Source: Shouchella patagoniensis
GTDB lineage: Bacteria; Bacillota; Bacilli; Bacillales; Bacillaceae_D
Length of the DNA: 64,000 nucleotides
NCBI RefSeq assembly: GCF_002019705.1
Contig: NZ_KV917377.1
Coordinates: 804,565 to 868,564, forward strand
Direction: 5' to 3'
Shown: piece by piece, positions 1-64,000 of the stretch
Layout of the letters: every line of letters starts with the position of its first letter
How positions within the stretch are numbered: position 1 is the first letter of the stretch
Translations under genes and position numbers: made by a program
The notes under the pieces: generated by a model
The model's input: the letters and a program-made list of their open reading frames with translations, nothing else
Database searches by the model: none
Told to the model about the DNA's origin: nothing

Positions 1-82
1 AATCAGAACAAGTTTAAAAGAGTGAATTCGCTTAAGAATGGTTGTTTTTAAGATTCGTTCTTATTAATTGTTCTCCATGAAG
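1..82 (-). other. rpsO-pnp intergenic segment
   Basis: No gene is seen here. In the Bacillaceae pnp normally follows rpsO, so this should be the start of the pnp leader, cut by the window edge. On the minus strand it contains an imperfect inverted repeat around GAATC and GCGAATTC. No complete promoter can be assigned. Confidence 0.4.
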
Positions 83-110
83 AAAAAAGCGGGAGATTAT
101 CCCCCGCTTT
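83..110 (-). terminator. Intrinsic terminator after rpsO
   Basis: On the minus strand a GC-rich stem (GCGGGGG pairing with CTCCCGC, loop ATAAT) is followed by a run of six T. It lies just past the rpsO stop codon. Confidence 0.85.
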
Positions 111-118
111 TAACAATA

Positions 119-388
119 CTATCGACGTAAACCAAGTTTATCAACTAAGTTCCGATAACGTGTAACGTCTTTGTTACGTAGGTACGTTAGCAAGTTACGA
201 CGTTGTCCAACCATTTTCAAAAGACCGCGACGTGAGTGGTGATCTTTTTTATGCGTACGCAAGTGATCGTTTAACGTGTTGATTTGCTCCGTAAGAATCG
301 CTACTTGAACTTCTGGTGAACCAGTGTCCGTATCATGTGTTTTAAATTCTGTAATTAGCTCGTTTTTGCGCTCTTGTGTCAAAGCCAT
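119..388 (-). CDS. rpsO: 30S ribosomal protein S15
   Basis: S15 is a primary binder of the central domain of 16S rRNA and is needed for assembly of the small-subunit platform. The 89-aa protein has the family's usual length and contains the conserved TGSPEVQ segment, the DHHSRRGLL segment and a basic C-terminus. The start is the ATG preceded by GGAGGTGGCTCTA; an upstream in-frame GTG would add three residues and lie within the ribosome binding site. It is monocistronic, with its own consensus promoter, a leader of about 94 nt and an intrinsic terminator. S15 commonly represses its own translation by binding its leader, which fits the leader here. Confidence 0.97.
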
Positions 389-482
389 TAGAGCCACCTC
401 CTTTTTCTATAACTCCAGTTTCTGAGCAAACGTTGGTGAATCGTCTAGCCAAGAAATGGATGTATCCACCGATATGGCGAAC
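389..482 (-). promoter_or_regulatory. rpsO 5' leader, candidate S15 autoregulatory element
   Basis: About 94 nt separate the predicted transcription start from the rpsO ATG. Short complementary arms (GGTG near the 5' end, CACC in the middle) allow a folded leader before the GGAGG site. S15 leaders that mimic the 16S junction are known in Firmicutes. The structure is inferred by eye, not modelled. Confidence 0.45.
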
Positions 483-488
483 ATTAGT

Positions 489-517
489 ATTATAATATTA
501 ACCAAGAACAATTGCAA
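489..517 (-). promoter_or_regulatory. SigA promoter of rpsO
   Basis: Minus-strand TTGCAA, a 17-nt spacer and TATAAT. It sits in the gap between ribF and rpsO and is the best-matched promoter at this end of the window. Confidence 0.85.
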
Positions 518-526
518 GTACTAGAT

Positions 527-1474
527 TCATACGTCGTGATCAAGAAAGTACTGTTCAGCCGTTTTTTGATCTTTAGTGAGCTGTGCTTTAATTTCTTCAA
601 TTCCATTAAACTTTTGCTCATCTCGAATTCGCTTCAGAAAAGATACTTCCACGGAACTTCCATAGATATCTTGGTCAAACTGAAAGATGTTTACTTCAAT
701 TGAAGGTTCAGGGAGATTATCAACGAATGTTGGCTTATAACCAACATTCGCCATTCCTTTATATACAACACCATCAAGGGAACATGTCACAACATACACC
801 CCTGTTTTTGGTATAAAGAATCGCTCGTCTGTTGCAACATTCGCTGTTGGAAAACCGATTAAACGTCCTCTTGCATCCCCATGGACAACTGTCCCTGTTA
901 ACGTATAAGAATAACCAAGCAATTTAGCAACTTCTACTACATTTCCTTCTTCTAATTCTTTCCGTATTCGTGTTGATGATACTTTTTCTTTTTCGTCCAT
1001 AATTTTCTCAACGGTTGTATAAGTAAAACGTTCTTCAGCATATTCATCTAAATGATCCATATCTCCTGAACCTTTTACACCGTAAGTAAAGTCAAATCCC
1101 GCGACAACGTGCGCTACATTCAAACCAACAATAAAACGATCTATAAATTGTTTTGGCGTCAACTTAGAAAACTGTTTAGTAAACTTAACTGCATAAACAA
1201 CATCCACGCCTAGTAATTCCAATCGATCAATCTTTGACTGGAGTGGCGTTAAATACCGCATCGGTTTTTCTGGGTTCCCTAACACTTCCTTTGGGTGAGG
1301 ATAAAATGTCATAACAGCTGCCTTTATGCCTCGTTGCCTCGCACGATCAATTGCTGTTTGGATGACAGCCGTATGACCTTTATGAACGCCATCAAAATAC
1401 CCTAGCGCCATTACAGATGCTTCAGGTGTTTCAATTTCACCGAAAGATTCAACATCTAACTCCACAAGCTTCAC
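527..1474 (-). CDS. ribF: Bifunctional riboflavin kinase / FAD synthetase
   Basis: It phosphorylates riboflavin to FMN and adenylylates FMN to FAD in the cytoplasm. At 315 aa it has the standard length. The N-terminal nucleotidyltransferase domain shows the GYFDGVHKGH signature at about residues 25-34 and the STRIRKEL segment. The C-terminal kinase domain shows GRLIGFPTANV. The start is a GTG with AGGAGGGG six bases upstream. It lies 15 bp after truB in the usual rbfA-truB-ribF tail of the nusA-infB operon; the B. subtilis homologue is called ribC. A terminator was not obvious before the rpsO promoter. Confidence 0.95.
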   Translation of the reverse strand: MKLVELDVESFGEIETPEASVMALGYFDGVHKGHTAVIQTAIDRARQRGIKAAVMTFYPHPKEVLGNPEKPMRYLTPLQSKIDRLELLGVDVVYAVKFTKQFSKLTPKQFIDRFIVGLNVAHVVAGFDFTYGVKGSGDMDHLDEYAEERFTYTTVEKIMDEKEKVSSTRIRKELEEGNVVEVAKLLGYSYTLTGTVVHGDARGRLIGFPTANVATDERFFIPKTGVYVVTCSLDGVVYKGMANVGYKPTFVDNLPEPSIEVNIFQFDQDIYGSSVEVSFLKRIRDEQKFNGIEEIKAQLTKDQKTAEQYFLDHDV

Positions 1475-1489
1475 TCATTACCCCTCCTA

Positions 1490-2404
1490 CTAACCTGCCG
1501 ACTGGCAAAACAATTTCTCTGGTTTCACATACTCTGTTTTTTCTGGATGCGGCTTATACAATGCCAGGCATTCTCCTACCTCATTATAAAACAAAAAACG
1601 TTGTTCTCCAAAAGAAGCGTCCTTTACTAATACTGCGCCATTGCGGATACGTTTTTCAAGCTCTTCATCAGCTATCACTCGTTTAAACTTCGTTAAAGCT
1701 CTGTCAAATGGTTGCAAAATATCCCCACGTTCTTGCACCTCCATCTGCTCTAATTGCTCAAAAGTTATCGTGTCTTTTTCCGTAAATGAACCTGATGCAA
1801 TCCGAGTCAATTTCGACATATGAGCAGGGAAACCTAACTCTTTCCCTATATCAACTGCCAACGTTCTAATATACGTTCCTTTACTACAGGTTGCTTTAAA
1901 TATAAAAGAACGAAGACCAGGTTCTGTATGAACATTCCCTAAAAAATCAAGAGAATATATTTTCACTTGTCTGGTTGGACGTATTACCTCAATACCAGCC
2001 CTTGCATATTCATACAGCCGCTTGCCATTTACCTTGACTGCTGAAAAGTAAGGTGGAGTTTGTTTAATCTCACCTGTGAACGCTTTTAACTGCTTTCTTA
2101 TTTCACTTTCGGCTATTTCTCGATCAACTCGTTTTTGATCTACCATTTCTCCGTGAGCATCTTCCGTTGTTGTCGAATAACCAATCGTCACTTCACCAAT
2201 ATATGTCTTATCGAAATCTGACATGTATTCCGCAACTTTTGTTGCCTTGCCTATACAAATAGGTAGCACTCCATCCACTTCAGGATCAAGTGTGCCTGTA
2301 TGTCCAACTTTTTTTGTTTGATAGAGCCTCCGAATTCGGGCTACACAGTCGTGCGATGTCATACCCCTCGGTTTATGAAGCGCAAGTATGCCAGAAGGTT
2401 GCAT
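1490..2404 (-). CDS. truB: tRNA pseudouridine-55 synthase
   Basis: It converts U55 of the T-loop of tRNAs to pseudouridine. At 304 aa it has the expected size. The catalytic motif GHTGTLDPEVDGVL (Asp at about residue 39) is intact, as are the KTYIGEVTIG segment, the PPYFSAVKVNG segment and the CSKGTYIRTLA segment. The C-terminal part looks like the extra domain of Gram-positive TruB. The ATG is preceded by AAAGGAGC. It lies between rbfA and ribF, so translation factors, ribosome maturation and tRNA modification share one transcript. Confidence 0.96.
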   Translation of the reverse strand: MQPSGILALHKPRGMTSHDCVARIRRLYQTKKVGHTGTLDPEVDGVLPICIGKATKVAEYMSDFDKTYIGEVTIGYSTTTEDAHGEMVDQKRVDREIAESEIRKQLKAFTGEIKQTPPYFSAVKVNGKRLYEYARAGIEVIRPTRQVKIYSLDFLGNVHTEPGLRSFIFKATCSKGTYIRTLAVDIGKELGFPAHMSKLTRIASGSFTEKDTITFEQLEQMEVQERGDILQPFDRALTKFKRVIADEELEKRIRNGAVLVKDASFGEQRFLFYNEVGECLALYKPHPEKTEYVKPEKLFCQSAG

Positions 2405-2469
2405 GTTGTTGCTCCTTTCTTATGTACACATAGCAGAAAGGATAGCGGCTAAGCCGCTATCCTATTGCT

Positions 2470-2826
2470 TTACTCATTTGAGTCTTCTTTTTTTACTTCC
2501 CTTAAAAGGTTCTCAATACGATTACCGTATTGAATCGATTCATCAAATTCAAAACTTAACTCTGGCGTTTTACGCAAGCGAATTCGTTTTCCAATTTCTG
2601 ATCGAATAAACCCTCTTGCTTTTTCAAGCCCCGCAAGCGTCGCTTTCTTCTCTTCATCATCGCCAAGAACTGTAATAAAAGCAGTGGCTTGTTGAAGGTC
2701 GCCAGTTACATCCACCCCAGTCACTGTAACAAAGCGTACTCTCGGATCTTTAATATCTCGAATTAATAAATCACTTAATTCCTTTTTCATTTGTTCGCCA
2801 ACGCGAACCGCGCGGTTATTAGCCAC
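2470..2826 (-). CDS. rbfA: Ribosome-binding factor A
   Basis: RbfA binds immature 30S subunits, helps 16S 5'-end processing and is linked to cold adaptation. The protein has the KH-like fold pattern with [14 protein letters not shown] near the N-terminus, DPRV and [10 protein letters not shown] segments, and [13 protein letters not shown]. The likely start is a GTG (GAGGTG six bases upstream) giving 118 aa, close to the 117 aa of B. subtilis. An upstream in-frame GTG would add three residues but overlaps the ribosome binding site. It lies between ylxP and truB in the nusA-infB operon. Confidence 0.95.
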
Positions 2827-2851
2827 TATGTTCACCTCGAATCATGAGAAT

Positions 2852-3133
2852 TTAAATCCATTCCCAGTCCGTAATTGTTCGCTCCGCATCCGTTGCTTGG
2901 TCGATCAAAGAAAGGGCGCGGACAAGTTCTGCTTCCACGCTCTTCCGACTCGAACCGACTGCACAACATGTTAGCTCAGTGCGTTGCCATATATCTTGAA
3001 AGCTAGTCTCTGCAATGCTTACGTTGCAGCGCTGCCGTATTTTCGTCACAACGCTCTTTACAACCGAACGTTTATCCTTTAACGACTGTGCCTCATAAAT
3101 AAACAATTCGCAGCGAATGAGCGCTAGGATCAT
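2852..3133 (-). CDS. ylxP: DUF503 family protein YlxP
   Basis: A 93-aa protein of the YlxP/DUF503 family, nearly always encoded next to infB and rbfA. The family signature SLKDKRSVVKS is seen at residues 17-27, as is the C-terminal SLIDQATDAE segment. The family has been linked to ribosome assembly or translation by position, but no reaction is established. Its ATG overlaps the infB stop by one base (TAATG), which suggests translational coupling. Identification is secure at family level; function is not. Confidence 0.9.
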   Translation of the reverse strand: MILALIRCELFIYEAQSLKDKRSVVKSVVTKIRQRCNVSIAETSFQDIWQRTELTCCAVGSSRKSVEAELVRALSLIDQATDAERTITDWEWI

Positions 3134-5337
3134 TAGCGCTTGATTTCTTCCATAACGTAGGCTTCAATAGTATCGCCTTCTTTAACGTCATTGAATTTCT
3201 CAAGTGTAATTCCACACTCATAACCAGCAGCTACTTCTTTCGCATCGTCTTTAAAACGTTTAAGCGCATTAAGTTCGCCTTCATAAATGACAATGCCATC
3301 GCGGATTAAACGCACAGAGGAATGACGAGTAATTTTACCCTCTGTTACATACGAACCGGCAATGGTTCCAACTTTAGATACTTTAAATGTTGTTCGTACT
3401 TCAACTTGGCCAATGACTTTCTCTTCAAATTCTGGGTCAAGGGCCCCTTTCATCGCTTGCTCAATTTCATCAATTGCATTATAAATGACACGATGCAGAC
3501 GAATATCAACGTTTTCTGCTTCAGCCACACGCTTCGCATTCACATCAGGACGAACATTAAATCCAATAACAATCGCATTAGATGCAGATGCTAAGATAAT
3601 GTCAGACTCTGTAATTGCGCCTGCCCCAGTATGGATAATATTGACTTTTACGCCTGCTACATCAATTTTTTCTAGCGAGCCTTTCATCGCCTCAACGGAA
3701 CCTTGCACATCCGCTTTGATAATAACATTAATATCTTTAATATCCCCTTGTTGGATTTGATTAAACAAATCATCAAGGCTAACTTTTGAGGATTCAGTTA
3801 AGTTCTGCTCACGATAGCGAGCCATCAAACCTTCCCCAACTTGGCGCGCTTTTTTCTCATCTTTAAATGCTTGGAAACGATCCCCTGCTTGCGGTACTTC
3901 ATTTAACCCAGTTATTTCAACTGGAGCTGAAGGACCTACAGTTTTCACGCGTCGTCCCATATCATTCACAAGTGCACGCACACGACCGAAAGTGCTCCCA
4001 ACAACAACAGCATCTCCTACATTAAGCGTTCCAGCTTGAACAAGAAGTGTTGCTACAGGGCCACGCCCTTTGTCAAGTTGAGCTTCAACAACTGTACCAG
4101 AAGCGAGCTTTTCTGGATTTGCTTTAAACTCTTCAACCTCAGATACAAGCAAAATCATTTCGATTAGCTCATCAATTCCGTCGCCATTTAATGCAGATAC
4201 ATTTACAAAGATCGTATCTCCACCCCAAGCTTCTGGAACTAATTCATATTCTGTTAACTCTTGCATTACACGATCTGGGTTTGCCGCTTCTTTATCCATT
4301 TTGTTAACAGCAATAATAATTGGCACTTCCGCTGCTTTCGCATGGCTAATTGCTTCTTTTGTTTGCGGCATTACACCGTCATCAGCTGCCACCACGATGA
4401 TCGCAATGTCAGTCACTTGAGCACCACGCGCACGCATCGTTGTAAAAGCCGCGTGACCAGGTGTATCAAGGAATGTAATTTGCTTTCCGTTTTGATCAAT
4501 CTGATACGCACCGATATGCTGTGTAATTCCACCAGCTTCACCAGCGGTTACTTTCGTATTACGAATAGAATCAAGCAACGTTGTTTTTCCGTGGTCAACG
4601 TGACCCATAATTGTAACAACAGGAGGACGCTCTTGCAATTCTTCCTCTTTATCTTCACTATCGTATAGCTCAATATCAAGTTCATCAACGAATACAGCTT
4701 CTTCCACTTCAACGCCGTAATCAGTTGCTAGAAGTTCAACAGTATCTTTATCAAGTTCTTGGTTAATCGTCGCCATTACACCAAGTCCCATTAATTTCTT
4801 AATAAGCTCTGATGCTTCACGGTGAAGCTTGGCCGCTAGTTCACTAACAGAAAGGGATCCAGAAATTGTAATTTTTTCTGGCAACGGCATTTGCTGATGG
4901 TTCGGTTTATTTTGAGGCCCGCCGCGTCTCTTTCCACCGCGAGTCCCTTGATTGCGGCGATTATTATTCCCTGGACGACCTTGACCGGGACCACGATTAT
5001 TATTGTTATTATTGCGCCCTTGAGTTCCTGGACGATTTCCGCCGCCACGATTAGCTGGAGCTGTACCGCCGCCTTGTTTATTCGTGCTGCTTGTGTTGTT
5101 ATTGCTGCTACTCCGGTTTCCACCTTGGCTATTGCCTTGTGGACGGTTTTGTTGTCCTTGGCCCTGACTTTTTGCTGGTGCTACCTTATTTCCTTGTTTA
5201 GCTTTATTTAATGTTTCTTCTTCAATTGCTGACATATGATTAGACACTTCCACACCCATTGATTTTAAGTTCTCGATCAGTTGTTTGCTTGAAACATTGT
5301 TTGTCTTCGCGTATTCATGAATTCGCACTTTCGACAT
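3133..5337 (-). CDS. infB: Translation initiation factor IF-2
   Basis: A GTPase that delivers fMet-tRNA to the 30S subunit and promotes subunit joining. It is 734 aa. An N-terminal IF2 helix domain (1-45) is followed by a low-complexity, basic, Asn/Gly/Gln-rich linker (about 55-150), then a second IF2_N segment (155-215). The G domain has GHVDHGKT at 245-252, DTPGH at 291-295 and NKMD at 345-348. Domains II to IV with the C-terminal fMet-binding domain follow. The ATG has TGGAGG upstream. Neighbours are ylxQ and ylxP, as in other Bacillaceae. Only the linker is species-specific. Confidence 0.98.
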
Positions 5338-5350
5338 ATACGTACCTCCA

Positions 5351-5659
5351 TTATTGGCTCAGTAATGCGGCAATTTTCTTAGCAAACCCTTCACTCCTTA
5401 CGCCTATGATGACCCGGGCTTCCTTGCCAATCGCCTGTCCAAGCGCGTATCGGTCGCTCGTTACACAGACTGGAATTTTATAATAGCCGCATTTGTCCTT
5501 AATTTTCTTTTCGGTGTTGCTACTCGCATCGCTTGCAAGTAACACTAACTTCACAGTTTGCTTGCGAACTTCTCCAAGCACTAATTCTTCTCCTGTTATT
5601 AATTGACCTGCTCGCTGACACAGGCCTAACAGAGATAATAAACGTTGATCCTTGTTCAT
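5351..5659 (-). CDS. ylxQ: L7Ae-family RNA-binding protein YlxQ
   Basis: A 102-aa member of the L7Ae/L30e/Gadd45 family, which binds kink-turn RNA; B. subtilis YlxQ (also rplGA) is its homologue. The segments [16 protein letters not shown] (near the N-terminus), [12 protein letters not shown] and the C-terminal [16 protein letters not shown] fit this fold. Its ATG overlaps the ylxR stop codon (ATGA), and infB follows 13 bp later. The cellular RNA target is not established. Confidence 0.92.
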
Positions 5660-5931
5660 CGTTTTTTTACCTTTGCACGCTCAGCAATAAGGCGTTCATA
5701 ATCATCTGCGCTTACGTTTACTTGTAGATGACGTGATAAGCTATCTCTTTTCTTAGCCGCTTCAAACACATCTTCGCTATTCGTTAAATAAGCACCTCGA
5801 CCATTCTTCTTACCAGTAGCATCAAGCTCTACTGTTCCTTCCGGTGTACGTACAATACGTATTAAATCCCCTTTAGGCATCATTTCATTAGTTACAATGC
5901 ATTTTCTGAGCGGTACTTTCCGTTGTTTCAT
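5656..5931 (-). CDS. rnpM: RNase P modulator RnpM (YlxR)
   Basis: A 91-aa basic protein of the YlxR/DUF448 family. The conserved start RKVPLRKCIVTNEMMPK and the GRGAYLTN segment are both present. Its family binds RNA, and B. subtilis YlxR has been reported to bind RNase P RNA, hence the name rnpM. The ATG follows GCGGGGAAT, a modest ribosome binding site. It lies between nusA and ylxQ, with a 4-bp overlap to the latter, in the conserved nusA-ylxR-ylxQ-infB order. Confidence 0.92.
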   Translation of the reverse strand: MKQRKVPLRKCIVTNEMMPKGDLIRIVRTPEGTVELDATGKKNGRGAYLTNSEDVFEAAKKRDSLSRHLQVNVSADDYERLIAERAKVKKR

Positions 5932-5951
5932 TTCGATTCCCCGCCTTTATT

Positions 5952-7058
5952 TTAACGTTCAGTTTCATCATACGTAAACTCTTGTAACTCTTCATCCTCT
6001 GAATTTTCATCGAGAAGTCCTAGTTCACGTGCTTCTGATTCACTTTTGATGTCAATTTTCCAACCAGTCAATTTAGCTGCTAAACGTGCATTTTGACCAC
6101 GTTTTCCAATTGCCAATGACAATTGATAATCAGGAACGATGACTCGAGTCATCTTCTCACCTTCCAGCACATCAACTTTCATTACTTTCGCTGGACTTAG
6201 AGCGTTCGCCACATAAACAACTGGATCTTCAGACCACTCAACGATATCAATTTTCTCGCCCTTTAATTCATCAACAATTGTTTGGACGCGTTGTCCCCTT
6301 TGGCCTACACAAGCACCGACAGAATCCACTTCTGGGTTATCTGAATGAACAGCGAGCTTAGATCGGTCTCCAGCCTCACGTGAAACAGACTTAATCTCAA
6401 CCGTTCCATCATAAATTTCTGGAACTTCTAATTCAAACAATCGCTTCAACAAACCAGGATGTGTTCTTGATATTAAGATTTGTGGACCTTTGGTTGTCTT
6501 TTCAACCTTTGTAATAAACGCTTTTATTCGATCATTATGCTTATAAGACTCATTTGGCATTTGCTCTGCCAATGGCAACAAAGCCTCAACTTTACCAAGG
6601 TCTACATAAATAAAGCGGTGATCTTGGCGCTGAACGATTCCGTTCATAATATCTTCTTCACGATCAATAAAATCAGAATAAATAATGCCTCGCTCTGCTT
6701 CACGAACACGTTGCGTAACAACTTGTTTTGCTGTTTGCGCAGCTATGCGACCAAAATCTTTTGGAGTTACTTCAATCTCTACGACATCATCCACTTCAAA
6801 ACTTGGATTAACAAGTTGCGCTTCGTCTTCAGAGATTTCTAAGCGCTTATCAAATACCTCTTCAACAACTACTTTTCGTGCAAAAACGCGTATACTACCA
6901 CTATTACGATTTACATCCACGCGGACATTTTGCGCTTGCCCAAAATTCCGCTTATAGCCTGAGATTAACGCGGCTTCAATTGCTTCAATAATAACATCTT
7001 TTTTTATGCCTTTGTCTGTTTCAAGCGTAGACAAAGCTTCCATAAATTCACTGTTCAT
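5952..7058 (-). CDS. nusA: Transcription termination/antitermination factor NusA
   Basis: NusA binds RNA polymerase and nascent RNA and modulates pausing and termination. The 368-aa protein has the N-terminal polymerase-binding domain (1-130), an S1 domain (about 135-200), KH1 with GACVGQRGQRVQ and KH2 with AIGKRGQNARLAAKLTGWKI. The C-terminal acidic repeats of E. coli NusA are missing, as is usual in Bacilli; the tail is short and acidic. The ATG has GGAGGG upstream. It follows rimP by 29 bp. A terminator-like hairpin in front of rimP may be a feedback site. Confidence 0.97.
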   Translation of the reverse strand: MNSEFMEALSTLETDKGIKKDVIIEAIEAALISGYKRNFGQAQNVRVDVNRNSGSIRVFARKVVVEEVFDKRLEISEDEAQLVNPSFEVDDVVEIEVTPKDFGRIAAQTAKQVVTQRVREAERGIIYSDFIDREEDIMNGIVQRQDHRFIYVDLGKVEALLPLAEQMPNESYKHNDRIKAFITKVEKTTKGPQILISRTHPGLLKRLFELEVPEIYDGTVEIKSVSREAGDRSKLAVHSDNPEVDSVGACVGQRGQRVQTIVDELKGEKIDIVEWSEDPVVYVANALSPAKVMKVDVLEGEKMTRVIVPDYQLSLAIGKRGQNARLAAKLTGWKIDIKSESEARELGLLDENSEDEELQEFTYDETER

Positions 7059-7087
7059 GGAAAGCCCCCTCCTTCTTTGCTAAAAAA

Positions 7088-7558
7088 TTATAGCAGAATG
7101 GACAGCCGTGCGTTTGCTACTTTTTCGTAAGGCACGCTGTACGTTATTTTTCTTGTTTTTACTTTGGTTTCAATTAGAAGCAAGCCATCATCAAAAGAAG
7201 TTAACACACCTTCAAATGCTTTTTGTCCATTTACAGGCTCATATGTTGTGATATATACCCCTTTGCCAACTGCTTTTTTCAAATCGGCTTCTTTCTTAAG
7301 TGGCCTTTCTGCTCCAGGAGATGACACTTCTAAAAAGTATGCATCCTTAATTGGATCTTCTGCGTCCAGAACCTCGCTAAGCTTTTCACTAACGGCTTCA
7401 CAATCGTCTAAATTAACGCCAGCCTCTGAATCAATAAATACGCGTAAAAACCAGTTAGGTCCTTCTTTTTTGTATTCTATTTCTACGAGTTCAAGATTGA
7501 GTTCGCGAACAACCGGCTCTGCTAATTGTTCTACTCTACTAGAGACATTTTTACTCAA
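7088..7558 (-). CDS. rimP: Ribosome maturation factor RimP
   Basis: RimP is needed for maturation of the 30S subunit. The 156-aa protein matches the B. subtilis length. It shows the conserved [20 protein letters not shown] block, the [14 protein letters not shown] helix, and [14 protein letters not shown]. The start chosen is TTG with AAAGGAGGG seven bases upstream. Longer frames to the right cross the leader hairpin and are not protein-like. It is the first gene of the nusA-infB operon. Confidence 0.94.
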
Positions 7559-7580
7559 AGCACGTCCCTCCTTTACATAA

Positions 7581-7615
7581 TTAAAAACGTATACTTTGTT
7601 ATATAGCATACGTTT
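7581..7615 (-). promoter_or_regulatory. Terminator-like hairpin in the rimP-nusA leader
   Basis: On the minus strand AAACGTATGC and GTATACGTTT can form a 10-bp stem (one G-T pair) around an 11-nt loop. It is followed by TTTTTAATT and then, about 10 nt later, the rimP ribosome binding site. It looks like an intrinsic attenuator at the head of the nusA operon. Confidence 0.55.
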
Positions 7616-7660
7616 ATAAAGGCCTATGCGTCTTGTATCGCCAATCTCACTATAGGCGAA

Positions 7661-7691
7661 CAAAAAGAGTGGGAAGCCCCCACTCTTTTTT
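7661..7691 (-). terminator. Intrinsic terminator between polC and rimP
   Basis: AGAGTGGG and CCCACTCT flank a 5-nt loop. There are T runs on both strands (A5 on one side, T6 on the other), so it can stop transcription in either direction. It separates polC from the rimP-nusA operon. Confidence 0.85.
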
Positions 7692-7764
7692 CCTTCATCG
7701 TATGCTAACTATTACCATAAACGATTGTACCATATTAAAGCTGTTCACGCAAGGCGACGCGCCG

Positions 7765-10700
7765 TTAAAACAACGATAGCTGATTCGAATCAGGTAATCC
7801 TTCTAAACAACCATGGTCGGACAAGTTTTCTACAACTGTTTTTGTCAACTTCGCCCTTTGTTGCAAATCTTCTTTCGATAAGAAATGTCCACTCTCACGT
7901 GCTTTAACAATGTTTAAAGCCGCATTTGTACCTACACCATTTAATGAATTAAACGGAGGTAAAAGCTTTTCCCCATCAACAATGAATTCTGTTGCAGAAG
8001 ACTTATATAAATCTACCTTTTGAAAACCAAAGCCCCGTTCACACATTTCAAGTGATAATTCTAATACCGTTAGCACCGCTTTTTCCTTCGGAGCAGCATC
8101 TAGCCCTTTTGCATTGATTTCTTCAATTTTCGCCCGGATCGAGCTAGGACCTTTAATCATTATATCCATCTCAAAATCATCGGCCCGAACAGTAAAATAA
8201 GTTGCGTAATAAAGAATTGGATGGTGAACTTTGAAATAAGCAATTCGCACTGCCATTAATACATAAGCTGCTGCGTGAGCTTTTGGAAACATGTACTTGA
8301 TTTTTGTACATGAATCGATGTACCAATCAGGCACATCATGCTTTTTCATTTCTTCCACCCACTCTGGTTGAAGCCCCTTGCCTTTACGCACAAATTCCAT
8401 AATCTTAAATGCTAGAGAAGACTCAAGCCCTTTATAAATCAAATAAACCATAATATCATCTCGACAGCCAATTACATCTTTTAACTCACATGTTCCATTA
8501 TAAATAAGTTCGTTTGCATTTCCTAACCATACATCTGTCCCATGTGAAAGACCGGAGATCTGTAGTAATTCTGAAAACGTACTTGGCTTTGTTTCTTCAA
8601 GCATCTGTCGTACAAAACGTGTCCCAAATTCAGGTATACCAAGTGTCCCTGTTTTACACATGATTTGCTCCTCTGTTACTCCAAGCACATCTGGTGAAGC
8701 AAAGATTTTCATTACTTCCGGGTCATCTGTCGGTATTGTTTTTGGATCAATCCCACTTAAATCTTGAAGCATCCGTATTGCTGTAGGATCATCATGACCT
8801 AGAATATCAAGTTTTAGCAAGTTATCATGAATCGAGTGGAAGTCAAAGTGTGTTGTCTTCCACTCCGAATTCTTATCATCTGCCGGGAATTGAATAGGGG
8901 AAAAATCATGGATGTCCATGTAGTCAGGTACAACTATAATCCCCCCTGGGTGTTGCCCAGTCGTCCTTTTTACTCCTGTACAACCTGAAACGAGTCGATC
9001 GATCTCTGCTCCTCGCATCAATAAATCATGATCACTTTGATAGCCTTTCACATAACCATAAGCTGTTTTCTCTGCTACTGTACCAATCGTTCCTGCTCGG
9101 TAAACATACTCTTCACCAAATAAGTCCTTTGTATAAGCATGTGCACGAGGCTGGTACTCACCAGAGAAGTTCAGATCAATATCTGGAACTTTGTCTCCTT
9201 TAAAACCTAGAAACGTTTCAAACGGGATATCTTGTCCATCTTTTTTGTAATCTGCTCCGCATTCAGGGCATGTTGCGTCAGGTAAATCATAGCCTGATGC
9301 GACGGAACCATCATCAAAAAATTGTGAGTGCTTGCATGCCGGACAAACGTAATGAGGGGCTAAAGGATTCACTTCAGTAATCTCAGTCATTGTCGCCACA
9401 AAAGAAGATCCAACTGATCCCCTAGAACCAACAAGGTAACCGTCATCTAGTGATTTTTTAACAAGCTTTTGTGAAATTAAATAAATAACCGCAAAACCAT
9501 GACCAATGATGCTCTTAAGTTCTTTCTCCAATCGCGCTTCAACAATCTCTGGTAGATTATCTCCGTAGATCATCCGAGCTCGACCATAACTCATTTCTCG
9601 CATCTCGTCATCCGCACCTTCAATTTTAGGCGCATACAAATCATCAGGTATTGGGTGTACCTCTCCTACTTTGTTCGCAATCTCATTGGATGCTTCCACA
9701 ACAACTTTTGCGGCTTCTTCCTCACCTAAAAAAGCAAACTCATTAAGCATTTCATCTGTAGTACGAAAATGTACTTGCGGGAGGGTTTGCTTATTTAATG
9801 GATTAGCACCACCTTGAGAGGCGATTAGTATTTTCCTATAAATCGCATCTTCTTCATCCAAGTAATGAGCGTTACCTGTCGCAACAACGGGTATTTCTAA
9901 TTGTTTCCCTAAGTCAATAATTTTCCCTATGATCTCTTGTAATGCAGTCTCATTCTTAATTAATTCTCGTTCGATTAAATGACGATAATTCCCTAACGGT
10001 TGAATTTCCAAATAATCATAGAAACGAGCAATTCCCTCTACTTCATCAGCCGATTTCTGCATCATCCCTTCAAATACTTCACCTTTATCGCAAGCAGAAC
10101 CAATAATTAATCCTTCACGGTGCTTACTGAGTTGAGATCGTGGAATACGCGGTGTCCGGAAATAATATTGCAAATGGGACATTGAAACAAGTTTATATAA
10201 ATTCTTCAGTCCTTCTTGAGAAGTTACGAGAATGGTACAATGAAATGGCCGTTGACGGTGAAAGTTACCTTGTCCCATATGGTTATTTAGTTCATCATGA
10301 TAAAAAATCTCTTTCTCCGCAGAATCTTTGACCATCTTCCAAAGTAAATATGCTGTTGCCTGTGTATCATAGATCGCTCTGTGGTGGCTGACCAGTTCAA
10401 TATCAAACTTTTTACATAACGTGTTGAGACGGTGGTTTTTTAATTCTGGATAAAGGAAACGCCCTAGTTCTAGCGTATCAATGACTGGGTTTTTGACTTC
10501 AGTAAAACCGAGTTTTTTATAACCAACATTTAAAAAACCAATATCAAAACTAGCATTGTGAGCAACGATCGTTGCCTCTCCAGCGAACTCCCTGAATTGC
10601 TTTAATACTTCTAGTGGGTCAGGTGCTCCTTGGACCATATCATCGGTAATACCAGTGAGTTCTATTATTGTTGCTGAAATAGGCTCTTTTGGATCGGCAA

Positions 10701-12057
10701 ACGACTCATACGTGTCGACGATTTCACCGTTTTTAATTTTGACTGCTGCAAGCTCAATGACCGTGTTATACACTGCAGATAAACCAGTTGTCTCTACGTC
10801 AAATACTACATACTCTTCTTCCAATAAATGGCGATGATCAGAGTTGTATGCAATAGGGACCCCATCATCAACAATATTTGCTTCCATTCCAAAGATGACA
10901 TTGATTCCATGTTTTTTGCTTGCATTATAGGCTTCCGGAAATGCTTGAACAACACCATGATCGGTAATTGCTACAGCCGAATGGCCCCACTTTGCCGCTT
11001 GTTCAACATATTGTCCAACTGAAACAAGACCATCCATTTGACTCATTGTGGAATGTGTATGTAGCTCCACTCGTTTTTCATCAGCAGTATCTACACGGGT
11101 ACTTGGTGTAATTTGGTTAAAGTCATTCGCTATCATCACAAGATCACGTACAAACGTATCATTCTGAATCCCGCCTCGGACTTTTAGCCACATCCCTTTC
11201 TTAAGCGCCTGCATAACGGGTACATCTTCTTTATCACGTGAAAACATTTTAACTAAAATCGAATCGGTGTAATCTGTGATCTTAAATGTTAATAATGTCC
11301 GTCCACTGCGTAACTCACGAATATCTGTGGCAAAGACATATCCTTGAACCGTAATACGGCGTTCTTCATCAACAATTGCCTCAAGAGGTGTCGGATCATC
11401 TTTAATCGTATACCCCATCGATAAATTTGCATCTTTCACTTGTTTGGACATTTCATCTTCTACACGCTTCTTCTCAAGCATCGCCTCAACGACTTTGGAA
11501 TGGTCTTCCTCAGCACGCTTTCGAACAAATTCTTCATAAACTTCCTGTGATTCTTGCACACTGATAGCAAGCGGTAGCAAAGGTAAACCAAAACGAGTGC
11601 TTATCTGTTTAAACGGCTCAGCTAACTTTCTCTTCATTGCCTCTGCTTCCGCATCATTTTGTGCGACAAGCGCGAGTTTGTTTTCAACCAACTTTACTAC
11701 TTGCTTTTGTAAGACCGATGCAAGAGGTGGAGAAACAGTCGTTAATTCACTGGCAATTAAAGGCCAATACCGATTCCACATTGCCTCATCCGGCGCACTA
11801 TTCGTGTATGAAAACGAACAACTTACTTTCGCAATATCGCGAAATGTTTGTGATAAACGACCTTGAAACAACTCAAATAACTCTGCAGGTAACAGATGGT
11901 CCAAATGAATGTAGAAGTGCCACGTTTTGCTTTCTTGTGAGATTGCTAGTTTTTTAATATATCCATTTTTAAAATGGTGGAGAATATCTTCTGGAATTTG
12001 TAATTGTTCCAACAGGAGCAAGAGACGTTCTTCTCTTGTCTGCATTGCATCGCTCAT
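7765..12057 (-). CDS. polC: DNA polymerase III alpha subunit, PolC type
   Basis: This is the replicative polymerase of low-GC Gram-positives, with built-in 3'-5' proofreading. It is 1430 aa, against 1437 in B. subtilis. In order: N-terminal domain, an OB fold (about 230-320), a PHP domain beginning at [14 protein letters not shown], a DEDDh exonuclease inserted in the PHP domain ([19 protein letters not shown]), a zinc-binding segment with CPAC and CPEC pairs, and the polymerase palm with [13 protein letters not shown]. The start is the ATG after AAGGGGTGAGTAC; an earlier ATG would add nine residues. It follows proS and ends before a bidirectional terminator. Confidence 0.98.
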
Positions 12058-12088
12058 GTACTCACCCCTTTTTATAAACATCAAAACA

Positions 12089-12107
12089 GACTGGCGAACC
12101 GCCAGCC
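12089..12107 (-). terminator. Hairpin after proS, probable terminator
   Basis: CTGGCG and CGCCAG form a tight stem (8 bp counting flanking pairs) around a 3-nt loop. On the minus strand TCTGTTTTG follows, a weak T tract. It lies in the 60-bp gap between proS and polC and may give only partial termination. Confidence 0.5.
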
Positions 12108-12117
12108 TGCCTTCGCG

Positions 12118-13818
12118 TTATTCGCTCAAAAATTGATGCAGCCAGCTTGCCAACTCGCCAGCGGGCAATTCAAGCTGTTCGCCCGTTTTACGGACCTTTA
12201 CTTCAACAAAACCTTCACCTGCGCGTTTACCCACTGAAACTCGAACAGGTAAACCCATTAAATCAGAATCTTTAAATTTGACGCCGGCCCGTTCAGGTCG
12301 ATCATCATATAAAACTTCGATAGATGCTTCCCTAAGTTCTTGATAGAGAGACTCTGCAAGTTGCTTTTGCTCTTCATTTTTCACATTTAGTGCAAGCAAG
12401 TGGACATGAAACGGAGCTACTGCTTTTGGCCACACAACGCCAAACTCATCATGATGCTGCTCAATCACTGCTGCAATGGTTCGAGATACACCAATCCCGT
12501 AGCAACCCATAAGAAATGGTTGCGCTTTTCCATTTGAATCCAAATACTTTGCATCAAGAGATTCTGAATACCTCGTACCAAGTTTAAATACTTGTCCGAT
12601 TTCAATCCCTTCAGCAAAGCGAAGTGTGCCTTTGCCATCTGGTGAAGGATCACCTTCACGGACAGTACGTAAGTCTTTATAAGCTGTTACAGTGTAATCA
12701 TGCCCAGGGCCCACATGTACATAATGGTAACCTGTTTCATTTGCACCGCACGCGATCGTTTTCATACTGTGAATGCGATGATCCGCGTAAATTGGAACAT
12801 TTCCAACACCAACTGGACCGATTGAACCAGGAGATGCACCAAAAGCATCAACCACTTCTTGTTCAGTGGCCATTCTCATCTCTTTTGCACCGAGTTCATG
12901 CAGTGCTTTGACTTCATTAAGCTCATCATTTCCACGTAGAATCAGAAGAGTAAGCTCATCATCAAGCATAACAACTAACGCTTTAAAAATATCATCAGCA
13001 TCAAGTCCTAACGCCGCAGCTGCATCATCAACCGTTTTCGCGTTTGGTGTTTCTTTCTTTTCTAAACGGCCATATACTTGCACTTCTGCCGAAGGAGGAG
13101 CAGCACTTGCAGCCATTTCTAAGTTCGCTGCGTACTCCGATTCATCAGAGTATACGATTGTATCTTCGCCTACACTTGCCAAAGCCATGAATTCATGGGT
13201 ATCTTTACCACCCATTGAACCTGAATCAGCAATTACCGGGCGGAAAGTTAGACCAACTCGTGTAAAGATGCGTGAATAGGCAGCGTGCATGGCCCAATAC
13301 ATTTCATCGAGACTTTCCGCTGAATCATGAAAAGAATAGGCATCTTTCATAATGAACTCTCGACCTCGTAATAAACCGAAACGAGGTCGACGCTCATCGC
13401 GAAACTTCGTTTGTATTTGATAGACATTAAGAGGTAATTTTTTATAAGATGCAATACCATCTTTGATTAACATTGTAATGACTTCTTCATGGGTAGGACC
13501 AAGTGCAAAATCACGGTTATGGCGATCCTTCAAGCGAATTAGCTCATCACCCATGCTTTCCCAACGGCCAGATTCCTGCCATAGTTCCGCAGGATGCAAA
13601 CTAGGCAGCAATAATTCCTGGGCACCAATCTTATCCAATTCTTCTCTTATAATTGTTTCAATTTTAGCCATTGCTCGCTTTGCAAGAGGCATATAAGCGT
13701 AAACACCAGAAGCGATTTGTCGCATCATCCCTGCACGAAGCATAAGCTGATGGCTAATCGCATCGGCATCTGCTGGTACATCGCGCATTGTTGGCGCTAA
13801 AAAAGTCGATTGTCTCAA
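12118..13818 (-). CDS. proS: Prolyl-tRNA synthetase
   Basis: A class II synthetase that charges tRNA-Pro. The 566-aa protein is the bacterial type: motif 1 near residue 45, motif 2 with FRDERRPRFGLLRGREFIMKDAY, an inserted editing domain (about 220-390), motif 3 with GCYGIGVSRTIAA, and a C-terminal anticodon-binding domain. The likely start is TTG giving MRQSTFLAPTMRDVP, which aligns with other ProS proteins; an ATG four codons earlier abuts the ribosome binding site. It sits between rseP and polC, as in B. subtilis. No T-box fits in the 31-bp gap upstream. Confidence 0.97.
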   Translation of the reverse strand: MRQSTFLAPTMRDVPADADAISHQLMLRAGMMRQIASGVYAYMPLAKRAMAKIETIIREELDKIGAQELLLPSLHPAELWQESGRWESMGDELIRLKDRHNRDFALGPTHEEVITMLIKDGIASYKKLPLNVYQIQTKFRDERRPRFGLLRGREFIMKDAYSFHDSAESLDEMYWAMHAAYSRIFTRVGLTFRPVIADSGSMGGKDTHEFMALASVGEDTIVYSDESEYAANLEMAASAAPPSAEVQVYGRLEKKETPNAKTVDDAAAALGLDADDIFKALVVMLDDELTLLILRGNDELNEVKALHELGAKEMRMATEQEVVDAFGASPGSIGPVGVGNVPIYADHRIHSMKTIACGANETGYHYVHVGPGHDYTVTAYKDLRTVREGDPSPDGKGTLRFAEGIEIGQVFKLGTRYSESLDAKYLDSNGKAQPFLMGCYGIGVSRTIAAVIEQHHDEFGVVWPKAVAPFHVHLLALNVKNEEQKQLAESLYQELREASIEVLYDDRPERAGVKFKDSDLMGLPVRVSVGKRAGEGFVEVKVRKTGEQLELPAGELASWLHQFLSE

Positions 13819-13849
13819 TTTGCTGCACATCCTTTTTTAATGCAAGTGA

Positions 13850-15115
13850 TTAAGAAAACAGTTTACTAATATCATTCCATGTCACAATAATCATTAACAG
13901 CATCACTAGTGCAAAACCAACAAACTGGATTGCTCCTTCTTTTTCTGGAGAAACAGGCTTCCCACGTATCCCCTCATAAGCTAGGAACATTAGACGCCCA
14001 CCATCTAAGGCAGGTATCGGGAACAAGTTAATGACGCCAAGATTAATACTGAGAAGGGCGGCGAAGTTAATAACCGTTAACAACCCTAACGAAACGGCTT
14101 GATCAGTTATATCGTAAATCCCTACAGGACCTGAAATATAGTCTAATGAAAATTGACCAGTAAATATTAAGCTTAATGTGTCAAAGATTGAAGTAGCGAG
14201 TGTCACAAATTGTTGTGCGCTATGCTGAAGTGAGCCTAGAAACGAAAATTCAAAGATTCCTTGTACACCTAAAACACCTTCAAACTCATCTGGCATAACC
14301 TCTCTTTGTTCAAGTGAAGCATTGGTTTGCATTTCTTCACCATTACGTTCAAACGAAAGAGCAATTTCTTGGTTTGGGTATTTCTGCACTTCTGCCGTCA
14401 TCTCATTCCAAGTTGAAACAGGTGTACCTTCGATTGAAGTGATGACATCACCTGTTTCTAGTCCAGCTTCTTGTGCAGGTGAGGTTTCGTTTTCAGGAAT
14501 GACAATTTCCGATGTTAAACGGACTCCTTGGTACAAACTAAGAGCTAACAAAATGACAAAAGCCAATATGAAGTTCATCATCGGACCAGCAAAAATCGCC
14601 ATCGCTCTTTTTGGCAATGATTTAGAACCAAACTGGCGATGCCACGGCGCATTAATTTGCGCTACTTCATCTTGGACGATCATTGCCTTTTCATGGACAT
14701 TGTAACGAATCGTTTCGCCTGATTCTTCATCCACTGTTTCAATAAACAACTCATGAATTAAATCAATACGTTCCACTTGCACGACATGCGCTTCGGGATG
14801 CTTCGATTTATTATTAATGATAATCTCTGTTACCATTTGCTTGTCATCAAAAACAAGTCCGATTTCATACCCGGGACGAATCGTTGTTTGTTCCGGCTCT
14901 TCACCAGCCATCCGGACGTAACCGCCAATAGGCAAAAGACGTACCGTGTATATTGTGTCATTGCGTTCAAAAGCGAATAATTTCGGACCCATGCCAATCG
15001 CAAACTCATAACAAAGTATGCCGGCTTTTTTTGCAAAATAAAGATGGCCCCATTCGTGCACAAACACAAGCACACTGAATATGGCAATAAATGCAAGCAA
15101 TGTATTCAAAAGCAA
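13850..15115 (-). CDS. rseP: Site-2 intramembrane zinc metalloprotease RseP/RasP
   Basis: A membrane protease that cleaves transmembrane substrates such as anti-sigma factors and leftover signal peptides. It is 421 aa. The active-site HEWGH lies at about residues 20-24 in the first membrane helix (usually HExxH with Phe or Leu inside). A PDZ domain (about 195-275) contains AGLETGDVITSIEGTPV. The third zinc ligand is in NLFPIPALDGGRL near residue 370. The frame begins at TTG with GAGAGG five bases before; a second TTG two codons on is possible. Neighbours dxr and proS match B. subtilis. Confidence 0.94.
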   Translation of the reverse strand: MLLNTLLAFIAIFSVLVFVHEWGHLYFAKKAGILCYEFAIGMGPKLFAFERNDTIYTVRLLPIGGYVRMAGEEPEQTTIRPGYEIGLVFDDKQMVTEIIINNKSKHPEAHVVQVERIDLIHELFIETVDEESGETIRYNVHEKAMIVQDEVAQINAPWHRQFGSKSLPKRAMAIFAGPMMNFILAFVILLALSLYQGVRLTSEIVIPENETSPAQEAGLETGDVITSIEGTPVSTWNEMTAEVQKYPNQEIALSFERNGEEMQTNASLEQREVMPDEFEGVLGVQGIFEFSFLGSLQHSAQQFVTLATSIFDTLSLIFTGQFSLDYISGPVGIYDITDQAVSLGLLTVINFAALLSINLGVINLFPIPALDGGRLMFLAYEGIRGKPVSPEKEGAIQFVGFALVMLLMIIVTWNDISKLFS

Positions 15116-15134
15116 TACCGCCTCTCAGGTTTAA

Positions 15135-16277
15135 TTACCGCGTTAATTGTTCGCGAATCTCTTTATCAACTGCTTGGATCTCATCAAGCGTGGGGTTAGC
15201 AATCAGTGAATGCGTCTCAAGTGCCTGCTCAATTACTTGCTCAATCTCAAGAAATGTTAGTTGTCCATTTAAAAAACGTTCAACTGCCACCTCGTTAGCC
15301 GCATTTAATACCGTTGTCATCGTACCGCCTGCCTTGCCAGCTTCATACGCTAAATGCATACATCGATAACGTTCCATGTCCATTTTATTAAAATGTAGTT
15401 TGCCGAGCTCCCATAACTCTAATCTCTTCGTATTCGAGTGCGCAGCATATCGATCTGGATGTGTAAGAGCGTATTGAATGGGTACACGCATATCGGGCGT
15501 CCCTAATTGAGCAATGACGCTACGGTCCACAAATTCCACCATTGAATGAATAATGCTTTCTTTATGGATTAATACATCAATTTTGTCATAATCCAAGTCA
15601 AAAAGCCATCTTGCTTCGATTACTTCTAGGCCTTTATTCATCATCGTGGCAGAATCAATTGTTATTTTAGCACCCATTGACCAATTCGGATGCGACAGTG
15701 CTTCTTCTACTGTCACTTGTTCTAATTCTTCTCTTGTCCGATCTCGAAAACTACCACCCGACGCCGTTAATATAAGTCGATCAATTGTTTTATGCGACTC
15801 CCCTTGTAGCGCTTGAAAGATAGCAGAGTGTTCACTATCTACCGGTATTAATGGTACACCGTGTCTTTTCGCAGCTTCTACAACAAGATGACCTGCAGTC
15901 ACAAGTGTTTCTTTGTTTGCGATCGCAATTGGTTTCTTTGCTTCAATTGCGGCAAGTGTGGGCAGTAGGCCTACTGAACCAGTGATCGCCGTAACAGTAA
16001 CATCGCTTTTATCAAACCTCGCTACTTCTACTAAGCCGTCTGTGCCATACATAAAATCAACATGTTCGCCAAATTCTGCTTTAAGCTTGCTTGCATCTTC
16101 AGTTGTTGAAACGGAAACAAGTTCTGGTTTAAATTCTATGATTTGCTGACGAGCAAGCTCAATATTGGAACCACAAGCCATTGCTGAAAGAGTAAATGCG
16201 TCTGGATATGCACGAATTACATCTAGCGTTTGTGTTCCCACTGAACCTGTTGAGCCTAAAAGACTGACTTGTTTCAC
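15135..16277 (-). CDS. dxr: 1-deoxy-D-xylulose 5-phosphate reductoisomerase
   Basis: It converts DXP to 2-C-methyl-D-erythritol 4-phosphate with NADPH, the committed step of the MEP isoprenoid pathway. The protein is 380 aa. It shows the nucleotide-binding [11 protein letters not shown] start, the IANKETLV segment, [10 protein letters not shown] with the metal-binding acidic residues, TASGGSF, and [22 protein letters not shown]. The start chosen is GTG with GGAGGAG six bases upstream, which removes seven doubtful residues. It lies between cdsA and rseP; uppS upstream uses products of this pathway. Confidence 0.96.
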
Positions 16278-16339
16278 TATACTCTCCTCCATTTTCAATC
16301 ATGCATCTTTTACTTATTGTTTCTAAAACTCCCTGCCAT

Positions 16340-17137
16340 TTAAATAAGCTGAAGCAAATGCAATATTGGCATGACGAAAATTAAACTATCAAACCGATCT
16401 AAGATTCCTCCATGTCCCGGCAAGACATTCCCAGAGTCTTTTACTGCATAATGGCGCTTTAAGGCCGATTCAACTAGATCGCCAATTTGACCAAAAATAG
16501 CCGTTACGAGAATAATCATCAATGCCGTTATGTATGAAGAAAGAAATGGGTTGATTGTATAAAAGATACTCCCAACAATGATTGCTAACACAATTCCACC
16601 AAGTGAGCCTTCTATTGTTTTATTTGGACTAATTTCCGGCCACAACTTCGTTTTCCCAAGTGCTTTTCCTACAAAATAAGCACCTGAATCAGTTGTCCAT
16701 ATAAGTACAATAACAAACAATACAAGCAAAAGACCAATATCACTAACTTCACGTGATATGATCAAATAATGAAAACCAAAGCCTACATAGACACTTGAGA
16801 GAACAATAAACCCTACTTCATCAAATGTAAATTTATTTTTTGTAAGTACAGTTAACATTAACAGGACGAGAATCAAGAAAATAAACATTTCTATTTTTGA
16901 ATATTCAACTGGGATCACTTGGTCAAACCAACTAGATGGCACAAGTAGGAGCCACATTGATAGCAATCCAAATATCCCCCTGAGAGAGAGAGCTTTTATT
17001 TTTTTCATTTTTAACAGCTCTATCATCGCTACAGTTGCCATCAAACTGACAAACCCTGAGAACCACCATCCACCAAGTCCAACCATGGCTAATATGACGA
17101 TCCCAATAAAGATTCCAGTTACAATCCGTGTTTTCAT
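16340..17137 (-). CDS. cdsA: Phosphatidate cytidylyltransferase
   Basis: An integral membrane enzyme that makes CDP-diacylglycerol from phosphatidate and CTP for phospholipid synthesis. The protein is 265 aa with about eight hydrophobic segments. The CdsA signature near the C-terminus is present (SALKRHYAVKDSGNVLPGHGG followed by ILDRFDS), as is WPEISPNKTIEGSLGG. The ATG follows AGGAAGGGGCAAAGTGA. It lies 15 bp after uppS and before dxr, the conserved lipid/isoprenoid cluster. Confidence 0.95.
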   Translation of the reverse strand: MKTRIVTGIFIGIVILAMVGLGGWWFSGFVSLMATVAMIELLKMKKIKALSLRGIFGLLSMWLLLVPSSWFDQVIPVEYSKIEMFIFLILVLLMLTVLTKNKFTFDEVGFIVLSSVYVGFGFHYLIISREVSDIGLLLVLFVIVLIWTTDSGAYFVGKALGKTKLWPEISPNKTIEGSLGGIVLAIIVGSIFYTINPFLSSYITALMIILVTAIFGQIGDLVESALKRHYAVKDSGNVLPGHGGILDRFDSLIFVMPILHLLQLI

Positions 17138-17152
17138 TCACTTTGCCCCTTC

Positions 17153-17929
17153 CTAAAGACCGCCATACCTCCGACCTCGATTCTGATATACGGAAATGGC
17201 TTCATGAAAATGTGTTTCATTGAAGTTTGGCCATAAAACATCCGTAAACCAAAATTCGCTATATGCAAGCTGCCAAAGCATGAAATTGCTCAATCGGAGC
17301 TCGCCACTTGTTCGAATCAATAAATCAGGGTCACGAAGGTTGCTGCTCATCAAATGGGCACTAACCACATCTTCATTAATCTCTTCTAGTTGCAATTCAT
17401 TTCGTTTCACTTTTTCAGCGATTTGTTGTACGGCTCCTGCCATTTCAAAACGGCTTCCATAATTTAAAGCAAAGTTTAACACAAGCCCTGTGTTTGTTTT
17501 TGTTTTCTCTACTGCCTCATCAACAGCAGCCAATGTATAGCTAGGTAAGTCTTCTCTCGTCCCCATCAAGCGAACTTGTACATTTTCTTTTATTAAGGTT
17601 GGCAATTCACTTTTCAAATACCGTTCTGGTAACCTAAGCAAAAAGTCCACTTCTGTTTTTGGGCGCTTCCAGTTTTCAGTTGAAAAAGCATATAAAGTAA
17701 GGACTTCTACATTCAACGCGTTTGCGGCCCTTACAATTTTATTAACATTTTTCATCCCTTCACGGTGTCCTGCGATCCTAGGCAACCCTTTTTCTGCAGC
17801 CCAACGTCCATTCCCGTCCATAATGATCGCAATATGCTTTGGTATTCTTTCAGGATCCAGTACATATTCAAACGTTTCGCCTTCAGTCGTAGTGAAAGCT
17901 TGTTTCCATTTTGAAAATCTCTCGAGCAT
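17153..17929 (-). CDS. uppS: Undecaprenyl diphosphate synthase
   Basis: It makes the C55 lipid carrier for cell-wall precursors by cis condensation of IPP units. The 258-aa protein has the signature HIAIIMDGNGRWA (catalytic Asp at about residue 38), GHREGMKN, LTLYAFSTENW, and the C-terminal DLLIRTSGELRLSNFMLWQ. The ATG has GGAGGG six bases upstream. It follows frr after a terminator, so it may have its own promoter, though none was clear. Confidence 0.96.
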   Translation of the reverse strand: MLERFSKWKQAFTTTEGETFEYVLDPERIPKHIAIIMDGNGRWAAEKGLPRIAGHREGMKNVNKIVRAANALNVEVLTLYAFSTENWKRPKTEVDFLLRLPERYLKSELPTLIKENVQVRLMGTREDLPSYTLAAVDEAVEKTKTNTGLVLNFALNYGSRFEMAGAVQQIAEKVKRNELQLEEINEDVVSAHLMSSNLRDPDLLIRTSGELRLSNFMLWQLAYSEFWFTDVLWPNFNETHFHEAISVYQNRGRRYGGL

Positions 17930-17982
17930 TTTTCGCCCTCCGTCTCACTAGCGCTTAAGCCCTGCATCGTGCTGGGAAAGTG

Positions 17983-18007
17983 TAAAAAACCCCCTTAATA
18001 AGAGGGT
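17983..18007 (-). terminator. Intrinsic terminator after frr
   Basis: On the minus strand ACCCTC pairs with GGGGGT across a TTATTAA loop and is followed by T6. It lies in the frr-uppS gap of 111 bp. Confidence 0.75.
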
Positions 18008-18040
18008 CTCCTACTACTCTTCATCATACACGCAAATGAA

Positions 18041-18598
18041 TCAGACTTCCATAATTTCTTGTTCTTTCTCTTTAGCCTTTGCATCAACTTTTGTAATATA
18101 CGAGTCTGTCAACTTTTGAACTTCCTCTGTAGCACTACGTAAATCATCTTCAGTTAATTCGCCGTCTTTTTGTTGTTTCTTTAATTCATCGTTGGCATCA
18201 CGACGAATATTACGAACGGCAACTTTAGACTCTTCTGCAGTCTTCGAAACAATTTTCACTAAATCTTTACGACGTTCTTCAGTTAGTGCAGGAATGATAA
18301 TACGAATAACTTGTCCATCACTAGAAGGAGTTAATCCTAAATCTGATTTCAAAATCGCTTTTTCGATATTACCAATTGCTGTTTTATCATACGGTGTAAT
18401 TAAAAGCAAGCGAGCTTCAGGCACTGTTACGCTTGATAACTGGTTTAGAGGCGTTTGTGCACCATAATATTCCACAGTTACACGGTCAAGAATTGCTGGA
18501 TTCGCACGACCTGCACGAAGTTTAGCTAACTCTCTTCCAAGTGAATCGATCGCTTTGTCCATACGTAGCTTTGCATCGTTATGAATTTCTTTCGTCAT
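18041..18598 (-). CDS. frr: Ribosome recycling factor
   Basis: RRF splits post-termination ribosomes together with EF-G. The 185-aa length is standard. The conserved segments [37 protein letters not shown] and [16 protein letters not shown] are all present, followed by the [11 protein letters not shown] and [14 protein letters not shown] helices. The ATG follows AAGGGGGAAATAAACA. It is 3 bp from pyrH, so the two are co-transcribed, as in B. subtilis, and a terminator follows. Confidence 0.97.
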
Positions 18599-18601
18599 TG
18601 T

Positions 18602-19318
18602 TTATTTCCCCCTTACAACAGTTCCGATTTTTTCGCCAAGAACAGCACGTTTAATATTTCCTTCTTCCATAATTGAGAATACGACAAGTGGAATGTCGTT
18701 GTCCATACATAAGGATGAAGCTGTTGAATCCATTACTTGAAGTCCATCTTTCAAAACGTCCATATACGTAATCGTGTCGTATTTTTTTGCTTGAGGATCT
18801 ACTCGAGGATCTGCATTGTAAACGCCATCAACATTATTCTTTGCCATTAAAATAACTTCTGCTTCAATTTCCGCAGCACGTAAAGCAGAGGTTGTATCTG
18901 TGGAAAAATATGGATTACCCGTTCCGGCAGCAAAAATAACAACGCGTTTCTTCTCCAAATGGCGGATTGCTTTTCGACGTATGTAAGGTTCGGCCACTTG
19001 ACGCATTTCAATTGATGTTTGCACCCTGGATTCAACTCCATTTGCTTCCAAACTATCTTGAAGCGCAAGTGAGTTCATAACTGTCGCAAGCATACCCATA
19101 TAATCAGCAGTTGCCCGGTCCATACCTTGTGCACTCCCTGCCATTCCACGCCAAATGTTTCCCGCGCCAACAACAACAGCCACTTCTACTTCTAATTCAA
19201 TTATTTCTTTTATCTGTCCAGCAATGGATTGAATTACAGCTGGATCAATACCATATCCTTGATCTCCAGCTAACGCTTCACCACTAAGCTTTAAAACGAC
19301 ACGATTGTATTTGCTCAT
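18602..19318 (-). CDS. pyrH: UMP kinase
   Basis: It phosphorylates UMP to UDP in pyrimidine nucleotide synthesis. The 238-aa protein belongs to the amino-acid kinase fold, not the eukaryotic UMP/CMP kinase fold. It shows [12 protein letters not shown] at the N-terminus, GAGNIWRG, the [14 protein letters not shown] helix, [13 protein letters not shown] and [13 protein letters not shown]. The ATG with GGAGGTCAAG upstream was chosen over an ATG four codons earlier that overlaps the ribosome binding site. Transcription must cross the tsf terminator or start very close to it. Confidence 0.97.
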
Positions 19319-19359
19319 CTTGACCTCCATTTATCCATGCACGACTTTTCTTCATTTGT

Positions 19360-19394
19360 AAAAAAGGGACACAACTCCTGGCAGTGTCCCTTTT
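19360..19394 (-). terminator. Intrinsic terminator after tsf
   Basis: GGGACAC and GTGTCCC flank an 11-nt loop. On the minus strand T6 follows, and on the plus strand T4. It separates rpsB-tsf from pyrH-frr. Confidence 0.85.
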
Positions 19395-19407
19395 GTGCTA
19401 CAATCAG

Positions 19408-20292
19408 TTATTTTTTCACCTGTGACATAACTTCTTCTGCAAAATTATCTTCACGCTTCTCAATTCCTTCGCCAACTTCATAGCGAACAAACGTTTTAAC
19501 AGAAGCATTTTTTGCTTTTACATATTTCCCTACTTTTTGATCGCCGTCTTTAACAAAAGGTTGATCAAGCAAACAAACTTGTTCAAAGAATTTGCTCAAA
19601 CGTCCTTCAACCATTTTTTCAACGATTGCTTCAGGCTTTCCTTCATTAAGTGCTTGTTGCTTCAGCACTTCACGCTCACGCTCAACAACATCCCCAGTGA
19701 CCTCATCGCGAGATACATAAGTTGGATTAATTGCTGCTACATGCATCGCAATATCTTTTGCTAGTTCTTCATCAGAAGAAGAACCGATAAGAGCTAAGAC
19801 ACCAATGCGTCCACCCATGTGAAGGTACGAGCCAAATACATCTCCATCCTCTTTTTCAACAACCGTAAAGCGACGAAGGGAAAGCTTTTCTCCAATTTTA
19901 GAGATCGCTGTGTTGATGTGCGATTGCACTGTTACACCAGTACCTTTAAAGTCTTGTTCAAGCATAGCATCAACGCTTGCAGGGTTTTCTGCAAGAATGT
20001 GCTCTGCAAGCTCTTGTACTAACGCTTGGAAGTTTTCGTTTTTAGCAACAAAGTCTGTTTCAGAATTCACTTCAACAATTGCTGCTTTGTTTCCTTCTGT
20101 TACAACCGCAGACAAACCTTCTGCTGCTACACGATCCGCTTTTTTCTCTGCTTTTGCGATTCCCTTTTCACGAAGATAATCAACCGCTTTATCCATATCT
20201 CCATCTACTTCAACAAGGGCTTTTTTACAATCCATCATGCCCGCGCCTGTTTTTTCACGAAGTTCTTTTACCATACTAGCTGTAACTGCCAT
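19408..20292 (-). CDS. tsf: Elongation factor Ts
   Basis: The nucleotide-exchange factor for EF-Tu. It is 294 aa. The N-terminal UBA-like domain contains [19 protein letters not shown], and the core has [15 protein letters not shown], the signature that contacts EF-Tu. The C-terminal [17 protein letters not shown] segment completes the protein. The ATG follows AGGAGGAAACAAAT. It is downstream of rpsB, with a strong terminator hairpin between them that probably sets the S2:EF-Ts ratio. Confidence 0.97.
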
Positions 20293-20328
20293 ATTTGTTT
20301 CCTCCTAATAGATATAATTTCCTCACAT

Positions 20329-20374
20329 AAAAAAAAGGGAAGTAAAGGGTTTATCTCCCTTTACCACCCTTTTT
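20329..20374 (-). terminator. Terminator hairpin between rpsB and tsf
   Basis: A long stem is possible on the minus strand: AAGGG-GGTAAAGGG pairs with CCCTTTAC-CCCTT around AGATAAA, followed by T8. Since tsf has no clear promoter in the rest of the gap, it is probably a partial terminator inside the operon. Confidence 0.75.
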
Positions 20375-20386
20375 GGAGTCCGTCAT

Positions 20387-21106
20387 TTACGCTGTTGTTG
20401 TTTCTTCAACGTCGACTTCTTCTTCACCAGAAGTAGCTTCGATTACGGCATCAGCCATTTTTCCAGTTAAAAGTTTAACTGCACGAATAGCATCATCGTT
20501 TCCTGGAATCACGTAATCAATCTCATCTGGATCACAGTTTGTATCGACAATTGCAACGATTGGAATGTTCAATTTATGAGCTTCCGCAATTGCAATGCGT
20601 TCTTTACGTGGATCAATAACGAACAATGCATCTGGTACACCATTCATGTCTTTAATTCCGCCTAGAAACTTCTCAAGGCGATCCATTTCTTTTTTAAGCA
20701 AGATAACTTCTTTCTTTGGAAGCACATCAAACGTGCCATCCTCTTGCATTTTTTCGAGGTTCTTAAGGCGCGTAATACGCTTTTGAATTGTCTCGAAGTT
20801 CGTTAACGTACCACCAAGCCAGCGTTGGTTGATGTAGTACATTCCGCAACGAATTGCTTCGTCACGCACTGAATCTTGTGCTTGTTTCTTAGTACCAACG
20901 AAAAGGACTTTGCCTCCGTCAGCTGCAAGATCGCGAACAAAGTTGTACGCAGTCTCAACTTTCTTGACCGTCTTTTGAAGGTCAATAATGTAAATTCCGT
21001 TTCTTTCTGTGAAGATGTAGCGATCCATTTTAGGGTTCCAACGACGAGTCTGGTGACCGAAGTGAACACCTGCTTCTAACAATTGTTTCATGGAGATAAC
21101 TGCCAC
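20387..21106 (-). CDS. rpsB: 30S ribosomal protein S2
   Basis: S2 joins the 30S subunit late and is needed for binding S1 and initiation. The chosen start is GTG giving [19 protein letters not shown], which matches other Bacillus S2 proteins; the ribosome binding site GGAGGTG lies just upstream. The frame stays open for 29 more codons upstream, but that part is leader. The 239-aa protein shows [34 protein letters not shown] and [15 protein letters not shown]. The C-terminal tail is acidic (residues about 225-239). Confidence 0.97.
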
Positions 21107-21220
21107 ATCAAACACCTCCTTTTGGTTTTTTATTCCGCCGCTCTTTTCATTTTTTGACGACACTCTTGTAGAATACATGAGCACCTTCGCCAAAATCCAA
21201 GGCGTGTGTATTTAACACCA
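21107..21220 (-). promoter_or_regulatory. rpsB 5' leader
   Basis: About 114 nt separate the predicted transcription start from the rpsB GTG. CGCC and GGCG with outer CAC and GTG blocks could form a stem early in the leader. A ribosomal-protein leader regulator is possible but is not established from sequence. Confidence 0.35.
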
Positions 21221-21226
21221 TCAATT

Positions 21227-21255
21227 ACTATACCATATTCTATAAGACTCTGCAA
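21227..21255 (-). promoter_or_regulatory. SigA promoter of rpsB-tsf
   Basis: Minus-strand TTGCAG, 17-nt spacer, TATAGT, with a TG one base before the -10 (extended -10). It lies just after swrB, so rpsB does not depend on the fla/che operon. Confidence 0.8.
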
Positions 21256-21263
21256 GAAAGACT

Positions 21264-21713
21264 TTAATTAGACATCCTTTTTTTCTTCTTGTTAAATTCT
21301 AACATTAAAGACACTTCCGAAATACCGATATTAAGATGCTTTGCGATTTGTTTACTCGTATAGCCTTTTTGATTAAGTAAGAAGACATCGGTTTCACTTT
21401 CCAATGCTAGTTTCCTTTGATCGACATTTTCATAAGAATGATTGCATTGTGCGGGTTGCACGATCTGTTCTTGTTCATCTTCATACTCTTTTATTGTACC
21501 GACTCGTGTGTGCTCTTGGTCGCTTGTACGGAATCCATTCAGGTGTTCAATCAATGCTTCATTATCAGCTTTTAGCTCAATAATAAACGCATCTAAAGCC
21601 GTTTCTAATTGTTCTTGACTTAGAGATTGATCAACCTTTCGTTGGAGCTTAAGTGTTTTTATATATAGATAGAAAGTAGCGACTAAAACAATAAATAATA
21701 GTATACCAATCAT
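21264..21713 (-). CDS. swrB: SwrB-like swarming/flagellar assembly protein (YlxL)
   Basis: It is the last gene of the fla/che operon, in the position of B. subtilis swrB (ylxL), whose product promotes flagellar basal-body maturation. The 149-aa protein has one N-terminal membrane anchor (2-18), a coiled-coil-prone middle and a C-terminal helix-turn-helix-like segment, GYTSKQIAKHLNIGISEVSL. Overall sequence conservation in this family is low, so the call rests on position, length and architecture. The ATG has AGGAGGG upstream and follows sigD by 14 bp. Confidence 0.8.
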   Translation of the reverse strand: MIGILLFIVLVATFYLYIKTLKLQRKVDQSLSQEQLETALDAFIIELKADNEALIEHLNGFRTSDQEHTRVGTIKEYEDEQEQIVQPAQCNHSYENVDQRKLALESETDVFLLNQKGYTSKQIAKHLNIGISEVSLMLEFNKKKKRMSN

Positions 21714-21727
21714 CTTAATCAGCCCTC

Positions 21728-22483
21728 CTATCGAACAAATTCTTTTTTAAACAACGCTTGCCGAAGCTTATTAATTGCACGAGCGTGGATTTGTGAGATT
21801 CTAGAAGTTGACAAATCCAAGACACGCCCTATTTCTGTTAATGTCAATTCTTCGTAATAACTTAGTTGAACGACTAACTGTTCATTCTCACTTAATTTGC
21901 GTATGGCAATCGCAAGCTCCTCTTTTGTATCAGCTTCTACTAACTTTGATTCAGGAGCCTTTGCTGCTAAATCTTGAAATTGATAAGCATACTGTTGTTC
22001 GTCAGAGCCACTCATTACATCATCAATCGAAAGGTTATGACTTGAATATTGTTCATATTTTAGTGTTGCAATGTCTTTTTCGGGCATATCCATAGCACTT
22101 GCCAGCTCTTCTATACCAATGGCTCTCCCTTTTAATTGCTCAAGTGATTCTGTGACTTGCTCCATTTTTTTAATTTTTTCTCGAATCGTTCTAGGCAAAC
22201 GATCTTCCTTCCTTAATCCATCAATCATTGCTCCACGGATGCGAAAAGATGCATACGTATCAAATTTTAAAGCTCGGCTTGAATCAAACTTTGTTATAGC
22301 GTCCAACAAGCCTTCAAGTGCATGGCTTTTCATTTCATCTTTTGTAATCGAAATAGGCAGGCCATTTGAAATTCGCTGTACATGATACGTGACAAGAGGC
22401 ATATAATGCTGAATAAGCTTTTCAGCTGCCAGATCTGACTTCGTTTCATTCCAACACTTCCATAGATCTGCTTCAATATCCAT
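21728..22483 (-). CDS. sigD: RNA polymerase sigma factor SigD (sigma-28/FliA type)
   Basis: It directs transcription of late flagellar, motility and autolysin genes. The 251-aa protein has region 2 with FDTYASFRIRGAMIDGLRKED, region 3 with IGIEELASAMDMPEKDI, and region 4 with LTLTEIGRVLDLSTSRISQIH. The ATG has AAAGGAGG upstream. It is near the end of the operon, so its expression depends on transcription reaching about 22 kb from the flgB promoter; in B. subtilis this distance contributes to on/off motility. All sigma regions look intact. Confidence 0.97.
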   Translation of the reverse strand: MDIEADLWKCWNETKSDLAAEKLIQHYMPLVTYHVQRISNGLPISITKDEMKSHALEGLLDAITKFDSSRALKFDTYASFRIRGAMIDGLRKEDRLPRTIREKIKKMEQVTESLEQLKGRAIGIEELASAMDMPEKDIATLKYEQYSSHNLSIDDVMSGSDEQQYAYQFQDLAAKAPESKLVEADTKEELAIAIRKLSENEQLVVQLSYYEELTLTEIGRVLDLSTSRISQIHARAINKLRQALFKKEFVR

Positions 22484-22503
22484 TGAAACCGCCGCCTCCT
22501 TTA

Positions 22504-22986
22504 TTAAATGATGGTTTGCCTCTTGTTCGCCGTTCGAACAACTAATTCTGAAGTTACAACATCAAACTCAATTGTTCGCCCAGTTGCCCCTCCTGTATCA
22601 GTCGCAACAACTGGGATGTGTAATGCTTCAAGAACGTGTAAAACGGCTAAAATATTCCGTTCTCCAATTTGCATAAATTCTTGTTGAACAGCATATTTAA
22701 ACATTTGCGCTCCACCTGCTAGTTTAGCGCCAATTTCACTAGCCCCAGCTTCCAATAGCTGCTTATGTAATAGCTCAAGAGCTGTATCTGCGTATCGCCA
22801 AGGATTCAACTTCCCTTTCCGAGCTTTCTTTGAATCAGGTAACATAATGTGCACCATTCCGGCTAACTTCTTCTTTTTATCAAATAACACAACGCCTACA
22901 CATGAACCCAGTCCGCATGTTCGCAATTTACCTGTGCCTTTAATTAAATGCCATTCCCCAATAGAGATCGTCTCATGCCCTGTCAT
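22504..22986 (-). CDS. cheD: Chemoreceptor glutamine deamidase CheD
   Basis: CheD deamidates glutamines of methyl-accepting chemotaxis proteins and binds CheC. The 160-aa protein keeps the catalytic residues: Cys29 in GLGSCVGV, His46 in MVHIMLP and Thr23. The conserved [10 protein letters not shown] and [10 protein letters not shown] segments are also present. The ATG follows TAAGGATG and overlaps the end of cheC by 14 bp. Its retention beside cheC argues that receptors and adaptation still exist in this organism even though cheA and cheW are not in the operon. Confidence 0.95.
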
Positions 22987-23593
22987 GATAGGTCATCCTT
23001 AAACGTTCTATTAAAAAAGCAACTGAATCAGTATCTGGAATAAATAAAAGCAATCCATCAATCTTTTGATTAATTTCTTGAATAGCCATTGTCGTTTCCA
23101 TTAATACAAACTGTTCGTCTTCAGCCAAATAAAACGCGGCTTCAGCAAGCAGTGCTCCCGCAAAATCAATAGATAACTCTGTTACAAGAGGATAGCAATT
23201 TACCGTAGCTATTTCAGATAGAGCTGTTAAATATGAACCTATCACGATGTTCCCAACTTCTTGAAAAGCAGAATGTGCTAACTGATCGTCTTCTAATGAA
23301 CTAGACATGTGTTTTAAATGCCCTTTTAATAACTGAGTTGCCAACATTTGTGCTGAATGAATGGAAGCAATAAAAAACATTCCACCAGCTACTTCGCCAT
23401 TAACAGGTGCATAAACCGCTGCCCATTTTTGATGTTGAGCTGGAGCAAGCCTTGGTAAATCTTCAAGCTGAAAATAAGATGCTTGAGGAACTTTCATCGA
23501 GACCCCGCAAGCCAAAAAATCAGATAATGCCGTAGCTGCGTAACCTGTACTAATATTCGCCACTTCTTTCATCACATCTAATTGATCATTCAC
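22973..23593 (-). CDS. cheC: CheY-P phosphatase CheC
   Basis: CheC dephosphorylates CheY-P and is the partner of CheD in the CheC/CheD/CheY adaptation system. The start is GTG with AAAGGAGG upstream, giving 206 aa (209 in B. subtilis). Both pseudosymmetric active sites have the E-x2-N pattern: Glu10/Asn13 in KEVANISTG and Glu112/Asn115 in QEVGNIVIG. The start overlaps the cheB stop (GTGA). In relatives cheA and cheW lie between cheB and cheC; here they do not. Confidence 0.95.
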
Positions 23594-24486
23594 GGTTTTC
23601 CTCCTTTGCCGACAAGCCACTCGCCTATCTCGTTATTTGGTAAAACCTCATCTACCAATCCTGTTTTTATTGCAGCATTAGGAATCCCAAAAATAGTAGC
23701 AGTTTGTTGTGATTCGGCTATAATTGTGGTTTGACTAGACTGTTTTAGTTTCGCTAAAGCCCCAGCGCCATCGCTACCCATCCCAGTTAAAAGGACTACA
23801 ATTTTCCATTCATACAATGCAACAGACTCAAATAAATAGTTAATGGAAGGGTGATACAGGTCCGTTCCTTCGGGCTCATTTATGTGGATTACAGCATCCT
23901 TATCACCACTCACTTGAATGGTCATCTGCTTCCCCCCGGGAGCTACATAAGCTGTTCCCGCTTCAAGCCGCTCTAAATGATGAGCTTCTTTTACCCGAAT
24001 ACCCACAATTTGGTTTAGCCTTCTAGCAAGCACTCTTGTGAAGTCAGCAGGCATGTGTTGAGCAATAACGATCGGCACATCAAATGTCGCAGGTAACGGT
24101 TTTAACACTGTCTGCAAGGACAATGGACCACCGGTTGATGAGCCAATTGCGACGATTCCTCCTGTTAAGGTGTTCGCTCGTTCAGAGTGAAGTTGATTGA
24201 TATGCATCCATATTTTCCGCTTTACATTAGATGGATTGGTAACTTCGAAAGGAACGTGCCTACCTGAAAAGGATGGTTTCATATCACCTTCTTGCACAAC
24301 GATTAATTTATGATTTGGGAAAACATTTATATTCTCCTCATGAATGGGTGCATAAATGATAATGTCATAGAATGGCTCTTCCACATGCTTCGGATTCGAA
24401 AATAAAGTGACTGATTCTCCTTCAAGAAGCAAATAGATGAATTGACATCTAAAATTGGACGAACTAACTATCGCTATTTTTTTCAC
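23590..24486 (-). CDS. cheB: CheB methylesterase with degenerate receiver domain
   Basis: CheB removes methyl groups from chemoreceptors and deamidates them. The C-terminal catalytic domain (about 108-298) is intact: Ser117 in GSSTGGP, His144 in AQHMPADF and Asp239 in GMGSDG. The N-terminal domain occupies the receiver position but is shortened and has lost the phosphorylation site. The acidic pair aligns with Ser8-Ser9, the acceptor Asp with Ala46 (DIIIYAP) and the invariant Lys with Asn84 (VTNPS). The usual CheA-controlled activation therefore looks impossible. The GTG start overlaps the upstream stop, and the stop overlaps cheC. Confidence 0.9.
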   Translation of the reverse strand: MKKIAIVSSSNFRCQFIYLLLEGESVTLFSNPKHVEEPFYDIIIYAPIHEENINVFPNHKLIVVQEGDMKPSFSGRHVPFEVTNPSNVKRKIWMHINQLHSERANTLTGGIVAIGSSTGGPLSLQTVLKPLPATFDVPIVIAQHMPADFTRVLARRLNQIVGIRVKEAHHLERLEAGTAYVAPGGKQMTIQVSGDKDAVIHINEPEGTDLYHPSINYLFESVALYEWKIVVLLTGMGSDGAGALAKLKQSSQTTIIAESQQTATIFGIPNAAIKTGLVDEVLPNNEIGEWLVGKGGKP

Positions 24487-25067
24487 ACGTACAAGATCTG
24501 CTTAACAAATAAGCTAGCACTTTCATAGACGCTATCAACAAAATCATCTGTGGGTTCTATACAAACAGCACCAAGATTCACTACGTCCCTATTCAAAAAA
24601 CGCCTTACAGAAGAATCCATATTGGATAAAGCTTGATGGACCTTTTCCTTATCAAGTGCACCCAACCCGATTAAGTAAATACAGTGGGGTAATTCTTTTT
24701 TTATAAACTGATAGAGCTTTAGTAAATGTTCTTTTTCCGGCCTTACGAATACAATAAGTGGCAACTGCTGCCAACCAATCTTTTTTTCTTGTATTGTTCG
24801 CACATAGAAGATAACGTGGATATTTATTGCAGAAATCGTTTTTATTGTTTCTATTGTAAATAGCTGATCCTGTACTTTTGGACGAAACAATTTCCTTACA
24901 TTGTCTGTCCCAACAATAACAGCTTGATAGCCATAACTACTTAACGCTTCAACAACCATTTCTAGCACCGCTGCATCATCGGATTCACAAAGGCAAACAT
25001 CAAAGGTTTTTGTTGAGGTTTGTCTACTCTTCAGCTCTCTCAAACCTTGCGCTTGATCCATTGGCAT
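24483..25067 (-). CDS. Degenerate FlhG/YlxH-like protein lacking the P-loop
   Basis: It occupies the flhG (ylxH) position between flhF and cheB. It is 194 aa, against about 298 for B. subtilis FlhG. The N-terminus keeps the DQAxxLR motif (residues 4-10) with which FlhG stimulates the FlhF GTPase. The deviant Walker A expected next (KGGVGKS) is replaced by a CESDDAAV segment at about residues 27-34. The central stretch LPLIVFVRPEKEHLLKLYQF and the segment FLNRDVVNLGAVCIEPTDDF still align with FlhG. The C-terminal amphipathic membrane helix is missing. The start is ATG with GGAGG six bases upstream. No frameshift is seen, so it looks maintained. Confidence 0.75.
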   Translation of the reverse strand: MPMDQAQGLRELKSRQTSTKTFDVCLCESDDAAVLEMVVEALSSYGYQAVIVGTDNVRKLFRPKVQDQLFTIETIKTISAINIHVIFYVRTIQEKKIGWQQLPLIVFVRPEKEHLLKLYQFIKKELPHCIYLIGLGALDKEKVHQALSNMDSSVRRFLNRDVVNLGAVCIEPTDDFVDSVYESASLFVKQILYV

Positions 25068-26046
25068 TCGCCACCTCCACACTTAACCAGTTCAATAATT
25101 TAGCTTCGTCCGGAAAACAAATATCTTCTGGAACGCTTTGACCTGTCGTTACACAACCAATTGGTAAGTTTGTATGATACAGCAATTCTAATAACGTCCC
25201 CAGGGATCTTGTTTCATCTTTTTTTGTTAATATTAGTCCTGCGATGACCTCTGAATCAAATGAGTCTATAATTTGAATTAAGTCAGATGCTTTTGCTGCC
25301 AAACTAAGAGCAACAAACAATTCTGCTTGTTCTTTTCGCTTTAAATAAGCCAACAACTCGGCAGATAACCCTGTTTCTAAATAATTTCTACCAGCCGTAT
25401 CAATAAAAATAATATCTGCATCAGCTTCATCTTCACATAATCGCATTAAATCAAATTCATCATAAGCAACGTGGACTGGAATCTCCAGTATTTCTCCATA
25501 ACGTTTTAATTGATCAACTGCAGCGATCCGATATGTATCCAATGTAATAAACGCAGCTTTTTTCTTATTCATAAATATCTCTTCAGACGCTAGCTTAGCA
25601 ATCGTTGTTGTTTTCCCCACACCAGTCGGACCGGCAATAAACAATAACCTTTTTTCTCCCGGTCTTTTGCACGTTACATGTAAGTTTGAAGAAAGCACTC
25701 GATTAAGTAAGGTTGAATAATTAGTAATACCGCTCTTTTCTATCATATTAGCCGTTAACATCAAATTATTTCTAACACCTTCACTTATACCCATTTGCCG
25801 TAGATGAGCTGATAGGCGCTTTTGAAGCGTCGATTTACTAAGCGTTTTTATCGAGTCTACCTCTCTAGTTGATTCCTTCACTTCCATTCCGGCAGTTATT
25901 TGATACTGTGTTTTCTCAAAAAAACCAAACCAACCACCGGTTTTTACTTCACGAGAATGTAGAATGACCGCTTCCGTTCCGAGTTCTATCCGAATTGCTT
26001 TTACTGCTTGCTCCATCGTCGGTGCAACAAACTGCCTAATCTTCAT
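25024..26046 (-). CDS. flhF: Flagellar SRP-type GTPase FlhF
   Basis: FlhF is an SRP-family GTPase that helps place and number flagella. The 340-aa protein has a short N-terminal B region, a helical N domain and the G domain with [34 protein letters not shown] and TKKDE. All nucleotide-binding motifs are intact, in contrast to the FlhG-like neighbour. Its ATG overlaps the flhA stop (ATGA) and its end overlaps the start of the FlhG-like gene by 44 bp, indicating tight translational coupling. Confidence 0.95.
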   Translation of the reverse strand: MKIRQFVAPTMEQAVKAIRIELGTEAVILHSREVKTGGWFGFFEKTQYQITAGMEVKESTREVDSIKTLSKSTLQKRLSAHLRQMGISEGVRNNLMLTANMIEKSGITNYSTLLNRVLSSNLHVTCKRPGEKRLLFIAGPTGVGKTTTIAKLASEEIFMNKKKAAFITLDTYRIAAVDQLKRYGEILEIPVHVAYDEFDLMRLCEDEADADIIFIDTAGRNYLETGLSAELLAYLKRKEQAELFVALSLAAKASDLIQIIDSFDSEVIAGLILTKKDETRSLGTLLELLYHTNLPIGCVTTGQSVPEDICFPDEAKLLNWLSVEVANANGSSARFERAEE

Positions 26047-28082
26047 TCGGCTCTCACCACCCCAACACTTTGTACTTCAACGTCAGGATCAAGCTCATTA
26101 TAAGAAATAACTGGTACGTTCGGTAAATAACGTTCAATTAACTGACGCATATACATCCGGATTGCTGGTGAGCATAAAATGACGGCTTGCCGTCCTAGTT
26201 CACCCATCTTAGCAGTTTCATTGGCTGCATTTTGCAAGATAGTTTGTGAATCATTAGGCGATAGGGCAAGGAAACTACCACTCTCGTTTTGTCCAATCGC
26301 ATCAGCAATCTTCTTTTCTGTCCCTCCAGCAAGTGTTAACACATATAACTCTTTAGAACCTTGCGTTAGTTGTTCCGTAATTTGGCGAGCTAATGCTTGC
26401 CGAACATATTCTGTTACGACATTCATATCTTTGGTTAATGGTCCATAATCAGCCAATGTTTCAAAGATGACAGGCATGTTGCGGATCGATAATTGTTCTC
26501 TTAGTAAGTTACGTAAAACCTTTTGAATATCTCCGATAGCAAGTGGATTAGGTGTAACTTCTTCCGTTAAAGTCGGGTATGATTCTTTAAGGTGATCAAT
26601 TAACTGCTTTGTTTCTTCTCTGCCAAGAAGTTCATGGGCATGTGCTTTTAATACTTCAGTTAAATGAGTTGATATAACGGTTGGCGGATCTACGACGGTA
26701 TAGCCAGACATCTCTGCACGATCTCTCATTTCTTCATTAACCCAAAGAGCCGGTAAACCAAATGCTGGTTCAATTGCTTCAATTCCTGTTATCTCGTCAT
26801 CTTCAATCCCAGTGCTCATTGCTAGATAGTGATCAAGTAGCACATCTCCACTTGCAACAACGCTACCTTTTATTTTAATGACATAACCGTTTGGTTCGAG
26901 GGAAATATTATCTCGAATACGAATCACTGGAATAACGGACCCAAGTTCCAAGGCCATTTGTTTACGAATCATAACGACACGGTCTAGCAGATCCCCTCCC
27001 TGATTTGCATCAGCAAGCGGAATCAAACCATACCCAAACTCAAACTCTATCGGATCCATTTGTAACAACTGCACAACACTTTCGGGTCCAGTGGGCTCTT
27101 CAGGAAGGTGCTGCTCATCCTGCAATGTATGCTCAAGTTCTTTTTCAAAGTCCGCCGTTTTAGAAAGACGATATCCAGCAAAAACAAGAATCCCCGCAAT
27201 CGAAAAAGTAACAATCTTAGTAATTGGAGTTGTAATTCCAAGTAAAAAAATGGTCGCTGCAGTGACATATAACAGCTTCGGATGAGCAAAAATTTGTTTT
27301 GTTAAATCTGATCCAAGATTCCCCTCTGAAGCAGCTTTTGTAACAATGACTCCTGTGGCAGTAGAAATAAGTAAGGCAGGTATTTGTGTGACTAACCCAT
27401 CACCAACCGTTAAGAGCGTATAAGTACTTGCTGCGGTAGTTAAATCCATCCCCTTTTGCATCATGCCTATAATCAGACCAAAAACCAAATTAATGATGAC
27501 TATGATAATGCTCGCAATTGCATCTCCTTTCACAAATTTGCTAGCACCATCCATAGATCCATAAAAATCGGCTTCTTTTTCGATTTTTTCTCTTCGAGCT
27601 TTTGCATCGCGATCCGAAATTAATCCAGCATTTAAGTCTGCATCAATGCTCATTTGTTTCCCCGGCATTGCATCCAACGTAAATCTTGCACCAACTTCTG
27701 AAACACGTTCCGCCCCTTTTGTAATAACAATAAACTGGATAATGATTAAGATTAAAAACACAACAAGGCCAACTACCGCGTTTCCACCAATTACGAAACT
27801 ACCAAACGTATCAATAACGTTTCCTGCTTCTGCATTTCCTAAGATAGACCTTGTCGTTGATACACTTAGCCCTAAACGGAAAAGGGTGATCAATAAAAGC
27901 AACGTAGGAAAGATTGAGAATTCTAAAGCATCTTTGTTACTAATTGCTACGAGTAAGATAAGTAAGGAAAGTGAGATATTAAAAATAATTAACACATCTA
28001 GTAAAAAAGGTGGAAGCGGGATAATCAACATAACAATGATTAAAATAACACCTGCAAGTACGCTTAAATCTCTTGCTTTCAA
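26043..28082 (-). CDS. flhA: Flagellar export gate protein FlhA
   Basis: The large export-gate subunit of the flagellar type III secretion system. The 679-aa protein has about eight N-terminal membrane segments (to about residue 310), with the conserved cytoplasmic loop ARFTLDAMPGKQMSIDADLNAG, and a C-terminal cytoplasmic domain that docks chaperone-substrate complexes. The start is TTG with AAGGAGGGGG upstream, the only suitable start near the ribosome binding site. It lies between flhB and flhF. Confidence 0.97.
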   Translation of the reverse strand: MKARDLSVLAGVILIIVMLIIPLPPFLLDVLIIFNISLSLLILLVAISNKDALEFSIFPTLLLLITLFRLGLSVSTTRSILGNAEAGNVIDTFGSFVIGGNAVVGLVVFLILIIIQFIVITKGAERVSEVGARFTLDAMPGKQMSIDADLNAGLISDRDAKARREKIEKEADFYGSMDGASKFVKGDAIASIIIVIINLVFGLIIGMMQKGMDLTTAASTYTLLTVGDGLVTQIPALLISTATGVIVTKAASEGNLGSDLTKQIFAHPKLLYVTAATIFLLGITTPITKIVTFSIAGILVFAGYRLSKTADFEKELEHTLQDEQHLPEEPTGPESVVQLLQMDPIEFEFGYGLIPLADANQGGDLLDRVVMIRKQMALELGSVIPVIRIRDNISLEPNGYVIKIKGSVVASGDVLLDHYLAMSTGIEDDEITGIEAIEPAFGLPALWVNEEMRDRAEMSGYTVVDPPTVISTHLTEVLKAHAHELLGREETKQLIDHLKESYPTLTEEVTPNPLAIGDIQKVLRNLLREQLSIRNMPVIFETLADYGPLTKDMNVVTEYVRQALARQITEQLTQGSKELYVLTLAGGTEKKIADAIGQNESGSFLALSPNDSQTILQNAANETAKMGELGRQAVILCSPAIRMYMRQLIERYLPNVPVISYNELDPDVEVQSVGVVRAE

Positions 28083-28107
28083 AAATCCCCCTCCTTTCTT
28101 GCTGATC

Positions 28108-29211
28108 TTACAACTTGTTTTTACTTGCTTTTTGTTTCAAACGATAAACAAAAGCAAGCACCTCTGCGACAGCTTGAAACATCTCTTCATTTACTTGTTG
28201 CGAAACATCAATTGTCGCATACATGGCTCTGGCTAAAGCTACATTTTCAACTAAAGGGACTTCATGTTGCTTTGCAATCAACTTGATTCGTTCCGCCATG
28301 AAATCCATTCCTTTTGCTACAACCACAGGGGCATCTGCTTTTGATTGATCATATTTTATGGCCACCGCATAATGTGTCGGATTGGTAATGACTACATCTG
28401 CTTTTGGTATTTCTTGCATCATGCGGCTCATTGCCATGTCCATTTGACGTTGCTTTCTCCGCGCCCTTATTTTAGGGTCGCCTTCCATCGTTTTATGTTC
28501 ATCCCGCACGTCTTTTTTTGACATTCGGATTTGTTTTTCATGGTCATAGCGTTGATAGATGTAATCAGGTATTGCTAATAATAGTAAAAGAACAGCAGCG
28601 GCTAGTCCCATTAAAACAGTCAACTCGCCTATAGTAGCCGCTCCAACTGTGATACTTTTTTGAGATAGCAAAAGAACGCTATCCAGATTCAAATAAATTA
28701 CTGCTGTTACAGTCGCACCTACCAATGTAATTTTCAAGATCGATTTAGCCAACTCAACTAAGGCTCTTGCGGAAAAAATCCGCTTTGCACCTTTGATTGG
28801 ATTTAGTTTTTCAAGTTTGAATTTGAGCGGCTCTGTTGTTAACAACGAACCCACTTGGACAAAGCTTGCGAAAGCACCCGCAAGTACAGTCAATGCCATA
28901 ATTGGTAAAACGGCAAGACCCATACGCCATGTTAGTTGTTGAAACAGGGCTGTACTGTTCTCGGCGGTAACCGGTAAATTCATAAAGCGCAGAAACATAT
29001 CACTCATCATACCTTGTAGCTCTGAAAACAACTTCGGACCAGCAAATAACCAAAATAGCAGGAACGCTGTAAAAAGCATGAAAGCTGTATTTACATCCTG
29101 ACTTTTTGGTACTTGTCCTTTTTTTCTAGAATCTAAGCGCTTTTTCGGCGTTGCTTTTTCGGTTTTTTCTTCAGAGAACCACTGTAAATCCATTGTTAAC
29201 AAAGTCTTCAC
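28108..29211 (-). CDS. flhB: Flagellar export switch protein FlhB
   Basis: FlhB switches export from rod/hook to filament substrates. The 367-aa protein has four membrane segments and a cytoplasmic C-terminus with the self-cleavage site NPTH in ADVVITNPTHYAVAIKYD. The conserved EKTEKATPKKR start region is present. The first possible start is a GTG that overlaps the fliR stop (GTGA); an ATG six codons later is an alternative. It lies between fliR and flhA as in all Bacillus fla/che operons. Confidence 0.95.
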   Translation of the reverse strand: MKTLLTMDLQWFSEEKTEKATPKKRLDSRKKGQVPKSQDVNTAFMLFTAFLLFWLFAGPKLFSELQGMMSDMFLRFMNLPVTAENSTALFQQLTWRMGLAVLPIMALTVLAGAFASFVQVGSLLTTEPLKFKLEKLNPIKGAKRIFSARALVELAKSILKITLVGATVTAVIYLNLDSVLLLSQKSITVGAATIGELTVLMGLAAAVLLLLLAIPDYIYQRYDHEKQIRMSKKDVRDEHKTMEGDPKIRARRKQRQMDMAMSRMMQEIPKADVVITNPTHYAVAIKYDQSKADAPVVVAKGMDFMAERIKLIAKQHEVPLVENVALARAMYATIDVSQQVNEEMFQAVAEVLAFVYRLKQKASKNKL

Positions 29212-29987
29212 GTTGATTCACCGAGCCTCTCTAGAAAAAGTCTCATCGCTAGTAATATTTCTTCAAATAAATAGTTTACGCTCATAAAGAAGACGCCGAT
29301 ATAGATAAAGAGTACAAGCAAACCAGCAAGTAATTTTATTGGTAAACCGACCACAAATACATTCATCTGCGGAACCGTCCGAGAAACGATCCCTAAAGCC
29401 ACATCAACTAAAAACAATGCACCAACAACTGGAAAAGCCATCGACACACCAAAAGCAAACATTGTTACGAGGACCGAAGTAATATGACTAATGATCGAGC
29501 CGTCACCCAGAGGCAATCCTAATTGATCAATCGGGATAAATAAATAACTATAAACAGCTCCGTCTAATAATAGGTGATGCCCATCAATAACCAATAAGTA
29601 TAATAGCGCAAATAAATATAGATAACTTCCGGTAAGTGGACTTTGGGCTCCAGTTTGAGGGTCAACGACATTCGCGAGCATAAAACCTAGATGAAAATCA
29701 ATAATCCCACCTGCTACTTGCACAGCATAAAGCAAAATCATCGCAATCAAACCTGCCAGTAAACCTACTCCAAGTTCCTTTAATACCAGCAAAAGATAGA
29801 ATGCATTAAGTTCGATTAGTGGCAATTCCATTGAAAAAACCACGATTCCTGCCACAAATGCTGCAAAACCTATTTTAAATGGCGCGGGAACTGATCGATG
29901 ACTATAGAGAGGCAATACGATAAAAAATGAACTAATCCGAATAAAAACTAGTAAAAAAGCAGGGTAGAAAGTAAGGATTTCTTCCAT
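29208..29987 (-). CDS. fliR: Flagellar export apparatus protein FliR
   Basis: A core subunit of the export gate (FliPQR helical complex). The 259-aa protein is hydrophobic throughout with about six membrane segments, and has typical FliR segments such as RISSFFIVLPLYSHRSVP near the N-terminus. Its ATG overlaps the fliQ stop (TAATG). FliR and FlhB are translationally coupled through GTGA. Confidence 0.94.
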   Translation of the reverse strand: MEEILTFYPAFLLVFIRISSFFIVLPLYSHRSVPAPFKIGFAAFVAGIVVFSMELPLIELNAFYLLLVLKELGVGLLAGLIAMILLYAVQVAGGIIDFHLGFMLANVVDPQTGAQSPLTGSYLYLFALLYLLVIDGHHLLLDGAVYSYLFIPIDQLGLPLGDGSIISHITSVLVTMFAFGVSMAFPVVGALFLVDVALGIVSRTVPQMNVFVVGLPIKLLAGLLVLFIYIGVFFMSVNYLFEEILLAMRLFLERLGEST

Positions 29988-30256
29988 TACCCAATAAACC
30001 TGTGTAAGTTGTTATATATGCTATATGTCATCTCAGTCAGTTGGGAAAGCATCCACGGACCAAAAAAAACGAGTGCAAGTAACACACCGACAATCTTAGG
30101 AATAAACGCTAATGTTTGCTCTTGAATTTGTGTAGTCGCTTGAAAAATACTGACGGCAAGCCCTAACGCAAGAGCAATCAATAACAATGGACCAGCAACA
30201 ATTAATACTGTCCAAACGCCACTTTGGGCAAGGTGTGTGACCATTTCTAAATTCAC
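29987..30256 (-). CDS. fliQ: Flagellar export apparatus protein FliQ
   Basis: An 89-aa export-gate subunit with two membrane helices (about 17-37 and 52-72). The segment AVSIFQATTQIQEQTLAFIPKI is the family signature. The start is GTG with GGAGAGTGG upstream. It is 16 bp after fliP and overlaps fliR by one base. Confidence 0.94.
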   Translation of the reverse strand: MNLEMVTHLAQSGVWTVLIVAGPLLLIALALGLAVSIFQATTQIQEQTLAFIPKIVGVLLALVFFGPWMLSQLTEMTYSIYNNLHRFIG

Positions 30257-30272
30257 CAGGCCACTCTCCTTC

Positions 30273-30953
30273 CTATTGGTAACTAATTAATAAACTTTGG
30301 ACAACTAAATACCATCCATCAACTAGGACAAACAAAAGTACTTTGAACGGCAATGCAATCATTACAGGAGGGAGCATCATCATCCCCATTGACATCAAAA
30401 CACTTGCCACGATCATATCAATCACGAGAAAAGGTACAAATATGAGGAATCCAATTTGAAAAGCCGTTTTTAATTCACTGATAGCAAAAGCAGGAATTAA
30501 TGCCGTTATTGGCACATCCTCCAGTGTTTCTGGCTTGTCATAACCTCCATACCCCATAAATAAAGCTAAATCTTTTTCACGCGTATGTTGCGCCATAAAT
30601 TCCTTAATAGGCACAATCGCAGCTTGAAGCGCTTCTTCTCCACTCACTTCACCAGCTGAAAGCGGTACGTATGATGCCTCATACACATCCTGAATGACTG
30701 GTGCCATAATAAAAAACGTCATAAATAATGCTAAACCAATTAAAACTTGATTGGGCGGCGTTGATTGTGTCGCTAAACCTTGACGGACAAACGAGAGAAC
30801 AATAATGATTCGTGTAAAGCAGGTCATTAAGATTAAAATACCAGGAGCAATCGATAAAATAGTAAGAAGTAAAGCAATTTGCACGGTTGTGGCTAATGTA
30901 TCACCACTAGAGAAATCAACTGATAGAAAGGAAAGTAGCAGCGATTCACCCAT
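30273..30953 (-). CDS. fliP: Flagellar export apparatus protein FliP
   Basis: The main subunit of the export gate core. The 226-aa protein has four membrane segments and the family segments LTCFTRIIIVLSFVRQ-type (here MTCFTRIIIVLSF) and TPPNQVLIGLALF. The C-terminal signature runs from IPAFAISELKTAFQIGF into PFLVIDM. Unlike some proteobacterial FliP proteins, no long cleavable signal peptide is obvious. The ATG overlaps the fliO stop (TAATG). Confidence 0.95.
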   Translation of the reverse strand: MGESLLLSFLSVDFSSGDTLATTVQIALLLTILSIAPGILILMTCFTRIIIVLSFVRQGLATQSTPPNQVLIGLALFMTFFIMAPVIQDVYEASYVPLSAGEVSGEEALQAAIVPIKEFMAQHTREKDLALFMGYGGYDKPETLEDVPITALIPAFAISELKTAFQIGFLIFVPFLVIDMIVASVLMSMGMMMLPPVMIALPFKVLLFVLVDGWYLVVQSLLISYQ

Positions 30954-31588
30954 TACACATCATCCCTTTTTATCAATTGCGTTTGACTGTCTTGCGTTAA
31001 ATCTTGCTTTGATTGCTTTAACCGTCGTGTCAACACATCTTGAAATGACTCATTTTTTTTCGCTTGTTTTGGCAATAGACTTGCCTTTATAGAGTCAATT
31101 GTCGAAGAAACGGATGCTCCTTCACTTTCAACATCTTGTTTCTTCAAGATTGCTTCGATCTCATTCTGATCTTCAAACGTATGAAGCAGTTGTACTTGCT
31201 CACCAACACCAACAACAAGTAATTTATTTCCAACTTTCACCATTTGAACCGAGCGATTCCCGCCAAGTGATACACCAGAAACTAAAGACAACGCTTTTGA
31301 CTCTTGAAAACTTCTTGCACGTTTGTTCACAAACTTAAGTAGACCAAATAACAATGCAATGACAACGAGTAAAGCCGCGATCATCTTTAAAAAGCTAATC
31401 CAAGGAGACTCACCAAAACTTACTTGCACTTCATCTTCTTCCCCTGATTCGCCAAGACACTCTTCCCCTTCTGCAATCGCTGCCTGGACACTGCAATCTT
31501 GAGCACCAGCTTGTGCCGGATCTAACAAGAAAAATAAGAGAAGAGCCGCAGGCAGCGCGGCTTTAACTAAGCGTTTTAGAGATTGCAT
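30953..31588 (-). CDS. fliO: Flagellar assembly protein FliO (FliZ)
   Basis: FliO assists assembly of the FliP ring. The protein is about 211 aa, with an N-terminal signal-like hydrophobic segment (about 8-28), a short extracytoplasmic acidic region containing two Cys, a membrane helix (about 66-86) and a basic cytoplasmic tail, the layout of Bacillus FliZ. The FliO domain segment SVSLGGNRSVQMVKVGNKL is clear. The start is uncertain (ATG, or TTG one codon earlier), and the gene overlaps the end of cheY by 26 bp. Confidence 0.9.
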   Translation of the reverse strand: MQSLKRLVKAALPAALLLFFLLDPAQAGAQDCSVQAAIAEGEECLGESGEEDEVQVSFGESPWISFLKMIAALLVVIALLFGLLKFVNKRARSFQESKALSLVSGVSLGGNRSVQMVKVGNKLLVVGVGEQVQLLHTFEDQNEIEAILKKQDVESEGASVSSTIDSIKASLLPKQAKKNESFQDVLTRRLKQSKQDLTQDSQTQLIKRDDV

Positions 31589-31925
31589 CAATTACTCGAT
31601 CAGCTTGAAATGGTTTGACAACAAAATCTTTTGCTCCGGCTTGGATAGCATCAATTACCATCGCTTGCTGTCCCATAGCAGAACACATAATTACTTTTGC
31701 ACTAGGGTCTAATTGTTTAATTTCCTTTAGTGCTGTAATTCCATCCTTTTCAGGCATTGTAATGTCCATCGTGACGAGATCAGGAGATAACTCCTTAAAA
31801 CGTTCAACCGCTTCGTTACCATCGTTTGCTTCACCAACAACGACATACCCATTTTTAGTTAATATATCTTTAATCATCATTCGCATAAATGCGGCATCAT
31901 CCACTACTAACACATTCTTTGACAT
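31563..31925 (-). CDS. cheY: Chemotaxis response regulator CheY
   Basis: A single-domain receiver that, when phosphorylated by CheA, binds FliM and FliY at the flagellar switch. The 120-aa protein is intact: Asp9/Asp10 in VVDDAAF, acceptor Asp54 in TMDITMP, a conserved Ser in CSAMGQQ, and Lys in VVKPFQ. Its intact phosphorylation site contrasts with the degenerate CheB receiver in the same operon and implies a histidine kinase acting on it elsewhere in the genome. The ATG is preceded by AGAGGGC. Confidence 0.96.
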   Translation of the reverse strand: MSKNVLVVDDAAFMRMMIKDILTKNGYVVVGEANDGNEAVERFKELSPDLVTMDITMPEKDGITALKEIKQLDPSAKVIMCSAMGQQAMVIDAIQAGAKDFVVKPFQADRVIDAISKTLS

Positions 31926-31950
31926 TGTAAGCCCTCTTTCTTCACATCAT

Positions 31951-33171
31951 TTATTCGTTTAATTTATTTATACGTTCTTTCTTACTAACAATATCGGTGA
32001 TTCGCACCCCAAAGTTCTCATCAATGACAACTACTTCCCCTTTAGCGATTAGACGGTCATTAATAAGCACATCTACGGGTTCACCCGCTAATTTATCTAA
32101 TTCTATAATTGAACCTTGAGTAACGCTTAAAATATCACGAATTGTTTTCTTCGTACGCCCTAATTCCACTTTTACTTCAAGAGGAATGTCGAGAAGCATA
32201 TCTAGATTTTCCATTTCAGCATCTGGAAGTTTTGTTTTTTCAAAGTTTGAGAAGACTGCTTTCTCAACCATTTGCTCTGTTGCTGGTTTTAAAGAAGAAC
32301 CAATTTGCTGATTCGGTCGCGCTGTTTCATTTATCTCTGAAGTTAACCCCGTTCGTTGTTGATTCCTTTTTATGGGTTCTTCAACAATTGGTAGTTCCAA
32401 ATCAGGGGTTTCTACAGTTGAAGTATGCCCTTCAAGAAGTGCATTCGCATAGCCCTTTCCAAATGGTACACTAATTAACTGCATTAACTTCGAATCTATT
32501 AAATTGCCCACTTTTAAAGTGAATGTAATCGAAATTAAGTGTTCGACATTAGGGACATAGTTATTTGTCGCTTGCTCTTTAAAGCTGACAACTTCAACAT
32601 CTGGGGGTGAAATATCTACGCGACGGTTAAACAACGTCGACATCGATGTAGAAGCTGACCCCATCATTTGGTTCATTGCTTCTTGAACTGCACTCGTATG
32701 CATTTCCGAGAGTTCTTGATTCGGACTTTCTCCATTCCCCCCGAGCATCAAATCCGCAATAATAGCTGCATCCTCTATAGTAATGACAAATAAATTGGAG
32801 CCTTCAAATCCTTCCGTGTACTTGACATGCACGATTACATGGGGATGAGGAAACAATTCACTTAATGTTTCTTTGCTAATAGCGGTTACGACTGGTGTTG
32901 TAATTTCCACTTTTTGATTTAATAGAGCCGATAAAGCTGTAGCAGAACTTCCAAATGATATATTGCCAATCTCGCCGATTGTATCTTGTTCCATATGATC
33001 TAGGAATTGATTTACATCTAATTCAACAGCCGGAGAGTCTGTTTGACTTTCTGGTGGCTGTTCCACGCTCTGATCCGTTTCTTGATTCAAAGCGCCTCCC
33101 TCTGTCTCTCGTTGAAGCCCTTTTAAGAGCTCATTAATTTCATCTTGGGAAAGCGGCTTATCATTCATCAT
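31951..33171 (-). CDS. fliY: Flagellar switch protein and CheY-P phosphatase FliY
   Basis: FliY is the FliN-containing C-ring protein of Bacilli with CheC-like phosphatase activity. The 406-aa protein has an N-terminal CheY-binding motif (LSQDEINELL), a CheC-type domain with two E-x2-N sites (GEIGNISFGSS and QEAMNQMMGSA), a linker (about 225-310) and a C-terminal SpoA/FliN domain with LDIPLEVKVELGRTKKTI. The ATG has GGAGGAACGG upstream. It overlaps fliM by 11 bp. Confidence 0.95.
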   Translation of the reverse strand: MMNDKPLSQDEINELLKGLQRETEGGALNQETDQSVEQPPESQTDSPAVELDVNQFLDHMEQDTIGEIGNISFGSSATALSALLNQKVEITTPVVTAISKETLSELFPHPHVIVHVKYTEGFEGSNLFVITIEDAAIIADLMLGGNGESPNQELSEMHTSAVQEAMNQMMGSASTSMSTLFNRRVDISPPDVEVVSFKEQATNNYVPNVEHLISITFTLKVGNLIDSKLMQLISVPFGKGYANALLEGHTSTVETPDLELPIVEEPIKRNQQRTGLTSEINETARPNQQIGSSLKPATEQMVEKAVFSNFEKTKLPDAEMENLDMLLDIPLEVKVELGRTKKTIRDILSVTQGSIIELDKLAGEPVDVLINDRLIAKGEVVVIDENFGVRITDIVSKKERINKLNE

Positions 33172-34150
33172 CCGTTCCTCCTACTCGTTCCGTTACTTGT
33201 ATTGCCATCCGATCCCGTTGCTGGCCAGGTTGGCCCTTAAATTTCAGTTCTCCACCTACCAAAACATGTAAAGTGTCTTGAATAGACTGATTTAATGTAA
33301 TAACATCCCCCGAACGTAGCTGTAAGAACTCTTCAATCGTTATTTCTGATCGTCCTAGTTCAGCACTAACATTTATTGACGTTCGCTTCACTTGCTGGTT
33401 TAATAATTCTTCATCTTCTTTTGACAGCACACCACGCTGCTCTTGAAACCAATGGTGATTTGTCAATTTAGGTAAAATGTCCTCAAGTACAACATGAGGC
33501 AAACAAATTGTCATTAAACCAGTTGTTTCAGCAATACTTGTAGACAAAGAAATGACTACAACGGTTTCATTCGGTGAGACAAGTTGCAAGAATTGAGGAT
33601 TGACTTCTATGTTTTCAGTCTCTGGCTTTAACTCAACTACGGACGTCCATGCCTCTGCAAAACATTCAAGCATAGATTCAAACAAGCCTGCCAGGATTTT
33701 CTTTTCTATTTCTGTTAGATTTTCAATCTTATTTAAGCTCATGCCACGCCCGCCTAGGACACGATCAAACATGGCGTAGGCGATATTTGGATTAACCTCC
33801 AAGAGCACTCTTCCATTTAACGGAGTTGGTTCAATTACATTTAAAAAAGTCATTGATGGAATGGATCTGATATATTCTTCATATGGAACTTGCTCAACTG
33901 ATGCCACTTGAATCTGGACAAGCGATCGTAGTCTTGCTGAAAAATAAGTTGTTAGAAGTCGTGCGTAGTTCTCATGAATCCGTGACAAATTACGAATTTG
34001 GTCTTTCGAGAATCTAAGCGCACGTTTAAAATCATACGTTCTTACCTTTTTTTCAGACTCAAGCTTTAATAACTCCTCCGCATTCATTTCTCCAGTTGTT
34101 AAAGCAGAAAGAAGCGCATCAATCTCGCCTTGAGACAGGACATCTGCCAT
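33161..34150 (-). CDS. fliM: Flagellar motor switch protein FliM
   Basis: A C-ring protein that receives CheY-P and controls rotation direction. The 329-aa protein has the N-terminal CheY-binding motif LSQGEIDALLSAL, the CheC-like middle domain (with GRGM and PTPLNGRVLLEVN segments) and the C-terminal SpoA domain. The ATG has GAGGTG upstream. It follows fliL by 13 bp. Confidence 0.96.
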   Translation of the reverse strand: MADVLSQGEIDALLSALTTGEMNAEELLKLESEKKVRTYDFKRALRFSKDQIRNLSRIHENYARLLTTYFSARLRSLVQIQVASVEQVPYEEYIRSIPSMTFLNVIEPTPLNGRVLLEVNPNIAYAMFDRVLGGRGMSLNKIENLTEIEKKILAGLFESMLECFAEAWTSVVELKPETENIEVNPQFLQLVSPNETVVVISLSTSIAETTGLMTICLPHVVLEDILPKLTNHHWFQEQRGVLSKEDEELLNQQVKRTSINVSAELGRSEITIEEFLQLRSGDVITLNQSIQDTLHVLVGGELKFKGQPGQQRDRMAIQVTERVGGTDDE

Positions 34151-34163
34151 CTGAGCACCTCAT

Positions 34164-34595
34164 TTATTGAACCACTTTCGATGTCGTAAAAACAGCTTCC
34201 ACACTGCCTTCGTTTAAATGGTCGTTTAATCTCGTTTGGATAGTATGTTCCAGCTCAGTTATCCCCTCTGCGCTAAGCAATTCATCCGCTGATGTTTCAG
34301 CTAGGGCAAGTAAAATAACATTATCCACTTGAAAGTCACGTTTCTCTATATCCTCAAGTGTCTCTTTATCATTTAATTGGATACGAAACTGAGCTCGAAT
34401 TAATTCCCCGGACTTCAAATTTGTAATAGCCTCTTCCGTGTTAAACGAGCGCCCATTAATCTCGTCTATTGTCGGGGCTCCACTGGCGTGATTCGTTGCG
34501 AACGGTCCTACTTCAAGCAAATAAAGGCCTGCAAGTACAATGGCTCCGCTGACAAACAAGCTTAGTATTACGCCAATCACACGATTTTTTTTCAA
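34164..34595 (-). CDS. fliL: Flagellar basal body-associated protein FliL
   Basis: A single-pass membrane protein that surrounds the stator and affects torque. The 143-aa protein has one N-terminal membrane helix (about 6-27) and an extracytoplasmic domain ending with [17 protein letters not shown]. The start is TTG with AAAGGAGGA upstream, and it overlaps the swrD stop (TTGA). Length matches the B. subtilis protein. Confidence 0.92.
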
Positions 34596-34807
34596 ACGGA
34601 TGAATCCTCCTTCTTAAAGGTGCCAATTAAGCCGATTTCTTTCATGCGCTCATTAATTAATGCACCCACACGATTAATATCATCTGATACTACCAATTTT
34701 TTCCCACTAATCAATGTAATGGTTGTGTCTGGTAAAGCCTCTACCTTTTCAATTAAAAGCACATTCAATAGCATAGGCTTTCCATTTAATCGAGTCACAG
34801 AAATCAT
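34592..34807 (-). CDS. swrD: FlbD family flagellar protein SwrD
   Basis: A 71-aa FlbD-family protein. In B. subtilis SwrD (YlzI) increases flagellar motor power and is needed for swarming. The segments [10 protein letters not shown] and [15 protein letters not shown] are typical. The ATG follows AAGGTAGGGATAACCA. It sits between flgE and fliL, its conserved position. Confidence 0.9.
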
Positions 34808-34816
34808 TGGTTATCC

Positions 34817-35599
34817 CTACCTTTTCAGATTAACAAGTTCTTGCAAAATCTCGTCAGATGTTGTAATAACCCTTGAATTTGCTTGGAACCCTCTTTGAGC
34901 AACAATCATTTCAGTAAATTCATCAGATAAGTCCACATTCGACATTTCTAAATAACTACTTTGTACTTGCCCAATTCCATCTGGATTTTGAACAGCTGCC
35001 CCGGAAGCATTTGTTGCCACAAATAAATTGCCTCCTGCATTATCTAATCCATCGGGATTCGGAAAACGCGCTATACCAATTTGATAGACCACATCTTCCT
35101 CGCCATCAGGCATTCCAAATTGAATTTGTCCTTCTTTATTAATGGATATGCTTTCTGCTGTTGGTGGTGCTTGAATACGTTCTCCTGTATCAGTAAGCAT
35201 GTACGCTCCAGAACTGTTGACGATATTATTTTCTGAGTCAATATAAAAATTTCCAGCCCGTGTATAATATGTTTCTCCACCTTGCTCCACAGTGAAATAT
35301 CCTTCTCCTTTTATAGCCAAATCAAGAATTCGACCTGTATATTGATTAGGACCTTCTGTGTGGACAGTATCAATTGCACCAATCGTCGAACCTGAACCAA
35401 CTTGCTGTGAATTTACACCACCACGCTCATTTGTTGGAGCCATTGATCCTTGAATTTGTTGACTAACCATATCTTGAAACATTACACGCCCTTTTTTGAA
35501 GCCGTGCGTATTAACATTTGCAATATTATTACCAATTACATCTAGCTTTGTTTGAAAACCTTTCATACCTGAAATTCCCGAATACATTGATCGAATCAT
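34817..35599 (-). CDS. flgE: Flagellar hook protein FlgE (FlgG-like short form)
   Basis: The 260-aa protein belongs to the FlgE/FlgF/FlgG rod-hook family and holds the position of the B. subtilis hook gene flgE (once called flgG). The N-terminal rod signature SGISGMKGFQTKLDVIGNNI and the C-terminal SNVDLSDEFTEMIVAQRGFQ are both clear. Bacillus hook proteins are short like this one. The ATG overlaps the flgD stop (TAATG). flgD, fliK and swrD nearby support a hook role. Confidence 0.93.
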   Translation of the reverse strand: MIRSMYSGISGMKGFQTKLDVIGNNIANVNTHGFKKGRVMFQDMVSQQIQGSMAPTNERGGVNSQQVGSGSTIGAIDTVHTEGPNQYTGRILDLAIKGEGYFTVEQGGETYYTRAGNFYIDSENNIVNSSGAYMLTDTGERIQAPPTAESISINKEGQIQFGMPDGEEDVVYQIGIARFPNPDGLDNAGGNLFVATNASGAAVQNPDGIGQVQSSYLEMSNVDLSDEFTEMIVAQRGFQANSRVITTSDEILQELVNLKR

Positions 35600-36054
35600 T
35601 ACTCATTCCCCTTTTCTTCATTAGTTGATTTTGATCCCATAATTGAAATTAACTTGCTCGAACTAATCCACTCATCCTCTTCAATTTGTACAATGATTTC
35701 GCCTTTTTCATTGTATTTCACAGCTGTCACTTTACCAGAAGACTCTTGATTAGACTCTTCGCCTCGCCAACTTACTTCCTTACCAATTAAATCGCTGATA
35801 GCCATTAGCTGTTGACTCTTTTGTTCAAAGTAAAGCAATTCAGCTGTCTGGTTCATTTGTGTCAATTGTTCTAATGATGAGAACGTAGCTAATTGGGCAA
35901 TAAATTCCCGGTCATCCATTGGGTTTGTTGGATCTTGATTTTGCATTTGAGTTAACAATAGTTTTAAAAATGCATCTTGACCAAGGACATTTCCAGGCTG
36001 TCGAGTCTGATTCGTTTGTGATGAAAGCAATAAACTAGGATCGATTTGCGTCAT
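35599..36054 (-). CDS. flgD: Flagellar hook cap protein FlgD
   Basis: FlgD is the scaffold for hook polymerisation and is removed after hook completion. The 151-aa protein has the conserved QDAFLKLLLTQMQNQDPTNP and FIAQLATFSSLEQLTQMN segments (residues about 25-70). The C-terminal half is short compared with proteobacterial FlgD, as in B. subtilis. The ATG lies inside the end of fliK with GGAGGAAGAG upstream. Confidence 0.95.
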   Translation of the reverse strand: MTQIDPSLLLSSQTNQTRQPGNVLGQDAFLKLLLTQMQNQDPTNPMDDREFIAQLATFSSLEQLTQMNQTAELLYFEQKSQQLMAISDLIGKEVSWRGEESNQESSGKVTAVKYNEKGEIIVQIEEDEWISSSKLISIMGSKSTNEEKGNE

Positions 36055-37528
36055 TTAGCTCTTCCTCCTCAGCGTCATTAGAAAAAAACCATTTGCTAAA
36101 CGACGTCAATTTATTCTCTTCTTGTTTTTCTTGTTGCTCTTGTTTTTCTTCTTGCTCCTTGTTTGATTGACGTTCGTCGGATTCTTCTTCTATCCGACTA
36201 ACTTCGAACTTTGCATCAGGCATTTGCAATTGTTGTCGTAAATTAGGCAATACTCGTTCAAGTAAATCAGCTGTATGCTTTTTCTCTGCTCGCACTTTTA
36301 CAAGCAAACCTTGGACAGATTGAATAAGTTGCACGTGCATTCTCCCTAAAGTCTCCGGATGAAGTTTAACGGTTAATTGAGTATGTCCTTCTGGATATTG
36401 CTTTAAAACGCCAGCTTTCAGGATACGGTGCACTTGCTTTGTTAGAAGTTCCAATGACTCTTGTCCGTTCCCTACTTGACCAGTTACAGAAGCTTTTATC
36501 GCTTGTCCCGTCATGTTCTTAAAATCTTGCCGATGTACAACATGGTCACCTTCCGGATCAGGATTTTGAGTCGCATCCGTACCTTTCGATCCTTCCTGAT
36601 TATCACGAACACTACTATGATGACTTGTTTTTTCACTTGTCTGTTTGCTAGCCACATCACTATTCAAAGGCTGTTGCTCTGGAAGACTTTCTCGCTTAGG
36701 TTTCCTTAATTGTTCGTGTTCCTCGACACTCGATACCTCTTGTGATTGATCGGTAATTGGTTCACTATCCAAACGTTGTTGAAAAGATAGATTTTCTAGC
36801 CTCTGGGTTCTTTTGTCTATGTTTTGTTCTTGCTGCTCAACAACCACTGACGCTTGGGGTTGTTCAGAACGAATCCTTGTATGTATAAGATTCTCGGTTG
36901 CTTCGGCTGTATGGTTATCCGTTTGTTTAGCTAATGTTGCCTGTCCACTTCGAGTCAGTCCATCTTTAATGTAAGAAAAATGACTCAAGTCTTGGAGAGC
37001 CTGTTCTTTTGTTGTATGTAAACCAAACTTATCCATTTGCTTGTCAGCTTCCTCTAACAGCACATCACCAGTAAATTCTTTCATTAATTCAATTTTGCTT
37101 ACTCTAACCTCATTGCTTTTCTGCTCGGTTGGTTCTTCTAATTCAGTCTCTTCTTGCAAATCATCTTGCTCGACGAGAAACTCTTTTACTTCCTCTCCCC
37201 CTTCTTTAATTAACTTGTGCACATCGTCACTCGTTTGAAAATCTAATTCTTTTAACTCAATATCTTCTTTTGCAGTTTGAGTCTCTGGGTCTAGAATTTG
37301 CTGACTATCAAACTGTGTTTTATCCTTTTCAAGGGAGAGCAAGGAATTTTTGTACTCGTCTTCTTCTTTGATTAGCTCTTGTTCTTCTATTTCAACGATT
37401 TCGGCAAAAGGCATCTTTTCTTGTCCATTTAAAAAAAGCAAATCCGCAAATTCTTGGTTAGCACTTTTTTGTATGTTTTTCGGAGACCTTGGTTGCTTTA
37501 CATCTAAAGCTGTAACAAATTCCAGCAT
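36035..37528 (-). CDS. fliK: Flagellar hook-length control protein FliK
   Basis: FliK is the molecular ruler that stops hook growth and triggers the FlhB switch. The 497-aa protein is mostly low-complexity, rich in Glu, Gln, Ser and Thr (about 20-350). A conserved C-terminal domain (about 370-455) contains TQLTVKLHPETLGRMHVQL, followed by an acidic Gln/Glu-rich tail. Sequence is poorly conserved in the ruler part, as in the family. It lies between ylxF and flgD. Confidence 0.92.
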   Translation of the reverse strand: MLEFVTALDVKQPRSPKNIQKSANQEFADLLFLNGQEKMPFAEIVEIEEQELIKEEDEYKNSLLSLEKDKTQFDSQQILDPETQTAKEDIELKELDFQTSDDVHKLIKEGGEEVKEFLVEQDDLQEETELEEPTEQKSNEVRVSKIELMKEFTGDVLLEEADKQMDKFGLHTTKEQALQDLSHFSYIKDGLTRSGQATLAKQTDNHTAEATENLIHTRIRSEQPQASVVVEQQEQNIDKRTQRLENLSFQQRLDSEPITDQSQEVSSVEEHEQLRKPKRESLPEQQPLNSDVASKQTSEKTSHHSSVRDNQEGSKGTDATQNPDPEGDHVVHRQDFKNMTGQAIKASVTGQVGNGQESLELLTKQVHRILKAGVLKQYPEGHTQLTVKLHPETLGRMHVQLIQSVQGLLVKVRAEKKHTADLLERVLPNLRQQLQMPDAKFEVSRIEEESDERQSNKEQEEKQEQQEKQEENKLTSFSKWFFSNDAEEEELNDANRS

Positions 37529-37530
37529 GG

Positions 37531-38091
37531 CTACCGCCCCTCTTGGGCCATTTTTTCGAGAATTCCTGCTGCTCTAGCCGCTTCCATTCTCCCTAGAATA
37601 GAACCACGCAGATTATGATCCATTGCTGCAATATGAATGTACGCCTCTTCTTCATCCATTTCTTCTAACAATGCTGCTGCTCGTTTCGGACTCATTTGTT
37701 CGTATGATTTAATCGCTTTTTGAAGTCCCTCTTCAGCGGACACATTCGCTACAATACCTTCCTCTTGCCACTCATTATTTTCCAAACGCTCTTCCAAATC
37801 TTCGTTTTGCGCATGTAACTCTGCTAATTCAGCATCTTTAACAGTAAGTTCATTTGTCGCTTGGTGCCAATCTGTCTGCAAAACAGCTAATTGCTCCTCT
37901 AGCTCATCGATCTCAGCTTGTCGATTATGATCAGCACCCCCATTATCCTCTGAACGGAACATCCCTGTTTTGCCTAAATCAAACCCAACAAGTGGACCAA
38001 TAAAAATAACAGCAGCAACAACAATGGCAATTAATGGTATGAAAAGCGAAAGGAAAATGGGCCACCGCTTTTTTTCTTTTTGTACCTTCAT
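37531..38091 (-). CDS. ylxF: YlxF, MotE/MgtE-N-like flagellar locus protein
   Basis: A 186-aa membrane-anchored protein with one N-terminal helix (about 12-34), a long coiled coil (about 55-105) and a C-terminal segment with YEQMSPKRAAALLEEMDEEE and ILGRMEAARAAGILEKM, typical of the MgtE-N/MotE fold. In relatives it lies between fliJ and fliK, as here; its exact role in Bacillus is unknown, while the proteobacterial MotE is a stator/export accessory. The ATG overlaps the fliJ stop (ATGA). Confidence 0.85.
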   Translation of the reverse strand: MKVQKEKKRWPIFLSLFIPLIAIVVAAVIFIGPLVGFDLGKTGMFRSEDNGGADHNRQAEIDELEEQLAVLQTDWHQATNELTVKDAELAELHAQNEDLEERLENNEWQEEGIVANVSAEEGLQKAIKSYEQMSPKRAAALLEEMDEEEAYIHIAAMDHNLRGSILGRMEAARAAGILEKMAQEGR

Positions 38092-38534
38092 TTAACACGT
38101 AACCTCATATAATGTGTCGTACTTAGTTCATCCATTAGTTTTTGTTCAGTGCGTCTTTCTTCCTCTTGCGCATTCCGTAATTGTTTTTCCTTAAGCCGTT
38201 CATATTGCTTATAAGAACGAACACATTCATGTAATTTTCTCTTTTTTTGTTCCATATTCTCACGCGATTCATTTGTCTGTTGCTGTTGATTGGCTACTTG
38301 TTTACCCAATCCTTGTAAGTACACTTTGGTGCTAATTAATTGAGCGATAGTTTGTTTTTCATCTTGCGCGAATTCGAATTGCTGCTCGACCTGTTCTTTT
38401 TCTTTAAGCAAGTAGTACAAGGTAGTGGCAACCATCTTAAATTCTTCCTCTGCAACTTCATACTGTCTTCTCGCTTCATCTTTATTTTGCTTACAAATGT
38501 CCATAGCTTTTTGCAGCGAAAATTGAAAGCTCAT
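38088..38534 (-). CDS. fliJ: Flagellar export chaperone FliJ
   Basis: FliJ is the coiled-coil stalk of the flagellar export ATPase. The 148-aa protein is almost entirely helical and charged, with long heptad-like stretches. It has the family features: hydrophobic residues near the start (FQFSLQKAMDI), a central QLISTKVYLQGLGKQ helix and a basic C-terminus. ATGA overlaps link it to fliI and ylxF. Confidence 0.88.
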   Translation of the reverse strand: MSFQFSLQKAMDICKQNKDEARRQYEVAEEEFKMVATTLYYLLKEKEQVEQQFEFAQDEKQTIAQLISTKVYLQGLGKQVANQQQQTNESRENMEQKKRKLHECVRSYKQYERLKEKQLRNAQEEERRTEQKLMDELSTTHYMRLRVK

Positions 38535-39856
38535 TTCATACGCTCATTCCTTTCCATTAATTGCACCATTGCAGTTGCTGTTTGCTCAAAACTCTGCGTT
38601 TCTTCAATTTCTTGCGTAAGAAATTGAAGAATTTTTGGTTGCGCTTCTATGGCTGAATCAATTGCTTGCGAACTGCCCTGTTTATAAGCTCCAAGTTGAA
38701 TGAGATCTTCTGATTCTTCATAATCAGCTAATTTTTTACGGATTGATTTAGCTGCTTGCGCATGATCTTCGGTCACTAAATCTTTCATTAAACGACTCAC
38801 GCTTTTTAAGATATTTATAGCAGGGAATTGTCCTTTATTAGCCAACTGTCGGTCTAACACGAAATGCCCATCCAATATTCCACGCACTGCGTCTGCTATT
38901 GGTTCATTCATGTCATCACCATCGACTAATACGGTGTAAAATGCTGTAATTGTTCCCATGCTACTTGTTCCTGATCGCTCTAATAATTTGGGGAGCATCG
39001 CAAACACCGAAGGCGGATATCCTTTAGTTGTTGGTGGTTCTCCAATCGCTAAACCAATTTCTCTCTGGGCCATTGCAAATCGTGTCACCGAATCCATCAT
39101 CAAATTGACCGATAAGCCCTGGTCACGAAAATATTCAGCAATTGCAGTTGCACATAATGCACCTTTTACCCGGAGTAATGCTGGTTGATCTGAAGTAACA
39201 ACTACGACAATCGATTTAGCCAAGCCTTCATCCCCAAGGTCACGTTCAATAAAATCTCTTACTTCTCTTCCGCGCTCACCAATTAATGCAATGATATTTA
39301 AGTCAGCCTCTGATTCTTTAGCAATCATTGATATCAATGTGCTCTTTCCAACACCACTTCCAGCAAATATACCCACCCTTTGGCCTTTTCCCATCGTTAA
39401 TAAACCATCAATAGCTTTAACACCAACACTCATTCTTTCTTGTATCCGTGGACGTTCCATAGGATTAGGTGGTTGATTTTCAGTTGAATATACTGATTGA
39501 GGTTTATGATTTTCGTTATGAGGGTATAGACTTTCACCAGTACCATTTAGTACTTGGCCAATTAAATGGGATCCTACAGGGATGCTTAAGGTTTTACCTG
39601 TTGCTTCTACAAGACTTCCAGGCTCAATTTGCATCATATCGTCAATTGGCATTAACAAAACTCTATCTTCTCTAAAACCAACTACTTCTGCTCGGATTTT
39701 TTGGTTGGAATGGCGACCAACTAAGATGTAACATAATTCACCTATAAACGTTTGGGGTCCCGCAGATTCAATCGTTAATCCCGTCACTTGCTTTACATAG
39801 CCATACCATTTATACGGATTAAGATGAGCGATCTCTTTAATACGTTGTTTCAACAT
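38531..39856 (-). CDS. fliI: Flagellum-specific ATPase FliI
   Basis: The hexameric ATPase of the flagellar export apparatus, related to F1 beta. The 441-aa protein has Walker A in IFAGSGVGKSTLISMIAKE, the GERGREVRDFIERDLG segment, Walker B around VNLMMDSVTRFAMAQREI and the C-terminal QFPAINILKSVSRLM. The ATG overlaps the end of fliH by 20 bp. Confidence 0.96.
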   Translation of the reverse strand: MLKQRIKEIAHLNPYKWYGYVKQVTGLTIESAGPQTFIGELCYILVGRHSNQKIRAEVVGFREDRVLLMPIDDMMQIEPGSLVEATGKTLSIPVGSHLIGQVLNGTGESLYPHNENHKPQSVYSTENQPPNPMERPRIQERMSVGVKAIDGLLTMGKGQRVGIFAGSGVGKSTLISMIAKESEADLNIIALIGERGREVRDFIERDLGDEGLAKSIVVVVTSDQPALLRVKGALCATAIAEYFRDQGLSVNLMMDSVTRFAMAQREIGLAIGEPPTTKGYPPSVFAMLPKLLERSGTSSMGTITAFYTVLVDGDDMNEPIADAVRGILDGHFVLDRQLANKGQFPAINILKSVSRLMKDLVTEDHAQAAKSIRKKLADYEESEDLIQLGAYKQGSSQAIDSAIEAQPKILQFLTQEIEETQSFEQTATAMVQLMERNERMK

Positions 39857-40607
39857 ACGTTTTCCCTGTCAATTGCAGCAACTGTTTTTTTAATTCATCT
39901 AGCTGTGTGTCGAGAGAGGCGTGAAGCTTCCCTGCATTTGTTAACACAATGCAGTCTGTTTCCTCCATCTTTACATCCGGTACAATTTGAAAATCCCGGC
40001 ATCCAACCATTTGTTGTTGTAGTTCGAATGAATGCTGATGCAATTTTTCATACCATTTTGGATGAACGTACACTTTTACAAGTGCATATTCTTTCACTTC
40101 ATATAAAATCTCGGTCATAAATTGCTTCATTTGACTATCTTCATTTAGTGCGGTTCCTAAAATGCGTTTTGCTAACTCCGAAGCTAACTCAATCATTAAC
40201 GGTTCGCTTTGCTCCAACGATCTCACTAAATCGCTTTGTGCAGTTTCGACTATAGATTGAGCTTGATTAATGAGGTCTTCGTATATCGATTGTGCCTGAC
40301 TTTCTCCAGCAGAAAAACCAGCATCATAACCTTCTCTTTCAGCTACTAGCCTTGCTTTTCCCCATTCTTCTTCTAACAATTGTGTTTGTAATTGACTCTC
40401 TTGTTTGATCCTTTGCGCATGTGCTTCTGCTCGACGAATAATTTCGTCTGCCCTTTCATGGGCACTTTTTAGCAATTCCTCTGTATACTCTGTAGGAGGT
40501 TCTTCCATTCTTGGCTCATTGTGATCCTCTCCTCTTTGTACGTAAGGCTGAATGATGATTTCCCTTACTGCACCAACGGAAGTAGCTGAACGTATGATAT
40601 TAGACAA
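39837..40607 (-). CDS. fliH: Flagellar assembly protein FliH
   Basis: FliH binds FliI and anchors it at the C-ring. The start chosen is TTG, with GGAGAGG six bases before it, giving MSNIIRSATSVG and 256 aa. The in-frame ATG five codons earlier has no ribosome binding site. The central part is coiled coil and rich in Glu, Gln and Ala (about 45-150), and the C-terminal domain contains LAKRILGTALNED. The start overlaps the end of fliG by 8 bp. Confidence 0.9.
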   Translation of the reverse strand: MSNIIRSATSVGAVREIIIQPYVQRGEDHNEPRMEEPPTEYTEELLKSAHERADEIIRRAEAHAQRIKQESQLQTQLLEEEWGKARLVAEREGYDAGFSAGESQAQSIYEDLINQAQSIVETAQSDLVRSLEQSEPLMIELASELAKRILGTALNEDSQMKQFMTEILYEVKEYALVKVYVHPKWYEKLHQHSFELQQQMVGCRDFQIVPDVKMEETDCIVLTNAGKLHASLDTQLDELKKQLLQLTGKTYVETTY

Positions 40608-41607
40608 GAATGTCCTCTCCATTCGTACGGGCTATTACAATTTCCCCAGCTTCTTCAAGCCCTCTAATAATGGCAACGATTCGTGACTGCGCTTCTTCTA
40701 CATCTCGAAGGCGCACCGGACCTAAATATTCCATTTCGTCTTTAAACGTTTCCGCCATACGCTGAGACATATTCTCAAACACCATTTCTTTCACGTCTTC
40801 ACTTGCAATTTTTAGCGCTAATTGGAGATCATCATTATCCACATCTCGAATGACCCGCTGGATTGCCCGTTTCTCTAGCGTGATGATATCCTCAAACACA
40901 AACATACGTTTTTTAATCTCGTCTGCCAATTCAGGATCTTGAATATAAAGTCCGTCAAGAATCACTCTTTCAGTAGAACGATCCACACCGTTTAACACTT
41001 CCACTACTGCTTCAATTCCACCGGCTTCCGTATAATCTTGTGTGATCGTTTGCGATAATTTCTCTTCTAATACAGATTCGACTTGAGCAATCACTTCTGG
41101 AGAAGAACTATCCATCAATGCGATTCGCCTTGCTACATCGGTTTGCATCATTTCTGGTAAAGAGGAAATAATCTGCCCTGCTTGTTTAGCAGGAATATAC
41201 GATAAGATAACTGCAACTGTTTGAGGATGTTCATGTTGGATAAAATTCAGTATTTGACTCGGATCTAATTTGCGGGCAAAGTCAAATGGTCTTACTTGGA
41301 TCGTCGAAGTTAGTCGTTGTATCATTGAGGCTGCCCCGTCAGTTCCAAGCGCTTTTTCTAAAATCGTTCTTGCATAGCCGATTCCACCTTGAGTAATATA
41401 CTCTTGCGCCATTGCAATTGAGTGGAACTCCGACATGACCTGCTCTTGCATTTCTTTTTCTACTTTTCGCACTGATGAGATCTCAAGTGAAAGCAATTCA
41501 ATCTCATCTTCAGATAGGTTTTTATATACTTGGGCAGCCGTATCTGGACCTAAAGAAATTAAAAGGACAGCAGCTTTTTGCCTGCCTGTTAACTTGGCAA
41601 TTGCCAT
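40600..41607 (-). CDS. fliG: Flagellar motor switch protein FliG
   Basis: FliG is the C-ring protein that contacts the stator and produces torque. The 335-aa protein has the N domain (TGRQKAAVLLISLGPDTA), the middle domain with EHPQTVAVILSYIPAKQA, and the C domain with the charged helix residues in LEKRAIQRVIRDVDNDDL and the SQRMAETFKDEMEYLGPVRL segment. The ATG has AAGGAGAG upstream. It follows fliF by 18 bp. Confidence 0.97.
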   Translation of the reverse strand: MAIAKLTGRQKAAVLLISLGPDTAAQVYKNLSEDEIELLSLEISSVRKVEKEMQEQVMSEFHSIAMAQEYITQGGIGYARTILEKALGTDGAASMIQRLTSTIQVRPFDFARKLDPSQILNFIQHEHPQTVAVILSYIPAKQAGQIISSLPEMMQTDVARRIALMDSSSPEVIAQVESVLEEKLSQTITQDYTEAGGIEAVVEVLNGVDRSTERVILDGLYIQDPELADEIKKRMFVFEDIITLEKRAIQRVIRDVDNDDLQLALKIASEDVKEMVFENMSQRMAETFKDEMEYLGPVRLRDVEEAQSRIVAIIRGLEEAGEIVIARTNGEDILV

Positions 41608-41625
41608 CTTGCATCTCTCCTTCCT

Positions 41626-43206
41626 TTAATCATCGGATAACCAAGTACGCAAAAGCTTAGAGAATTCTTCAGGCTTTTCATTCGCTAAATGTGCTAATTC
41701 TTTCATTTGCTTTCTTTCATCCGTTTCTGGACGTTCAGGGAAAGCGATCGGTTCATCTTCCGAATATGCCCCTTCTTCTACCGGTTCATCTAAAGCTAGG
41801 TCAGTTTGTTTTTGTTTTCGCAGTAACATAAGCACGAGCACAATAATTAAAACGAGCAAAAATGCTGCTGTTATATACATCCATGTTGGAATACTTGTGG
41901 CTGGGCTTTCTTGTGTCGCCTGAGCTTCTTGTGCAAATGGCATAGATGTGATGGATACACGATCTGTTACATTATTGGTCGTACCCTCTTCTGCTTCTGG
42001 TAAGGTTGTTTGTATAATTGTGGCTAGCAATTGGTTTAACTCAGCACTTTGTTGCGGAGGTAACGTTTGCAAACCCTCTGGAGGATTAATCATTGCTTGA
42101 ATGCTAATATCTCGGATTTGATACGGACTTTCTATAATTTCTTTATGAATTCGATTAACTTCATAATTCAACCGTTCTTCAGTTCGTTCCGATTCAGATT
42201 CAGCGTCACCAGCGGCCCCTGTATAGTTTGGGATTTCATCAGCAGTACCAGCTACTCCTTCACTAGTACCGTTAACCCCTTCATACATTTCGTTAATTCT
42301 CTCAGCGCTTATCGCAATACCAGTCATATCTTCTTCATTAACCGGTTCCACTAAATCTTCAATACGTTGTTCTTGTGTAAAATCTATATCTGTTGTAACG
42401 GAAACAATTGCATTTTGCGGACCTACAACCGCTCCCAACAACTGCATAATCGTTTGCTTAAGATCCGATTCAATCTCTTGTTTAATTTCTCTTTGAGACT
42501 GAAAGGATGCCACTGGATTTAACTCATCTTCTTCTTGATACGTATAGTTAGTAAAATTAGAATCTGATAAAACAATATTCTCTACGGGTAAATTCGGTAC
42601 GCTACGTGAAATTAAGTGATATAAAGCTTTTACTTGAGATGGATCAAGTGAATTACCTGCAGCTAAATCCAGAACAACTGCTGCTGTAGCAGATTCCTGA
42701 CCCGAATTTAACCAGACGCTTTCTTCCGGCATCGTTATAATTACATTTGCATTTGTAACACCAGAAACGCCTCGAATTAACTCTGCTAATTCCGTTTGCA
42801 TAAGCGATCTTTCAATCACAGTGAATTCATTATCCGTCATGCCAAATCCCATTTGTTCTTGAAAAAAACCATAATCAATACTACCACTTTGTGGAAGTCC
42901 TTCCGCTGCTAATTCCACTTTCAAACGGTCAACATCTGCTTCTGGCACTTCAATGGTTGTACCATTATTAGTGACTTGTGAACTGACTCCACGCGATTCC
43001 AACACTTCTTGGATTTGCCCCGTCTCGGCTAATGTTAATTGACTATATAATGGCGCATAATTTGTCCTAAATGCGATCGCAATGACTATAGCTATAATGA
43101 GCAGCACAAGAAGGGCACTTGCTATAAGAGCTCCTTTATGAAAACCAGTTCGCTTTTCCCAAAACATTTGCAGCCGGTTTGTATATTGCTTTGCTTTTTC
43201 GTTCAT
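41626..43206 (-). CDS. fliF: Flagellar MS-ring protein FliF
   Basis: The MS-ring is the membrane base of the flagellum. The 526-aa protein has two membrane segments, near residues 25-45 and 435-458, with the ring-building domains between, and a C-terminal FliG-binding tail (EKPEEFSKLLRTWLSDD). The YxGLPQSGS-type segment (AAEGLPQSGSIDYGFF) and the ITMPEESVWLN segment fit the family. The ATG is 4 nt after GGAGG, slightly close but clear. Confidence 0.96.
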   Translation of the reverse strand: MNEKAKQYTNRLQMFWEKRTGFHKGALIASALLVLLIIAIVIAIAFRTNYAPLYSQLTLAETGQIQEVLESRGVSSQVTNNGTTIEVPEADVDRLKVELAAEGLPQSGSIDYGFFQEQMGFGMTDNEFTVIERSLMQTELAELIRGVSGVTNANVIITMPEESVWLNSGQESATAAVVLDLAAGNSLDPSQVKALYHLISRSVPNLPVENIVLSDSNFTNYTYQEEDELNPVASFQSQREIKQEIESDLKQTIMQLLGAVVGPQNAIVSVTTDIDFTQEQRIEDLVEPVNEEDMTGIAISAERINEMYEGVNGTSEGVAGTADEIPNYTGAAGDAESESERTEERLNYEVNRIHKEIIESPYQIRDISIQAMINPPEGLQTLPPQQSAELNQLLATIIQTTLPEAEEGTTNNVTDRVSITSMPFAQEAQATQESPATSIPTWMYITAAFLLVLIIVLVLMLLRKQKQTDLALDEPVEEGAYSEDEPIAFPERPETDERKQMKELAHLANEKPEEFSKLLRTWLSDD

Positions 43207-43238
43207 GGCCCCTCCGCTTACATTTGTTACTTACCTAA

Positions 43239-43541
43239 TTACACTTGCATTCTCATCATTTCTTGATACGCTTCCACCGCTTTATTCCTCACTTCTAACG
43301 TCGCTTGCATAGAGATGGAAGCTTTGTTTGCTGTAATCATAACCTCATGTAAATCAATAGGTTCTTTTCTTGCTAATGCTTTTGTAGCAGCTTGTGAAGC
43401 TAACTGGGCTTCATTTACTCCCGATAAAGCTGTAGTTAAAGCTTGCTGAAAAGATGCATTCTTATCGAGATTCGGGGTTTCACTCATTTTCCCAGTCTGT
43501 ATCGCATTTGCTATAAGCGGTTGTAATGATGCAAGTTCCAT
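43239..43541 (-). CDS. fliE: Flagellar hook-basal body complex protein FliE
   Basis: FliE joins the MS ring to the rod. The 100-aa protein has the conserved C-terminal helices with DLHEVMITANKASISMQATL and VRNKAVEAYQEMMRMQV. The ATG follows TTAGGAGCATGTGAA. It lies between flgC and fliF in the usual order. Confidence 0.96.
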   Translation of the reverse strand: MELASLQPLIANAIQTGKMSETPNLDKNASFQQALTTALSGVNEAQLASQAATKALARKEPIDLHEVMITANKASISMQATLEVRNKAVEAYQEMMRMQV

Positions 43542-43552
43542 TTCACATGCTC

Positions 43553-43990
43553 CTAACGTCCAATTTCTAAAGCTTTCATTAACATGCCTTTGCTTGCCTG
43601 TAGCGCACTGACATTCGCTTCATACGAACGAGTAGCGCTCGTAATGTCAATCATTTCTCGAGCAATCTCGACATTCGGTTTCGATACATAACCATCTTCA
43701 TTTGAATCTGGATGCAACGGATCGTATACAAGCGAGGCTGGTGTCTCATCATTCACTATCCCTTTAGCAATTACCCCATGATTCAACTGATTTTCAGCTT
43801 TGTTTAAATATGTGGAAAAAGGCATCGATTCTTGGACCACCATCTTCCGTTGATAAGGCTGCCATTGCCCGTCTACTAATTCAGCGCGTGTCGTTTCAGC
43901 ATTAGCGATATTGCTCGCCGCTACATCCATACGCAATCGCTGGAGAGTCAAAGCAGAGCCAGAAACCCCCATACTAGAAAACATTGTCAT
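43553..43990 (-). CDS. flgC: Flagellar proximal rod protein FlgC
   Basis: A rod component. The 145-aa protein has the rod family N-terminus (LTLQRLRMDVAASNIANAET), the KPNVEIAREMIDITSATRSYEAN segment and the C-terminal amphipathic helix. The ATG follows ATAGGAGTGGTTAT; a second ATG two codons later is less well spaced. It is 10 bp after flgB. Confidence 0.95.
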   Translation of the reverse strand: MTMFSSMGVSGSALTLQRLRMDVAASNIANAETTRAELVDGQWQPYQRKMVVQESMPFSTYLNKAENQLNHGVIAKGIVNDETPASLVYDPLHPDSNEDGYVSKPNVEIAREMIDITSATRSYEANVSALQASKGMLMKALEIGR

Positions 43991-44000
43991 ATAACCACTC

Positions 44001-44396
44001 CTATCTACCGCCTCTTATCGCCGTTTCTAGCGATTGAAAACTACTGGTCATCCGATCGACAACAGCGTTGTAATAAAGTTGATTCTCTGCCATTTCAGTC
44101 ATTTGTTTATCAACATCCACACTGTTCCCATTATGATTATACTGCCCTTGCTTGTTATGACTAGCGTGTGGATATCCACTTGGCAACGGGAAATGCAAAT
44201 GACGTTCGTCCGTTTGTTTTGATTGAAATACAGACGCATTCGCTTCGGTTTGCTCAAGCACGCGATTAAAAGAAACAGACTGCTCTTTATAATTTGGCGT
44301 ATCTACATTTGCTAGATTTGAGGAGATGGCTTTTTGTTTAGCTGTCGAAAAGCGAATAGCTTCTTCAAGCGCTCCAATTGAACTAGTCGTAAACAT
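44001..44396 (-). CDS. flgB: Flagellar proximal rod protein FlgB
   Basis: The first gene of the fla/che operon. The start is the ATG with AAAAGGGGG five bases upstream, giving 131 aa (129 in B. subtilis); the open frame extends 11 codons upstream but that part lies in the leader. The rod signature KQKAISSNLANVDTPNYKEQ and the C-terminal MTEMAENQLYYNAVVDRM segment are present. A SigA-type promoter and a hairpin precede it. Confidence 0.95.
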   Translation of the reverse strand: MFTTSSIGALEEAIRFSTAKQKAISSNLANVDTPNYKEQSVSFNRVLEQTEANASVFQSKQTDERHLHFPLPSGYPHASHNKQGQYNHNGNSVDVDKQMTEMAENQLYYNAVVDRMTSSFQSLETAIRGGR

Positions 44397-44419
44397 TATA
44401 ACCCCCTTTTTACTCACGC

Positions 44420-44442
44420 CTTTCCTCATAAAAAGAGGAAAG
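44420..44442 (-). promoter_or_regulatory. Stem-loop in the flgB leader
   Basis: CTTTCCTC and GAGGAAAG form a perfect 8-bp stem with a 7-nt loop (TTTTTAT on the minus strand). It lies between the flgB promoter and its ribosome binding site. No T run follows on the minus strand, so it is not an intrinsic terminator; it may be a protein- or RNA-binding or mRNA-stability element. Confidence 0.55.
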
Positions 44443-44477
44443 ATTAAGCATTATTTCCCATATGTATTCATGATCAA

Positions 44478-44506
44478 ATTTTACTAGTTTTTCAGCAGTT
44501 TGTCTA
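44478..44506 (-). promoter_or_regulatory. Putative SigA promoter of the fla/che operon
   Basis: Minus-strand TAGACA, 17-nt spacer, TAAAAT, about 75 bp before the flgB ribosome binding site. The rest of the gap from 44507 to 44680 is AT-rich and contains no gene. No match to the SigD consensus was seen. Confidence 0.6.
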
Positions 44507-44682
44507 AGATGAATTTGTTTTTTAATAGATTTAAGTCAATAGAACCATACCAAAAAGTTATTTTAGTTACATTTTACCCATAAATGATTTATGAAATAAG
44601 ACTTTATAACTATATAACGACTGTTATTTTTGCTATTTATTTGGAAGTGTTTCTGTTGATTGGAAATAGGTATTCTTGCTCA

Positions 44683-44717
44683 ATAAATAACCGCCGGTAG
44701 AACCGGCGGTTATTTAT
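44683..44717 (-). repeat. 15-bp perfect palindrome at the right end of the IS200-like remnant
   Basis: Arms ATAAATAACCGCCGG and its complement flank a 5-nt loop. It lies directly after the transposase pseudogene. In IS200/IS605 elements a subterminal hairpin at this end is the transposase binding site. It can also act as a terminator between codY and flgB, though the T tract is weak. Confidence 0.7.
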
Positions 44718-44719
44718 CT

Positions 44720-45166
44720 TTAAATGAATCGACGTATTTCTTTTTTGTCATATGATCGCGTAACCCGGTCCTCTGATTCTTGTCCTCTAATATATTTCGC
44801 TACTGGTTTCTGATTGAGCCCTACTGTACTTACATAATAGCCCTTTGCCCAAAATGTTCGATTCTTTTAATTATATTTCAAATGAGCATGTCGATCATGA
44901 ATCATGAGTGAACTTTTTCCTTTCAAGTACCCCAGGGAATACGAAACTGACATTTTCGGAGGTATTCTCACTAACATGTGAATAGGATCTAGCATTGCAT
45001 GTGCCTCGATGATTTCCACATCCTTCATCTCACATAACCTACGCAAAATCGCCCCTATATCTTTTCTCAATTTCCCATAGATAAGCTTACGTCTGTACTT
45101 TGGTATGAATACGATATGATACTTACAATTCCACCTTGCGTGTGATAAACTGTTGTCACTCGACAT
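44720..45166 (-). pseudogene. IS200/IS605-family TnpA transposase, nonfunctional
   Basis: The frame encodes a Y1-type TnpA: WNCKYHIVFIPKYRRKLIYG at the start, EIIEAHAMLDPIHMLVRIPP, then YLKGKSSLMIHDRHAHLKYN. A TAA stop after 99 codons interrupts it. The same reading frame goes on without frameshift through RTFWAKGYYVSTVGLNQKP and KYIRGQESED to a stop at 44720-44722. The first His of the HUH metal site (normally D-H-I-H or similar) is Pro here. Two point changes, each enough to inactivate, indicate decay. The start has GAGAGGAGATC upstream and a promoter remains. Confidence 0.85.
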
Positions 45167-45215
45167 GTGTTGATCTCCTCTCGCTATATAGAAGTTGGTT
45201 TGACGGCCATTTTCT

Positions 45216-45245
45216 ATTATAACGATAGGAGATTTTTTCTGTCAC
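45216..45245 (-). promoter_or_regulatory. Promoter of the IS200-like transposase remnant
   Basis: Minus-strand GTGACA, 18-nt spacer, TATAAT, about 50 bp before the transposase start. Confidence 0.5.
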
Positions 45246-45273
45246 TTTACCACCCTATAAGTTTTATTTTTCT

Positions 45274-45290
45274 CACGTGCAGAGCACGTG
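45274..45290 (-). repeat. Palindrome at the left end of the IS200-like remnant
   Basis: CACGTGC, AGA, GCACGTG, next to the palindromic GTTTTAAAAC. It is in the place expected for the left-end hairpin of an IS200-type element. The exact insertion boundary with the host sequence cannot be fixed; the element covers about 44680-45300. Confidence 0.5.
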
Positions 45291-45306
45291 GTTTTAAAAC
45301 CTTTAA

Positions 45307-45340
45307 TAAAAAAAGAGGGTTGACCTAGGCCAACCCTCTT
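45307..45340 (-). terminator. Intrinsic terminator after codY
   Basis: AAGAGGGTTG and CAACCCTCTT with an 8-nt loop, followed on the minus strand by T7. It lies between the codY stop and the IS200-like remnant. Confidence 0.9.
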
Positions 45341-45348
45341 ATTCCTTC

Positions 45349-46128
45349 TTAGTTCTCTTTTAAACGATCTAGCTCTAACAAGAACTTATCATTTAACACT
45401 TTTATATATGTGCCTTTCATCCCTAATGAACGAGACTCAATAACACCAGCACTTTCTAGTTTTCGAAGTGCATTAACAATTACAGAGCGCGTAATTCCAA
45501 CACGGTCTGCAATTTTACTAGCTACTAAAAGACCTTCTCGTCCATCAAGTTCTTCAAAAATGTGCTCAACAGCTTCTAATTCACTATAAGATAGTGAGCT
45601 AATTGCCATTTGAACAACCGCTTTGCTACGAGCTTCTTCTTCAATCTCTTGTGTTTTCTCATGTAAGATTTCCATTCCTACAACTGTTGCGCCATACTCA
45701 GCAAGAATAAGATCATCATCGCTAAACGCATTTTGTAATCGAGACAATATTAATGTACCTAAACGCTGTCCTCCACCTTTAATTGGAACAACAGTCGTTA
45801 GCCCTGTTTTAAAAAGGTCTCTATTCTCTACCGGAAAAGCAGTGTATTCACTGTCTACATCAATATTAGCTGACGTGTCTTCAATTTTAAACAAACCATC
45901 TGTATACTCTTCTGGAAACTGACGCTCATCTAGCATTTTTTTCATACGGTCATTTTCAATTTCTTCTTCAATTGAAAAGCCTAATAGTTTACCACGACGG
46001 CTAACAACAAATACATTGGAACCAATCGCGTCACGTAAAGTCATTGCCATTTCACGGAAATTCACATGTTGCCCACTTGTTTTTTGAAGCATCTCATTAA
46101 TCTTTCTTGTTCTTGTAAGTAAATCCAT
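45349..46128 (-). CDS. codY: GTP-sensing global transcriptional repressor CodY
   Basis: CodY senses GTP and branched-chain amino acids and represses many stationary-phase genes. The 259-aa protein has the N-terminal GAF-like ligand domain and a C-terminal winged helix with [22 protein letters not shown]. Length and the [15 protein letters not shown] start match the family exactly. The ATG has AAAGGAGAGATG upstream. It closes the xerC-hslV-hslU-codY operon. Confidence 0.98.
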
Positions 46129-46149
46129 CCTTACATCTCTCCTTTTTCA

Positions 46150-47544
46150 TTACAAAATAAATTGACTTAAATCTCGATTTTTCGCAATTGACCCTAGCTT
46201 TTCTTCTACATATTGCTCTGTAATATCAAGTGTTTCCATCCGAATATTAGGAGCTTCAAAAGATACATCTTCAAGCAATTTTTCAAGCAACGTATGCAAG
46301 CGTCTTGCCCCAATATTTTCTGTTTCTTGATTTACTTCGCTCGCAATCGTCGCAATCTTACGAACAGCATCGTCTGAAAACTTAATTTCTATACCTTCTG
46401 TCCGCAAAAGAGCGGCATATTGCTTAATTAATGCATTATCTGGTTCGATAAGAATTCGGACAAAGTCATCTATCGACAAGCTTTGCAACTCTACTCGAAT
46501 TGGAAAACGACCTTGCAACTCTGGAATTAAATCAGACGGTTTCGCCATATGGAAAGCACCCGCAGCAATAAACAGAATATGATCAGTCTTAACGGCACCG
46601 TACTTTGTAACAACCGTTGAGCCTTCTACAATCGGAAGAATATCGCGCTGGACACCTTCACGAGAAACATTCGCACTTTGTTCACTTTTACCAGCGACTT
46701 TGTCGATTTCATCGATAAAGATCATTCCTAGCTGCTCAGTACGGTTAATTGCTTCTTGCGTTACATCATCCATATCAATTAACTTCTGAGCTTCTTCTTC
46801 AATAAGCACTCCACGCGCATCAGAAACTGACATACGGCGCTTTTTCTTTTTCTTTGGCACCATATTGCCTAGCATCTCTTGCATGTTCATGCCCATCTGT
46901 TCCATTCCTGCTCCACCTTGGAATAAATCCATGAATCCTTGGTTTTGCTCCGATACTTCCAGCGTGACCATCCGATCCTCTAGTTCTCCACGCTCCAGCT
47001 TTTCAGCCATCTTCTTTTTCAAGTTGGCATGATTTAACTCTTCTTCCTCTTCCTGCTGATCATCTTCGTTATTATTTTGATTAAATAACATTTCGAACGG
47101 GTTTTTATAATTCGATTCTTTCTTCATTGAAGGAACAAGAAGATTAACGAGTCTTTTTTCTGCAAGCTCTTTCGCCTGTTCTTTTACATGGATAACGCGC
47201 TCTTCTTTTACCAGGCGTACACTGGATTCAACTAAGTCTCGAACCATTGATTCAACATCTCGCCCTACGTAGCCAACTTCAGTAAACTTTGTTGCTTCGA
47301 CCTTTACAAATGGTGCTCCGACAAGTTTTGCTAAACGCCGAGCAATTTCTGTTTTCCCAACACCGGTAGGACCAATCATGAGAATATTTTTTGGCGTAAT
47401 TTCATCACGCATCACTTGTTCGAGCTTCGTTCGCCGATACCGATTTCGTAAAGCAATCGCAACGGATTTTTTGGCACCCTCTTGACCAACAATATATTGG
47501 TTCAATCGTTCGACTATTTGGCTTGGTGTAAGTGAACTTGTCAT
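46150..47544 (-). CDS. hslU: HslU/ClpY ATPase subunit of the HslUV protease
   Basis: The AAA+ unfoldase that feeds substrates to HslV. The 464-aa protein has Walker A in [16 protein letters not shown], the pore-loop segment [14 protein letters not shown], an intermediate domain with an acidic stretch (about 150-165), Walker B in [12 protein letters not shown] and the sensor-2 [11 protein letters not shown]. The ATG has AAAGGAAG upstream. It follows hslV by 21 bp. Confidence 0.97.
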
Positions 47545-47565
47545 TTCTTTACACTTCCTTTGTCT

Positions 47566-48117
47566 TCATGATTTGTCGTCTAACACTTCGACAATAATTT
47601 GATCGTTTGTGTACACGCAAATATCCGAAGCCGTTTCAAGGGCAGCTCTCGCAATCTCACTTGCAGAAAGTGACGCAGCATGGTTTTTCAACGCACGCCC
47701 TGCACTCAAGGCATAGTTGCCGCCAGATCCTATTGCAAGAATTCCATCATCCGGTTGAATGACTTCGCCAGTGCCAGAAACCAACAATAATTCTGTTCGA
47801 TCCATCACAATAAGCATCGCTTCAAGCTTCCTTAGTACACGGTCACTTCGCCACTCTTTCGCAAGTTCAACAGATGCACGTTGCAAATTTCCATTATACT
47901 CTTCAAGCTTCGCTTCGAACTTTTCGAACAGCGTAAAAGCGTCGGCTACTGAACCTGCAAAACCAGCAATCACATTATCGCGGTATATTTTCCGCACTTT
48001 TCTAGCCGTATGCTTCATCACAACCGCATTGCCTAATGTAACCTGACCATCCCCCGCCATCGCAAAACCACCATTGTGTGCGATAGCAAAAATTGTTGTT
48101 GCATGAAAAGAATCCAT
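47566..48117 (-). CDS. hslV: HslV/ClpQ protease subunit with Asp at position 2
   Basis: The proteolytic subunit of HslUV (B. subtilis CodW). At 183 aa it is the standard length, with the GGDGQVT-type segment (AGDGQVTLG), [16 protein letters not shown] and [14 protein letters not shown]. The N-terminus reads [10 protein letters not shown]. In the proteobacterial enzyme the first Thr of the TTI motif is exposed as nucleophile. B. subtilis CodW has an N-terminal extension beginning MSSFHA, and an N-terminal Ser mechanism has been reported. Here position 2 is Asp, which would block Met removal. The ATG with AAGGAG eight bases upstream is the only plausible start. Confidence 0.93.
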
Positions 48118-48142
48118 GGCAAACGCTCCTTTTTTCGTAAAA

Positions 48143-49045
48143 CTATGCTCGCGGGTGGAAATCTTTATATACAGTGTAAAGACGTTCTTTGCTTACATGA
48201 GTGTATACTTGAGTCGTTCTTAATGTTTGATGCCCTAACAATTCTTGTACAGTCCTTAAGTCTGCTCCCGCATTCAACAAATGGGTAGCGAAAGAATGGC
48301 GAATATCATGTGGGCTTATACTTTTTTTCATTGCAGCTTCGCGCATTCGTTTTTCCACAATCTTTCGAATGCTCCGATCAGTTAATGGACCTCCACGATA
48401 ATTAAGGAAAAGATGTGTTGAAGGCTCCGATTGTTTCTCTAGTTTTGGCCGTCCTAACTCTAAATAAACATTCAAACTAGTTTCTGCCTCTTTACCAAAC
48501 GGGACATACCGCTCTTTTCTACCTTTTCCAAATACACGTATCGTACCACTTGTCCAATGAAGCTGCTCAGTATGCAGCATACTGCACTCAGAAACACGGA
48601 TGCCCGTCGCATAAAGTAGCTCAATGATCGCCTTATCTCTTTTTTCAAGCGCCGTTTCAGAAGGTAGAGCTGTTAACCAATGGTCCATTTCTTCTTCATA
48701 CAGAAAGCGTGGAAGCCTCTCTTCTTGTTTCGGAAGATGCGCGTGCAAAAAAGGGTTTTCCTTTACCAATTGCTCGCGAAGCAAGAATTTTCCGAAGCTT
48801 CTTAGCGCTGATAGCTTTCGAGCAATCGTACGTCTTGCATAACGCCTGTCAACAAGCGTACTAATATACGAACGTACTTCCAGATGAGTCGTTTCACTAA
48901 TTCCCAAAAGCCCTTGCTGTGACAAAAATGTGCAAAACTGTTCTACGTCTTTTGTATAATGATCAATCGTCCATTTGGAACTGTTCCTCTCTACTTCCAA
49001 ATACCGGATAAACCAATTAAGCCAAAGTCGCTCTTCTGATTCCAC
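48143..49045 (-). CDS. xerC: Tyrosine recombinase XerC
   Basis: A site-specific recombinase that resolves chromosome dimers at dif with XerD (B. subtilis CodV). The start is GTG with GGGAGG eight bases upstream, giving 300 aa; the frame continues 13 codons further but without a ribosome binding site. The catalytic residues are all present: Arg in ATGIRVSEC, Lys in [11 protein letters not shown], His/Arg in [12 protein letters not shown], His in [11 protein letters not shown], Tyr in VYTHVS. It opens the hslV-hslU-codY operon, as in B. subtilis. Confidence 0.96.
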
Positions 49046-49110
49046 AAGATTGTCCTCCCTCTTAGAACTAATAAATTCTACCACAGTTTAACAAGGAGAA
49101 GCAATAAACT

Positions 49111-50421
49111 TCACACTTCTTTCACAAAATTCTGAATCGACTCCAATGCCCGACTAGCAAGGGCTTCATAACGTTCTTTTTTTGCTTTTATCCGAACATC
49201 AAGGGGTGGAACAAGACCAAAGTTCGCATTCATCGGCTGGAAATTTTTAGAGTTTGCGGTTGTAATATACGCAGCCATACTCCCCATCATCGTTTCTTCC
49301 GGCAAAATAGCAAGCGGTTGGCCTTCTGTTAGTTTGAATGCATTAATTCCAGCAATTAAACCTGCAGCTGCAGATTCAACATAACCTTCAACACCCGTAA
49401 TTTGTCCTGCAAAAAAAAGATCGTCACGAACGGTTGATTGATAGGTTGGCTTTAGCAAGTTTGGCGAATTTAGAAACGTGTTACGATGCATGACGCCGTA
49501 TCGAACAATGTCCGCCTGTTCCAATCCTGGAATCATACGGATCACTTCTTTTTGAGGCCCCCATTTTAAATGAGTTTGGAATCCGACAATATTATACAAA
49601 GTGCCCGATAAATTATCTTGACGCAGTTGAACGACTGCATAAGGTCGCTTCCCTGTTTTCGGATCTTCTAAACCTACAGGCTTTAACGGACCGAATAACA
49701 TTGTCTTTCTTCCACGTGACGCCATAACTTCAATCGGCATACAGCCCTCAAAAAAGATTTCTTTTTCAAATTCCCGCAAAGGAACCGTCTCCGCTTCAAT
49801 TAAAGCATCATAAAAACGATTAAATTCCTCTTCGGTCATAGGACAATTTAAGTAAGCAGCTTCTCCCTTATCATACCTACTTTTTAAGTAAACTTTGTCT
49901 CGATCAATTGTTTCGGCATCAATAATAGGTGCAGCCGCATCGTAAAAATAAAGATGCTCTTCTCCTGTTAATGCTTTTAATTGTTCTGACAATGCTTTAG
50001 ACGTCAATGGGCCAGTAGCAATGATCGTTGGGCCGGAAGGCAGTTCTGTGATTTCCTCGTTTACAACGGTCACATTCGGATGCTCTTTCACATAATTCGT
50101 TACTCTTGCTGCAAAATCATGACGATCCACTGCTAGTGCACCACCTGCAGGAACAGCCGCTTCATCTGCCGCTTTAATAATGACGGAATCTAATTTACGC
50201 ATTTCTTCTTTCAGAACACCTACAGCGTTGGCTAATGAATTGCCTCGCAACGAATTGCTGCATACAAGTTCAGCAAACTTATCCGTATGGTGTGCAGGCG
50301 TTTGTTTTACTGGTCGCATCTCATATAAGCGAACTTGACCTCCACGCTTAGCAATTTGCCAAGCCGCCTCGCTGCCGGCTAATCCTGCGCCAATTACATT
50401 AATCGTTTTATTTTCTATCAT
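49111..50421 (-). CDS. trmFO: tRNA (uracil-54) methyltransferase TrmFO
   Basis: A folate- and FAD-dependent enzyme that makes ribothymidine at position 54 of tRNA (formerly gid). The 436-aa protein starts with the FAD-binding [18 protein letters not shown] and shows [30 protein letters not shown] and the C-terminal [19 protein letters not shown]. The ATG with AAAGGAG ten bases upstream was chosen; an ATG three codons earlier is next to the ribosome binding site. It follows topA. Confidence 0.96.
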
Positions 50422-50470
50422 AAAGCGCATACTCCTTTTTCATGGATCAATTACTGCGTTCACAGAAACG

Positions 50471-50495
50471 CCTCCACTCCTTTGTAGAGTGAAGG
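50471..50495 (-). terminator. Hairpin between topA and trmFO
   Basis: On the minus strand CCTTCACTC and GAGTGGAGG form a 9-bp stem (one G-T pair) with a 7-nt loop. The following T tract is poor (CGTTTCTG), so it may be an attenuator or RNA-stability element. Confidence 0.5.
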
Positions 50496-50579
50496 CTAAG
50501 TCAGTAAGTACCCATATCATAGTATCTTTGACGTTTTATTTCAACTAATAAACCTTAGAAAACGAGCATCTTCGACAAA

Positions 50580-52652
50580 TTACTGCTTTTCTTCCTCATA
50601 ATCACACGAACTACAAGCAACATACACAGCTTTTTTAGATTTTTTTTCAACAAGTAGGCCTTGACATTTTGGGCAAGGACGAGCAATCGGTTTATCCCAT
50701 GAAACAAACTCACACTCTGGGTACCGGTCACAACCATAAAAAATGCGTCGTTTTTTACTTTTCCGTTCGACAATATTTCCCTCTTTACATGTTGGACAAG
50801 TAACTCCAATGTCTTTAACAATTGCCTTCGTATTTCGACAATCCGGGAAATTAGAACAAGCCATAAACTTACCATAGCGCCCCATCTTGTAAACCATTTC
50901 GTGATCACATTTGTCGCAGTCTTCACCTGCAGGTTCATCTTTTATTTCGACTTCTTCCATCTCTTCTTCTGCAACTTTTAAACGTTTTTCGAAGCTTTGA
51001 TAGAATTGGTCAATTATTCCTATCCAATTATCCTTGCCATCCTCAATGCTATCTAAATCCTGTTCCATTTTAGCTGTAAATTCAACGTCCAAAATTTCCG
51101 GGAAAAACTCAACAATCAAATCGAGAACAATTTCACCTAGCTCAGTTGGTACAAAACGTTTTTCATCTAGAGCAACATAACCGCGACGCTGAATTGTATC
51201 AAGAGTCGGTGCATAAGTAGATGGACGCCCTATCCCTAACTCTTCTAACGTTTTTACAAGCCTAGCTTCCGTGTAACGAGGAGGAGGTTGAGTAAAATGT
51301 TGATTTGGTGTAATGTCTTGTTTTTCAACCGTTTGACCTTCTTCCAACGCTGGTAAAAGTCGGTCTTCTTCCTTCTTATTATCATCATTGCCTTCAATGT
51401 AAACTTTCATAAATCCGGCAAATTTTAATTTTGAACCGGTTGCACGGAATAAAACACCATTATTATCAAGATCAACAGACATCGTGTCCATAACGGCTGG
51501 AGCCATTTCACTTGCAACCAGACGTTCCCAAATCAACCTATATAACCGATGCTGGTCACGAGACAAGTATTCTTTCACAGTTTTAGGTTCATACATAACC
51601 GATGTTGGACGAATCGCTTCATGAGCGTCCTGCGCTTTTTTGTCCTGCTTGGCTTTCCGCTCTACTTTATTGACGTACTCATCACCAAATGTTTTCTTGA
51701 TGTAATCATGCGTCTCTTGTTTTGCTGTATCTGATATACGGGTAGAGTCCGTTCTCATGTAAGTAATTAAACCCACTGTCCCTTGCTTACCGAGATCAAT
51801 ACCTTCGTATAACTGTTGCGCGATTAGCATTGTTTTCTTAGCTCGAAAATTAAGCTTACGCGCAGCTTCTTGTTGCAATGAAGAAGTAGTAAAAGGGGTA
51901 ACGGGGTTACGCCGGCGTTCTTTTCTTGTAACATTCGTTACTTGAAAAGACTTCCCTTTCATTTGTTTTAAAACAGCTTGAACATCTTCTTCATTAGAAA
52001 GACTTTGCTTTTTACCATTGACACCATAATACTTTGCTTCAAACATCTCGCCTTTTAATTTAAAATTTCCTTCAATGCTCCAATATTCTTCAGGCTCAAA
52101 GTTTTGTATTTCTTTTTCGCGATCCGTAATTAATTTTACCGCTACAGATTGAACACGCCCTGCACTCAAGCCCTTTTTCACTTTTTTCCATAATAATGGT
52201 GAAATATTATAGCCCACTAAACGATCCAATATCCTTCTAGCTTGCTGAGCATCAACTAAATCCATATTGATCGGTCGAGGGTGCTTAAATGCATCCTTTA
52301 TAGCCGTTTTTGTAATTTCATTAAAGACGACTCGACAGTCTGAATGTTCATCTATATTCAGACTATGAGCTAAATGCCAGGCAATCGCTTCCCCTTCTCG
52401 ATCCGGGTCAGCCGCTAGATAGATACGTTTCGCTTTTTTAGCTGCTGTCTTTAGTTCTTTTAACACGGGACCTTTCCCGCGAATTGTAATATACCTTGGT
52501 TCATAGTTTTCTTCTACACTAACGCCCATTTGGCTTTTAGGTAAATCTCGAACGTGGCCCATCGATGCTTTGACAACGTATTTTTTCCCTAAATATTTTC
52601 CAATGGTTTTGGCTTTAGCGGGAGATTCCACGATTACTAAATAATCGGACAT
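50580..52652 (-). CDS. topA: DNA topoisomerase I
   Basis: A type IA topoisomerase that relaxes negative supercoils. The 690-aa protein has the Toprim domain ([33 protein letters not shown]) and the active-site Tyr in [14 protein letters not shown] near residue 298. The C-terminus carries three Cys4 zinc ribbons (from about residue 580), the first with [10 protein letters not shown], the second with CPTCKEGN and the third with CPKCQGLL. The ATG has GAGAGGGAG upstream. It lies between dprA and trmFO. Confidence 0.98.
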
Positions 52653-52750
52653 GTAAAGCAGCTCCCTCTCACATTATTCTCTATTGATGAAGTAAATCTT
52701 CCTCATTATTAAACAGACTTTCCCCATTTGTCAAACGGAAGTGAAAACAG

Positions 52751-53665
52751 CTAGATAAAATCCGATAGTTCGCTATCTTTCGACAAAAAGTTTGGCAATG
52801 TCTCGCTAAGCGTGTTTTTTGAATAAAGACAGCATGCTCCCTGACTAATTAGCCAATTTGTTCCACTTGACTCTGACGAGGTTATATTGCTAGGTACTGC
52901 AAACACTTCTCTTCCTTGTTCAATAGCTAAATCAGCTGTAATAAGAGAGCCACTTTTTCGCTTTGCTTCTATAATAACAGTTGCATAACTCATGCCACTT
53001 ATTAATCGATTTCTAGCTGGAAAAGTCCATTTTTTAGGTTTTACAAAAGGAGGGTATTCACTAACAACTAAATGGTGGGAAGCTATAGACTGGAAAAGAG
53101 AGTAATGTTCTGGAGGATATACGGTGTCAAATCCACATGCTGTTACAGCAATTGTGAGACCTTTATATGTGATAGCACTGTGGTGGGCTAAAGAATCTAC
53201 ACCTCTAGCCAAACCACTAACGATTGTTATCCCGGCATCTATTATAACCGGCGTTAAGAGAGCGAGTACTTCTTTGCTATACGGCGTTGGTGTCCTAGTT
53301 CCCACAACAGCTATTTTTTTTGTTTTTAAGATCTCAAGGTTACCTTTTGTATAAAGAATATGCGGTGGATCATAAATGGTATTTAATAATGGAGGGTAAT
53401 GAGAAGAATGACTGAAGATGGTTTGAATACCTGCCTTGTCTAGTTGTTCTTTATAAACAGCTTGGTCACTACGTCTAAGCCATTCAAACAAACGCTTACT
53501 CTGACGATCATTCAATTGGAGAATTTCGCTCATTTCGCTTGCAGAGGCTTTATAAATGCTTACTAGTTCAGGATCCCATTCTAATAGTCGAACAAACGCG
53601 CGATAGTTCGTAGAAAGGACCGCATGTAAGTGAAGAAAGCGTTCTTCATATGAAATATCAATCAC
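52751..53665 (-). CDS. dprA: DNA processing protein DprA (Smf)
   Basis: DprA loads RecA onto incoming single-stranded DNA during transformation. The 304-aa protein has an N-terminal helical region and the Rossmann-like domain with IAVVGTRTPTPYSKE, VSGLARGVDSLAHHSA, TACGFDTVYPPEH, FPARNRLISGMS and GSLITADLAIEQGREVFAVP. The start is GTG with GAGGAAATGG upstream. It follows the sucCD terminator and precedes topA, as in B. subtilis. No frame damage is seen, so competence DNA processing could be functional. Confidence 0.94.
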   Translation of the reverse strand: MIDISYEERFLHLHAVLSTNYRAFVRLLEWDPELVSIYKASASEMSEILQLNDRQSKRLFEWLRRSDQAVYKEQLDKAGIQTIFSHSSHYPPLLNTIYDPPHILYTKGNLEILKTKKIAVVGTRTPTPYSKEVLALLTPVIIDAGITIVSGLARGVDSLAHHSAITYKGLTIAVTACGFDTVYPPEHYSLFQSIASHHLVVSEYPPFVKPKKWTFPARNRLISGMSYATVIIEAKRKSGSLITADLAIEQGREVFAVPSNITSSESSGTNWLISQGACCLYSKNTLSETLPNFLSKDSELSDFI

Positions 53666-53684
53666 CCATTTCCTCGTATTCTAT

Positions 53685-53712
53685 GAAAAGCCCCTCACAA
53701 TCGCAAGGGGCT
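53685..53712 (-). terminator. Intrinsic terminator after sucD
   Basis: AGCCCCT and AGGGGCT flank a 10-nt loop; on the minus strand TTTTC follows. It separates sucCD from dprA. Confidence 0.75.
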
Positions 53713-53720
53713 GTTTACTC

Positions 53721-54635
53721 TTATTTTGCTATTTCGTGCGTAACGCTTTTCTCATATAAGTCATTTGCTTTCAATGATTTAATTAACGTTTCGCCCATTA
53801 CAGATGGAGTAGCTGCAACACGGATGCCGCAAGCTTCCATTGTTTTAATCTTTTCAGCTGCTGTCCCTTTACCGCCAGAAATAATCGCACCAGCGTGGCC
53901 CATGCGTTTTCCTGGAGGGGCCGTTTGACCACCAATAAAGCCAACAACAGGTTTTGTCATATTTTCTTTTACCCATTCAGCTGCTTCTTCTTCAGCCGTT
54001 CCACCTATCTCACCGATCATAATAACCGCATAAGTGTCAGGATCCTCATTAAACAAAGAAAGGACATCAATGAAGTCAGTTCCATTGACCGGGTCTCCAC
54101 CAATTCCTACAGCAGATGATTGACCAATTCCTTCAGTTGAAAGCTGATGGACAGCTTCATATGTTAAAGTACCGGAACGAGAGACAACACCGATATGTCC
54201 TTTTTTATGGATATAACCAGGCATAATACCAATTTTACATTCCTCTGGAGTAATAACACCAGGACAGTTTGGCCCGATCAAACGAGTCTTCTTGCCTTCC
54301 ATATAGCGTTTTACTTTCACCATATCGATAACCGGAATGCCTTCAGTAATACAAATTGCCAAATCTAATGCTGCATCTGTTGCTTCCATGATGGCATCAG
54401 CTGCAAAAGCCGGTGGAACATAGATAACCGTCGCATTTGCTCCGGTTGCATCAACTGCTTCTTTTACAGTATTAAAAACTGGCACACCTTCAATTTCAGT
54501 GCCACCTTTACCAGGCGTTACTCCGCCAACGATTTTCGTTCCATACTCAAGCGCCTGTTTTGTATGAAACAATCCAGTGGCGCCGGTTATTCCTTGAACA
54601 ATAACTTTTGTATCTTTATTGATTAAGATGCTCAT
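53721..54635 (-). CDS. sucD: Succinyl-CoA synthetase alpha subunit
   Basis: The TCA-cycle enzyme subunit that binds CoA and carries the phospho-histidine. The 304-aa protein shows the CoA-binding [20 protein letters not shown], the [20 protein letters not shown] segment, and the active-site His in [14 protein letters not shown]. The ATG is preceded by AGGAAGGGCGG. It follows sucC by 18 bp. Confidence 0.98.
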
Positions 54636-54653
54636 CTGCTAGCTCCGCCCTTC

Positions 54654-55814
54654 CTATTTCACTAATGAAACGATTTTTTGTGCGCCGTCAGCCATTGAAT
54701 CTGCTGCTGTGATATTTAATCCAGATTCTTTTAAAAGTTTTTTCCCAAGTTCTACGTTTGTGCCTTCCAAACGAACAACAAGAGGAATCTCGAGGCCAAC
54801 TTCTTTTGTCGCAGTAATAACCCCTTCTGCGATAATGTCACATTTCATAATTCCGCCAAAAATATTAACAAAAATACCTTTTACATTTTCATCAGACAAA
54901 ATCAATTTAAAGGCTTCCGTTACTTTTTCAGCTGTCGCACCGCCACCAACATCAAGGAAGTTAGCTGGATCGCCCATATAATGTTTGATAATATCCATTG
55001 TAGCCATAGCGAGACCAGCTCCATTAACCATGCAGCCGATGTTCCCGTCTAGAGCAATATAGTTCAAGTCGTGTTTTGAAGCCTCGATTTCTTTCACATC
55101 TTCTTCTTCTAAATCACGAAGTTCAACGATGTCTTTATGGCGATATAGCGCATTGGAATCAAAGTTGAATTTAGCATCTAATGCCATTACTTTTCCATCA
55201 CCTGTTGTAACAAGAGGGTTTATTTCAGCAATCGATGCATCTTTATCAACAAAAACTTGATACAAGCCCATCATAAATTTAACAGCTTGGCCAACAAGTT
55301 CTTTAGGAATGTTTATATTAAATGCAACACGTCTAGCTTGGAAGCCTTGAAGGCCCACTGCTGGATCAATTACTTCTTTAAAAATCTTATCAGGTGTTTC
55401 TTCTGCTACTACTTCGATTTCAGTACCGCCTTCTTCAGAAGCCATTAATACAACGCTTGAAGTAGCACGGTCTACTACAAGACCAATATAATATTCATTC
55501 TTAATGTCGCAACCTTCTTCAACTAGTAAGCGCTTAACTTCCTTACCTGCTGGTCCAGTTTGATGCGTCACAAGTGTTTTCCCAAGAATTTCATCCGCGT
55601 ATGTACGAACTTCATCCAAGTTTTTCGCAACTTTAACACCGCCGGCTTTCCCACGTCCACCTGCGTGAATCTGTGCTTTTACTACAGATACAGACGAGCC
55701 TAGTTCTTTCGCTACTTCTACTGCTTCGTCAACAGAGAATGCTACTTTTCCGTTTGGAACGGCTACTCCGTACGAACGAAGAATTTCTTTACCCTGATAC
55801 TCATGGATATTCAT
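54654..55814 (-). CDS. sucC: Succinyl-CoA synthetase beta subunit (ADP-forming)
   Basis: The nucleotide-binding subunit of succinyl-CoA synthetase. The 386-aa protein has the ATP-grasp domain ([13 protein letters not shown] at about 47-59), [20 protein letters not shown] and the C-terminal ligase domain with [18 protein letters not shown] and FLDVGGGA. The start has GGAGGCTGGAGAGAG upstream. A probable extended -10 promoter lies about 80 bp before the ATG. Confidence 0.98.
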
Positions 55815-56129
55815 TCTCTCTCCAGCCTCCTGTAATTACGTGCTTCACTCTTACGCGCACGAGAATTTTCGTCTTTAATACGAAATCCTTTTTCATTCTA
55901 GCACTTTTTTTGATGCTTGGGGAGGGGTAACCGCTATCATTCTTACAATTTTTCTGTTTTCTTTGTTGATATTTGTTCTTTTTTTGGATCTCTTCTATTT
56001 TTTTGTCGTTTATTAAAATGAGAAAATTTTCCTGTAAGTAGAATTTCCATCAAAGCAAGCAACCTTTTTCTTCGTTAATTAAGTTGCTCCAAAAAGAATC
56101 ATTACGTTTTTCAATAAGTAAACTATCGA
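55815..56129. other. AT-rich gap between the 61-aa ORF and sucC
   Basis: This 315-bp stretch holds no credible gene. On the minus strand it contains a loose inverted repeat around GCAAC and GGTTGC near 56065-56090 and a small hairpin (TTTCGT, ACGAAA) near 55865-55885 in the sucC leader. Most of the rest is T-rich on the plus strand. Confidence 0.6.
55895..55903 (-). promoter_or_regulatory. Candidate extended -10 promoter of sucCD
   Basis: On the minus strand TGC-TAGAAT. There is no good -35 box at 16-18 nt, so it would depend on the extended -10. Confidence 0.35.
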
Positions 56130-56315
56130 TTAAGTATCTTCATTCTCATGTTCTGATGTTTTTTTGGATTTCTTCTTGTTTTGCTCTTTTTTATTTGGCT
56201 CAAATAACTTCTTCAACCCTTTTGCTAGCTGCTCTTTTTCAGAAGCTGGTGCATAATGCCCAAATTCACTAGAAAATTCTTCTTGGCGTTTGTTTCTTTT
56301 TTGTTCGTCCATCAT
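56130..56315 (-). CDS. Small Lys/Glu-rich hypothetical protein
   Basis: A 61-aa reading frame with a good ribosome binding site (AAAGGAGA, six bases before the ATG). It is highly charged: FSSEFGHYAPASEKEQLAKG in the middle and a Lys-rich then acidic C-terminus. There is no signal peptide or membrane segment. I do not recognise the family. It lies between the ylqH-like gene and sucC and may be co-transcribed with ylqG/ylqH. The good ribosome binding site is the main reason to call it. Confidence 0.5.
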   Translation of the reverse strand: MMDEQKRNKRQEEFSSEFGHYAPASEKEQLAKGLKKLFEPNKKEQNKKKSKKTSEHENEDT

Positions 56316-56368
56316 TGTCACTCTCCTTTTGCAGTCTTATTTTTTCAGTATCTGCAAAGAAGTTTAAA

Positions 56369-56569
56369 TTATGACGACTCCTCCAAATCAAGCATAAAAA
56401 GAATTATTTCAGCACAAACTTCTGCAGAATCATCAGGCAGCTGAATTAGAGGCTGCTGCAAACCGTTTCCCTCTGAAGTCCGAACATAACGTTTGCCAAC
56501 AAAAAAGTCCCTATTTTGAAACAAAGTTGGTAAAGCATCCATTAACTTATATATTGATTTTGTTCTCAT
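56369..56569 (-). CDS. Small protein, possibly a degenerate FlhB2/YlqH homologue
   Basis: A 66-aa frame in the ylqH position, after ylqG, with its ATG overlapping the ylqG stop (ATGA). B. subtilis YlqH resembles the cytoplasmic C-terminus of FlhB. The C-terminus here (DSAEVCAEIILFMLDLE) aligns with the FlhB family end (YEVVAEVFAFIYRID), but the region that would align with FlhB-C upstream of it is reduced and no NPTH motif is present. There is no ribosome binding site of its own. It could be a remnant or a drifted homologue. Confidence 0.5.
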   Translation of the reverse strand: MRTKSIYKLMDALPTLFQNRDFFVGKRYVRTSEGNGLQQPLIQLPDDSAEVCAEIILFMLDLEESS

Positions 56570-57693
56570 AATTTTATATCTATCCCGCTATGAAGGCACT
56601 GCCTCGTTTGTTCTGAATTGTTATCAATCCATTTACACACTTCCAATTCAAACCCCTTAGAGCGTAATTTAATTTTCAGCCTTTCTCGCGCTTCACAAAA
56701 AGACTCTGGAATCGTTGAATGACTATAAATAACAAGAAAAACTCTTTTTTCTTTTAAGCGTATACTCATTCGTAATGAGCCCATTTTTGGCATAAATGTA
56801 CTTATCATTGCGTGAAACTTTTGTCCAATTTTTTGGTTCAACGGCTTATTCTTTTCATTGCTAATTTGAATATCCCAATCAATCTGAGAAAATGGCATAA
56901 CAACACTTACGAAATCTTTCGTTTCATAGTCCGGTCCAATTTGAAGCATTAATCGAGCTTGTAGTTCTTTAACGGAATCAGCTAATTCATGCCCTTTTAA
57001 ATTCACAATGATCTCGTCAAGTCCCCGTATAAGCAAGATCTGCCTCTTTAAAAGTTCGTTCAGTGGACCAGCTTTAAGTAAATCACTTTTTAATTGTTCT
57101 TCACCCTTCTGATAATTGTCTAATTGTTGAATCAAAGGGTGATTGCTATCCTTCAGTGCTATTAAGTGTATATCGCGTATTGTAGCAGAAACGCTTTTTT
57201 TTGATCGTATTTCAACCAATGATCTAACAATCCACTCATCCGTGAAACTGATTCGTTTTTCATTTAGATAGCATAGTGTTAACTCTACTTCCTCCATCGA
57301 GGCTCTCCATTTCCTTTGGATAGTAGTAACTCTGATGTAGATTTTCTTTTGTAATGGGACATTTAACCGTTCAAACAAAGCAACTAATTGCATTGCTTTT
57401 TGAGAAGGATAAATAGACCAGATTTCAAGCAATTGTCGAAATGTACCCCCTTCTGCTATTTTTTTTAGTATGGGTGCGTATCCTATCCCCACAACTGTAA
57501 ACCAGTAAACTTTCCCAACCTTTAGCTCTGCTTGAAGGTTGGCAACAATGATTGATTGTCCAACTTGAATTTGGGCCGTTTCCGCTATAGGAAAGAGTTT
57601 TAACACATGGCCACGCATCATTTGTTCTTCATGGAAAATACGTTTTATTTTATTAGAAGGATGATTGGATAATGAATGCGATAGAGGGTTCAT
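56566..57693 (-). CDS. ylqG: YlqG-like protein of unknown function
   Basis: A 375-aa protein in the ylqG position, between rnhB and the ylqH-like gene. Nothing suggests export or membrane insertion. The N-terminal region (about 25-100) is beta-rich (GQSIIVANLQAEL), the middle is helical (ELTLCYLNEKRISF) and the C-terminal part (about 270-350) has the look of a FliK-C-type domain (MPKMGSLRMSIRLKEKRVFL). Conservation is low and the call rests mainly on position and length. The ATG has AAGGAGTGAATGG upstream. Confidence 0.6.
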   Translation of the reverse strand: MNPLSHSLSNHPSNKIKRIFHEEQMMRGHVLKLFPIAETAQIQVGQSIIVANLQAELKVGKVYWFTVVGIGYAPILKKIAEGGTFRQLLEIWSIYPSQKAMQLVALFERLNVPLQKKIYIRVTTIQRKWRASMEEVELTLCYLNEKRISFTDEWIVRSLVEIRSKKSVSATIRDIHLIALKDSNHPLIQQLDNYQKGEEQLKSDLLKAGPLNELLKRQILLIRGLDEIIVNLKGHELADSVKELQARLMLQIGPDYETKDFVSVVMPFSQIDWDIQISNEKNKPLNQKIGQKFHAMISTFMPKMGSLRMSIRLKEKRVFLVIYSHSTIPESFCEARERLKIKLRSKGFELEVCKWIDNNSEQTRQCLHSGIDIKL

Positions 57694-57710
57694 CCATTCA
57701 CTCCTTTCTT

Positions 57711-58493
57711 CTATTCTTTTGAGTAAAGACGCTTATTTGCTATTTCTAATACTGGTTTGAATGAACGACGATGCTCCCGTGTCATACCATACTCTCTAAT
57801 TGCTTCTAAATGAGTGGTTGTTCCATACCCAGCATGTGTATCAAATCCATACTCCGGATATTCCTCTGCTACTTCCGCCATATATCGATCCCGCCATACT
57901 TTTGCTAAAACAGAGCTTGCAGCAATCGATAGACTTTTTGCATCCCCTTTTATAATGGACATTTGAGGTAATTGAATATCCAATTCAATTGCATCTAGCA
58001 ACAAAAAATCCGCTTTTTTTTGCAACCCGTTAATTGCTATTGTCATCGCTTTTTTTGTTGCTTGCAAAATATTAATCTTGTCAATTTCTTGTGCACTCAC
58101 ACTAGCAATTTGGAAGGCTAATGCATTTTCTTTTATATACTCAGCAAATTCTTCCCTTTTTGCTTTCGTTATTTTTTTGGAATCAGTTAGGCCTAGTAAT
58201 TGAAAATCAATCGGCAAAATACACGCACAAGCTGTAACAGGTCCTGCGAGAGGACCTCGTCCTACTTCGTCCACACCACATATCATATGGTAGCCGGCTT
58301 GATGTAGCTCATTTTCAAAAGCGAGCATGCCACTATGCATTTCTTCTAGCTCTTGTTGTTTTTCAAGAAGTCGATCATAGCGATTCAATAAAACTTGAAC
58401 CCCTTTACGTTTATCTCCTCTTAAGGTTTCTACTTCTTTTGCAGTAATGACGTCTTCGTCAAAACGGGCACGAATTTCTTTAATTGAATTCAT
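57711..58493 (-). CDS. rnhB: Ribonuclease HII
   Basis: It removes RNA primers and single ribonucleotides from DNA. The start is the ATG with AAAGGA seven bases upstream, giving 260 aa (255 in B. subtilis). The catalytic carboxylates lie in ICGVDEVGRGPLAGPV (Asp-Glu), LLLDAIELD and the later AKVWRDRYM segment. It precedes the ylqG pair and has its own promoter, divergent from a plus-strand permease. Confidence 0.96.
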   Translation of the reverse strand: MNSIKEIRARFDEDVITAKEVETLRGDKRKGVQVLLNRYDRLLEKQQELEEMHSGMLAFENELHQAGYHMICGVDEVGRGPLAGPVTACACILPIDFQLLGLTDSKKITKAKREEFAEYIKENALAFQIASVSAQEIDKINILQATKKAMTIAINGLQKKADFLLLDAIELDIQLPQMSIIKGDAKSLSIAASSVLAKVWRDRYMAEVAEEYPEYGFDTHAGYGTTTHLEAIREYGMTREHRRSFKPVLEIANKRLYSKE

Positions 58494-58528
58494 ATGTATG
58501 TCCTTTCTAACTGTAACGACAATGGCCA

Positions 58529-58537
58529 TGCTATAGT
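58529..58537 (+). promoter_or_regulatory. Candidate promoter of the TSUP permease
   Basis: Plus-strand TGC-TATAGT (extended -10), with a second TATACT six bases on. No good -35 is seen. It overlaps the -10 box of the opposite rnhB promoter. Confidence 0.4.
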
Positions 58538-58558
58538 TATACTAGCATTAATACTCAA
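58530..58558 (-). promoter_or_regulatory. Putative SigA promoter of rnhB
   Basis: Minus-strand TTGAGT, 17-nt spacer, TATAGC, about 37 bp before the rnhB ATG. Confidence 0.6.
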
Positions 58559-58570
58559 GGAGTTTTCACC

Positions 58571-59326
58571 ATGTCTATTTTGGAAATTATATTGTTACTT
58601 ACTGTTGGTTTTATCGCTGGTATTATTAATACAGTTTCTGCCGGAGGATCCTTACTTACTCTTCCCGTTCTCTTATTTCTTGGCTTGCCTTCTGCTGAGG
58701 CAAACGGGACAAACCGCGTTGCCATCGTTGTCCAAAGTGTGACATCAATAGTCACCTTCGCTCGTAAAGGACAGATAAGGATTAAACAAAACCTTTCTCT
58801 TTTAATTGCGTCAACCGCAGGAGCCGTATTTGGAGCGCTTTCTGCGATCTCAATTTCTGATAATGTTTTTATGATTATTCTTGCAGTGACAATGATTGTC
58901 ACCTTAGCATTTATCATTTGGAACCCTTTAAAAGCGATTACCAAACCAGGAAGAATCTCTTCAGCAATGTATACTGTTGGCACTGCCAGTTTTGTCCTAA
59001 TTGGTTTTTATAGTGGGTTTATACAAGTAGGTGTAGGCTTCTATATTATGATTCTAGCTATTCTTTTGTATAAACGTTCGTTTATTGAGGCTACGCTAAT
59101 TAAAATACTTGTTGTCGGATTATCTGTTTTGATTTCTCTATGCATTTTTGCAGCAAATGGTCATGTTCTATGGGGACACGGGATCGTTCTAGCGGCGGGT
59201 ACAGCTAGTGGAGCTATACTTGGCAGTAAGTTAGTTTTAAGTAGTCGAACGAAGTGGATTCAACTTATTCTGATTGCTACCGTTATCCTTCTCGCTGCTC
59301 GATTATTTTATGATGCACTCCTATAA
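58571..59326 (+). CDS. TSUP (TauE/SafE, UPF0721) family membrane permease
   Basis: A 251-aa polytopic protein with about seven or eight membrane helices. The signature VGFIAGIINTVSAGGSLLTL at the N-terminus and a related helix with SGFIQVGVGF in the second half mark the inverted-repeat TSUP family, which exports or imports sulfite, sulfoacetate or other organosulfur anions. The substrate is not predictable. The ATG has AAGGAG eight bases upstream. It is the only plus-strand gene in the window, set between rnhB and rbgA, and is not in this place in B. subtilis. Confidence 0.85.
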   Translation: MSILEIILLLTVGFIAGIINTVSAGGSLLTLPVLLFLGLPSAEANGTNRVAIVVQSVTSIVTFARKGQIRIKQNLSLLIASTAGAVFGALSAISISDNVFMIILAVTMIVTLAFIIWNPLKAITKPGRISSAMYTVGTASFVLIGFYSGFIQVGVGFYIMILAILLYKRSFIEATLIKILVVGLSVLISLCIFAANGHVLWGHGIVLAAGTASGAILGSKLVLSSRTKWIQLILIATVILLAARLFYDALL

Positions 59327-59365
59327 AAAAATAGAATCGCAGCTGCTAATTAAGCCTGCGATTCT
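59324..59365. terminator. Terminator shared by the permease and rbgA
   Basis: AGAATCGCAG and CTGCGATTCT form a 10-bp stem with a 13-nt loop. On the minus strand TATTTTTTT follows, a strong signal for rbgA. The rbgA stop codon lies in the loop. For the plus strand the following TCTG is weak. Confidence 0.8.
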
Positions 59366-60219
59366 TCTGCCGGGGTTTCAAAGGTAATCTTTCCTACCGT
59401 GCCACTTCGTAGTTCACGAAGTAACAATTCAGCAGTTTTATCGAAATCGACAAGTCCTCCCCGAATGATACAACCTCTTTTACGCCCAATTTCTTCAAAT
59501 ACTGGGCCAATATCATCTAGATCGTCTGGAAGTTCAATTTCATAACGATTTGTTAATTTGTTAGGGTATTCCACTGCCAAAAATCGCAGCGCAAATGCTG
59601 CCACATCTCCATAATCAAGCAGTTCATCTTTAATCGCACCCGTCGCAGCTAATCGCATGCCAACTTGCTGGTCGTCAAACTTCGGCCACAAAATTCCAGG
59701 AGTATCTAGTAATTCTAGTTGGTTCCCTACTTTTATCCATTGTTGTTGTTTTGTTACGCCTGGCCGATCACCAACTTTTGCCTGCCTTTTATTTACGAGA
59801 CGATTAATCAATGTTGATTTACCTACATTAGGAATACCTAAAATGACGGCTCTTAATGCTCTCGGTTTCATCCCTTTTGACTCCCACTTCTTATAAAGAG
59901 CATGAGCGAGCTTCTGACATGCAGGTGCAATCTTCTTTACTCCTTGACCTGTTTGTGCGTTTACTGCAATGACTTCTGCTCCTTGACTCCTAAAATACGC
60001 ACTCCACTGTTCTGTATGTGCCTCATCAGCAAGGTCAGCTTTATTTAAGAGAATCAAGCGTGGTTTTTCACCTGTTAACTCATCAATAATTGGATTACGA
60101 GAAGACAGCGGAATTCGCGCATCAAGTAACTCAATTACAACATCAATCATCTTTAGTTTTTCTTTTATTTCCCGTCTAGCTTTCGCCATGTGACCGGGAT
60201 ACCATTGGATTGTCTTCAT
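59350..60219 (-). CDS. rbgA: Ribosome biogenesis GTPase RbgA (YlqF)
   Basis: A circularly permuted GTPase needed for late maturation of the 50S subunit. The 289-aa protein begins IQWYPGHMAKARRE, the RbgA signature, has NKAD (G4) at 59-62 and, after it, G1 in GIPNVGKSTLINRL and G3 in DTPGILWPKF. The ATG with AGGTG six bases upstream was chosen over a GTG three codons earlier inside the ribosome binding site. It lies 16 bp after lepB and ends inside its own terminator. Confidence 0.95.
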   Translation of the reverse strand: MKTIQWYPGHMAKARREIKEKLKMIDVVIELLDARIPLSSRNPIIDELTGEKPRLILLNKADLADEAHTEQWSAYFRSQGAEVIAVNAQTGQGVKKIAPACQKLAHALYKKWESKGMKPRALRAVILGIPNVGKSTLINRLVNKRQAKVGDRPGVTKQQQWIKVGNQLELLDTPGILWPKFDDQQVGMRLAATGAIKDELLDYGDVAAFALRFLAVEYPNKLTNRYEIELPDDLDDIGPVFEEIGRKRGCIIRGGLVDFDKTAELLLRELRSGTVGKITFETPAEESQA

Positions 60220-60235
60220 CCGTTTCACCTGCTTA

Positions 60236-60787
60236 TTAATTTACAATGTTTGCATTCTCAAAAGGGTAGAAGATAATATTCGCTCTCCCAATTATTTCCG
60301 AAAAATGAACAACCCCAATATCACGACTATCTTTACTTAAACGCCGATTATCACCCATCATAAAATAATGGTCGTCCGGAATTGTCTGCTCGTTAATTAC
60401 TTCTTCGAGCGTAAAGTCCCCAGTGAGGTTTTGATTGCCTTGAATTGATTCTTTTAAGTGTTTTAAATAGGGCTCTTCAACAGCTTCACCATCGATATAA
60501 AGGATATCATTTTCATAGACCAAGGTTTCACCGGGCAAACCAACAATACGTTTAATATAATCTTTACCGCCTGGAGCATGAAATACAACAATATCAAATC
60601 GTTGCGGTTCTACGAAGCGGTATCCGATTTGATTTACAATCAATTTGTCACCAGTCTCTAACGTGGGTTGCATGGAATATCCTTCAACAATAATAGGCGC
60701 CAGCAAAAAAATTCGAACTAAAAGTGTTGCAATTAACGCTAAGGTAAGCGCTTTTGCCCACTCAACTGGAAAAGCCCGTGATTTCAA
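60236..60787 (-). CDS. lepB: Type I signal peptidase
   Basis: It removes signal peptides from exported proteins at the outer face of the membrane. The 183-aa protein is the short Gram-positive SipS/SipT type with one membrane anchor (about 12-32). The catalytic Ser38 is in EGYSMQPTL, and Lys79 in DYIKRIVGLPGE. The conserved MGDNRRLSKDSRDIG box is present. The start is TTG with GGAGG nine bases upstream. A second or third copy elsewhere in the genome is common. It is located between rplS and rbgA, an arrangement of several Bacillaceae but not B. subtilis. Confidence 0.95.
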   Translation of the reverse strand: MKSRAFPVEWAKALTLALIATLLVRIFLLAPIIVEGYSMQPTLETGDKLIVNQIGYRFVEPQRFDIVVFHAPGGKDYIKRIVGLPGETLVYENDILYIDGEAVEEPYLKHLKESIQGNQNLTGDFTLEEVINEQTIPDDHYFMMGDNRRLSKDSRDIGVVHFSEIIGRANIIFYPFENANIVN

Positions 60788-60975
60788 TTGCTCTCGCCTC
60801 CTTCTCTCTCTAGTTTACCATGTTTATTGTTCTTATTCATCAAACAAAAGCACGGAGAATCTTTCGCACCACATAAGGAATCTTTTGCTGTCATCTTACG
60901 ATTAAATTAACATTGAATCAATAAATAAATGATTGAACCACTTACGAATTAATAGAAGGGTATACGCCTTCGGAG
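60788..60975 (-). promoter_or_regulatory. Long 5' leader of lepB
   Basis: From the strong promoter at 60976-61004 the lepB leader would be about 180 nt. It contains no reading frame of note. A second -10-like TAAACT lies about 40 bp before the start, but its -35 is poor. Confidence 0.4.
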
Positions 60976-61004
60976 ATTATACCTCACCTACTCAAACCGG
61001 TCAA
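60976..61004 (-). promoter_or_regulatory. SigA promoter upstream of lepB
   Basis: Minus-strand TTGACC, 17-nt spacer, TATAAT, close to the consensus. It lies between rplS and lepB, downstream of the rplS terminator, so lepB-rbgA is transcribed separately. The stretch from 61005 to 61189 is AT-rich and contains no gene. Confidence 0.85.
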
Positions 61005-61189
61005 TTTGCGCCATTTTCACTCTATTATTTTGTATCGATAGGAATGAATGAAAGTCATATTTAGTTTAATGCATGTATCAAAAACAACATTTATCCTATT
61101 ATGAAATAACGTTTAAGTTGTAGCTTCCACCCTCTTTTTTATTATCGTTCCTAAGACTGACCATTTTTTATATCTCATCTGATGAACGC

Positions 61190-61217
61190 AAAAAAACGCT
61201 CCCCGCTATGAGGAACG
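61190..61217 (-). terminator. Intrinsic terminator after rplS
   Basis: On the minus strand CGTTCCTC and GGGGAGCG pair (two G-T pairs) around ATAGC, followed by T7. Confidence 0.85.
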
Positions 61218-61230
61218 CTCTCTTTTTCTG

Positions 61231-61259
61231 TCAGAACCCTTGATATATAAAAGTTCTGA
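61231..61259 (-). repeat. Inverted repeat just after the rplS stop
   Basis: CAGAAC and GTTCTG (with flanking T-A) around a 15-nt AT-rich loop, between the rplS stop and its terminator. It may stabilise the 3' end of the mRNA. Confidence 0.4.
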
Positions 61260-61607
61260 TTAACGACGAATTTCTTTAATACGTGCTTTTTTACCACGAA
61301 GATTACGTAAGTAGTAAAGTTTCGCGCGACGTACTTTACCGTAACGCTTCACTTCAATCTTATCGATCTTCGGTGAATGTAATGGGAATGTACGTTCAAC
61401 ACCTACACCGTATGAGATTTTGCGTGCAATAAACGTTTCACTGATACCAGAACCACGACGCTTAATCACGACGCCTTCAAAAAGCTGAATACGTTCGCGC
61501 GTTCCTTCCACAACTTTTACGTGGATTGTAAGCGTGTCTCCAGGACGAAAATCAGGATGGTCTGTGCGCAATTGCTCACTAGTGATTTCTTTAATTAGGT
61601 TGCTCAT
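61260..61607 (-). CDS. rplS: 50S ribosomal protein L19
   Basis: L19 lies at the interface of the 50S and 30S subunits. The start is the ATG with GAAGGAGGG upstream, giving 115 aa; the frame extends 31 codons upstream through the leader. The conserved [24 protein letters not shown] (in part), [15 protein letters not shown] and [16 protein letters not shown] are all present. It normally follows trmD directly, but argS lies between them here. It has its own promoter, leader and terminator. Confidence 0.97.
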
Positions 61608-61690
61608 CGTATCGTTCCCTCCTTCCGTACAGACATTCTTGCCAATAAATAAAGCAGCGGAACATCGTAATCTTGCTGAAGATTTCTCAT
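61608..61690 (-). promoter_or_regulatory. L19-type ribosomal protein leader of rplS
   Basis: TTCCG at about 50 nt upstream of the start is complementary to CGGAA, which immediately precedes the GGAGG site, so a stem can hide the ribosome binding site. This fits the L19 leader known from Firmicutes, which controls rplS by binding L19. Pairing was found by eye. Confidence 0.65.
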
Positions 61691-61705
61691 TCAGCCACAA
61701 CCATT

Positions 61706-61734
61706 ATCATAGCACAATGAAGCGCGAACTACAA
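61706..61734 (-). promoter_or_regulatory. SigA promoter of rplS
   Basis: Minus-strand TTGTAG, 17-nt spacer, TATGAT, with TG one base before the -10 (extended -10). It lies just after the argS stop. Confidence 0.75.
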
Positions 61735-61741
61735 TATCCAA

Positions 61742-63574
61742 TCAAATCTTTTTTTGGCTTGGTAAACCAAGAATTTCAAAGATTTCTGCTAATTTTATAT
61801 TTACTTGCTCGGTCAAAGCTAAACGACGTTTTTGCTGAATCGGTTCAGCTTTAATAACAGGACATAGCGAATAAAATTGGTTATACAAGCTGGCGAGTTC
61901 AAAAGCAAATGTGCACAATAAGTTAGGCTCCAAAGCTTTCACTGCTTTACGTAGAGTTGTATCCCATCCAGCTAAATGTTTTAATAGCGCTCGTTCACTC
62001 TCTTCTGCTTCTTGGTACGTAGCTCCATCTTTAGTTAAACCAGCCGTCGTAGCCTTCTCGATAATACTATTTGTACGGGCATACGTATAAATGAGATACA
62101 CACCCGTATTACCTGTCACTTGGGTAGCTTCTTCCAGATCAAAAACAATGTCTGACGTCGTATTGTAACGAAGCATATTGTATCTGATTGCTGCAATTGT
62201 GAGTGTTTTAATGGTCTGTGAATCAGCGTTAGCACTCTGTTCTCGAACCGCTTTTCCCATTTCTGCAATCAGTTCGTTTATTTTAATACCAATGCCTTTA
62301 CGTCCCGACATAGCGTATACTTCCTTATTTTCTTCCGTTTCAATTCCCAAGCGCTCTGCTGTGTGTTTGCTTAAAGATACAACGCCATATGGAACTTGGA
62401 ATAGCTCATTTGCTTCCTCTGAATAACCTGCAGCAAATAGTGCTTTTTTCACCACTTGTTGAGGATACTCTTGCCGATAGTCAATGATATTAATAACTGA
62501 GTCGGCATCACCAAAATTAGCTTTAGCACCAGATGAACTGGTGGTCCACAGTTCACCAACTTTCTGTTTGTATGTAAAATCTCCTTCTAATAATCCGTAC
62601 TTCCACATGTGGTAAGCAATATCTTTTGCCGTATACGTTAACACACCGTTAGAGCGAATCAAAACTTTATCAGCTAGATGTTCCGACTCACTAATGCCCC
62701 CTGTCGAATCATCGGTCCGGATTACCCAACAACCTGCTTGAGGTCCGTGGTCTTGTTTAAAGAAAACATCTGTTTGCTTTAGTTTACTGAACGCTTCTTG
62801 CCAAAAACCTTTTTGCAAAATATCCCGTTCCCAAACGAGCAAGTCATAGGAAATACCAAATTGCTTCATTTCTTCTATATGCTCCGAAGACAACTTATCG
62901 GCTACAGCGTAACCAAGCCAAGCAGTACTGTTATTCCCTTCTTCTAGTTTATGAAGAACATCATCCCGAATCGCTGTTTTTATTTCCCCTGATTCATATT
63001 TCTCATTTAAAGCGGAATAGATATTCCAACAATAATCGCCAAACCGTTCAGCGGGTTCAGTTGACTCTGTATGCAGCAATGCAGTTAACGTGTCTGCCAA
63101 TTGGTTCCCAAGATCATCAATGTAATTATGTACTTCAACGTGAGCTCCAGTTTTCTTTAAAAGTCGTGCAAGCGTATCCCCAATGCAAGCATTGCGTAAA
63201 TGGCCGATATGAGCCGATTTATTAGGATTAATGGATGTGTGTTCTATGACAATTTTCTGTTTTTCGCCACTTGTCTGATCGATTGCTGTATTAGTAACTA
63301 AAACATCATCCCAGTTTACAAAGAAGTTTATAAAACCAGGTCTAACAACATCAATTTTACTGACTGGCAAATTTATCTCTTTTAACTTCTCTTGTAAACC
63401 AATTGCAATTTCAAAAGGATTCTTTCGAGCGATACGAGCTAATTTCATTGCGATATTTGTTGAATAATCACCATGAATAAGTTGTGCCGGTTGTTCCAAT
63501 TCAATATCAATCTCATCTGAATAGGAAGCCGTTGCTGCTTGAATTGCTCTGATGAGTGTTTGCTCTACATGCAT
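61742..63574 (-). CDS. argS: Arginyl-tRNA synthetase
   Basis: A class I enzyme that charges tRNA-Arg. The 610-aa protein has the N-terminal Arg-tRNA additional domain (1-85), the Rossmann fold with HIGH at 122-125 in SAHIGHLRNAC, the KMSKS-like loop as YAMSGRKGIGIKINEL, and the DALR anticodon-binding domain with RYNTTSDIVFDLEEA at the start of the last third. MSGRKG is unlike the usual Bacillus ArgS loop, so it may be a second, divergent copy; the family is clear. The start is ATG with AAGGTGG nine bases before it. It lies between trmD and rplS, with its own promoter and no T-box. Confidence 0.9.
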   Translation of the reverse strand: MHVEQTLIRAIQAATASYSDEIDIELEQPAQLIHGDYSTNIAMKLARIARKNPFEIAIGLQEKLKEINLPVSKIDVVRPGFINFFVNWDDVLVTNTAIDQTSGEKQKIVIEHTSINPNKSAHIGHLRNACIGDTLARLLKKTGAHVEVHNYIDDLGNQLADTLTALLHTESTEPAERFGDYCWNIYSALNEKYESGEIKTAIRDDVLHKLEEGNNSTAWLGYAVADKLSSEHIEEMKQFGISYDLLVWERDILQKGFWQEAFSKLKQTDVFFKQDHGPQAGCWVIRTDDSTGGISESEHLADKVLIRSNGVLTYTAKDIAYHMWKYGLLEGDFTYKQKVGELWTTSSSGAKANFGDADSVINIIDYRQEYPQQVVKKALFAAGYSEEANELFQVPYGVVSLSKHTAERLGIETEENKEVYAMSGRKGIGIKINELIAEMGKAVREQSANADSQTIKTLTIAAIRYNMLRYNTTSDIVFDLEEATQVTGNTGVYLIYTYARTNSIIEKATTAGLTKDGATYQEAEESERALLKHLAGWDTTLRKAVKALEPNLLCTFAFELASLYNQFYSLCPVIKAEPIQQKRRLALTEQVNIKLAEIFEILGLPSQKKI

Positions 63575-63606
63575 ATTGATCAACCACCTTTTTTATTTTG
63601 CTAATC

Positions 63607-63615
63607 AGTATAGCA
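63607..63615 (-). promoter_or_regulatory. Extended -10 promoter of argS
   Basis: Minus-strand TGC-TATACT, about 33 bp before the argS start; no good -35 at standard spacing. It lies downstream of the trmD terminator. Confidence 0.55.
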
Positions 63616-63656
63616 TGACTATCGAGACAATGCTCTCTCCTTTAAATATTCAAATG

Positions 63657-63687
63657 AAAAAACCGTATACAGTTTTTATGCATACGG
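63657..63687 (-). terminator. Intrinsic terminator after trmD
   Basis: On the minus strand CCGTATGC and GTATACGG (one G-T pair) flank a 9-nt loop and are followed by T6. It begins at the base after the trmD stop codon, so the rpsP-rimM-trmD operon ends here and does not read into argS. Confidence 0.9.
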
Positions 63688-64000
63688 CTACTTCTCATTC
63701 TTCACTTTTTCTAATAGCTTTTTTTCTGTCTCCGATAGAGAATTAGCTTCCAGCAAATCAGGACGCCGCGCATACGTTCGACGTAAGGATTCTTTTAAAC
63801 GCCATTCTTCAATATTTGCATGATGCCCTGAAAGAAGAATGTCAGGAACTCTCATACCTCTAAAGTCTGCCGGGCGGGTATAATGAGGGTGTTCCAGCAT
63901 ACCAGTAGAATGAGAATCTGTAATAGCGGAATTCTCATTTCCCAGTACACCTGGTATGAGTCGCGTCACACTGTCAGCAATGACCATAGCCCCCAACTCT
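63688..64000 (-). CDS. trmD: tRNA (guanine-37-N1)-methyltransferase, C-terminal part
   Basis: TrmD methylates G37 next to the anticodon to prevent frameshifting. Only about the last 104 residues are in the window; the 5' part lies beyond base 64000. The visible part has [19 protein letters not shown], the conserved [19 protein letters not shown] segment and [12 protein letters not shown], so the C-terminal domain is intact. A terminator follows at once. Confidence 0.96.

Follow-up and report, generated by a model that had tools for sequence, protein, structure and literature searches.

FlhG without a P-loop in Shouchella and three further lineages retains the FlhF-activating motif

Can the flagellar regulator FlhG still serve its partner FlhF once its ATPase site is gone? 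The question is raised by a gene in a 64,000-nucleotide stretch of Shouchella patagoniensis DNA (the window), which the earlier note had proposed to encode a pseudo-ATPase partner of FlhF. As read from the open reading frames of the window, a flagellar operon on the minus strand runs through fliY, cheY, fliP-Q-R, flhB, flhA, flhF, the P-loop-less flhG, cheB, cheC, cheD and sigD. The gene thus follows flhF directly and precedes cheB, which is the flhG slot. Its frame (24483-25082, minus strand) is intact. The MDQ at 25061 is the start conserved across the family, with MPMDQ at 25067 and a GTG at 25082 as alternatives, and the overlap with flhF is counted from the MDQ. The claims that the gene in this position keeps DQAxxLR, that CESDDAAV has taken the place of its P-loop, and that it is an intact frame coupled to both neighbours were all borne out (Table 1).

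Table 1. Coordinates of the P-loop-less flhG, its sequence features and its partner genes in the window
Feature	Position	Strand	Remark
P-loop-less flhG	24483..25061	-	192 aa from the conserved MDQ start; ORF open to 25082
DQAQGLR, FlhF-activating motif, residues 2-8	25038..25058	-	function as given in the available part of PMC12327844
CESDDAAV, residues 25-32, where P-loop SGKGGVGKSN would stand	24966..24989	-	placed by alignment and predicted model
Y117-x-x-x-K121	24699..24713	-	K121 aligned with GtFlhG K177; residue role as given in the available part of PMC12327844
N147 to F155	24597..24623	-	aligned with GtFlhG R207 and F215 positions, FliY-binding surface (available part of PMC12327844)
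flhF	25024..26046	-	SRP-type GTPase, GTPase motifs intact; overlap with flhG 38 nt
cheB	23590..24486	-	methylesterase domain, no receiver domain by Pfam; overlap with flhG 4 nt
fliY	31951..33171	-	LSQDEINELL within first 36 residues, the FlhG-binding stretch in Geobacillus (available part of PMC12327844)

Standard family searches give little hint of what this gene is. Pfam, NCBIfam and PHROGs returned nothing above noise for the window protein (best E 0.13, 0.031 and 0.088), whereas FlhG of another genus in the family matches ParA and CbiA in Pfam, and a PDB sequence search with the Shouchella profile found just one weak, unrelated match. Homology to FlhG is therefore visible by profile-profile and fold comparison, and not by plain HMM search. 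By hhalign, the Shouchella profile matched normal FlhG with E 1.5e-6 and probability 90 (E 5e-7 with the wider set), against a best of E 0.01 and probability 4.1 among 60 column-shuffled controls. Profiles of the other lineages introduced below matched normal FlhG at E 3.7e-5 (g41, probability 71), 1.4e-23 (g113) and 1.9e-23 (g112), the shuffled controls covering the Shouchella profile only. A blind AlphaFold model predicts a well-ordered domain with an FlhG/MinD-like fold, whose best PDB match was FlhG, tied in one comparison with FleN, the FlhG of Pseudomonas. An unrelated gene with a convergent motif is ruled out by the profile match with its shuffled controls, and by the fold.

The predicted model has the end of strand 1 at residue 24 and the start of helix 1 at 27; with only two residues between them, CESDDAAV leaves no space for a P-loop. 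The protein is also without switch segments and without a C-terminal membrane sequence: its VIA alignment to FlhG ends at 4rz3 residue 264, which we take to lie before the membrane-targeting sequence, in agreement with the suggested absence of the membrane helix. As one part of the explanation favoured below, we consider it likely that the window gene is a true flhG descendant that has lost its nucleotide site and membrane anchor. No Pfam family was found at E 0.01 in any of five P-loop-less proteins scanned; such genes therefore likely pass as hypothetical.

Neither an error of sequencing nor gene decay accounts for the window gene. Homologues occur in 12 of 13 Shouchella genomes, 11 of them with intact frames, and all 12 copies lack the P-loop and begin with MDQAxxLR, so that the loss is common to the genus and not an accident of one assembly. 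The nearest of seven named loci to that of the window belongs to Bacillus sp. JCM 19041 (87% identity). Across the other genera of the family, flhF is present in 27 of 28 genomes, and the next gene carries SGKGGVGKSN in 27 of 27, counting one (L028) read across draft frameshifts and one (L038) with a shorter frame.

A pseudogene in the course of being lost, held in place by chance or by its overlap with flhF and cheB, could explain the late frameshift in the draft copy of G008 and the thirteenth Shouchella genome (2.6 Mb), which has lost both flhF and the P-loop-less gene. We find this scarcely credible, because frames are complete in 18 of the 19 P-loop-less proteins from all lineages, because flhG of the S. 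clausii group overlaps flhF by a single base and yet keeps the motif, and because NG86 dN/dS in eight of ten close Shouchella pairs is low (0.089, 0.095, 0.095, 0.095, 0.133, 0.140, 0.166 and 0.186). The remaining two pairs gave 0.215 (dS 1.8) and 0.301 (near-identical, dS 0.007), so that all values lie far below the value near 1 that decay would predict. Similar ratios were obtained in the same pairs for flhF, scored outside the window's own pair, and for the cheB catalytic domain. Two comparisons count against the explanation we favour: the P-loop-less values (0.09-0.19) somewhat exceed the 0.05-0.08 of three pairs of normal FlhG (0.53 in a fourth pair that is near-identical), and in g113 the P-loop-less FlhG evolves faster than its own FlhF (dN/dS 0.28 versus 0.11).

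A second complete flhG elsewhere in the genome is rejected on a search of the 13 Shouchella genomes with the normal-FlhG profile, which found no other match as strong as normal FlhG; the best match per genome (E 8.5e-35 to 4e-33) spans model positions 17-21 to 281 and leaves the N-terminal motif uncovered. Each genome has three similar matches in frames of about 265-400 aa, with one extra in G010 (273-aa frame, E 7e-10) and two weak ones in a 605-aa frame of G007. Judged by sequence and neighbours in the window's genome only, the three are MinD beside minC, Soj beside a parB-like gene and an Mrp-type protein. The presence of that MinD, and the MinD-like fold retained by the P-loop-less protein, would suit a pseudo-ATPase subunit that pairs with MinD, its nearest intact paralogue, and relies on MinD for an ATP cycle and for binding to the membrane. 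We give this arrangement little credence: the switch segments, which by our reading form the ATP sandwich dimer, have been deleted in two lineages, and none of the Walker A columns is kept across all four, a single serine persisting in g113.

The observation is wider than the window alone, being genus-wide and extending to three more P-loop-less FlhG lineages of the same order (g41, g112 and g113; seven genomes). Among 199 genomes of the order, FlhF was found in 189 (E 1e-30) and normal FlhG in 185 (E 1e-38), and five have FlhF without normal FlhG: two Shouchella, G074, G104 and G165. The slot in G074 holds a P-loop-less FlhG of 144 aa, as it does in three genus mates; g41 proteins have 140-159 residues, and bodies differ strongly between lineages. 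In a wider set of 397 genomes normal FlhG was counted in 366, possibly an overcount, as some g28 matches near E 8e-39 may be MinD, and reading the neighbours of flhF added G281, G302 and G277. This reading covered 30 chosen genomes, 13 of them with FlhF, and three of the 31 order genomes without normal FlhG lay outside it. Counted from DQA, the proteins of G281 and G302 have 275 residues, with GHSRNSSQS or a similar sequence in place of the P-loop, and that of G277 has 237; G298, the sister of G277, has a normal FlhG. Two further candidates for FlhF without FlhG were rejected, since f35 g103 has a normal FlhG and in G115 a P-loop FlhG is broken by a frameshift in the draft. FlhF of G274 (L091) is itself degenerate (GPSGGGKTT, no DTAGR), and no FlhG occupies its slot.

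The 19 P-loop-less proteins come from four families, each of which also contains normal FlhG. P-loop state needs four changes on the FlhF tree (70 rows) and on the FlhA tree (24 rows), and in the latter Shouchella joins G017, a genome with normal FlhG, with support 99/99. That g112 and g113 are separate losses is firm. The g41 loss is likely, but not certain, to be separate from that in Shouchella: the four changes on both trees disfavour a single origin, but an AU test does not reject Shouchella and g41 as one clade (FlhF p 0.18; FlhA p 0.096), and their profiles match each other at E 2.2e-6, about as well as either matches normal FlhG.

If the P-loop can be lost, which residues cannot? Sixty columns are conserved at a level of at least 85% in 47 normal FlhG, and eight of them are kept in all four P-loop-less lineages, in the sense that at least half of the members of each lineage have the same residue. 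In the numbering of L024 these are D, Q, A, L and R of DQAxxLR, Y168, K172 and L211, the leucine beside F215. Left out of the 47 were L028 (frameshifts), L038 (short frame) and the f37 genomes; the frameshifted L002 was left out of A1 and of the Shouchella lineage in the column count. K172 aligns with K177 of Geobacillus FlhG, in a numbering that we inferred: with an offset of 8, the residues K177, R207 and F215 all agree with the printed chain. DQAxxLR is present in 19 of 19 P-loop-less and 47 of 47 normal proteins, the rows having been selected by DQA..LR and trimmed so as to start with it, which forces the N-terminal end of this sequence-based alignment; no P-loop-less candidate was excluded for want of the motif. 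KGGVGKS is absent from all 19. The tyrosine and K177 positions are kept in 19 of 19, matches that lean on the sequence alignment and that hhalign reproduces in Shouchella, and the F215 position is aromatic in 18 of 19 (F 13, Y 5, H 1). The R207 position has N in 16 and R in 3; arginine is not itself conserved there, N occupying it in 25 of the 47 normal FlhG. The Walker B aspartate column, D134, counts against our favoured explanation, as it remains D in three lineages and is deleted in Shouchella. The membrane-targeting sequence is absent from the window protein and g41; in g112, g113 and the divergent Shouchella G007 the alignment matches the C-terminal end to this region, although another alignment places the G007 end differently. 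FliY with an N-terminal LSQ/LTQ-[DE]EI motif was found in the window, G074, G281 and G277. As judged from these alignments, what has been kept is the set of residues that serve the ATP-independent functions.

Two other readings of the remnant have to be weighed here. An altered pocket might still bind a nucleotide or another ligand and leave some switch behaviour, as the graded losses could suggest, with g112 keeping DLGSG at the Walker B region and g113 being of full length. We judge this very improbable in view of the two-residue gap between strand 1 and helix 1 in the Shouchella model, and of the want of any conserved Shouchella motif able to replace the P-loop. Alternatively, only the N-terminal activator peptide may matter, the rest being left over for stability, with C-ring binding lost; the universal motif fits this, as does a body so reduced in g41 and so different between lineages. 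We regard it as unlikely, although worth keeping in mind, since the tyrosine, K177 and, in all but one protein, the aromatic at F215 have been kept, and since the body is under purifying selection and is predicted to be a well-ordered domain.

Published work on normal FlhG speaks to the same division of functions. According to the available part of PMC12327844, hydrolysis-dead D65A FlhG of B. subtilis still places hooks normally, loss of the DQAxxLR glutamine closely resembles deletion of flhG, and deletion of the membrane sequence has a modest but significant effect. The same part of PMC12327844 reports that FliY binding is independent of ATP and needs FlhG K177, R207 (once printed R277) and F215 and only the first 36 FliY residues, and that GpsB binding requires ATP. 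These mutants, in which hydrolysis is dispensable and the glutamine is essential, fit the reading of a nucleotide-independent activator. However, D65A FlhG is a constitutive dimer (available part of PMC12327844), so that this result does not show ATP binding or dimerization to be dispensable. FlhG is described as an ATPase, and no P-loop-less form is mentioned, in the available part of PMC12826062; among the matches listed in a literature search of titles and abstract beginnings, including few subscription journals, no P-loop-less FlhG appeared.

We therefore return to the explanation that we consider likely, in which reduction has left FlhG as an activator of FlhF that works without nucleotide, docks on the C-ring and persists for two ATP-free jobs. 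The pseudo-ATPase partner originally proposed is supported by the predicted fold, the conserved slot, purifying selection, the absence of a replacement FlhG and the conserved activator motif, and it is strengthened by three other lineages in which the P-loop was lost as well and the same residues were retained. From conservation and the work in B. subtilis, we infer a mechanism in which FlhF dimers would load GTP while P-loop-less FlhG sits at nascent C-rings through FliY. The remaining core would bind C-ring FliY and so bring the activator to nascent basal bodies, where the N-terminal DQAxxLR helix would enter the FlhF GTPase dimer and trigger GTP hydrolysis. In this scheme the C-ring is where FlhF would be turned off, with no ATP-driven monomer/dimer and membrane cycle involved, and flagella could be controlled without a MinD-like ATP cycle. 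GTPase activation, FliY docking and the absence of ATP binding are accordingly presumed properties of the protein; the GpsB link would be lost or ATP-independent, the ATP-dependent link being probably absent. These data suggest that the DQAxxLR switch, rather than the ATP cycle, is the essential part.

One finding among the partners counts against this explanation. In G104 and G165, flhF lies near other flagellar genes with no FlhG there, so an activator is not always needed; in these loci (L064, L065) a 439-aa FlhF stands beside a flagellar rod/hook-type gene, named by eye, with no activator at that place. The statement that FlhF keeps all GTPase motifs holds in the window, TKKDE included, but not throughout the genus: among five other Shouchella genomes (L008-L012), the G3 motif is DT[AP]GD in four and DTEGR in one, as opposed to DTAGR. 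GTP hydrolysis in the partner of P-loop-less FlhG may thus be changed.

The neighbouring cheB has been reduced as well. Pfam gives the methylesterase domain alone in the window, S. clausii and S. miscanthi copies (from residue 18 in S. miscanthi), and both domains in the divergent G007 copy; Shouchella CheB may, to judge by its domains, be free of CheA control. In f35 g103 (L089, L090) the CheB receiver domain is apparently lost too, as read by eye from a cut locus, beside a normal FlhG, and thus the CheB and FlhG losses are not coupled. Proteins with CheW domains lie outside the flagellar operon (G000:C1:1146581-1147397 and 268440-268832); by reading and frame length, cheA and cheW are side by side and a cheV-like gene is elsewhere.

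The P-loop-less lineages are natural separation-of-function mutants kept by evolution, and they bear on the purpose of the FlhG ATPase cycle and show which residues are indispensable to the flagellum. Their small proteins could be used to reconstitute ATP-free activation of FlhF, and the lineages allow a direct test of how far the flagellum can do without the GpsB and membrane links. More broadly, several lineages may independently have simplified the FlhF-FlhG switch from two nucleotides to one, with FlhG as a plain C-ring-docked FlhF activator and its ATP cycle an optional add-on for peritrichous flagella, a generalization on which our confidence is evenly divided.

With FlhG as known from other bacteria (YlxH, FleN; for example 4rz2/4rz3 of Geobacillus thermodenitrificans), the Shouchella form shares the slot, the fold, the DQAxxLR helix and the tyrosine and lysine of the FliY surface, but it lacks the P-loop, switch segments, Walker B and C-terminal membrane sequence, and has 192 as opposed to about 290 residues. 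With MinD it shares the fold; MinD has the ATP site and membrane helix and no DQAxxLR, and the Shouchella protein is the reverse. In function it would resemble SRP RNA, the activator of Ffh-FtsY, which as a cofactor sets off hydrolysis by a dimer of SRP GTPases (an analogy drawn in the available part of PMC12826062), and P-loop-less FlhG would be the counterpart made of protein instead of RNA.
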